From an uncultured Paraglaciecola sp. (GTDB lineage Bacteria > Pseudomonadota > Gammaproteobacteria > Enterobacterales > Alteromonadaceae), in assembly GCF_913058035.1 (NCBI RefSeq), contig NZ_CAJXPA010000029.1:1-34560 (forward strand): DNA of 34,560 bases, given 5' to 3'. A program made the translations under genes and the position numbers. This document shows positions 1-34,560 of the stretch, piece after piece (position 1 is the first letter of the stretch; each line of letters opens with the position of its first letter). The notes below the pieces were generated by a model, which saw only the letters and a program-made list of their open reading frames with translations, made no database searches and was not told where the DNA came from.

Positions 1-2
1 TA

Positions 3-21
3 CGATGTGTATAAGAGCCAG
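3..21 (+). other. Probable sequencing-adapter remnant (Tn5/Nextera mosaic end)
   Basis: Bases 4-17 read GATGTGTATAAGAG and bases 19-21 read CAG. Together with one mismatch on each side this matches the 19-bp Nextera mosaic end at 17 of 19 positions. A match this close at the very first bases of a contig is best explained as untrimmed library adapter rather than genomic DNA. A real Tn5 end is a weaker alternative, since nothing transposon-like follows. Confidence 0.8.
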
Positions 22-242
22 CACTACCTCAAGTAGTGATACAACCGAGTCAACATAGTGCAGACAGCCCGGACGGGCTCAATTGGCTTCAGTGGCAACA
101 TATTCCAGCAGTAAAGAATAATTTTATCTTCCATCCAAATGCTGACAAAGCTCACCGTATGACCATTCGAATGCTAGATGAGGTGGTGGTCTTATGCGAA
201 CAAATTGATGCAGCTCGACAATTTTATCAAGCCCAGAGTTAA
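21..242 (+). CDS. Hypothetical protein, probably 5'-partial
   Basis: A short reading frame ends in TAA at 240-242. A GTG at 36 gives 68 residues, but the frame stays open upstream into the adapter-like bases, so the true start may lie off the contig. The product is hydrophilic with a tryptophan-containing patch (NWLQWQ) and a helical C-terminal half. There is no signal peptide, membrane segment or motif that I recognise. The codon usage looks ordinary. It may be the C-terminal end of a longer protein. I do not assign a function. Confidence 0.45.
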   Translation, partial: ALPQVVIQPSQHSADSPDGLNWLQWQHIPAVKNNFIFHPNADKAHRMTIRMLDEVVVLCEQIDAARQFYQAQS

Positions 243-791
243 GCTGATAACAGCAGTTTCATTCTATTGAGGGCTAATAGCATGTCCACACTTTTTATAT
301 TCAAGTTGTACGTTTTAACTTATACCGTAACTGAAAATGGTTGCTAAATGCTGCACTATCTTTGTGAAATTCTGAATATCCTAAGCTCAGTGTTATTGAT
401 GCACAAACAGCTAATCATAAGAACAGATAGGCAAGCACAAATTATATTCATAGCGTGCTGAGGACATAAAATATTAGGTATATAAGTGGAAAAGTAAAAT
501 TCAATAATGATGACCTTGTTGATTCCGCGAGCGAAAAGGTATCGATAGACTATTTCAATACAGAAAATTTAGACGTACCTATAATAAGTGGCTCAATTTG
601 CTTGAACATGAGATCTAATTTAATACTACTTATGTATTTATTTTTTTAAATCTAGAAGTGTATTTGTATGTGTTCAAAACAACGTTTTCGCTCACAAAAT
701 AGTCAATTTTATCTGCCATCGACTTGTCATATTCATGCATATATGTGGCTTGCCTCAAAGCGGTTTAATCATAAACGGAATAGTTTGTAAA
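243..791. other. Mostly unassigned intergenic DNA with one start-less open stretch
   Basis: AT-rich DNA with no complete gene that I can support. Plus-strand bases ~470-649 form an open stretch of about 60 codons, including residues such as KVKFNNDDLVDS and DVPIISGSICL. It has no ATG, GTG or TTG in a sensible place and no ribosome binding site. It could be the relic of a secreted protein. No transfer RNA or strong terminator was seen. Confidence 0.4.
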
Positions 792-1088
792 ATGAATATA
801 CAACCACTAGTAGAGCAGTACTTGATTATGACAAGAGAAGTCATGCCCAAAATGTCACGCGAAGCAACAAACAAATGGCCAGTAAAAAACGATCATTGTT
901 TTCAACGCATAGTGCTAGATTCAGTGTGCCAAGGAGTATGGTATGAAAGCATTGAACGCCCTGCATACAAGCACCTAAATTATGCGCAAGCAAAACTTGC
1001 GGTCAAACTGTGTGATGAAATCATTGCGGGGAAAGTTAATTTATCTGAATTGAATACACAATCACTCATTTGGCGTGGCAAACGTTGA
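792..1088 (+). CDS. Small conserved hypothetical protein (98 aa)
   Basis: The frame is open from an ATG at 735, but the conserved-looking protein begins at the ATG at 792 (MNIQPLVEQYLIMT), which I prefer. The product looks like a short soluble protein common in Vibrio/Alteromonas-type genomes, with the recognisable run DHCFQRIVLD, a central WYESIERPAYKHL and a C-terminal SLIWRGKR. Relatives are sometimes labelled as acetyltransferases, but no acetyl-CoA binding motif is visible and the chain is too short for that fold. It has no signal peptide or membrane segment. The next small gene follows after 36 bases on the same strand, so the two may be co-transcribed. Function unknown. Confidence 0.72.
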   Translation: MNIQPLVEQYLIMTREVMPKMSREATNKWPVKNDHCFQRIVLDSVCQGVWYESIERPAYKHLNYAQAKLAVKLCDEIIAGKVNLSELNTQSLIWRGKR

Positions 1089-1124
1089 GCCATTATTAAA
1101 AGTAGCGAGGTGTAGCAAATCTTC

Positions 1125-1322
1125 ATGCCAAAACGTACTTCATTAAAAGACGCAAAACGTATTGACGATGCCAGTGATATTGAGGATGTGGTGTCTGATA
1201 AACGACAGGGATGGCGAGCCAATGCGGCTACTGCACGTCGCCGTCAGAGGCGCTATAAAAAGCGCCTTGTTGATGAATTAGCAAATTTAACACAAGAAAG
1301 CGAGTCTGAGTTTGAGAAATAA
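1125..1322 (+). CDS. Small basic hypothetical protein (65 aa)
   Basis: A 65-residue, very charged protein. The N-terminal half is acidic/mixed (DDASDIEDVV) and the middle is strongly basic (ARRRQRRYKKR), followed by an acidic tail (ESESEFEK). The basic stretch is predicted to be helical and could bind nucleic acid, but this is inference from composition only. It has no cysteines and no membrane segment. The start ATG has a GAGG about 14 bases upstream, slightly far for a ribosome binding site. It lies 36 bases downstream of the previous small gene and was probably transcribed with it. Confidence 0.65.
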   Translation: MPKRTSLKDAKRIDDASDIEDVVSDKRQGWRANAATARRRQRRYKKRLVDELANLTQESESEFEK

Positions 1323-1534
1323 TACGGTTATAAATAATTAAACCTTACTCTTTGTGCATGCAATACCTTTAATTGAATTCATGCATTTTTACGAAAAAAT
1401 GTCTTACTTTTTGAAGTTTGAATTGTGTAACGTTCAACTATATTTTACAAACATACATAATTTGTAAGACCTCCCTCAAATATCGTCACCTTTTTGTTTG
1501 GTTTTTAGTGTTCATCTTTTGGCATAAATTTTAA

Positions 1535-2374
1535 TTATTCATTGAGTAATCTAAGAGGATGCTGGCCATTCACCATCCCCATAAAAGGAGAATGAACCGA
1601 ATAACCGACTAAAGCGCGAAGTTCTGGCGAAAGTGTTTTCACCGTCTCTTTATTTAACTCTAGTAAGTAATTCTCCTGCTGCCGCATAAATGCCTCACAG
1701 TATTGGTGAGTAACGGCAAGTCTTGCTGATTTAGTAACATTCGCCCCGCCACCGTGCCAAGTCGTTCCAAGGAAAAATATAACAGAACCCGCTGGCATCA
1801 TCGCTTTAATCACTTTTTCGGATGTCGGACGTTGATGACCATCCCACGTATGACTTTTTGGAAAAACAACAGTGGCACCATTTTCCTCTGTAAAATCGTC
1901 AATCGCCCAAATACTGGCTGCACCTAATGGTGGTCTAGGCCTAGATATTTGATAAAATGAATCATCGTAATGATAGGCCTGTTGGTTTTCGTTAGGAAGA
2001 ATGTTAATCACCTGACTCTGGCTAAGCAGAAAATTAGGTCTGAACATCAGATCCATTAAGCCCAGTATCCTTGGGTGATCTGCCAATTTATCTATACATC
2101 GGGTTTTTGCTAAAACATTATATAGTCGTTGTGTGCTTTGTCCCTCAAATTCATTTCGTCCTTTTTGCACCATCAAGGGTAGGCACTCGGCTTTAATTTC
2201 ATCACACTGTGATTGGGTGAGCAGCCCTTTGATGATGACATAGCCATTAGACATTAAACTTTCGAAATCTTGATTAATCAACGTTGACTTTCGGTCTGCT
2301 GATGGTTGTAGTTGTTTAAATTTTTTTGCAAGATCTCTGTCTGAATAGCCTTCAATATTACCTTCGATTTTCAT
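1535..2374 (-). CDS. PhyH-family Fe(II)/2-oxoglutarate dioxygenase
   Basis: This 279-residue protein has the layout of the phytanoyl-CoA dioxygenase (PhyH) family, cytoplasmic non-haem iron enzymes that hydroxylate small or lipid substrates using 2-oxoglutarate and O2. The iron-binding facial triad is visible: H135 and D137 (AYHYDD) and the distal H207 (TTWHGGG). R218 (SARLAVT) is the expected 2-oxoglutarate-binding arginine. The N-terminal ~30 residues are variable; the fold begins near residue 35 (FESLMSNGYVIIKGLL). It has no signal peptide. It stands alone on the minus strand, with no metabolic neighbours that would reveal a substrate. The closest functional class might be an ectoine-hydroxylase-like or secondary-metabolite enzyme, but this cannot be decided from sequence. 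All catalytic residues are present. Confidence 0.88.
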   Translation of the reverse strand: MKIEGNIEGYSDRDLAKKFKQLQPSADRKSTLINQDFESLMSNGYVIIKGLLTQSQCDEIKAECLPLMVQKGRNEFEGQSTQRLYNVLAKTRCIDKLADHPRILGLMDLMFRPNFLLSQSQVINILPNENQQAYHYDDSFYQISRPRPPLGAASIWAIDDFTEENGATVVFPKSHTWDGHQRPTSEKVIKAMMPAGSVIFFLGTTWHGGGANVTKSARLAVTHQYCEAFMRQQENYLLELNKETVKTLSPELRALVGYSVHSPFMGMVNGQHPLRLLNE

Positions 2375-2584
2375 TATAGAAGTGTTCTCTTTAGTTGAGT
2401 GGCAAGTTTAATTCATAACATCTTAAATATTTTTTAAAAAACTAGCGTTAGATTTTCGGAATATGTGGAGCCAGAACAATGGGGTCAGATTTAAGATTTA
2501 GAATTGAAAACCAAGTGTTCTAATGGTGTTTAAAAGTGGCCAATGTGTGGTTGATAAAGCTGAAGATTAAAGTGCCCACTATCT

Positions 2585-2636
2585 TGTAATAGTCGTTTGT
2601 AATAGTCGTTTGTAATAGTCGTTTGTAATAGTCGTT
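2585..2636. repeat. 13-bp tandem repeat, four perfect copies
   Basis: The unit TGTAATAGTCGTT is repeated four times without a mismatch (2585-2597, 2598-2610, 2611-2623, 2624-2636). It lies between the start side of the PhyH gene and the stop of the BLUF gene, ending 12 bases before the BLUF stop codon. The unit is not a multiple of three and has no internal symmetry. It is a likely slippage-variable locus. The unit contains no obvious regulatory site. Confidence 0.95.
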
Positions 2637-2648
2637 TTTACTAGCATC

Positions 2649-3062
2649 CTATCGATTTGTCTCATTAAATTTGATGATAAAATCATAAGCTGACTGCGAA
2701 TCGTGTTCAAATGTTCTTAGCCTAATATTTTCTTGAATGAATGCATCATAGTTTAAGTTGTGCCCCGTTTCATTCATATTACAGAAACCCATTGACCAGT
2801 CGTTAAAGTTTCGTTTTTCTATTGAACCACTCATTATCTTATAAATATCCTTGTGATGTTTATCCATCGTTACTTTACTAAACAATTCAAGAACGCGTTC
2901 TTTGTTACCTTCAATAATCTGCATGAAGTTACCTTCTTGATACAATAGCATTCCAGTTATTTCAGATCTTTTGTTGTTTTTTTGACTCACCTGATGAAGT
3001 TTCAGAAGTTCATCATTATCCATTAGCTTAACGGCAGAACTTACATACAGCAGATAAAACAT
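2649..3062 (-). CDS. BLUF-domain blue-light sensor, stand-alone
   Basis: A 137-residue protein made almost entirely of one BLUF domain (FAD-binding blue-light sensor). Key residues align with the family: Y6 (YLLYVSSA; photoactive Tyr, AppA Y21), N30 (NNKRSEITG; AppA N45), Q48 (NFMQIIEG; AppA Q63) and W89/M91 (NDWSMGF). The frame is open upstream to 3170, but I choose the ATG at 3062: the domain begins at once, and GGAG sits nine bases before it, while the upstream extension is hydrophobic and not conserved-looking. No output domain (EAL, GGDEF, cyclase) is attached, so it must act on a partner protein, as PixD/BlrB-type short BLUF proteins do. Neighbours do not identify that partner; the LysR gene upstream is a weak candidate. 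Confidence 0.9.
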   Translation of the reverse strand: MFYLLYVSSAVKLMDNDELLKLHQVSQKNNKRSEITGMLLYQEGNFMQIIEGNKERVLELFSKVTMDKHHKDIYKIMSGSIEKRNFNDWSMGFCNMNETGHNLNYDAFIQENIRLRTFEHDSQSAYDFIIKFNETNR

Positions 3063-3299
3063 GGACAGATTCTCCAGAAATTTAATTATGGCATGCGACA
3101 GGGTTTTGCCCAGACTCCTATACATATATCCAATAAAAACAATAATTTCAAAGCAATACATCAAACACATCTAAATTTAACATTCATTTAACATTCATTT
3201 AACATTATTTCAATTATCCAGTTATTGCGATAAAACGAGCGAATATTGATAAACTAAACATATCGAAAAATTGAAATTACTGATGAAAGATGGCTACTC

Positions 3300-4124
3300 T
3301 TAATGATGACTGGCTAAGGCTTGCAACACTTTAACCGTGTCTGACATATGGGTATAACCTAGACCAATTTCTCTTGAAATAGATAAGTCTGTTATGGGTT
3401 TAAAGTGGATATTGGTATCCTTCACAATAGTGTCAGAAACAGGAATGAAGGCACATCCTAAACCAGCTTTCACAAGGCCTAATGCGTATTCGATAGTCTG
3501 TATTTTTGCTCTAGTGTCTATTCTAACATTTGCAATATTCATTTTTTTCTTCAAATAATCCCAGCCCTCACAGGGGCTTCGTTGCACAAAAGCGACATCT
3601 TGCAGATCCATAATATTAACTCTCTCAGTCAAACCTAACGCATGATCTAACGGAATGGCCAATTGGTAGTCGTCCTGCCACATAGGCACAAATTTTTCAT
3701 TATTTAACCGTAAGTCACGGCTAATAATACGTGCTTGGCATGGTTCGTCCTGTGAAACTAATGTTAGCTCTAATGAATCAACTGAACGCGTGAACCGACC
3801 TAAAAAATCGCTCATTCGCGCCACGCCTAAGCCTTTTATCAACCCCAACCTAAAAGGTTTTTTTGTGGTGTCTGTTCTAAAAACGTCGCGGATAGATGTT
3901 GCTTGTCCCAATAATTGTTTAGCTAAAGGATAAAGCTGCTCACCTGCATGGGTTGCTTGAACTCCCCTAGCATGACGAACGAATAAACGAGTAGATAAAC
4001 TGTGTTCTAATTGTTTCAACGAGGCTGATATAGAAGGTTGAGCCACAAACTTATTTTTTGAAGCCGCACTTAGACTTCCACTCTCGTAGATAGTCACAAA
4101 GTACTCTAACGCACGTAAATCCAA
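3300..4124 (-). CDS. LysR-type transcriptional regulator
   Basis: A 274-residue LysR-family regulator. Residues 1-60 carry the winged helix-turn-helix (DLRALEYFVTIYESGSLSAA, then AQPSISASLKQLE). Residues ~90-265 form the effector-binding domain, with the usual late segment GLVKAGLGCAFIPVS. It is shorter than the ~300-residue norm because the effector domain is compact. It is transcribed away from the fused 2-oxoacid dehydrogenase gene at 4289 with a 164-bp shared intergenic region, the classic arrangement for a LysR protein controlling its divergent neighbour and itself. The likely effector is therefore a 2-oxoacid or branched-chain catabolite, which is inference from position only. Confidence 0.9.
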   Translation of the reverse strand: MDLRALEYFVTIYESGSLSAASKNKFVAQPSISASLKQLEHSLSTRLFVRHARGVQATHAGEQLYPLAKQLLGQATSIRDVFRTDTTKKPFRLGLIKGLGVARMSDFLGRFTRSVDSLELTLVSQDEPCQARIISRDLRLNNEKFVPMWQDDYQLAIPLDHALGLTERVNIMDLQDVAFVQRSPCEGWDYLKKKMNIANVRIDTRAKIQTIEYALGLVKAGLGCAFIPVSDTIVKDTNIHFKPITDLSISREIGLGYTHMSDTVKVLQALASHH

Positions 4125-4146
4125 AATCTATACTCTTCTATTTGAT

Positions 4147-4197
4147 ATAGGTAAAAACTATAGCAAATAAAGGTTATTAATATTATTCCTTTAGCAA
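4147..4197. promoter_or_regulatory. Candidate LysR operator in the divergent intergenic region
   Basis: The shared upstream region contains ATAG-N7-CTAT at 4147-4161, a small dyad compatible with a LysR T-N11-A site. Next to it is AAAGG at 4170-4174, mirrored by CCTTT at 4189-4193. These are suggestive in position, between a LysR gene and its probable target. The symmetry is short and the DNA AT-rich, so this is only a candidate. Confidence 0.3.
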
Positions 4198-4288
4198 AAT
4201 AATGCTTATGATTCGTACACTCTGATCTCAGGCCACACAAAAACTGGCTTATAGGTATTTTTTATTAGCAGATTTAAGGCATAACAGC

Positions 4289-6514
4289 ATGATGCAAGAT
4301 CGTAATATTAAGGTTAAACAACAGATTATCCAGGCGATACAGTCTACTTCTTTACCTATTGTAAATTCTTCATTCACGCCTGCGGAGGTAGGCTTGTCAG
4401 ATACCCAATTGATAGACCTCTTCGAATCACAAGTTATGAGTCGCCACCTAGACTTTCAGTCACGAGTGATGCAAAAACAAGGTCAAAGTTTTTATACCAT
4501 AGGCAGTGCAGGCCATGAAGGTAATGCTGCTTGTGGATTGGCTTTTAGACCTAACGATATGGCTTTTTTACATTACAGAAGTGCTGCATTTGTCATTCAG
4601 AGATCAAAACAAGTACCTGATCAAACTATTTTGTACGATATGTTGTTGAGTTTTGCTGCGTCCTCTGATGATCCTATTTCTGGTGGTAGACACAAGGTAT
4701 TAGGCAGTAAAAGCCTATTTATCCCACCTCAAACCAGCACCATTGCCTCACATTTACCTAAAGCCGTTGGAACTGCCTTCAGCATTAGTCTCTCGCGCAA
4801 AGTAGCAGTAGATAACGTATTAGAAAAAGATGGAGTTGTGATGTGTAATTTTGGTGATGCCTCATCGAATCACTCCACAGCTCAAGGTGCTATTAACGCT
4901 GCTGCTTGGGCTGCGTTTCAATCGGTGCCTATGCCAATCGTATTTATTTGTGAAGATAACGGCATCGGTATCTCTACCGCTACCCCTAAAGGCTGGGTGC
5001 AAGCCAATTTTGAGCATAGAGCAGGGCTGCATTATATTCAGTGTGATGGGTTAGATTTACTCGACACCTATCATAAAACTCAACAAGCCGTAGAAATTGC
5101 TCGCAAACAACGCAAGCCGGTATTTTTACATATGAAAACTATACGTTTACTCGGCCATGCAGGCTCTGATTCAGAGTTTACTTACCGCAGTAATGAATAT
5201 ATTGAAGATACTGAAGCCCATGATCCTTTGCTGTTTAGTGCCGCTTTATTGTTGAAACACAAATGTCTCGATGGCCAACAAATTATCGATTTATATAATA
5301 AAATAGAAGAGTCGGTTAAAGACATCAGTCAACAAGTAATCACTAAACCCAAGTTAACTTGCGCTGAGAAAATCAAACACAGTATTATCCCACCTAAGCT
5401 TGATAAGGTTTATCAACACAAGGTATCTGAAGACAAACGCCATGAATTATTCAGCCATGAAAAACATAATCTAGTAAAAAAACAACACCTCGCAAAATTA
5501 CTTAACTGGACCTTGTTTGATTTAATGGCCGAGCAGCAAAATATTGTGATGTGTGGTGAAGATATTGGTAAAAAAGGCGGTGTATATAACGTCACCAGTA
5601 AATTGGCGGACAAGTTTGGGCCACAAAGGATCATTAATACTTTACTGGATGAACAGTCAATTTTGGGTATGGCAATAGGCTTAGCTCACAATGGTTTTTT
5701 GCCTATGCCGGAAATTCAGTTTTTAGCTTACGTGCACAACGCTGAAGACCAGATAAGAGGTGAGGCAGCCACGTTGTCATTTTTTTCCAATGGACAGTTT
5801 ACTAATCCGATGGTGATAAGAGTGGCTGGTTTAGCTTACCAACGTGGTTTTGGTGGGCATTTTCACAACGACAACTCCTTTGCTGTCTTTCGTGATATAC
5901 CAGGGCTAATCATCGCCTGCCCTTCAAACGGAGCTGATGCAGTTGACATGCTCAGAGAGTCAGTCAGGTTGGCTCAAGAAGAGCAGCGAGTGGTTATTTT
6001 TATTGAGCCTATCGCACTGTATATGAAAAAAGATTTACATCAAGAAGGTGATTTACTTTGGACATTTGATTATATTCACCCCAGTGATGCACAACCAATT
6101 AAAATTGGGCAACTAGGGTGTTTTGGCAAGGGTCGGGATGTGTGTATTGTTAGTTATGGCAACGGTTACTATTTGAGTCGCCAAGCTGAAAAAATGCTCT
6201 ATGAGTTAGATATTCATTGTACCGTGATTGATTTACGTTGGCTTGCACCTCTAGATGAAACGGCCATCATTGCGGCTATTGGCGATGTAAAAAATGTGCT
6301 GATAGTAGATGAATGTCGCCAAACGGGCTCTATTAGTGAAGCCTTAATCACGTTATTGGTTGAACACGATGTTGATTATTCAAGCCGAAAAGTTGAACGG
6401 CTTACCGCTCATGATAGCTTTATCCCGCTTGGCTCAGCGAGTAATGCAGTATTACCTTCTTGCGAGCTTATAGTTGCACAAGTCAAACGCATGGTCGCTA
6501 GAAACCCCCAATAA
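4289..6514 (+). CDS. Single-chain 2-oxoacid dehydrogenase E1 (alpha and beta domains fused)
   Basis: A 741-residue thiamine-diphosphate enzyme that decarboxylates a 2-oxoacid and passes the acyl group to a lipoyl E2. Residues ~35-330 match E1-alpha: the ThDP/Mg motif starts with GDASSNH at 189 and ends with EDN at 222-224. Residues ~330-395 are a charged linker. Residues ~400-741 match E1-beta, with GEDIGKKGGVYNVT at 423, the glutamate of LLDEQSILG near 455, and GGHFHND at ~522. Separate alpha and beta subunits are usual in branched-chain and pyruvate E1 enzymes, so this is a natural fusion. No E2 or E3 gene follows; it must borrow them. Tandem ATG codons start the gene, with AAGG upstream. 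The substrate is probably a branched-chain 2-oxoacid, but that is not shown. Probably controlled by the divergent LysR protein. Confidence 0.9.
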   Translation: MMQDRNIKVKQQIIQAIQSTSLPIVNSSFTPAEVGLSDTQLIDLFESQVMSRHLDFQSRVMQKQGQSFYTIGSAGHEGNAACGLAFRPNDMAFLHYRSAAFVIQRSKQVPDQTILYDMLLSFAASSDDPISGGRHKVLGSKSLFIPPQTSTIASHLPKAVGTAFSISLSRKVAVDNVLEKDGVVMCNFGDASSNHSTAQGAINAAAWAAFQSVPMPIVFICEDNGIGISTATPKGWVQANFEHRAGLHYIQCDGLDLLDTYHKTQQAVEIARKQRKPVFLHMKTIRLLGHAGSDSEFTYRSNEYIEDTEAHDPLLFSAALLLKHKCLDGQQIIDLYNKIEESVKDISQQVITKPKLTCAEKIKHSIIPPKLDKVYQHKVSEDKRHELFSHEKHNLVKKQHLAKLLNWTLFDLMAEQQNIVMCGEDIGKKGGVYNVTSKLADKFGPQRIINTLLDEQSILGMAIGLAHNGFLPMPEIQFLAYVHNAEDQIRGEAATLSFFSNGQFTNPMVIRVAGLAYQRGFGGHFHNDNSFAVFRDIPGLIIACPSNGADAVDMLRESVRLAQEEQRVVIFIEPIALYMKKDLHQEGDLLWTFDYIHPSDAQPIKIGQLGCFGKGRDVCIVSYGNGYYLSRQAEKMLYELDIHCTVIDLRWLAPLDETAIIAAIGDVKNVLIVDECRQTGSISEALITLLVEHDVDYSSRKVERLTAHDSFIPLGSASNAVLPSCELIVAQVKRMVARNPQ

Positions 6515-6638
6515 TCGACTACATTATTAAGATAACTAAAAGTGGTTCGGAGATGGTTAATTGGCGGCTAAAGCTAATTTAAAGTGAACAAACAACAACA
6601 AACCAGAATATTATCTGTTGTCTGCCCATATTTAAATT

Positions 6639-9600
6639 TTACTTAGATCTGTTTGGTCGCAGTGATTTCATATCCCGAATATAACGTCTGAAATATTGCT
6701 TTATGTCTTCTAAGATCAAGTAGTTTAGAGGCACTAAAAACAAAGTAATTAACGTGGCAAACAGAATACCAAACCCTAGACTGATAGCCATAGGGATCAA
6801 AAACTGAGCTTGAGTGGACTTTTCAAACAGCAAAGGCATCAAGCCCGCAAAGGTCGTTAGAGAGGTCAGTAACACCGGTCTGAATCGTCGTCCCCCCGAT
6901 TCAAATACGGCTTGTTTGATTTTCATGCCCTCTTTTCGCTTTCGGTTAGTGTAGTCCACTAATACAAGAGAATCATTCACCACCACACCCGACAACGCTA
7001 ACATGCCCATAAAACTCAGCAAGGTTAAATCTACTCCCATAATCCAGTGGCCGATCACCGCACCTACCAGGCCAAAAGGTATGACTGACATAACAATCAA
7101 GGGTTGCGAGTAAGACTTAAAAGGAATCGCCAGCAATATATAAATCAAAAAGGCAAGTGCAGTGCCACCCAATATCAACCCTTGCTTTGAGTCTTTTTGG
7201 TCTCTGGCTTCTCCCGCCATCTCAAAGCTAGTACCAGGATAACCAACAATCTGTAGCTCCAACCAACTCCGCACTTCATCTTGCACCAGTGTCAGATCGC
7301 CATTTTGTTTATCAAAATCAGCAGTAACTGAAACAGTTCGTTGTCTGTCGACACGCAAAATTGTATTCGGACTTAAACCTGGAAAGACATTCGCAACCTG
7401 CCACAATGAAACTTCTTGATTGGGACCAATACGGATCATCATCTGCTCAAGTGTTTCAATCGATTGACGGGCTTCAAGTGGGTAGCGCACCATCACTCGC
7501 ACTTCTTCTCGACCTCGCTGCACACGTTGCACTTCGAATCCAAATACAGCTTGCCTCACTTGTTGAGCCACTTGACTTAAATCCAAGCCTAATAATCGTG
7601 CTTCTGGTTTGAGTTCAAGTTGCAACTCTTCTTTACCGTCTGACAATGAGTCTTCTATATCCGATACAGCCGCATAATTGGCTAACTGGACTTTTAATCT
7701 GTCAGCTAATACAGCCAATGTGTCCGTATCTCGGCCTTTGAGTTCAATATTAAGTGGTGCACCACCCCAACCACCAATCTCAGCACGATAATTAAGTTGT
7801 TCTGCACCGGCTACTTGACCGACGAGTTGTCGCCATTCTTTGACAATGTCACCCGTCGTTACTGTTGAATTGCGTTTTTCAGGGGGAACCGTATCTATTC
7901 TCACTCTACCCGTCGTTGAGTTGCGTCCGCCACTAATGGAGTAAATGTTACGAATAACCGACTCATTTGTTTCAGGATCAGTATACTTTTCACGTAACGT
8001 TTTAGCATGTTCGGTCATCGCGCTAATAATTTTATCAGTACTCTCAAATGCCGTACCAGCAGGCATAACCAATGTGGCGGTCGCCACTTCGCTTTGGACT
8101 CGCGGAAAAAAAATAAACTTGGTGTTACCGCTGGCAATGCTTCCAATGATCAGGACTAAACAAGCTAACATAGCTGTCCATGTGGCATACCGCCATCGCA
8201 TGGCTTGCGCTAGCATAGGCTGGTAAAAACGCTTAATAAAAACCTCTAATGAACGAGCAATGGCTTGCTGGACTTTAGAAAAGCGAGATGACTTACCAGG
8301 AACACGAGGTTTGATGTGTTTAAGGTGTGCCGGCAGTATTAATTTTGACTCAATCAAAGAAAATAACAATACCGGAATAATGACTAAAGGTATGGCTGCG
8401 TACCAACTGCCGCGGCCGGTCTGAAAAGCTAATGGTAAAAAAGCAGCAGCAGTAGTCAATATGCCAAAAGTAACGGGAATAGCGACTTCTTGAGTACCTT
8501 TAATCGCAGCCTGAAGTGGGTCTTCACCGCGTTCCAAATGCGAGTACACATTCTCACCCGTAACAATGGCGTCGTCGACTACGATACCTAACACTAATAT
8601 GAATGCAAAAAGGCTCATCAAGTTTAGGCTAACGTCAAATAGGGGCATAAATAGAAAAGCCCCCATAAAACTCATAGGTATACCAAGGCAGACCCAAAAA
8701 GCAACTGAAGGCCTTAAAAATAGAGCCAATAATCCAATCACTAGTAGGGCGCCTTGCCATGCACTAGTGCTTAAAGTTTGCAGTCGACCTCTGATTGGCT
8801 CACTACCATCGCGCCAATAATCCATGCTAAGCCCCTGAGGCAGTCGCGTCTGTTGTTCTAATATAAAATCTTTGACAGCTTGAGTGACTTCAATAATGCT
8901 TTCATCACCGGTACGGAAAATTTCAACTTCAACTGCAGACACACCGTTAAAACGGGTACGTAAAGGAGTTTCTTCAAAACCGTCTTTAATAATGGCAATA
9001 TCACTTAGCTTTATCATGGAGCCATCTTGTGTCGTAATAATAGGGATGTCAGCAAATTCACTGGCACGATATGCTTGGCCTCGACTACGAATAAAAATAT
9101 CACCACCCTGCGTCTTGAGGTTTCCTGCCGATACGTCTCGAGAATTTTGACGTATTACATCAGCAACCTGTTCTAGCGTCAGGTCAAATTTGCGCAAGGA
9201 CAACTCTGGGATCTCAATCGAAATTTCAAAAGGCAAAGTATTGCCCACTTCTGCTTGGGATATGGCATCTAAATTAGCGACCTCATCACGAATGTCTTCT
9301 GCTAATCTTCGAAGTGTTATCGCGTCATAATCACCGTAAATTACGATACCAATAGCATCTCTTCGTCGCTGAGGAACTTGGATGAGTAGATTTTCAGCAT
9401 CGACTGGAAAGTTGTTTATACCGTCCACTCTGATTTTTACTTCATCAAGAATTTCGCGGACATCGTAACCTTCCTCAACGTCTATAGTAATTGATGCACT
9501 TCCTTCTCGACTTTGGGATGTGATTTGCCGAATACCCTCAAGGTCTTGAACTGCTTCTTCAACTTTTATAGTAATACCTTCCTCTAATTCCTGAGGCGAA

Positions 9601-9758
9601 GAACCGGATAAAGTCATTGATACTTGCACTTTTCGTTGTTCGAATTCAGGAAAAAGATCAACCGGTATTTGGGTAGATACCACGTACAACCCTGACAACA
9701 TTATGACAACTAAGAGTAAATTCGCTGCTACATCATTTTTTGCAAACCAAGCAATCAT
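6639..9758 (-). CDS. RND-family inner-membrane efflux transporter
   Basis: A 1039-residue resistance-nodulation-division pump (AcrB/HAE class). It has an N-terminal membrane helix (residues ~8-28), a large periplasmic loop, a block of helices around 340-530, a second periplasmic loop and a C-terminal helix block (~850-1010). The proton-relay aspartates are visible in TM4 (GIVVDDAIVTGENV), and the second half has the matching SGVVVNDSLVLVD. The membrane adaptor gene lies 12 bases upstream (9771-11126), so the pair is one operon. No TolC-like outer-membrane gene is present; a shared TolC is expected. Start chosen at 9758 because AGGAGT lies eight bases before it. Substrates cannot be inferred. 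No regulator gene is adjacent. Confidence 0.95.
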   Translation of the reverse strand: MIAWFAKNDVAANLLLVVIMLSGLYVVSTQIPVDLFPEFEQRKVQVSMTLSGSSPQELEEGITIKVEEAVQDLEGIRQITSQSREGSASITIDVEEGYDVREILDEVKIRVDGINNFPVDAENLLIQVPQRRRDAIGIVIYGDYDAITLRRLAEDIRDEVANLDAISQAEVGNTLPFEISIEIPELSLRKFDLTLEQVADVIRQNSRDVSAGNLKTQGGDIFIRSRGQAYRASEFADIPIITTQDGSMIKLSDIAIIKDGFEETPLRTRFNGVSAVEVEIFRTGDESIIEVTQAVKDFILEQQTRLPQGLSMDYWRDGSEPIRGRLQTLSTSAWQGALLVIGLLALFLRPSVAFWVCLGIPMSFMGAFLFMPLFDVSLNLMSLFAFILVLGIVVDDAIVTGENVYSHLERGEDPLQAAIKGTQEVAIPVTFGILTTAAAFLPLAFQTGRGSWYAAIPLVIIPVLLFSLIESKLILPAHLKHIKPRVPGKSSRFSKVQQAIARSLEVFIKRFYQPMLAQAMRWRYATWTAMLACLVLIIGSIASGNTKFIFFPRVQSEVATATLVMPAGTAFESTDKIISAMTEHAKTLREKYTDPETNESVIRNIYSISGGRNSTTGRVRIDTVPPEKRNSTVTTGDIVKEWRQLVGQVAGAEQLNYRAEIGGWGGAPLNIELKGRDTDTLAVLADRLKVQLANYAAVSDIEDSLSDGKEELQLELKPEARLLGLDLSQVAQQVRQAVFGFEVQRVQRGREEVRVMVRYPLEARQSIETLEQMMIRIGPNQEVSLWQVANVFPGLSPNTILRVDRQRTVSVTADFDKQNGDLTLVQDEVRSWLELQIVGYPGTSFEMAGEARDQKDSKQGLILGGTALAFLIYILLAIPFKSYSQPLIVMSVIPFGLVGAVIGHWIMGVDLTLLSFMGMLALSGVVVNDSLVLVDYTNRKRKEGMKIKQAVFESGGRRFRPVLLTSLTTFAGLMPLLFEKSTQAQFLIPMAISLGFGILFATLITLFLVPLNYLILEDIKQYFRRYIRDMKSLRPNRSK

Positions 9759-9770
9759 TATTAGTTACTC

Positions 9771-11126
9771 CTAATTCACGGACACTGAAGCACGTTTCGC
9801 ATTGCCTTCAGACGATTTTTCTTGCTGATTTTGTGCCTCTACAAATTCACTTTTATTACCCGGTGGCTTGTCAAGCCCCTCACTGAGTGACTTAACTTTA
9901 GTTCCTTGAGGAAGATTGGCGGTAGGGGTAAGAATTAGACGATCAGTTGCACGTAAACGGCTTAAATTAGATTCACCAATAGTCGTTTGTGATGAAAAAG
10001 ACCCGTCATCCGCTAACGCAGAGACAACGACTGATTTAGCATCTGTCCAAAGTGGTGTCACTTTACGCTTTTTTAATAAGCCCTCATCAGCCACGCTTAC
10101 CACAAAATTTTGCGAAACGGCTCTTCTGGGGATGACGTAAACATCTTTTAATAAACGGCCCTCTATTTTAGCGCTTAGAAACTGACCTATACGGATTGCT
10201 GGACGTTGCTCATTTCGAATAAAGGGTTCATTAATTTGAGCCACCACATACAACATTCGAGTTGCCGGATCGAATACCCCTTCGCTTCTCACAATTTCAC
10301 CTTGCCATTGATAGGTGCGCGACCCAAATTCACCGCTTAATAGAACTTTTGGACGCGCTTGTATTGTGCCATTATCCTCGGGGATCATTAAGTGTTGCAG
10401 ATCTGCAATTTTCACGGGTAAACGGACTTCAACAACGTCAGTACCATAAATATCAGCTATCGTTTGAGTGGGGTTCACTACTTGACCAATGTCAACCATC
10501 TGTTGAAGCACTTTACCATCAAAAGGTGCTCTAATTTGCGTACGCTCGAGGTCTAGCCTAGCGTTTGTGAGGCGAGCTTTAGACGCTTGCAAAGCCGCTT
10601 TTGCTGCCGCGACTTGTGGTTTTCGTAATGCCAGAAGCTGTGCTGCATCATTATTAGGACGTTCGTTCCACTCTTGAGCCGCTAAGTCCGCCTGTGCGAC
10701 TTCTTGTAAATAACGCACTTCTGCATCTGCGACTACCGAGGCAGCAACATCAACGGCGACTCGAAAATTTCGATCATCTAAGTGAACCAACACGTCACCT
10801 TGAGAAAACGCCCCACCCGAACGTATATTGGGAGACACCTTTATAACCTTTCCACTCACCTCTGCTGCCAATTGTGTTCTGGTCAGCGACTCAGCAGTTC
10901 CGTATGAATCGATCCAGGCGGCAAAATCTTGTTGCTGTAAGGACGCAATCTCAACCACCACGTTGGGTGCCTCACCGCCACCCCATTTTCGCGTTTGAGG
11001 TTTACTGCTAAACAATGAAGAAAGCACACCTACTGTTATGGCAATGATGATGATACTGACAATAATGTGTGCAACCCAATGCACTTTCTTGTTGTAAACA
11101 TTATTGGAATCGTCCTGCTGATCCAT
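9771..11126 (-). CDS. RND periplasmic adaptor (membrane fusion protein, HlyD/AcrA type)
   Basis: A 451-residue adaptor linking the RND pump to an outer-membrane channel. A cytoplasmic N-terminus is followed by one membrane anchor (residues ~16-38, with IIVSIIIIAITVGVLSSLF), so it is anchored by a helix, not by lipidation. The lipoyl-like half-motifs are visible (AEVSGKVIKVSPN near 85 and TQIRAPFDGKVLQQ near 195), with a coiled-coil hairpin rich in alanine between them (~115-190). A beta-barrel and a membrane-proximal domain follow, then a hydrophilic, glutamine/serine-rich tail that is probably disordered. The start ATG has GGAG six bases upstream. It is first in a two-gene operon with the pump. 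Confidence 0.93.
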   Translation of the reverse strand: MDQQDDSNNVYNKKVHWVAHIIVSIIIIAITVGVLSSLFSSKPQTRKWGGGEAPNVVVEIASLQQQDFAAWIDSYGTAESLTRTQLAAEVSGKVIKVSPNIRSGGAFSQGDVLVHLDDRNFRVAVDVAASVVADAEVRYLQEVAQADLAAQEWNERPNNDAAQLLALRKPQVAAAKAALQASKARLTNARLDLERTQIRAPFDGKVLQQMVDIGQVVNPTQTIADIYGTDVVEVRLPVKIADLQHLMIPEDNGTIQARPKVLLSGEFGSRTYQWQGEIVRSEGVFDPATRMLYVVAQINEPFIRNEQRPAIRIGQFLSAKIEGRLLKDVYVIPRRAVSQNFVVSVADEGLLKKRKVTPLWTDAKSVVVSALADDGSFSSQTTIGESNLSRLRATDRLILTPTANLPQGTKVKSLSEGLDKPPGNKSEFVEAQNQQEKSSEGNAKRASVSVN

Positions 11127-11451
11127 TTGGTTCTCCGTCTATCGCATTTAGTAGGTTTATGAAAAAGATGATAAAATTTGAAAACAGCTTGATAAAAAAT
11201 AAGCTACGCATTCATTATTTTAACCATCATTATCCTCTGATAGTAATGACTATATAAAAATTTGCTAATAGATATCGTAACGAACTGTTACGTGATCAAT
11301 GGGTTTTTAGACTATTTATTTTAAAACTTCGTCAATTTTTATGACGCTAATAAGTCCGACCTCACACGTAAAGCCTATGAGACCTGAAAATGTTAATCAT
11401 ATGGACCATTAAATATGACCAACATCAATCTAAATGCAGCATCACACTTCA
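11127..11451. other. Divergent intergenic region, no gene seen
   Basis: AT-rich DNA between the RND operon (minus) and the cobalamin operon (plus). It should hold the RND operon promoter, but I cannot place it with confidence. No open frame with a credible start, no RNA gene and no strong hairpin was seen. Confidence 0.5.
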
Positions 11452-11480
11452 TTGACTTTTAAATTAAACATCCGCAAAAT
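11452..11480 (+). promoter_or_regulatory. Candidate sigma-70 promoter of the cobalamin-uptake operon
   Basis: TTGACT at 11452-11457 matches five of six -35 bases. CAAAAT at 11475-11480, 17 bases later, matches four of six -10 bases. Transcription would start near 11487, just before the riboswitch, which is where a promoter is needed. The -10 match is modest. Confidence 0.4.
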
Positions 11481-11514
11481 TGTTCCATAAATTGCTCAGG
11501 TGCTCTTTTCAACC

Positions 11515-11680
11515 AAAATTTATGGTGTGAAAAACAAGAGATAATCGGGAAGTTAGTGCAACACACAAGTGTTTAAGTTTAAGTCTAACGCTGCCCCCGC
11601 AACGGTGATGCTGAATATCAGTTAAGCCCGGAGACCGGCCTGTCAATATGTTACAAATTATAGTGCGGTGGGCGCTAGGA
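11515..11680 (+). ncRNA. Cobalamin (adenosylcobalamin/B12) riboswitch aptamer
   Basis: The conserved core is clear: GCTGCCCCCGCAACGGTGA at 11590-11608, and the B12-box-like AGCCCGGAGACCGGCCTGTC at 11624-11643. Upstream, ATAATCGGGAAGTTAGTGCA is the usual entry to the four-way junction. Downstream, TAGTGC (11661-11666) pairs with GCGCTA (11672-11677) around the loop GGTGG; this fits the P13 hairpin whose loop kisses the C-rich L5 loop to lock the ligand-bound state. Cobalamin binding normally represses the downstream gene. The aptamer lies 85 bases before a BtuB-like receptor gene, exactly the family's usual target. The outer limits are approximate. Confidence 0.94.
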
Positions 11681-11742
11681 ATTGTTCTGAAACCTCGATA
11701 CTTAAAATTATGTTTATTTAGGTAGAGTTTCGTCGTTCCTAT

Positions 11743-11762
11743 CGTCCTCGCTCCAGAGGCCG
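11743..11762 (+). promoter_or_regulatory. Hairpin that hides the ribosome binding site (expression platform)
   Basis: CCTC at 11746-11749 can pair with GAGG at 11756-11759 around a six-base loop, extended by CG (11743-11744) with CG (11761-11762) across one mismatch. GAGG is the only good ribosome binding site for the ATG at 11765, five bases away. Together with the upstream cobalamin aptamer and the lack of a terminator with a T-run, this suggests control of translation initiation. Confidence 0.6.
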
Positions 11763-11764
11763 AC

Positions 11765-13795
11765 ATGTTTCAAGCAAAATACTCTACTTTATTATTCATG
11801 TGCTTTTTATTCACGCGCTTTTTTTACCTTACATGTGTAAATGCTAGCGAGCACCCAGAGAAAACGGTTGAGGTGCTGACTGTTTATGACAATACCGCTC
11901 TTTTTTCAAGTCATTACCAGATATTAACCCGTGAAGACTTCATTAACACCTCACAAACCCTGTCTGACATATTACAGGCTGTTAATGGCTTGCAGATCCG
12001 CCAAATTGGTGGGCTAGGTAATCCTGTTTCAGTTTCTATTCGTGGTTCAAGTAGTAAACAAGTTCAACTATTTATTGACGGTCAACTGGTCAACGATAGT
12101 CAATTTGGTGGTTTTGATCTAAACCAAATACCCACGGAACAAATTCAGAGTATTGAAATCAGTAAGAATCAAGCGATAGGAGTAGGCTCTACGCCCATTG
12201 GAGGAGTGATTAGAATTAATACCTACAACCCTAACAAAGACAAGTTAAAACTCAGCCTATCTCTTGGCTCATTTAATCATAAACAGCTCAACCTGCTGTA
12301 TAACAAAGCGTTTCAGTCAAATAACTTATCTGTAGGTGGCAGTTACCTTAAAACTGATAATGATTATGAGTACCCAGTGCCTCAAAGTTTTACCAGCAGT
12401 AATGAGTCCAGTATAGAACCTTTGGGTAACAATCAGTTTGAGAAAAAAAATGTCTATTTGAATAATCAGTTGTCATTCGGCGCTCATAAGATCCGTATCA
12501 CGGCACAATATAATGAACAAGAAAAAGCCCTTCCAAACTACCAAAATAATACGCCAGAAAATGCATCGAGCCTCTCATCAGACACTTGGCGTTTGAGTTA
12601 TCGTCACAATATATACACTAACCTTAAATGGCTGAACAACGTCGAATTTGAAGCTTATCAAGAAGATAAAGCAGAGCAATATTTAGATGTTTTGGCTGAC
12701 GTTAAACGCTTAGATGCCAACTATGACACCACAAAAACTCATGCAGACCTGATATCCTTTTTTGTTTTTGATAACAAATACGGTGACACAGCTTTTAGCC
12801 CTTTTATAGAGTTAAACAAACAACATTTTGATTCCCTTAGTTTTGATAATAATGGTCAAATAAACTGCAATGGGATCAGTAGCTGCGATGTCATAGCAAA
12901 ACAAACACAGTGGTTATTTGGGTCTAGGTTTGAGTGGCAGCAAAATAATGGGCCACTATCCGCCTATTCATTACTGACTCAGTTAAACGAAAAGAATCAA
13001 AATATCTCGGTGAATCAGCCTGATGCAAAGACATTTAAAAGCGAACACGATCATCAAACTCAAGAATTTGGGGTGGTGTATCGGGGCTCTCAGATAAAAG
13101 CCGAATTGATCGCCAGCAACGGCATCCGCACACCCACTTTGTTTGAACTTTTTGGTGATAGAGGCTTATTTAAGGGTAGTGAAAAGTTATTACCTGAACA
13201 AGCTAAAACGCTGAGTGTAGGCCTTGCATATAATAGTCAAGTAGCGCAGATGAGCTACTCATTTAATGCCGCGGTTTATCATCAACAATCAGATAATGCC
13301 ATAGTGGCTATTTTTAATAGCAGTGGTGTGGGTGCCTATAAAAATGTGAGTAACGCCACTCTAAATGGGCTGGAGCTAGAAACAAAATTAACGATATCTC
13401 CAGCCCTTAGCCTAAATCTACAAGCTAACATTATCGATAGCCAAACCAACTCTGTAATAAAATCGTTCAATAATAAAAAATTACCCGGTATTTATCACCA
13501 ACAATACAGTGTGTCGGTTAACTACCAATTTAACCCACAGTGGAAAATTCACATACGTAATACGCTAGACAAAGACTTGTACTTTAATCGCGCCAATATT
13601 TTCGAGTCAACGAATGGACAAGCAGGCAAACCTGCGCAACGTCGACTAACAGATATTCAACTCGGCTACACAAGTGGAATTTACGGTCTCAATCTAAATT
13701 TGAATAACCTCTTTAGTCAGCAATATCAAGATTTAGCTAACCGTCCAGCTCAAGGGCGAAGTATCCAATTTAAAATCTCAATACAAGGCATATAA
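11765..13795 (+). CDS. btuB: TonB-dependent outer-membrane receptor, BtuB-like
   Basis: A 676-residue outer-membrane receptor for active cobalamin uptake. It has a signal peptide (residues 1-27, hydrophobic run then VNAS), a TonB-box-like TVEVLTVY at 34-41, and a plug domain (~45-155) with SVSIRGSSSKQVQLFIDG and IGGVIRINT. The barrel extends to the C-terminus, including the receptor signature GIRTPTLFELFGDRG and an aromatic/hydrophobic last strand (QFKISIQGI). The length fits BtuB (~600-700). Substrate assignment rests on the cobalamin riboswitch directly upstream, as well as on the overall BtuB-like build. Energy comes from TonB-ExbB-ExbD encoded elsewhere. The next gene starts on the base after the stop codon, so the two are co-translated. 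No periplasmic BtuF or BtuCD genes are here. Confidence 0.93.
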   Translation: MFQAKYSTLLFMCFLFTRFFYLTCVNASEHPEKTVEVLTVYDNTALFSSHYQILTREDFINTSQTLSDILQAVNGLQIRQIGGLGNPVSVSIRGSSSKQVQLFIDGQLVNDSQFGGFDLNQIPTEQIQSIEISKNQAIGVGSTPIGGVIRINTYNPNKDKLKLSLSLGSFNHKQLNLLYNKAFQSNNLSVGGSYLKTDNDYEYPVPQSFTSSNESSIEPLGNNQFEKKNVYLNNQLSFGAHKIRITAQYNEQEKALPNYQNNTPENASSLSSDTWRLSYRHNIYTNLKWLNNVEFEAYQEDKAEQYLDVLADVKRLDANYDTTKTHADLISFFVFDNKYGDTAFSPFIELNKQHFDSLSFDNNGQINCNGISSCDVIAKQTQWLFGSRFEWQQNNGPLSAYSLLTQLNEKNQNISVNQPDAKTFKSEHDHQTQEFGVVYRGSQIKAELIASNGIRTPTLFELFGDRGLFKGSEKLLPEQAKTLSVGLAYNSQVAQMSYSFNAAVYHQQSDNAIVAIFNSSGVGAYKNVSNATLNGLELETKLTISPALSLNLQANIIDSQTNSVIKSFNNKKLPGIYHQQYSVSVNYQFNPQWKIHIRNTLDKDLYFNRANIFESTNGQAGKPAQRRLTDIQLGYTSGIYGLNLNLNNLFSQQYQDLANRPAQGRSIQFKISIQGI

Positions 13796-15271
13796 ATGTT
13801 AACACTATTCAAAAAAAACGCGCTTACAGTAGCGCTAATAGGTACCTTATCAATTTTAGGGGGGTGTAGCAGTGATAGTAATGACGCCCCGAAACTATCT
13901 GGTAGTAGGTTAGTCACCGTAGCTGAAAATACCACAGTGGTGAGTCAATACACGGCAACTGACGACGAAAATAGGTTAACCTTCGCCATCACTGGCGCTG
14001 ACCAGCAACTTTTTGTTGTAAACAATACAGGTGCAGTGGAATTTATCAGCGCACCTGATTTTGAGAATGGTGATACTGGTCCTTATAACATAACAGTCAC
14101 TGTATCAGACGCTCAAGGTTTGACCGACTCTATAGATGTGACTGTGAACGTGGGAGATGTATTAGATACCCCCTCAATGGCGTTGGTTCAAACGATAGCC
14201 GCTGACTTTTCAAGTTCACAAGTTGCTTATTTAGACTATGCAGCACAGACGGTTGATGATGGTTTTTATGCTAAGACTCAATCTGACTACACCATCAGTG
14301 TGTATCTAAACAATGTGTATCATATTGGTCGCTTTTTTATTGATACCATCAGTAAATATATTGTGCTGAATGCGAGTACTGAAATCTGGTCTTATTCAAC
14401 TCAAGACGACTTAGACTCAACCACCAGAAATCCTTATACATTAGTGTCTCTCAGTGCAGAAAAAGCGTATTTGATACGTTATGGTTCAGATAAAATCTGG
14501 ATTGTTAACCCACAAGCTACAGATTTTGATAGTTTCAAAATTGGTGAAATTAACTTAGCAAGCTATGTGCCTGACAACAATACAGCTGGTACACCCAGTC
14601 CATCTGCAGCGGTAGTCAATGATGGTAAGTTATTTGTTGTTATGCAGCGCTTAGATGATAATTTTGGCAGCTCTAACGCAGTTTATTTAGCCGTATTTGA
14701 TACAGTTACCGACAGCGAAATTGAAACCAATACAGATACTAGTGATAGCGTAATGGGTATTCCTTTGCTTGGTTTAAATCCTTTAGAACATAGTGTTAGA
14801 GCATTTAAGGATAAGGTGTACATTACGTCTCGCAACTCATTCTCAGCTATTAGCGTAGACCAAAGTTTGATTGAGGAAGTGGATGCGAATGACTTCAGTT
14901 TAAGTACGGTATTAAGTGCAGCAGACATCAACGACAATACCACAAAGTACATTCAATCTTCGGCCATCGTCTCTGCACAACAAGGATATTTTTATGCAAA
15001 CGAAACTTTTTTTGCCCCTTATCGTGAAGAGTCAACATTGTATCAATTCAACCCAAGCACAGGTGAAATCAGTAATGAAACCGTGCTTAATATAGAGACT
15101 AATAGCATCGGTTTTATCGACGTCGATGCTGCAGGTTTCTTATGGGTAAGTGTGCTAGAAAATGCAGCACCAGGGGTCGAAATTATTGATACTGAAACCA
15201 ACTTACCGTTAATCAATCGTTTAGAAACACAATTAAATCCTGGTGTTATTCGTTTTATCGAAGACTTTTAA
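13796..15271 (+). CDS. Outer-membrane lipoprotein, cadherin-like domain plus predicted beta-propeller; candidate cobalamin-capture partner
   Basis: A 491-residue lipoprotein: hydrophobic signal, lipobox LGGC with lipidated C24 and Ser at +2 (outer-membrane sorting). Residues ~32-120 resemble a cadherin-like repeat (VAENTTVV, ATDDEN, APDFENG, VTVSDAQG), the acidic motifs being typical calcium ligands. Residues ~125-491 consist of repeated beta-rich blocks (KAYLIRYGSDKIWIVN, DGKLFVVMQRLDDNFG, GFLWVSVLENAAPGVEIIDT) as in YncE-like propellers. It begins immediately after the btuB-like stop codon (AAGG within the receptor's last codons serves as ribosome binding site) and shares the riboswitch. 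Known family parallel: BtuG, a surface propeller lipoprotein binding cobalamin on BtuB in Bacteroides. That this protein does the same is inference. No enzyme motif is visible. Confidence 0.82.
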   Translation: MLTLFKKNALTVALIGTLSILGGCSSDSNDAPKLSGSRLVTVAENTTVVSQYTATDDENRLTFAITGADQQLFVVNNTGAVEFISAPDFENGDTGPYNITVTVSDAQGLTDSIDVTVNVGDVLDTPSMALVQTIAADFSSSQVAYLDYAAQTVDDGFYAKTQSDYTISVYLNNVYHIGRFFIDTISKYIVLNASTEIWSYSTQDDLDSTTRNPYTLVSLSAEKAYLIRYGSDKIWIVNPQATDFDSFKIGEINLASYVPDNNTAGTPSPSAAVVNDGKLFVVMQRLDDNFGSSNAVYLAVFDTVTDSEIETNTDTSDSVMGIPLLGLNPLEHSVRAFKDKVYITSRNSFSAISVDQSLIEEVDANDFSLSTVLSAADINDNTTKYIQSSAIVSAQQGYFYANETFFAPYREESTLYQFNPSTGEISNETVLNIETNSIGFIDVDAAGFLWVSVLENAAPGVEIIDTETNLPLINRLETQLNPGVIRFIEDF

Positions 15272-15842
15272 TCTATTCCGCATAGCAGAGTCTCCTTTAT
15301 TTTGTGGTTCAAGTACTCTAATGCCATAGAGAACAGACACTTCACCATATAAAGGAGGACAAGCTAGAAGCGTTGAATAATGGATAGAAAAAGAACCAGT
15401 AACAGGCTATGCATAAGCTAGCCTCTTATTTTGTTATACTTAAATACCTTATTAAACTTATCAATTTTTGACCTGCTGCAAAATTTCAAGTTTGCCTAGA
15501 CGCGAAGCACATCAATATTATTAATTATGTATTATTCTTAGTTCTTCATTTGTGTGTGGCGACGGCGGCTTCTCTCTCAGCCGTGATCCAGAGGCTCTAA
15601 CATCAGTCTTTTACCATCACTGTTTACTACTTTTACCTATTGACTGTATTTAACAATTCAATAACGGCTCTTTAAGCACAAAGAGCCGTTATTAGTGTGA
15701 CTCAAACACTTTGAATCCAAAACTCTGCCAAGTAGTACGGCTTTTTCTAGTTATAACATTATCCATTATCGAAGTTGATTGGTAACCAAATAGCAGGCAT
15801 AGTGCCCGCGCTATTCACCCCCTACTATTAGTGAGCTAATCT
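15272..15842. other. Intergenic region without a gene, containing a strong hairpin
   Basis: A 571-base stretch between the cobalamin operon and betB. Plus-strand TTTTTGACC near 15462-15470 could be a -35 box, and ACGGC/GCCGT (around 15562-15583) can form a small hairpin, so a small RNA ending at the hairpin at 15660-15693 is possible but unproven. No open frame with a credible start was found, and no betI-type repressor gene is present upstream of betB. Confidence 0.45.
15660..15693. terminator. Perfect 14-bp inverted repeat, terminator-like
   Basis: AATAACGGCTCTTT (15660-15673) pairs perfectly with AAAGAGCCGTTATT (15680-15693) around the loop AAGCAC. It is followed by AGTGTG, not by a T-run, so it is not a standard intrinsic terminator on either strand. 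It lies about 390 bases after the lipoprotein stop and 150 bases before betB. It could end a small transcript or act as an operator. Confidence 0.6.
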
Positions 15843-17318
15843 ATGACGTCACACCATCCTCTCCCAATTTACCAAAACTTTGTGAATGGCCAATATCTTA
15901 GCAATCAAAGTGATGAAACATTTGATGTGATAAATCCTGCCACAGGCAAGGTGATTTATCAGGTTGAAGTGGCTGATGATTTTATTCAAAAACATGCTAT
16001 CGACAGTGCACAACAGGGCTTTGCCATTTGGTCAAACATGACTGGCATAGAACGCAGCAGAATATTATTAAAAGCGGTAGCCTTATTAAGAGAAAAAAAT
16101 GATGAGTTAGCTGTAATAGAGGTTGCTGACACAGGTAAACCATGGCAAGAAGCCAGTGTGGTAGATGTTGTATCTGGAACGGATGCGATTGAATTTTTTG
16201 CAGGCCTTGCCCCAGCAATTGAAGGTAATCAACAGCAAGTAGGTGAGGATTTTTATTACACTCGACCTGAACCACTTGGCGTATGTGCTGGTATAGGTGC
16301 TTGGAATTACCCAATACAAATTGCTTGCTGGAAAGCGGCTCCTGCTCTTGCATGTGGCAACGCGATGATATTTAAACCTTCAGAAGAAACACCACTAGGT
16401 GCATTGAAGCTTGCTGAGATTTTCATTCAAGCTGGAGTACCTGAAGGTGTGTTTAACGTTATTCAAGGCGACGGCAAAGTGGGCTCTTGGCTCAGTCATC
16501 ATCCAGATATTGCTAAAGTCTCTTTTACTGGTGAAGTCGGCACAGGTAAAAAAGTGATGACAGGAGCAGCCACTTCGCTCAAAGAAGTGACAATGGAGCT
16601 TGGCGGTAAATCACCATTAATTATCTTTAATGATGCAGATATCGATAATGCTGTATCTGCGGCAATGCTTGGTAATTTTTATACCCAGGGAGAAGTATGT
16701 ACCAATGCCACACGAGTATTTGTGCAGAAAGACATTTATCCTGTATTCATTGAGAAATTACATCATCGTGTTAAAGCCAACATCATAGCTGGCGACCCCA
16801 TGCATCCAGATACCAATTTTGGTGCACTTATCTCCAAAAAACATCAAGAATTAGTGCTTAGCTATATTGAAATAGGTAAAGCAGAAGGGGCCACTTTGTT
16901 ATGTGGAGGAGAAGCGTTACAACCTAAAAGCGCACCCGATGGCTACTTTGTTGCACCTACCGTGTTTACTGATTGTGAAGACAGCATGCGAATTTGTCGC
17001 GAAGAAATATTTGGACCTGTAATGGCGGTACTGACGTTTGAAAATGAAGATGAAGTGATTGCACGTGCCAACAATACTCACTTAGGCTTAGCTGCAGGTA
17101 TATTTACCCAAGATATTAACCGTGCGCATCGCGTAATCCATCAAATTCAAGCAGGTATATGCTGGATCAATAGTTATGGATTATCACCTGTTGAAATGCC
17201 TGTTGGTGGTTACAAACAATCAGGAATAGGCCGCGAAAATGGCTTAGCAACACTTAAACAATATACTCAGTTAAAATCGGTGTATGTGGGTTTACAACTT
17301 TTAGATAGTCCGTTTTAG
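15843..17318 (+). CDS. betB: Betaine-aldehyde dehydrogenase
   Basis: A 491-residue NAD(P)-dependent aldehyde dehydrogenase, the second step of choline to glycine betaine, an osmoprotectant pathway in the cytoplasm. Catalytic residues are all present: N155 (GAWNYP), E252 (MELGGKSP) and the nucleophile C286 (GEVCTNATR). The Rossmann segment ([12 protein letters not shown]) is at ~228-240 and the C-terminal motif [19 protein letters not shown] is typical of BetB. The length matches the family. The betA gene starts 9 bases after its stop, which secures the assignment. The ribosome binding site is weak (GTGAG upstream of the ATG). The repressor gene betI, common at the head of such operons, is absent. 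Confidence 0.96.
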
Positions 17319-17327
17319 AGGCCATTA

Positions 17328-19004
17328 ATGAATATACAAGCAACATATGATTACATCGTTGTAGGCGCAGGTTCTGCAGGCTGCGTAATAGCTAATCGTT
17401 TAACCGAAGACCCAAACAGCAGTGTATTGTTGATAGAAACCGGGGGTAGTGACAAAAGCATTTTCATTCAAATGCCCACTGCTTTATCCATTCCAATGAA
17501 TACTAAAAAATATGCTTGGCAGTTTGAAAGCCAGCCTGAGCCATATTTGAATGACCGCAAAATGCATTGTCCTCGCGGCAAGGTGCTGGGTGGATCATCC
17601 TCAATCAATGGCATGGTATATGTACGTGGACATGCAAAAGATTTTGATGAGTGGCAACAAAGCGGTGCCACTGATTGGGATTATTCCCATTGCCTACCCT
17701 ATTTTAAAAAAGCCGAAAGTTGGGCATTTAAAGCTAATGATTATCGCGCTAAAGAGGGCCCACTTGGAGTTAACAACGGCAATCAAATGCAGAATCCTTT
17801 GTATCAAGCTTTTATTGATGCAGGAACCGATGCAGGTTACTTAGCCACTGATGATTATAACGGTGAGCAACAAGAAGGGTTTGGCCCTATGCACATGACT
17901 GTCAATAATGGTCGCCGCGCATCAACAGCTAATGCTTATTTACGCCCCGCGATGCAGCGTCCCAACTTAACAGTTATCACTCATGCTGTAGCGCATAAGG
18001 TACTGCTCAAAGACAAAACCGCCGTGGGGTTACGTTTTGCTCATAAAAATGATATTCATGAAATCAAAGTCAATAAAGAGGTGATTCTAAGTGCTGGCTC
18101 TATTGGCTCTCCACACCTACTTCAACTTTCTGGCATTGGCTCTAAAGCAGTGTTGGATAAAGCAGGTATCGAATGTCTGCATGAGTTAAATGGTGTAGGT
18201 GAAAACCTACAAGACCACCTAGAGTTCTATTTTCAATTTAAATGCACCCAACCTATCACTTTAAATGGTGAATTAGACTGGTGGAGTAAACTCAAAATTG
18301 GCGTGCGCTGGATTTTAAATAAAGACGGTTTAGGCTCAACAAATCATTTTGAATCATGCGGGTTCATTCGTTCAAAAGCAGGAATTGAATGGCCAGACTT
18401 GCAGTATCATTTCTTACCAGCAGCGATGCGTTATGATGGCAAAGAAGCCTTTGCTGGACATGGTTTTCAGGTACATATCGGTCATAACAAACCGAAAAGC
18501 CGCGGCAGTGTTAAAATAGTATCTGCTCAACCTGATGTAGCACCGCAGATTAGTTTTAACTATTTGCAACATCAGGATGATATTCAAGGTTTTAGGGACT
18601 GCGTAAGATTGACCCGTGAAATTATCAATCAACCTGCTCTTGATGCTTACCGTGGGGAAGAGATCCAACCAGGTATGCACATTGACAGCGATACAGAAAT
18701 CGATAGTTTTGTCCGTGAATCAGTAGAAAGTGCCTATCACCCAAGCTGTTCATGTAAGATGGGTACAGATGAATTATCTGTGGTTGACCCACAAACAAAA
18801 GTACACGGTATTCAAGGCTTACGTGTCGTGGACTCGTCAATATTTCCAACCATTCCCAATGGAAATTTAAACGGTCCAACTATCATGTTAGCTGAACGTG
18901 CTGCTGATTTGATTAAAGGACATTATTTACCGCCTGAGACAGTCAAGGTGACTGGAGATACGCAATGGCAAGTGCAACAACGAGCGAACAAACCTAAACG
19001 ATAA
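17328..19004 (+). CDS. betA: Choline dehydrogenase (FAD, GMC oxidoreductase)
   Basis: A 558-residue flavoprotein that oxidises choline to betaine aldehyde, membrane-associated and linked to the respiratory chain. The FAD dinucleotide fold is at the N-terminus ([19 protein letters not shown], residues ~9-27). The GMC signature [19 protein letters not shown] is at ~84-102, a second GMC signature ([15 protein letters not shown]) at ~256-270, and the catalytic histidine lies in [12 protein letters not shown], with the second active-site pair region in [11 protein letters not shown] near the C-terminus. Length equals E. coli BetA. AGAGG sits six bases before the ATG. Tandem TAA stop codons end the gene. 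It completes the pathway with betB. Confidence 0.96.
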
Positions 19005-19064
19005 TAAGGGCTAAACTATCACATATTTTTCAGTTGTATTTTTGGTTTTACTGTCGGTTTTATT

Positions 19065-20282
19065 ATGACTATTTGGTTATCAGCAGGCATTTTATTCACA
19101 TTTTTTTGCATCGGCTGCATTTTATTTAAATGGGGAAACATACGCTGTATTGGTGTCACCCCAGTGAGTACCTTTACATTTATCGCCATTTTATTTACAT
19201 CTGGATTAGATGTAGGGCTGATAATGTTTCCCTTAACCGAGTTTGCTGGCTACGCCGACATTGCCACTAATCCAGAGTATGCGTTTACCAATCCCTTAGC
19301 CATCGAATTTGGCTATTGGGCATTTTTGATTTGGGGCTTCTATTTCCTGACTTGTTTTTACTTTTGCATTATTGAGCCTAAAGTTCAGTTTTTTGCTATC
19401 CCTATTATCAGGTTTAGTAATAATTTTGTCATAATAGGTACCTGTGCTTTTACTGCTTATTTATTGTTAAGTAATTTACCTTGGTATATACCTCAACTCG
19501 CCAATGAAGGTGCGCTCACCGCCAGTCTTTATTTGATCGTGTTGCTAGTGATAACCACAGCAGTGTATTCAAGTACTGACATACGTTATGTTCGATTACT
19601 CAGTCTAGGCAGCACTTGGCTGTTCTTTGCTTTGATTGGCTTAACATGGGCAGGAGCATTATTGACAAGCGAAGGAAATACCGGTGAGTTTTTGCAAACC
19701 TTTAGTTTATTGAACGGGTACTTTGCAAACATCCATCAGTTTGTGTTGCCGCTTAACGACTATCACGAATTCTATCTATATTGGTGGTTTGCTTGGAGCA
19801 TCATGATCGGCCAGTTTACCGCAAGGTTTGTAGGAGGCATGCGCACCTACCAAGTATTTTTAGCCATGTTGATATTCCCATCTATACCAATTGCAATATG
19901 GTTTGTAGGGTTATATTACTACCACCTTAATGAGTTAAATATTTCGGATTGGCTCAATGGGTTAATGGTGGCAGTGGGCATACTATTTGTGGTCAATTCA
20001 TTAGATTCATTGATACGCTTATACACCGATAATTTAAATTTGACGATCAAAAGTGTTGGTAAGATACCTTATTTTGCTGGCAACCTTCTAGTATTGTCCG
20101 GCTTGACGTTATTGTTCACTTTAGATTTTTTACAAATTCAGTGGGTAGGTGCCGTAGTGATTGGTTTAATGTTCAGTTGTTTACTGTTTATTTTATTGAC
20201 CCGTTTAAAGATAGTTAACGAAATTAGCGGTAGTCCAGAGCAAAACATCTTGAATTTTTCTGAAATGGAACAGCAAAAGTAG
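19065..20282 (+). CDS. Short, divergent BCCT-family transporter, probably for choline
   Basis: A 405-residue membrane protein with about 10-11 hydrophobic helices. Two segments match the BCCT (betaine/choline/carnitine) family: FIAILFTSGLDVGLIMFPLT, equivalent to the unwound substrate-site helix (GxGxG in BetP, here GLDVG), and HEFYLYWWFAWSIMIGQFT followed by ARFVGGMRTYQVF, equivalent to the aromatic TM8 region. Typical members have 500-680 residues, so this one lacks an N-terminal helix or two and the long C-terminal regulatory tail. It starts 60 bases after betA and lies in the same direction, so it most likely imports the choline used by BetAB. The ribosome binding site is poor, raising the possibility of translational coupling or a wrong start. 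Confidence 0.78.
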   Translation: MTIWLSAGILFTFFCIGCILFKWGNIRCIGVTPVSTFTFIAILFTSGLDVGLIMFPLTEFAGYADIATNPEYAFTNPLAIEFGYWAFLIWGFYFLTCFYFCIIEPKVQFFAIPIIRFSNNFVIIGTCAFTAYLLLSNLPWYIPQLANEGALTASLYLIVLLVITTAVYSSTDIRYVRLLSLGSTWLFFALIGLTWAGALLTSEGNTGEFLQTFSLLNGYFANIHQFVLPLNDYHEFYLYWWFAWSIMIGQFTARFVGGMRTYQVFLAMLIFPSIPIAIWFVGLYYYHLNELNISDWLNGLMVAVGILFVVNSLDSLIRLYTDNLNLTIKSVGKIPYFAGNLLVLSGLTLLFTLDFLQIQWVGAVVIGLMFSCLLFILLTRLKIVNEISGSPEQNILNFSEMEQQK

Positions 20283-20309
20283 ATCGAACACGCGCTGTTT
20301 AAAACTGTA

Positions 20310-20344
20310 TGAGTGCCATATATTAAATAAAACTATGGCACTCA
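20310..20344 (+). terminator. Possible transcription terminator after the bet operon
   Basis: TGAGTGCCATA (20310-20320) pairs with TATGGCACTCA (20334-20344) around a 13-base AT-rich loop, starting 28 bases after the transporter stop codon. An 11-bp perfect stem in this position fits a terminator, although the T-run that usually follows is weak. Confidence 0.55.
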
Positions 20345-20999
20345 ATATGTTCGAAAAAATCGTAGTATCCCGGTAAGCAATACTTAAAAATCTATTTCCA
20401 GTCATCGCCTGTCACACATCAACTTAGATACAAGATAAAAAATCAAAGCGTTTTGCCCCTGGAAAAAGTGAGAACATTGATAGAAACAAAGGGAAAAATA
20501 GTGATTTAGACAAAAGACCTCTTATTATTCCATGTCATCCATTTGTTCTGTTCTGTTTCCCTCATCCAAAATCCTTTGCAGGTCATTCTTCAACAAATTC
20601 AAACCCTCTAAACATCACAAGCGGTAAAAAACATTCAATATAAGTTTAAAAAAGCTATAGATTGGAACGTTTAAGATGATCCCAGCACATAGTATTGCTG
20701 ATAAGGTATTTTTTGGTTCAAGACGAAGTTAAACATTAAAAACTGAGCCAAACATATAAGACAAAATTATTTTCAGCTTTTCAGGGGGTGTTATTCTTAT
20801 AGCAGAAAAACAGATAGAGAAGACATAAGCACATCTAAACCAGATGGATAATCATGCTAGATTGGGCATAATATTTTAATGTTTGTTTTATCAATTCGAT
20901 GATTCACTCAACAATTGATACATGATAACGCCTAGTTGTTCGGACAGGTTTTTGTCGACACGTTAAGATGTGAAGATCTAATGCAGTAACCTTCAATAA
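20345..20999. other. Intergenic DNA, nothing recognised
   Basis: AT-rich sequence between the bet operon and the decayed zinc-receptor region. I found no credible gene start, RNA gene or repeat. It may contain further decayed coding sequence too altered to identify. Confidence 0.4.
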
Positions 21000-21555
21000 A
21001 AGGCATTAATATGACAACCGCATTATCTAATTGCTACTGTTGGCAACAATCGGGTGCAGCATGTTTTAATGCTTCAAAAAGCATCGCATTTGTTACTGGA
21101 TCAATGTTCATAAGAAATGTTCATAATAAATGTTTAGCCAGTTTCACATGAGCTTGCCACCCCAATAAAAGCATCAGAATTACAATACCCATAAAGGCTA
21201 CCTATTCGCATGTCATCCCGTGCCTCAATATTTTCTATATTTATAGCATCAAAGCTACCATCGTGTTCATGAGCCATCAAAACGCTATCGCCACAGTCAG
21301 ATACTACGAAGTCATGATTTTGCGGGCTCCATGTAAATTAGGACAAGCAACATCTAACACCTGTTCCAACTCAAATTCATCACCATGCATATGATAGATC
21401 CCCACTTAGTCAGGTAAAATCGTATTGCCTGAGGTGCTTTCTGCGTCGTCTCTACAAATGCTTGCAAGCAAATATTCACCTCTCGGTTCAGCCACGCCAT
21501 GTATGTTGACCGTATATGTTAAGCTAGTAGGGTTGCATTCTCCTTGGGTTGCATG
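21000..21555 (-). pseudogene. Remnant of an AztD-like zinc metallochaperone (beta-propeller)
   Basis: Reading the minus strand gives HGVAEPRGEYLLASICRDD, then (after an in-frame stop) YHMHGDEFELEQVLDVACPN-LHG and, after a frameshift near 21320, NHDFVVSDCGDSVLMAHEHDG. The pattern of HGVA..P.GE.LL, ACPxLHG and the later C-G-DxVL is that of AztD, a periplasmic beta-propeller that hands zinc to ABC importers. Only the C-terminal part remains. Its N-terminal part is missing because the frame runs directly into the plug of a TonB receptor (next entry). At least one stop and one frameshift are present. The family call is from memory of the motif pattern. Confidence 0.6.
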
Positions 21556-22248
21556 ACTGGTGGGCACCCAGCCATCGACAACATTAACCACACCGCCAAT
21601 AGAACCGCTGCCATAAAACAAAGTCGCGGAGCCATACAGCACTTTAATTTGAGTCGCGGTTGAAGCCTCACTAGCAAGTGCATGGTCTGGCCCCACCCGT
21701 GAAACATCACTCACATCTAAACCGTTTTGAGGGATCAAAATATGCGGCCCACTTAGATCACCGGCGTACTGGCCACTTTTGCATGAAAATTAGTGTACAA
21801 ATCTACCCATTTTTCAAGGGTATCGCATAATGTCCCGTTCTGCTGGCGGCGCAGAGCCTCAGTAACAACCACGCTGACTGTTATCGGCGATTCCATTGAA
21901 GACATGTGTAATGGAGTCGATACGATATCAATCACCTCAATAGGTGAGCGTTTTAGAATGAATGTCAGGTTGCTCAAATCTGTTTCAGACACGTTTAAAT
22001 CTTTATGTAAATGCTCAAAACCTGAGGCACTAATGTGCACCTCAGTATTACCCATATTAGAATCAGAAAAAGCAAAACAGCCACTACTATCAGTGCGTGT
22101 TTGCATACCTAAAATCAACAATTTGCACCGTGGCATTTGATATGGGTTTGCCGTCTTCTCTGGTAACTATCCCTTCTAAAGACTTGGCTATTGCAGCGCT
22201 TGATAATCCAGTACACACCAGCACGGCAAGTTTGGCTAATTTTCTCAT
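21556..22248 (-). pseudogene. Decayed TonB-dependent zinc receptor (ZnuD-like), N-terminal part only
   Basis: Starting from the minus-strand ATG at 22248, a good signal peptide (RKLAKLAVLVCTGLSSAAIA) is followed by a carboxypeptidase-like beta domain (GIVTREDGKPIS, then DSSGCFAFSDSNMG), a TonB-box-like IEVIDIVSTP, and a plug (LRRQQNGTLCDTLE, NFHAKVASTPVI, LSGPHILIPQNGLDVSDVSR, LFYGSGSIGGVVNVVDG). The gene is broken by a frameshift near 22110, a small deletion with a stop near 21760, and complete loss of the barrel where it joins the AztD-like fragment. The plug pattern resembles zinc-uptake receptors such as ZnuD. It is divergent from the zinc operon and would have shared its Zur box. Confidence 0.78.
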
Positions 22249-22294
22249 TTATACCCTCAATTATTTTTGTGCTAAACACTTTTCAATTTTAATT

Positions 22295-22317
22295 GTTATG
22301 TTATATTGTAACAATTA
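22295..22317. promoter_or_regulatory. Zur box between the decayed receptor and the zinc operon
   Basis: The core TGTTATATTGTAACA (22299-22313) lies in a 23-base dyad that agrees closely with the gammaproteobacterial Zur consensus (ATGTTATAnTATAACAT). It is 56 bases upstream of the DUF2796 gene and about 47 bases upstream of the decayed receptor start, so zinc-bound Zur would have repressed both directions. Confidence 0.85.
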
Positions 22318-22372
22318 CTTAGGTGGATATTAAAAAATATCTAAATGAAGCACAAAACGCTGAGAGGAAATT

Positions 22373-22930
22373 ATGTTTAGACGAGGTTTGCTAATGGCTT
22401 TTTTGTGTCTTAGTTGTCAAGCCGTTGTGGCACAAAAACATGTGCATGGAGACGGACAGTTGTTGATTGCGCAAGATCAGCAACAGTGGCAGTTTCAATT
22501 TATTTTACCCGCAGCTGATTTACTTGGATTTGAGTATGTTCCCGAGTCGGCAGAGCAAAAGGAAAAATTAAAAAGCATTGTGAGCAAGATTGAAAATGTA
22601 GAAGAAATGATAAGGTTGCCGAGATACTGCACGCTGGTATCGATGTCGCACTCCTTGTTCAATTTAAATCCCCAAAGTCTTGAGAGTACTCATTCACATG
22701 CCAACAAACATGCAATAACTGCTCATGTTGAACAAGGTCATTTGCGCGAGCACTTAGACATAAAAATCACCTATATCTTTAAGTGCAAGAATACCCCTGA
22801 CTCTGCTGTGGCTACTGTAATGGAATGGGCAAGCTCCTTACACGTACTCAATGCACAATGGATAACTAACGAGCAACAAGGCGCTGTAAAGCTAAAATCA
22901 TCATCAGCTGTTATAAGATTTGGACAATGA
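22373..22930 (+). CDS. zrgA: DUF2796 periplasmic zinc-binding protein, ZrgA-like
   Basis: A 185-residue secreted protein with a signal peptide (residues 1-20, cleaved after VVA). The mature N-terminus starts with the DUF2796 hallmark KHVHGDGQLLIAQD, then FILPAADLLGFEYVPES. A histidine-rich loop (ESTHSHANKHAITAH) around residue 105-118 is a likely zinc site, with HxH also at 23-25. DUF2796 proteins such as ZrgA of Vibrio cholerae belong to zinc-uptake systems. The Zur box is directly upstream. The start has AGAGGA about six bases before it. Its stop overlaps the start of the Zur-like gene (ATGA), so the two are translationally coupled. Confidence 0.85.
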   Translation: MFRRGLLMAFLCLSCQAVVAQKHVHGDGQLLIAQDQQQWQFQFILPAADLLGFEYVPESAEQKEKLKSIVSKIENVEEMIRLPRYCTLVSMSHSLFNLNPQSLESTHSHANKHAITAHVEQGHLREHLDIKITYIFKCKNTPDSAVATVMEWASSLHVLNAQWITNEQQGAVKLKSSSAVIRFGQ

Positions 22931-23430
22931 ACCAGGCTCATGTCGACCAGACTAAGGTAGCGGTACAAGAACGCTGTGAAACAAACCGCGTCCGTTTAAC
23001 TAACAAGCATAAACAAGTGCTCAACGTTTTACTTGTCGCCAATCAGGCGCTTTCAGACTCCGAGTTAACAAAAATCTGCAATGAGCGCTTTGAGGGCGAG
23101 ATAACCAGAACCTCAATATATTTTATTTTAAAATTCTTAAACGAGCTACACATTGCCTACCGATTTGACACCATTAACAGAAATATTAATAAAAATATTA
23201 ACAGAAATATTATCAGAAATATTGTTTGCAAACATACTAACCAGCTAAGCGAAGGTCGCTCTCTTATATTTGTGATATGTGTGCAATGTAACGGCTTGAA
23301 CGAGCTATTTGTTTTCTGTGTGATTATGAAGGACATGTGCTCGCTAGCTAATACCTCCCACTTTGAGGTTATTGACTCTAAAATTGAACTAAAAGGAGTC
23401 TATAACAACGCGAATACACTTCAAGCCTGA
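22927..23430 (+). CDS. zur: Fur-family regulator, Zur-like, with missing metal ligands and a repeat insertion
   Basis: A 167-residue Fur-superfamily protein. Residues ~20-80 form the winged helix (ALSDSELTKICNERF, then RTSIYFILKFLNELHIAYRF). Compared with E. coli Zur, C101 and the first CxxC (C118, C121 in FVICVQC) are kept. However, the histidine of HKVESTN is replaced by Y79, the later THTS histidine is not seen, and the second CxxC (GxCxxC near the C-terminus) reads GVYNNA (Y159, A162). Residues 83-98 are four IN(R/K)N-type units coded by a 12-nt repeat, lengthening the hinge between domains. It overlaps zrgA by four bases. It may have altered zinc sensing or be decaying. The Zur call rests on position within the zinc island as much as on sequence. 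Confidence 0.75.
   Translation: MNQAHVDQTKVAVQERCETNRVRLTNKHKQVLNVLLVANQALSDSELTKICNERFEGEITRTSIYFILKFLNELHIAYRFDTINRNINKNINRNIIRNIVCKHTNQLSEGRSLIFVICVQCNGLNELFVFCVIMKDMCSLANTSHFEVIDSKIELKGVYNNANTLQA
23173..23220 (+). repeat. 12-nt repeat (four units) inside the zur-like gene
   Basis: Four 12-base units run in frame: ATTAACAGAAAT, ATTAATAAAAAT, ATTAACAGAAAT and ATTATCAGAAAT. They encode INRN-like blocks in the linker between the DNA-binding and dimerisation domains. Being a multiple of three, the repeat can expand or shrink without breaking the frame. Confidence 0.9.
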
Positions 23431-23448
23431 TGGCTAGAGGAGAACATT

Positions 23449-23857
23449 ATGAAAAAGCTATTAAACGCTAGCGAAAAAACCGCGATTGCATCGTCGTTCG
23501 TGTGCGTATTGCATTGTATGGCGCTACCACTAATTTTAATTGTTCTACCATCAGTATCTGGCCTACTTGTCTTTAGTGATGAACGTTTTCACCTGTGGTT
23601 AGTGATTGCCGTTGCTCCTATTAGCATATTTGCGATTACAACGGACTACTTTCACCGCCGCCGCACAAGTGTTTTTTATCAGCGCTATTGGCATGCTGAT
23701 ACCGTTGAGTGCCGCTATATTTGGACACGACACGTTAGATGAAAAGGGCGAAGTTATAGTGCCGCTTATTGGCTCGGTACTAATCGCGTTTGGACATATA
23801 AGTAATTTTCGATTAAGACGAGCTACAGCATACGAAAGTTCAATCGAGCTGAACTAA
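23449..23857 (+). pseudogene. MerC-domain membrane protein, interrupted by a frameshift
   Basis: Two overlapping frames together make one MerC-like protein. Frame one (from the ATG at 23449, with AGAGGAG upstream) gives SSFVCVLHCMALPLILIVLP and reaches TTDYFHRRRTSVF. The rest (FISAIGMLIPLSAAIFGHDT, then VPLIGSVLIAFGHISNFRLR) is in the +1 frame and ends at 23857. The switch falls in the run of six T at about 23670-23676; five T would restore one frame of ~136 residues, the normal size. MerC proteins are small four-helix membrane proteins, and Zur-regulated versions are known near COG0523 genes. It is either a real mutation or a homopolymer sequencing error. Confidence 0.8.
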
Positions 23858-23889
23858 TAAAATAATACAAATAAACAATAGAGAATACG

Positions 23890-25116
23890 ATGAATACACA
23901 GACTCTTTTAAACAATGCAACCAAGCCCAAGCTTCCCGTTACCGTTCTTTCAGGGTTTTTAGGAGCAGGTAAAACAACCGTACTAAGTCATGTGCTGAAC
24001 AATAGGCAAGGCATAAAAGTCGCGGTAATTGTGAATGATATGAGCGACATTAATATTGACGCTGCGATGATAAAAAACGATGTCTCTCTTAATCATAGCC
24101 AAGAAAAGCTCGTGGAAATGAGTAATGGATGCATTTGTTGCACGTTGCGTGAAGACCTGCTGCTTGAAGTAGGTCGATTGGCGAATGAAGGCACGTTTGA
24201 CTACTTATTAATCGAATCAACGGGGATATCTGAGCCCCTGCCTGTGGCAGAAACATTTACCTTTGCCGATGAAGACGGAGTCTCACTAGGAGATATTGCC
24301 AAACTCGACACTATGGTCACAGTGGTTGATGCGGTAAATTTTATAAAGGACTATGACGAGGCAAAATATTTAGCTGAAACCGGTGAGTCCTTAGGCGAAG
24401 AAGACGAGCGTACAGTAGCAGATTTACTGATCGATCAAGTGGAATTCGCAGATGTCATACTGATAAGCAAAACTGATTTGATTGACAATGATGCTCTAAA
24501 AAGACTCGAAGCGATTTTAAAGAGCCTAAACACTACGGCTAAAATTATCCCTATTAGTAAAGGTCAAATCGCTATTGAAGAAGTAATGGGTACGCAACTC
24601 TTTAACTTTGACAAAGCGCAACAAGCGCCGGGCTGGCTCAAAGAGATGCGAGGTGAACATATACCAGAGTCAGAAGAATATGGCATTGGCAGTTTTTCGT
24701 ATTCAGCACGCCGTCCTTTTTACCCCGAAAAAATCTATCAGTTTTTTCACAACAGCAGCGATTTTGGAAAGTTGTTACGTTCCAAGGGATACTTCTGGTT
24801 AGCCAGTCGCCCGCAATGTGCAGGACATTGGAATCAAGCTGGTGGTATTGCTCACTACGGATACGGAGGGATGTTTTGGATGGCCGTTCCCAAGTCGCAG
24901 TGGCCAACAGAGCTAGACGATCTTAAGTCGATTGAAGAACAGTGGGTTGAGCCCTTTGGTGATATGCGTCAAGAATTAGTATTTATTGGTCAAAATCTGG
25001 ATAAAGCGGCAATAACAGTCGCGTTGGACGCTTGCTTATTAAACGATGAAGACTTATGCCGAGGTCAAGCATACTGGAGTTCTTTAAGCGACCCATTCCC
25101 AAGGTGGGAGCAATAG
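23890..25116 (+). CDS. COG0523 (CobW/ZigA-type) zinc-metallochaperone GTPase
   Basis: A 408-residue G3E GTPase, cytoplasmic. The Walker A motif is GFLGAGKTT (22-30). The family's metal-binding CxCC is at 81-84 (SNGCICCTLRED). The switch region ESTGISEPLPV follows near 107, and the base-specificity motif is ISKTD (usually NKxD). The C-terminal CobW domain (~270-400) includes LLRSKGYFWLASRP and AGHWNQAGG. In zinc-limited bacteria such proteins (ZigA, YeiR, YciC types) deliver zinc to client enzymes. Its place between merC and DUF1826 in a Zur-box operon supports a zinc role and not the cobalamin role that the CobW name suggests. The next gene starts one base after its stop. Confidence 0.92.
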   Translation: MNTQTLLNNATKPKLPVTVLSGFLGAGKTTVLSHVLNNRQGIKVAVIVNDMSDINIDAAMIKNDVSLNHSQEKLVEMSNGCICCTLREDLLLEVGRLANEGTFDYLLIESTGISEPLPVAETFTFADEDGVSLGDIAKLDTMVTVVDAVNFIKDYDEAKYLAETGESLGEEDERTVADLLIDQVEFADVILISKTDLIDNDALKRLEAILKSLNTTAKIIPISKGQIAIEEVMGTQLFNFDKAQQAPGWLKEMRGEHIPESEEYGIGSFSYSARRPFYPEKIYQFFHNSSDFGKLLRSKGYFWLASRPQCAGHWNQAGGIAHYGYGGMFWMAVPKSQWPTELDDLKSIEEQWVEPFGDMRQELVFIGQNLDKAAITVALDACLLNDEDLCRGQAYWSSLSDPFPRWEQ

Positions 25117-25117
25117 T

Positions 25118-25795
25118 ATGGGCGCAATGAGAGAGTCAACAGATAGCGATATCGTAATAGAGAAAACCCGCTTTGCTAGTGAGACAGACGATCCGCAAGT
25201 GCTGACAGATATCTATAATGAACAATGCAACATTGCGATATGGCGTCGGCGTTTACCGACTGAATTTTTACAACAGGTGGCGCAAGATATCAGTAGCGAT
25301 CCTATGCTCAACAAGACGGTGCAAGTCAGAGCAGATAATATTGAAAACGACATTGCTACTATTGCTGCAGACAGGGTTTATGGCGAACAACTGCGTTTAT
25401 ACATACACGATATTGTCGATATGTTTTGCATATTATTCGATACCAACAAAGTGGGGCTAAGGCTTTCCGTCCTCGACAAAGCGATGTGCCCGCGCTTTCA
25501 TTTTGATCGGGTGCCATGTCGTTTGGTGACCACATTTAGCGGTATCGGCACGCAATGGTTGCCGAATAACAAAATAAACATGAACAAATTAGGACACGGT
25601 AGTGGCGGTAAATCAGATGAAGAATCGGGGCTAATTGCTACAGAAGCTGACATTCAAAGTCTCGCTTGCGGTGATGTAGCCTTGTTAAAAGGCGATACTT
25701 GGGAAGGCAATGAAGGCAGTGCTTTAGTTCATCGCTCTCCCCCGCTGAAAACAGACGAGTACAGATTATTAATGACTGTCGACTTTGTCGCTTAA
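25118..25795 (+). CDS. DUF1826 family protein
   Basis: A 225-residue soluble protein with the DUF1826 pattern: CNIAIWRRRLP near 35, a histidine/cysteine patch CPRFHFDRVPCRLVTTFSG (~125-143) and the C-terminal GDVALLKGDTW then VHRSPP. The HxD-like HFD, a downstream H (VHRS) and R in the C-terminal DEYRLLMT give a cupin/dioxygenase-like look, but no enzymatic role is established that I know of. DUF1826 genes regularly follow COG0523 genes in Zur regulons, as here, with GGGAG before the ATG. It is the last gene of this operon and runs towards the DUF3299 gene on the other strand, 26 bases away. Confidence 0.85.
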   Translation: MGAMRESTDSDIVIEKTRFASETDDPQVLTDIYNEQCNIAIWRRRLPTEFLQQVAQDISSDPMLNKTVQVRADNIENDIATIAADRVYGEQLRLYIHDIVDMFCILFDTNKVGLRLSVLDKAMCPRFHFDRVPCRLVTTFSGIGTQWLPNNKINMNKLGHGSGGKSDEESGLIATEADIQSLACGDVALLKGDTWEGNEGSALVHRSPPLKTDEYRLLMTVDFVA

Positions 25796-25821
25796 AGATT
25801 ATATGGGTCTTTTTAAAAAAT

Positions 25822-26484
25822 CTAATGCCGCCTAAAATTATCTGGATTGTCATAATAAGGCTCGATAGAGACCACATCAAGAATGTAAGCCGAGGTACCT
25901 AAAGGGTCTTCAAACAAACCTCGGCGAAAAATGCCATCCAAGCGATAGGCTTGGTTTATGTCAAAATCGGTGAAGCCGCTGTTAAGTTGTGCAAATATCA
26001 TTTGGTTAGGTGGTGGTGATGGAAAATGCAGGCACGCGCCAAAATACGGCACGATAAAAATATGATTTAGGCTCCGATCCGCAACATAGCCTACAGGCAC
26101 AATAAAACCAGAAATAGACACCGCTTTGTTATCAAACGTATCCACGCTGTTGGTAGAAATCATTGCGGCACCATATTCATTGTCAGTACTGGCTTGCAAA
26201 GACAAAAAAATGGTGTCAGCTAACTCGGTTGGTGTGCTTGCCTGCATTTGTTGATACTTTTCTAATACTGACTTTTCATTATCAGGCAGCAGTTGCCACC
26301 ATTGGACCTGCAAAATAGGACTAAGTGCCTGATATTTATTTTGCAGGTGCGCCTCGTCAGTTTGATAGAGTTTGGGTTTGAATAACAACCATTGTGCAAG
26401 TGTCGGTTGGAAGTTTACATAGGCATAACCGGCAGCCACACCAAGTAGCAAGCATGTAATGAAAAAGACAAAAATTTTAGCCAT
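25822..26484 (-). CDS. DUF3299 periplasmic/membrane-anchored protein (first copy)
   Basis: A 220-residue protein with one N-terminal hydrophobic helix (residues 4-24) that anchors it in the inner membrane or acts as signal. The DUF3299 core is at ~135-175: SISGFIVPVGY, HIFIVPYFGACLHFPSPPPN, then a LDGIFRRGLFED segment. Cys and His in GACLHFP are a plausible metal site. DUF3299 proteins occur in Zrg-type zinc gene sets in Vibrio and Alteromonadales. It is the last gene of a three-gene minus-strand operon (27619 to 25822). Its sister at 27041-27619 shares the core but lacks the long N-terminal region. Confidence 0.85.
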   Translation of the reverse strand: MAKIFVFFITCLLLGVAAGYAYVNFQPTLAQWLLFKPKLYQTDEAHLQNKYQALSPILQVQWWQLLPDNEKSVLEKYQQMQASTPTELADTIFLSLQASTDNEYGAAMISTNSVDTFDNKAVSISGFIVPVGYVADRSLNHIFIVPYFGACLHFPSPPPNQMIFAQLNSGFTDFDINQAYRLDGIFRRGLFEDPLGTSAYILDVVSIEPYYDNPDNFRRH

Positions 26485-26554
26485 ATTGTTCGTAATCGTT
26501 TAATAAAATCTTCAAGTTATTTTGATCAATGATTGTGTTGTTTGCGAAAAAATA

Positions 26555-27037
26555 CTAATTAGCTCTCACATCAATTCGCTGTACCTTCGAGTAAGGTAAA
26601 GACCCTTTCATCGCATCAATCCATATCAAGATATGACTATCTCCACTTGCCTTTACGACGAAATCTAGTGTGTATACACCGTTAAGTGCGTCTATTTGAA
26701 TATTATCATTAGCTTCCAGTAAAATATCGTCGCTGGAGGTAAAGCGTAAATACACATTTTTATATGCAGTCGGTAAATGATAATTTATATCGACACGCTG
26801 AGTTTTAGCAATCGAAGCTACTATAGTCTTCTTATGTTTTAGCGTCAGTCCTGCAGATATAAATGCAGACGAGTGGCGCTGCGTTAATGGATGTGTTTGC
26901 CCAAATTGCTTCATATGACTAAAATTCCCAAAACCCCTAGGGTCATGATAGTCACAGGCATGAATTAAAAATGAAAAACTAGATATGACTATATTGGCAA
27001 AAGTAAAAATTATTCCATATTTTATTCGCGACATCAT
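26555..27037 (-). CDS. Secreted protein of unknown function within the zinc operon
   Basis: A 160-residue protein with a signal peptide (residues ~5-27). The mature N-terminus is rich in possible metal ligands (CDYHDPRGFGNFSHM, then QTHPLTQRH). The remainder is beta-rich (VDINYHLPTAYKNVYLRF, LNGVYTLDFVV, SHILIWIDAM), looking like a single immunoglobulin-like domain. I do not recognise the family. It starts three bases after the stop of the upstream DUF3299 gene, with GAGG eight bases before the ATG, so it belongs to the same operon. Its position between two DUF3299 proteins suggests a part in zinc or metal handling outside the cytoplasm. Confidence 0.72.
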   Translation of the reverse strand: MMSRIKYGIIFTFANIVISSFSFLIHACDYHDPRGFGNFSHMKQFGQTHPLTQRHSSAFISAGLTLKHKKTIVASIAKTQRVDINYHLPTAYKNVYLRFTSSDDILLEANDNIQIDALNGVYTLDFVVKASGDSHILIWIDAMKGSLPYSKVQRIDVRAN

Positions 27038-27040
27038 AAT

Positions 27041-27619
27041 TTAGTCCTCATAGGGAGAATATGCGTCCAATCGCAATGTGTACGCTGAACTGCCCAGCCC
27101 ATTCACGGTATGAGCTATTTGCAAGGTTCCCTCAAACCAATAAGGATCGAGCAGAGTGTTAAGCTGAACACCGGATTGAAACTCTGCGTAAATGATTTGA
27201 TTAGGAGGGGGGGGAGGCATGTGTAAGCAAGCGCCAAAATAAGGCACAATAAAAAAATGCGTGACACGCTGCTGCTCATCAGACTGCAATGGTACGATAA
27301 AACCCGGTAATCTAATCCGCGCCTGATCAAAGGCATCAATCACACGAGTAGACTGAAGCGCTTGTGCAAAGCGTTTTGCGGTTTCGTTTGATTCACTTAA
27401 AGTACTGAGTGATTCGATATTGTCATTATCTTCGCCATCCTCAATATCAAGTAAAAAATCAGGTGGATTAAGCAATGCCGCCAAATCATCTGCAGGCATC
27501 AGTTGTGTCCATTCAATCTCATTATATTTAGCATCCGCAATAGCGGTTTTTCCGGTTGAGAGGCTAACTGCAACCAGTAGAACAAACACGAGTCGATGTA
27601 TAGTTAACATTACTTTCAC
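27041..27619 (-). CDS. DUF3299 periplasmic protein (second copy)
   Basis: A 192-residue secreted protein with a signal peptide (~1-29, ending TAIADA). The DUF3299 core is present: RLPGFIVPLQ, HFFIVPYFGACLHMPPPPPN (~120-145), then WFEGTLQIAHTVNGLGSS. It differs from the copy at 25822-26484 by having an acidic N-terminal stretch (DIEDGEDNDNIE) and PPPPP in place of PSPPP. It is the first gene of the minus-strand operon and divergent from the ABC transporter genes, with a Zur box in the shared region. Function unknown but linked to zinc uptake by context. Confidence 0.86.
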   Translation of the reverse strand: MKVMLTIHRLVFVLLVAVSLSTGKTAIADAKYNEIEWTQLMPADDLAALLNPPDFLLDIEDGEDNDNIESLSTLSESNETAKRFAQALQSTRVIDAFDQARIRLPGFIVPLQSDEQQRVTHFFIVPYFGACLHMPPPPPNQIIYAEFQSGVQLNTLLDPYWFEGTLQIAHTVNGLGSSAYTLRLDAYSPYED

Positions 27620-27660
27620 TTAAAATGTACCTGCTCAGATAACTTGTTTACGCACGAATC

Positions 27661-27681
27661 AAATGATATAACATAACAATT
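27661..27681. promoter_or_regulatory. Zur box between the DUF3299 operon and the ABC transporter operon
   Basis: AAATGATATAACATAACAATT fits the Zur consensus AAATGTTATAnTATAACATTT at 17 of 20 defined positions. It lies 42 bases after the DUF3299 start and 37 bases before the ABC ATPase start, in a divergent promoter region. It is the second such site in the island and joins the two operons into one Zur regulon. Confidence 0.82.
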
Positions 27682-27717
27682 AAAAAAAGTAGCTGAAACT
27701 AAGAAGGAGCCTATAAG

Positions 27718-28422
27718 ATGTCATCGTTTGCTCTTGAAATTGAGAATCTGCGTTATACCTACTCGAAAAACACTGATAGCGTTTTGTCCATACCAAAATG
27801 GCAACTTAAGCTTGGCGAACGTGTATTTTTATATGGTGATTCTGGCTCTGGAAAAACCACGTTTCTGAATATTTTATGCGGTATTATGGTCCCTAGTAGC
27901 GGCCGAATAACACTATTCAATGAAGAATTAGATAATATGTCGGATCGTAAGCGTGATCGCTTTAGAGCTAAAAATATCGGTGTAGTCTTTCAAAAATTTA
28001 ATCTTATCCCCTATCTAACGGTATCAAAAAATATTGAACTCGCGGCTTTTTTTGCTAACTACTCTATGTTCAAAAGTGACAATACAGATATAAAAATTCG
28101 TACACAAACCCTGATTGAAAATTTGAACTTACCTAAGGATATTTTGAACACACAAGTCAGGTATTTAAGCACTGGGCAACAACAGCGCGTTGCAATCGCA
28201 CGAGCTTTAATCAACCAGCCGAAATTACTGTTAGTTGACGAACCCACCTCTGCTTTAGATGCTTCTGCAAGGGATGCATTCATGCAAGTGTTAATGCATA
28301 TGTGCGACGCAGCCAATACCACACTAATTTTTGTAAGCCATGATCTTGCACTTGGTAATTATTTTGAGCGAAAGGTAGACCTTTCTTCACTTAGCTCACC
28401 TGAGTTTGAAATGTCGCTATGA
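27718..28422 (+). CDS. ABC transporter ATP-binding protein, LolD/FtsE-like, zinc-linked
   Basis: A 234-residue ATPase of the MacB/LolD/FtsE branch. Walker A is GDSGSGKTT (40-48), the Q-loop VVFQKFNLIPYL (~90), the signature LSTGQQQRVAIAR (~150; the second G of LSGGQ is T) and Walker B LLLVDEPTSALD followed by the switch H in VSHD. AAGGAG lies eight bases before the ATG. Its last four bases overlap the permease start. The Zur box upstream places it with the zinc genes; Zrg systems contain just such an ATPase and permease. The role in zinc uptake (direct transport or mechanical) is inferred. Confidence 0.9.
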   Translation: MSSFALEIENLRYTYSKNTDSVLSIPKWQLKLGERVFLYGDSGSGKTTFLNILCGIMVPSSGRITLFNEELDNMSDRKRDRFRAKNIGVVFQKFNLIPYLTVSKNIELAAFFANYSMFKSDNTDIKIRTQTLIENLNLPKDILNTQVRYLSTGQQQRVAIARALINQPKLLLVDEPTSALDASARDAFMQVLMHMCDAANTTLIFVSHDLALGNYFERKVDLSSLSSPEFEMSL

Positions 28423-29660
28423 AAATCTTACTTTCAGTTGCATGGAACAGTTTATTGAGCCGCAAAAAAACAGTCGTTTTGACCTTACTTTCACTTTGTG
28501 TCAGTACCATGGTTTTGATCAGCGTAGAACACATTCGACTGCAAGCAAAGGAGAGCTTTAATCGAACTATATCGAGCGTAGACTTAATTGTGGGCGCGCC
28601 AAGTGGGCAGCTAAATATGCTGCTCTACTCAATATTTAGAATGGGCAACCCCACTAACAACATAAAGTACGAAAGCTTTTTGATGTTGCAACAACATGAA
28701 GTAGTTGAGTGGGCAATTCCCCTATCATTAGGAGACTCACATAGAGGCTTTCGAGTAATGGGTACCAATGGCAGCTACTTCACGCATTATAAATATGGCA
28801 ATAATCAAAATTTAAGGTTCAAAGAAGGCCGCGAGTTTGATGGGCTTTTTGACGCTGTGATAGGTGCTGATGTGGCAAAAACCCTTGGATATCAAGTCAA
28901 TGACAAGATTGTTATCGCCCATGGTATCGGCAGTACAAGCTTTACACATCACGAGCAAGCACCGTTCGTGGTTAGTGGTATATTGCTGCCAACAGGTTCG
29001 CCTGTCGACAAAACGGTCCATATCAGTCTTGAAGCTATCGAGGCAGTTCACCTACCACCTTCCACTATACAGACTGTTTTAAATAATCCAAAAAACGCAG
29101 CGCTGAGGCCAGAGAGTATTACGTCAGTAATGCTAGGACTCACAAATAAGTTTGCCATTTTTAGAATGCAGAGAGAGCTAAATAACTACTCAAATGATCG
29201 ACTTATGGCAATATTACCTGGTGTAGCGATGGCGGAACTTTGGAGCTTAATGTCAACGGTGGAAAATTTATTGCGGGCGATTGCAGCATTGGTACTCATA
29301 TCTTCTTTGTTTGGGCTAGCTACAATGCTTTTGGCTTCAATGAACGAAAGGCAGGGAGAAATTGCAGTATTGCGTGTTTTAGGTGCAGGCCCTTTCACAC
29401 TATTACTACTCATACTTTTCGAGTCCCTTATTTTGATTTGTATATCAATAGCGATGGCAATCAGTGGATTAAAAGTAATGCTAGTGATATTAGACGGGTG
29501 GATGGTTTCCGAGTTTGGTTTGTTTCTAAGTCACAATTTATTATCTTCTGAAATCGTTAGCCTAATTGGCTTAGTGATATTAGCAACCATGATAGTGTCT
29601 CTTTATCCGGGGATTGAGGCATATAAAAAAGCCTTGCATATGCAGCTAACAGGAAAGTAA
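28419..29660 (+). CDS. FtsX-like ABC transporter permease, zinc-linked
   Basis: A 413-residue MacB/FtsX-type permease: N-terminal helix (~18-38), a long periplasmic domain (~40-270) and three C-terminal helices (~285-310, ~325-350, ~370-395). FtsX features include SRKKTVVLTLLSLCVSTMVL, and MLLASMNERQGEIAVLRVLG just before the second helix, as in most FtsX proteins. It forms a coupled pair with the ATPase at 27718 (ATGA overlap). Most such permeases extract lipoproteins or transmit force, so a direct zinc channel is not certain. No terminator was seen after it. Confidence 0.9.
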   Translation: MKILLSVAWNSLLSRKKTVVLTLLSLCVSTMVLISVEHIRLQAKESFNRTISSVDLIVGAPSGQLNMLLYSIFRMGNPTNNIKYESFLMLQQHEVVEWAIPLSLGDSHRGFRVMGTNGSYFTHYKYGNNQNLRFKEGREFDGLFDAVIGADVAKTLGYQVNDKIVIAHGIGSTSFTHHEQAPFVVSGILLPTGSPVDKTVHISLEAIEAVHLPPSTIQTVLNNPKNAALRPESITSVMLGLTNKFAIFRMQRELNNYSNDRLMAILPGVAMAELWSLMSTVENLLRAIAALVLISSLFGLATMLLASMNERQGEIAVLRVLGAGPFTLLLLILFESLILICISIAMAISGLKVMLVILDGWMVSEFGLFLSHNLLSSEIVSLIGLVILATMIVSLYPGIEAYKKALHMQLTGK

Positions 29661-30640
29661 CTAATGAGCATGTTTTGGAATCGTTTAGTCTAAAATTTCA
29701 GCCATAATCATACCTTACTGTTTGATGGATTCGTGCGCGAATATATTACTTTATCCTTCTTGACAAAGATTGGTTAATCCTTCCTTCACTAAGCAGGATT
29801 TGGATCCCTTCTGGAATGACTAGACATAAGCTCTCTTTAAAATTTATCCACTTGCATGTTTCATAGTGATAAGAATCACGGGGACAAAACACTTGAAAAC
29901 CGACTATTAACTAAACGTCAGCAATCATGCAAATTTTGACATTTACTAAGACCACTCAATTCCTCCTATGATCGATCGCTTATCAATCATGTTTTTTTAT
30001 TCATTCTTATGACCAGTTGAACTCGTAGCCCAGTGGCGTCGCTCAAGAGAACAGTATATAACTATCGCATCTAATCAGAGCTTAACCAAAAATTGATAGA
30101 AGACAATGGTGATCTATACGCACAATTATTTCGTTTCGAAAAATTAAATAGCGGTAAATACTTAAATAACCTACAGCTTAACATCGTAAAAATTGGTTCA
30201 GAACTGTGAGCATTTTGCCCAAGACAAGATACCGATCGATTTAGCTCAACAACTAACGATATCGATGCTCCAATAAATGTAAGAAAAAATTTGGAATGCC
30301 TTGAAGTTAGAGTTTAATAATACCCAACTGTCACAGTTTTCTTATTTAATGGATATCACTTCCAATAATGTACGTACACTAATTGATTAGCCGCAGCCAG
30401 AAATTAAAGTTATTGCGGATTAAAGATGGTCAATGGAACTGAATATTTCAAATTCATCAAGATATTAATCCCAATGATAGCTTTACAGCGCCAAACCAAG
30501 AGAATGATCATTTATAGCATCTTGGTGACTTGATTGGAGGTGAATCTCGACGGGTTGATATATAAAAAAACGAGATTATATTTAGATAATAGAAGCGGCT
30601 AGATTTTTACTTATCGAAAAGCTGCAAGCTCTTTAATAGA
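29661..30640. other. Decayed or non-coding region
   Basis: About 1 kb without a complete gene. Plus-strand scraps such as LIEDNGDLYAQLFRFEKL (near 30080-30150) and QLSQFSYLMDITSNNVRTLI (near 30320-30390) read like former protein but are cut by stops and frameshifts, and I cannot name the family. No RNA gene or repeat was recognised. Confidence 0.45.
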
Positions 30641-31008
30641 ATTCCGCATCCTTTACTATTAGTTGTGCGAGCGCATTTTTATCGTTGCCATCAGCAGGCG
30701 TTAATACTATTCCGAGTGCTCCAGCATAAAAGACGATAGATACTTTATCGTTTCGTTTAATTGCTTCGTTAACATTATGGGAAAACGTTTCAGTAATGAG
30801 TGTTAACTAGCTTGATTCAACGAACCTGAAGCATTCAATAGAAGTACAATATTACTTCCTTTTCTTGAGACTAACGGACGACATATTGAAGCAGGTTTTT
30901 TATTTTAATCTTTTTTAAAATTTGATAATAACTCTTGGTGGTGCACTGGTATCTTAAAATAATAGTTTCATAAGGTAAGGTCTCAAGATATATGATCAGT
31001 AATATCAT
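30640..31008 (-). pseudogene. Remnant of a von Willebrand factor A domain protein (YfbK-like)
   Basis: The minus-strand ATG at 31008 keeps an excellent ribosome binding site (AGGAGG, six bases before it). Scattered over frames downstream are SNIVLLLNASGSL, the equivalent of the VWA MIDAS motif DxSGSM (now NASGSL), and KVSIVFYAGALGIVLTPADG, typical of the YfbK-type VWA domain. Stops and frameshifts separate them. The metal-binding aspartate is lost, so the piece is inactive even where readable. Confidence 0.65.
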
Positions 31009-31128
31009 GGTTAACCTCCTATAAATTCATAATCTACATTACCTATATAATGGCATATTGAGCAGATCAGGAATGTGGATTATCCTTTTTTAGTCTCGTC
31101 TTGGTAATACACAGAAGTACCCAAGACC

Positions 31129-31551
31129 ATGACTCAATCATCAGACTCAGACGAATCAAAAAAATCAGTATATTTGTTACAGACATAAATAGCTGATTTA
31201 AAGAACGTAGGAGCAAGATTTAATGAGAGTCGAAAGCAACTTCAGCTAGTCATTCAGCCTACTGGGAACGGCACTTGGAATTGGCAAGTACAATCGGGCG
31301 AGACTGAATTTAATGAGCCCTTGGGGAACATGATTGGCTATAATTTGGAAGAACGGTTGCCACTCAGCACACTAACATGGCTGGTTCAAGCTCACTTCAA
31401 GGATTTGAAAGAATCAGAATGCCTACTTAACGAATATTGCGCAGGTAAAGCCGAGTCCTATATTTTTTGAATCTCATATGAAACATAAAACCGTGATTGG
31501 ATAGAGTTTCTGGATACGGGGAAGGTTATAAAAACACAGCCTGTTGCATAA
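31129..31551 (+). pseudogene. Remnant of a PAS-domain signalling protein
   Basis: One plus-strand frame from the ATG at 31129 reads through a complete PAS (PAS_3-like) domain: RKQLQLVIQPTGNGTWNWQV, GNMIGYNLEERLPLS, TWLVQAHFKDLKESE and WIEFLDTGKVIK. It is interrupted by in-frame stops at 31186 (TAA), after ESYIF (TGA near 31468) and after ISYET (TAA near 31483), and ends at 31549-31551. The output domain, usually GGDEF in this type, is gone. Because the frame itself is kept, the decay seems recent and by point mutation. Confidence 0.75.
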
Positions 31552-31728
31552 AACGGGCTTATCGTTTATCTTCCCATGCACTCTTAGCTGGTATGTTTAC
31601 CGGCACTTTTGAGATGTTAGCACAACAACAGTTGACTTTTTTTGAACACTCGACGCAAGTAATGCGTAATAATAAACAACACTATATCAGCACTCTTTTT
31701 GCTAACGATTACTTAATGGAAACCAATA

Positions 31729-32325
31729 ATGAATAACCTTAAAACAGCACTGCTAATAGGCTCTATTTGCACTTTAGCTGCCTGCTCGCCTTCAACACCA
31801 CCCTCAACATCACCCACAACACCACTAGCAACAGCGCCAGCATCACTGCCAGTGTCAACAACAGATAATACAAGCTTGTTTGAGCGCACTATTCTTACCG
31901 CAACAGGCGATACCCTTGGCACCCTTTCTTTAAAAGATCTTGGTGAGGGAGGCACAGAAGTAACAGTTACAGTGAGTGGCCTTGATGGTGCTGGTACTCA
32001 TGCCATGCATTTCCATGAAATAGGTGCGTGTGAAGCCCCTAGTTTTAAATCCTCAGGTGGTCATTTTAACCCAATGAATATGGCCCATGGAAAGTTATCT
32101 GCCGATGGTCCGCATGCTGGCGACATGATGAATATGGAAGTCGGAGCTGACGGTACCGGAACACTAACGATTATTAACGAGCGTGCTTCCATTGATGGTG
32201 ACCACGGATTGCCTGCGTTACTTGACGCTGATGGTACAGCTCTCATTATACATGAACGAGGTGATGACTATACTACCCAGCCAACAGGAGCTGCTGGTGG
32301 ACGTATAGGTTGCGCAGTTCTGTAA
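31729..32325 (+). CDS. sodC: Cu/Zn superoxide dismutase, lipoprotein form
   Basis: A 198-residue enzyme converting superoxide to O2 and H2O2 outside the cytoplasm. The lipobox LAAC places lipidated C19 after the signal, followed by a Pro/Ser/Thr-rich linker (~20-45). The Cu/Zn ligands are present: HFHEIGACE (Cu His pair), SSGGHFNP (bridging His), then HGKLSADGPHAGD (zinc site) and ALIIHERGDDY (last Cu His). The two disulphide cysteines are in GAC and IGCAVL, and the final arginine of the channel is in GGRIGC. The lipid anchor and linker are less usual than soluble SodC but known. The start ATG overlaps a short upstream open frame. A strong terminator follows. It uses zinc, fitting the neighbouring zinc island. 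Confidence 0.95.
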   Translation: MNNLKTALLIGSICTLAACSPSTPPSTSPTTPLATAPASLPVSTTDNTSLFERTILTATGDTLGTLSLKDLGEGGTEVTVTVSGLDGAGTHAMHFHEIGACEAPSFKSSGGHFNPMNMAHGKLSADGPHAGDMMNMEVGADGTGTLTIINERASIDGDHGLPALLDADGTALIIHERGDDYTTQPTGAAGGRIGCAVL

Positions 32326-32400
32326 GTGCTATACCTTGCATAAACGTTACAAACAAACAGTACTTTGTAATGTTTGCTGTTAAGTATACAAGCTAATATA

Positions 32401-32436
32401 AAGCGCATCATTACCAACAATGATGCGCTTTTTTTT
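32401..32436 (+). terminator. Intrinsic terminator of sodC
   Basis: AAGCGCATCATT (32401-32412) pairs perfectly with AATGATGCGCTT (32419-32430) around ACCAAC and is followed by a run of T to 32436. A textbook rho-independent terminator 75 bases after the sodC stop codon. Confidence 0.93.
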
Positions 32437-32441
32437 GGACG

Positions 32442-32505
32442 TAATAAAAGGGGGCAGAACCAAATTAGATGATTAATAAAAGGGGTCAGAACCAAATTAG
32501 ATGAT
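32442..32505. repeat. 32-bp tandem direct repeat, two copies
   Basis: Bases 32442-32473 and 32474-32505 are the same 32-bp unit with one G/T difference; the unit includes GGGGTCAGAACC in copy two. A related GGGGTCAGA occurs at 2481-2489. Such GGGGTCAG motifs are often found beside transposase genes, and here the repeat is next to the IS110 relic. Confidence 0.9.
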
Positions 32506-32559
32506 AATGGTTAGTCAGCCCTATGGCTGATTCACGCCCTGAGGCATTCAACTAATTTG

Positions 32560-33855
32560 ACATCAGTGGAGGAGAATTCCCCCCTTTTAAAGCAAGTAGA
32601 TATTTAGCCCCGCATTACGAGTTATTACTCTTCCAGTATTTAAACAATATCTTGATTCATTTAAACGCGAGCTCTCTAATTGCGGCATTATAAATCTTTC
32701 CTTTTGCACCCTGTTGATTATGATACAAGGAAGCTCGTAAGGACTGGCTAACAGATTTTACTGACCACTCAATGAATGATTGTCGTAAGAGTTTTGAACA
32801 CTTTTATCGCCTATGTAGCCATAATTTTATACCACTGCCCTCAGTGACCAGCACAATACTTGAATAGGTTTGTACTCCAGCCACACTTATAAAGAGCGTC
32901 TCTATCTTGCCCATTATTACTAACAACCTAGAAACAAGACAAGGTCCTGTGGTGGATAATGTTTTGAAAATATGGGCGTTGCTCATACCGTTAAAAAACT
33001 CATAAGTGGCGATATTAAATGATTAATAGCCACGATGACGGCTTAAAGCTGTAATGCTGAAACCTTAATGTAAAACTGGCTTTACTCTTAGATGGCCTCA
33101 TATTCAGTCAATGGCATAGCACTGTATATTAACAATATACAGTGCTTTAATAGCGTTACCGCTTTTCCCCCTATACGATTAAAAGGCGCTCTGTTTATTG
33201 ATCCTCTTGCTCTTTTTAATTTAGTAATACTCAGCCAGTGAATGAGACATCAGAAAAAAACTACGTATCTTTATGCAAAGACCACTCTAGTACCTGAGGA
33301 TAGTATTGTTTCAAAGTATTTAAATACGGTCGATGTAGCGTTTTTTTAGCGTTAACAAGCCGTCTTCGTTATGCGGCTAGAAATTAGAGACTTCCGTTCC
33401 TGACACTTTGAGCATGTTGAGTGTTAGTTGTTTCTAGATCACGCAGTATCATGCCTAAGCCAAGTTCAGCATCGGTAGGTTCATCCTTCGCTCCGCTTGC
33501 TAAAAAGGCCGTTTTATAGCTTACAAAGATCGCAGTATCGATAGTAAACATAGTGACAATTTCTCCTTGTTAAGACCATAAACAATTGGCACTTTACATA
33601 ACTCATCCGCAACGGCTATTTAGACATGATATTACTGGTGGAGCGACATTATCTATTCGTCAATGTATTCTTGAACGTATTGTTAATGTTAAAACTGTGT
33701 TTTTTGATGGGAAATTCAGTGCATATATCATGATTACTGGTTGCCCAATCAATACCAATGTTTAACTGATAACATTGTTTACACGTCATTTCTCTCTCCC
33801 AAGCTTTAGGTTCGGCATTTATATTTACGCTTTTCGAAAGCATTATATATAGCAA
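32560..33855 (-). pseudogene. Decayed IS110-family transposase
   Basis: Minus-strand reading from ~33789 gives the IS110 N-terminus LNIGIDWATSNHDIC (the DEDD catalytic start, usually GIDWADxxHD), then DTAIFVSYKTAFLASGAKDE leading into DPTDAEL-like PTDAELGLGMILRD, RRRLVNAKKT and LKQYYPQVLEW. The C-terminal half (from ~32986) gives HIFKTLSTTGPCLVSRLLV, VTEGSGIKLWLHRR, a stop where IS110 has Y/W, then CSKLLRQSFIEWSV, GAKGKIYNAAIRELAFK, a second stop, and KYLLALKGG. Many stops and frameshifts show it is long dead. The terminal repeats and target could not be defined, as usual for IS110 elements, which lack inverted repeats. Confidence 0.82.
33118..33146. repeat. Perfect 13-bp palindrome with a 3-base loop
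   Basis: AGCACTGTATATT (33118-33130) and AATATACAGTGCT (33134-33146) flank AAC. It lies in the middle of the IS110 relic, between the N- and C-terminal remnants, and is followed by TTTAATAG. It may be a small inserted element or a terminator. Confidence 0.75.
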
Positions 33856-34390
33856 TAATTAAAGCAAGCCTTGAATACTCGTTTTGAAGTTTGGTTGGAC
33901 TAGCTACATTGAAAGCAAACCGGAAAACATTCAAGCGTGTGGTGAGCGAGTTAATTGTATGCAGCTAGCATATGACCTAGTGCAGAAACATTATGCTACT
34001 TTTCAAAATTGAATGACTGTACTGAGCTATCTTTTATCAGTCTAGATTGATTCACTCGTATGTCTGCAATTCACTTAAAGGGGCAAGTCGAATTGTACTG
34101 TAGATAATATTCAAAGCACATTCTGACGTCACAATCCTAGAATGCCTGAATATCCAGTTTATTCAACACACCGTTCGTCATAATAGATTTCAGTATCTAC
34201 CCTAATCATCTAACTGGGCAGAATATTTCATGTTTTATAAATGTGCAGTTTATAAATTTACTTAGTGTTTTAGCATGTAATCCTAATTTCAATAATGAAG
34301 TGGGTAAAGGTAAGTTATGTGATTTACCGTAAACGGCTCACAATGGGAATAAGAACAGGATACACCGTTATGTGTTTGTGTTTCTAGCGG
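33856..34390. other. Intergenic DNA, nothing recognised
   Basis: Non-coding-looking sequence between the IS110 relic and the rRNA operon end. No credible gene, RNA or repeat was found on either strand. Confidence 0.45.
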
Positions 34391-34393
34391 TAG

Positions 34394-34437
34394 CCCATCC
34401 TGCCCCTTGCTTCCCTACCCCTTACTTCCCTGCCCCC
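34394..34437 (-). repeat. C-rich 15-bp repeat; potential G-quadruplex on the minus strand
   Basis: Units of CTGCCCCTTGCTTCC type repeat 2.5 times. The minus strand carries five or more runs of three or more G separated by 2 and 6 bases, satisfying the usual quadruplex pattern. It lies downstream of the rRNA terminator, on the strand that would be non-template for the rRNA operon. Confidence 0.6.
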
Positions 34438-34465
34438 TGAATATCCCTAATCAATAGACATAAAA

Positions 34466-34492
34466 AAAGGCCACCTGAAACAGGTGGCCTTT
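34466..34492 (-). terminator. Terminator of the rRNA operon
   Basis: AAAGGCCACCTG (34466-34477) and CAGGTGGCCTTT (34481-34492) form a perfect 12-bp stem with a three-base loop. Read on the minus strand it is followed by seven T (34468 down to 34462). It stands just after the 5S rRNA 3' end. Confidence 0.93.
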
Positions 34493-34502
34493 CTTATTAT
34501 GA

Positions 34503-34560
34503 GGAGTCTGGCAGTGTGCTACTCTCGCATGGGGAGACCCCAAACTACCATCGCCGCTAA
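34503..34560 (-). rRNA. rrf: 5S ribosomal RNA, 3' half only
   Basis: The reverse complement contains GGGGTCTCCCCATGCGAGAG and GCACACTGCCAGACTCC, the conserved 3' half of gammaproteobacterial 5S rRNA. The 5' half lies beyond the window. The rRNA operon therefore runs toward this window on the minus strand and ends at the terminator 10-40 bases further on. Confidence 0.95.

Follow-up and report, generated by a model that had tools for sequence, protein, structure and literature searches.

Does the lipoprotein encoded beside a BtuB-like receptor in an uncultured Paraglaciecola sp. do for a gammaproteobacterium what BtuG does for Bacteroides? BtuG has been described as exclusive to Bacteroidetes, a statement based on BlastP searches of 313 gut genomes (PMC6143338). 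The locus lies in a 34,560-nucleotide stretch of contig NZ_CAJXPA010000029.1, all of which was analyzed and which we refer to as the window; its features are given in Table 1. We consider it probable that the two proteins form an outer-membrane pair for the capture and uptake of cobalamin, in which the propeller lipoprotein acts as a lid on the receptor.

Table 1. Features of the receptor-lipoprotein locus (positions in the window).
Feature	Position	Strand	Basis
Cobalamin riboswitch aptamer (RF00174)	11481..11657	+	cmscan 67.3 bits, E 1e-14, full model 1-189
BtuB-like TonB-dependent receptor, 676 aa	11765..13795	+	Plug domain; BtuB equivalog models below cut-off; profile A7
Propeller lipoprotein, 491 aa, candidate BtuG-like partner	13796..15271	+	ORF; homologs and context
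Signal peptide and lipobox LGGC, Cys24 at 13865-13867	13796..13867	+	Sequence; Cys invariant in 10-row alignment A1
Big_9/cadherin-like domain, residues 29-118, inserted in part of the family after the lipid anchor and ahead of the propeller	13880..14149	+	Pfam Big_9
Predicted beta-propeller, residues 125-491	14168..15268	+	AF2 pLDDT 92.3, pTM 0.92; BtuG at Foldseek ranks 1-15
Conserved strand motif NPxxLxxxxxxKAYLxRYGSxKxWIVNPxA, residues 212-241, BtuG-resembling; SPRYIHFISDEKAYITQIWDYRIFIVNP	14429..14518	+	Weak BtuG profile matches; conservation

The first-pass annotation had described a cobalamin riboswitch, a BtuB-like receptor and a lipoprotein following it with no intergenic bases, the latter having a lipobox, a cadherin-like domain and a predicted propeller, and each of these elements was recovered. 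The riboswitch score compares with a gathering score of 31.5 and was the sole gathering-threshold Rfam match within the window, and the Plug domain of the receptor was identified by Pfam with an E-value of 1.2e-14. The receptor stop codon (TAA, 13793-13795) directly abuts the ATG of the lipoprotein gene, and an AAGG is situated shortly 5' of this ATG, within the 3' end of the receptor gene. Like BtuG, the product is a lipoprotein, its lipobox occupying residues 21-24. Its Ig/cadherin-like region matched Big_9 at 32.2 bits (cut-off 23.6) and the Cadherin model at 21.1 bits, under the cut-off of 28.8.

That this arrangement reflects more than chance is evident from its conservation. We considered 41 loci, of which 35 were assessable. 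Six were set aside: L055, a remnant; L056, in which riboswitch and receptor are present and the contig end cuts the lipoprotein; L081 and L096, where the contig begins within or just ahead of the receptor; L100, the latter half of a G716 gene whose first half, L095, was kept although its lipoprotein end is cut; and L101, a weak outlier with a receptor, no riboswitch and a siderophore-like setting. L006/L014, a contig-end fragment (G012), was left out of the locus count. The receptor gene lies immediately 5' of the lipoprotein gene at 35/35 assessable loci and a cobalamin riboswitch above threshold precedes it at 34/35, the same setting as that of btuG beside btuB, although the 35 loci are not 35 independent events because several come from close relatives (e.g., the window, L001, L002, L057, and L058). 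At the remaining locus, L047, a sub-threshold riboswitch (29.8 bits) heads a run of btuD-, btuC-, cobO-, and btuF-like genes with btuB and the lipoprotein gene at its end; CobO there scored above its cut-off and the BtuF, BtuC, and BtuD models under theirs. The check proposed with the first-pass annotation, recurrence of the pair under cobalamin riboswitches in other Alteromonadales, came out in its favor, and the range of the pair extends well beyond that order.

Strong relatives were found in at least 20 of 368 other genomes sampled from the class (16 genera, 11 families), and close receptor homologs (E below 1e-60) occurred in 6 of 60 relatives, each of them also carrying the lipoprotein. 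At genus level the count was 5 of 21. Of the 39 genomes that the order-level search returned, 28 were excluded from the family count because their matches stayed within the signal and Ig-like region (profile positions up to ~147), and two others (G197 and G202) hold fragments. The phylum sample of 398 genomes yielded, besides the genome itself, only two marginal repeat matches and says little on spread outside the class. These order, class, and phylum counts are lower bounds, as mostly the four best first-look candidates per genome were scored. Ig/cadherin-like modules and, in 1 of 29 family members, a Calx-beta module might suggest an adhesin or signaling protein that is a passenger in an unrelated operon. 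We find this scarcely credible, given that the pair is kept at every assessable locus across receptor identities of roughly 21-81%, and that the accessory modules differ between relatives while the propeller is retained.

The receptor is BtuB-like at some distance. Its top NCBIfam models are two BtuB equivalogs (E 4.6e-24 and 2.2e-23), and it reached 82.7 of 599.7 bits for TIGR01779 and 84.9 of 836 bits for PRK10641, under both cut-offs; it nevertheless ranks best among the 54 TIGR01779 matches in its own genome. The top PDB matches of the receptor family profile were BtuB1 (8blw, 6.8e-47), XusA (9gbc, 3.3e-44), and E. coli BtuB (1.5e-41), and a search with the window's receptor as a single sequence placed XusA first (8.6e-22) with BtuB1 behind (2.2e-10). 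The cobalamin setting extends beyond the locus: a second cobalamin riboswitch in the genome heads btuD- and btuC-like genes, with cobO and a btuF-like gene further on, and the genome has a MetH reading frame and no CobI/CbiL over cut-off. In Cognaticolwellia the pair is flanked by cbiB/cobD and cobQ/cobU/cobS/cobT.

No Pfam family scored above cut-off over residues 125-491, for which AlphaFold predicted a propeller (pLDDT 92). When this model was compared by Foldseek with 350,542 PDB chains, the nearest solved structures were those of Bacteroides BtuG1, BtuG2, and BtuG3, at ranks 1-15 (E 5.8e-15 to 1.5e-11, TM (target) 0.75-0.79), followed by 4qrj (4.4e-10), XusB (2.3e-8), and YncE (1.5e-7, rank 47); an earlier whole-protein model likewise had BtuG at ranks 1-16. 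The predicted fold is thus BtuG-like, as the first-pass annotation had anticipated. Residues D164, N212, W450, and P482 are invariant in all 29 rows of the family alignment, R285, N328, and P329 are each conserved in 28, and R228 in 27. The propeller is acidic in all 29 members (pI 4.05-4.68), as it is in three BtuGs (4.50-4.63), compared with 5.06 and 6.96 in two XusB-like proteins. An attempt to locate pocket residues by mapping BtuG2 Trp194, Trp272, and Tyr316, positions at which B. finegoldii BtuG has the same residues, onto the family was abandoned, the 13%-identity alignment being too weak.

By sequence, the relationship to BtuG is detectable and remote. When the 29 family sequences were aligned with three BtuGs by local hhalign, the E-value was 1.9e-8 over 342 columns. 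The controls gave 0.012 (BamB from the same genome), 0.56 (BtuG reversed), and 0.25, 0.51, and 0.59 (three column shuffles); against one BtuG sequence alone the match was weak (E 6.3e-4, probability 28%). In one PDB profile search nine BtuG sequences appeared at E 0.022-0.077, after four propeller kinases and a SodC, and in another BtuG appeared at 0.095-0.68 with other propellers ahead; the weak matches to BtuG chains fall at the conserved strand motif. DUF5074, the Pfam family of BtuG, had no match in the window's propeller and appeared at E up to 1 in 2 of 29 family members, at best with 26.6 bits (cut-off 27.2), whereas B. finegoldii BtuG scores 73.6 bits. XusB-like lipoproteins are closer by sequence than BtuG (hhalign E 5e-20). 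DUF4374, expected of a XusB, was absent among the best 25 of 31 Pfam families for the 29 members, and the locus has a cobalamin context rather than that of a siderophore operon in which a PepSY protein is encoded. The nearest Bacteroidota relatives by sequence, L125 and L126, both match XusB, and no cobalamin riboswitch was found at either. In an unrooted tree with long branches flagged by the program, the family stands apart both from BtuG and from the XusB-like proteins together with a G766 homolog. The first-pass interpretation is supported, although the protein, there called an independent or distant analog of BtuG, is more aptly regarded as representing a family of its own, one of a wider group of propeller lipoproteins linked to TonB receptors, XusB among them.

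These XusB-like siderophore lipoproteins among the sequence neighbors, the G766 homolog that adjoins an MxcH-like siderophore receptor, and the precedence of XusA over BtuB1 in the single-sequence search would all fit a ligand other than cobalamin, such as a metal complex or siderophore, with cobalamin merely controlling expression. We regard this as unlikely: a cobalamin riboswitch precedes nearly all of the loci, the neighboring genes, where inspected, are for cobalamin import and salvage, and the propeller is closer to BtuG than to XusB in predicted fold and BtuG-like in its acidity. Our best reading is that the lipoprotein belongs to a gammaproteobacterial family of its own with a BtuG-like mode of action, one whose members would bind cobalamin and be exposed at the cell surface.

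Which way the lipoprotein faces is a further consideration. In Gammaproteobacteria, lipoproteins of the outer membrane mostly point into the periplasm, E. coli YncE, of related fold, is periplasmic, and we know of no gammaproteobacterial use of the signal that sends BtuG outward in Bacteroidota. In the residues after the cysteine, SSDSND, nothing clearly corresponds to the MKWD of BtuG2, given as a Bacteroidota lipoprotein export signal (PMC6143338). Acidic post-cysteine residues averaged 1.5 in 28 family members and 0.79 in 14 controls (p 0.052), a comparison that carries no weight in either direction because seven of the controls are family or kin. A search for a Slam-type exporter (SlipAM) gave one marginal and unconvincing match (25.7 bits, cut-off 22), a 312-residue ORF on another contig. 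It is conceivable that the protein is anchored in the inner leaflet of the outer membrane, where it would receive cobalamin at the periplasmic side of the receptor and store it or give it to BtuF. We nevertheless think this improbable, as the nearest folds are surface lids rather than YncE, and BtuB1 and XusA, the top two PDB matches of the receptor profile, carry their lids on the outside (PMC10404256, PMC13142918). The tether also argues against it, being short (14-30 residues) in 22 of 27 relatives measured, as in BtuG2. A long tether occurs in a few of those measured, and it is the Ig/cadherin-like domain that lengthens it in the Paraglaciecola and Colwellia relatives. The suggestion that this module acts as a stalk therefore holds for part of the family as an optional feature, and an essential stalk is rejected because most measured relatives have the short tether only.

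In the capture-and-uptake pair that we favor, scarce cobalamin would lead the riboswitch to permit joint production of receptor and lipoprotein, the latter presumably anchored by its lipidated cysteine. By analogy with BtuG, the propeller may bind cobamides, probably in a central pocket, sit as an outward-facing lid on the receptor and hand the vitamin over to it, after which the BtuF- and BtuCD-like proteins from the genome's second cobalamin riboswitch could take it onward.

More tentatively, and with somewhat less than even confidence, we suggest that cobalamin receptors with lids are widespread in Gammaproteobacteria as a family of their own, which came from XusB-like lid stock of TonB receptors and adopted cobalamin independently of BtuG; Paraglaciecola and Colwellia would have a stalked form. 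If so, lids would assist the uptake of small molecules across outer membranes in general, rather than being peculiar to Bacteroidota. Were many Gammaproteobacteria to have a BtuG-like partner, this would alter the picture of B12 competition outside the gut, and the gene pair offers a way of finding cobalamin scavengers. It also raises the question as to how a large lipoprotein would reach the gammaproteobacterial surface without the Bacteroidota signal, and makes it testable whether tight cobalamin capture has arisen twice on one propeller scaffold.

Among known systems, E. coli BtuB resembles the present receptor in standing ahead of a BtuF-BtuCD route, and its gene too is under a riboswitch; it differs in that the present receptor falls far under the BtuB equivalog cut-offs and in having, to our knowledge, no propeller partner. 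YncE shares the propeller, among the more distant fold matches, and has no pairing with a cobalamin receptor that we know of. XusB of the Bacteroides XusAB system is also a propeller lipoprotein beside a TonB-dependent receptor (PMC13142918), with a weaker structural match than BtuG (TM (target) 0.60-0.64), and according to that report FeEnt binds to BtXusB away from its central pocket. The closest parallel is with BtuG (PMC6143338, PMC10404256), likewise an acidic lipoprotein, with the propeller fold that is predicted here, whose gene lies beside btuB under a cobalamin riboswitch, with a similar KAY...IVNP strand and, as in most measured relatives, a short tether (BtuG2 has its cysteine at residue 32 and the crystallized chains start at residue 47). 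Identity to BtuG is ~13-16%, some of the gammaproteobacterial members have a long Ig-like tether, and the order is receptor then lipoprotein, as in Persicobacter, whereas the B. finegoldii operon runs btuG-btuB.

The cobalamin riboswitch, BtuB-like receptor and directly abutting lipobox lipoprotein described in the first-pass annotation were all borne out. The receptor TAA and the lipoprotein ATG are separated by zero bases, and the lipoprotein carries the lipobox LGGC. A Big_9 domain was identified above the Pfam cut-off at lipoprotein residues 29-118, and the cadherin model scored below its cut-off on this protein; no Pfam family exceeded its cut-off in the remaining 367 residues. Upstream, the three elements adjoin divergent genes for an AcrB-like pump and the HlyD-type protein that partners it; the genes downstream of the lipoprotein encode an aldehyde dehydrogenase, a GMC oxidoreductase and a weak BCCT-transporter match. 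Elsewhere in the window, an E1 dehydrogenase component shares one ORF with two transketolase-type domains, seemingly a 2-oxoacid dehydrogenase whose alpha and beta subunits are fused.

Coordinates of the features discussed, in the window unless another source is named
Feature	Source	Position	Strand	Basis
Cobalamin riboswitch	Window	11481-11657	+	67.3 bits
TonB-dependent receptor, 676 residues	Window	11765-13795	+	ORF
Lipoprotein, 491 residues	Window	13796-15271	+	ORF
E1/transketolase-type protein	Window	4289-6514		ORF
MetH frame	G000:C22	31011-34604		
Stretch between btuC-like gene and cobO	L113 (G000:C96)	2750-4161		
Riboswitch and 121-residue ORF	L055 (G202:C1:3714000-3728000)	6771-7271		
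Riboswitch to DUF5074 BtuG	L129 (Persicobacter psychrovividus plasmid pPP3)	3893-8104		
MxcH-like siderophore receptor and weaker lipoprotein homologue	L101 (G766:C71:109000-120500)	3161-10284		

Homologues were sought within the genus Paraglaciecola, across 394 genomes of the order and across 369 of the class. Matches in the class sample came from 22 genomes, comprising the window's own, 20 others from 16 genera and 11 families (E 1.4e-48 or better) and one weak match (G766). The distribution is patchy, and within the genus the family was found in 5 of 21 other genomes, including a fragment at a contig end (G012). When 41 loci were pooled in one count, 35 had the lipoprotein and its upstream region on the contig (L095 being counted although its lipoprotein end is cut), and the pairing that the first-pass annotation had singled out recurred throughout: a BtuB-like receptor lies directly upstream of the lipoprotein in 35/35, and a cobalamin riboswitch above the Rfam threshold just before the receptor in 34/35. 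The exception, L047, is the end of a same-strand run of btuD-, btuC-, cobO- and btuF-like genes, btuB and the lipoprotein, at the head of which is a riboswitch of 29.8 bits, slightly below threshold. For scale, cobalamin riboswitch matches number between one and five per genome in 17 genomes with the family or its outliers. The Cognaticolwellia pair has cbiB, cobD, cobQ, cobU, cobS and cobT as neighbours. Among 60 relatives, close receptor homologues were found in six genomes, all of which have the lipoprotein; the lipoprotein search returned divergent, partial or domain-only matches in four more. In L055 a cobalamin riboswitch precedes a 121-residue ORF that aligns with just the final portion of the lipoprotein profile; as no receptor gene was found upstream of it, this locus seems to be decaying.

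The window receptor is the top of 54 TIGR01779 matches in its genome, and of the genome's two cobalamin riboswitches only the window's leads to a receptor. The second heads btuD- and btuC-like genes and, further on, cobO and a btuF-like gene; CobO scored above its cut-off, while the btu calls are best-fitting models below theirs. The 1.4 kb between the btuC-like gene and cobO is without an ORF of at least 100 residues and may hold a decayed gene. A frame for MetH, the B12-dependent methionine synthase, is present and is interrupted in this assembly by one internal TAG, which may be a sequencing error or a sign that the gene is broken. The B12 genes fit a scavenger, with ring synthesis judged on one marker, CobI/CbiL, for which no match in the genome reached cut-off.

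AlphaFold produced a moderate model of the whole lipoprotein from a 10-row alignment (pLDDT 77.3, pTM 0.70) and a confident model of the propeller alone from 29 rows (pLDDT 92.3, pTM 0.92). The propeller and likeness to BtuG anticipated for residues 125-491 were both recovered: against 350,542 PDB chains, Foldseek placed Bacteroides BtuG1, BtuG2 and BtuG3 at ranks 1-16 for the whole-protein model and 1-15 for the propeller (E 5.8e-15 to 1.5e-11, TM on target 0.75-0.79). The first non-BtuG fold for the propeller, a putative 6-phosphogluconolactonase at rank 16 (E 4.4e-10), was separated from the last BtuG by an about 30-fold gap in E, and XusB, methylamine dehydrogenase and YncE appeared in lower rows (TM on target 0.60-0.67). 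As Foldseek is blind to gene context, this result is independent of the riboswitch argument.

Structure and sequence disagree as to whether BtuG or XusB is the nearer relative. In the PDB the 29-row family profile matched nine BtuG sequences (E 0.022-0.077), each through the strand motif KAYL...WIVNP. They ranked below four sensor-kinase propeller domains, which match the family's repeat-like C-terminal end, and a SodC; the N-terminal part of the profile alone matched BtuG at E 0.095-0.68. By tblastn against plasmid records, the window propeller matched proteins from two Bacteroidota loci, at E 1e-6 and 2e-6. One of the two matched XusB when tested (8.7e-8) and is 57% identical to the other; both adjoin a TonB receptor, and neither locus has a cobalamin riboswitch. 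The BtuG of the B. finegoldii operon matched a PDB entry along its whole length. With hhalign, the family scored 1.9e-8 against BtuG and 5e-20 against XusB-like proteins (6.3e-4 and 5.1e-17 against one sequence of each), and BtuG scored 2.1e-6 against XusB-like, relative to local-mode controls of 0.012 (BamB), 0.26-0.56 (reversed) and 0.25-0.59 (shuffled). These scores and an unrooted tree with long branches indicate, at the sequence level, that the three groups are related and that the family forms its own branch. In L101, a weaker gammaproteobacterial homologue lies between an MxcH-like siderophore receptor upstream (330.6 bits, under the cut-off of 925) and DUF3450, ExbB and TonB genes downstream, and is possibly part of a XusAB-like siderophore pair.

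The best solved relatives of the receptor family profile were BtuB1 (6.8e-47) and XusA (3.3e-44; 9GBC is XusAB, PMC13142918), both of which carry outside lids, followed by E. coli BtuB (1.5e-41), BtuB3 (1e-38) and BtuB2 (2e-36); the window receptor as a single query matched XusA first (8.6e-22), ahead of BtuB1 (2.2e-10) and, next, E. coli BtuB (4.3e-10). By analogy with BtuBG, the lipoprotein would be displayed on the outside of the cell, bind cobamide, sit as a lid on the receptor and hand the vitamin over to it. Counting against such a cobamide lid, the characterised protein nearest the lipoprotein by sequence binds siderophores. BtuG has been called exclusive to Bacteroidetes on the basis of BlastP on 313 gut genomes (PMC6143338) and has been employed as a reagent (PMC11287211); among the literature matches listed, with subscription papers and preprints outside the scope, no title or abstract opening described such a pair in Gammaproteobacteria.

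The window's layout has a counterpart on a Bacteroidota plasmid (L129), where a riboswitch and a hypothetical gene precede a TonB receptor that likewise comes first, with zero bases to a DUF5074 BtuG. The tether between cysteine and propeller was measured in 27 relatives whose cysteine is in register, and the stalk role proposed for the cadherin-like module could apply only to part of the family: the window lipoprotein is of the long-tether kind, but 22 of the 27 have only 14-30 residues. Three others (L003, L047 and L058) have Ig/cadherin-like tethers of 103-108 residues, L048 has 54 residues with PVD repeats, and L093 has 138, its long insert likely being the place of the Calx-beta match seen in 1/29 family members. 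In the BtuG2 hinge as described, the linker follows the barrel (PMC10404256), an arrangement that a long tether does not match, and long-tether members may therefore swing or reach further.
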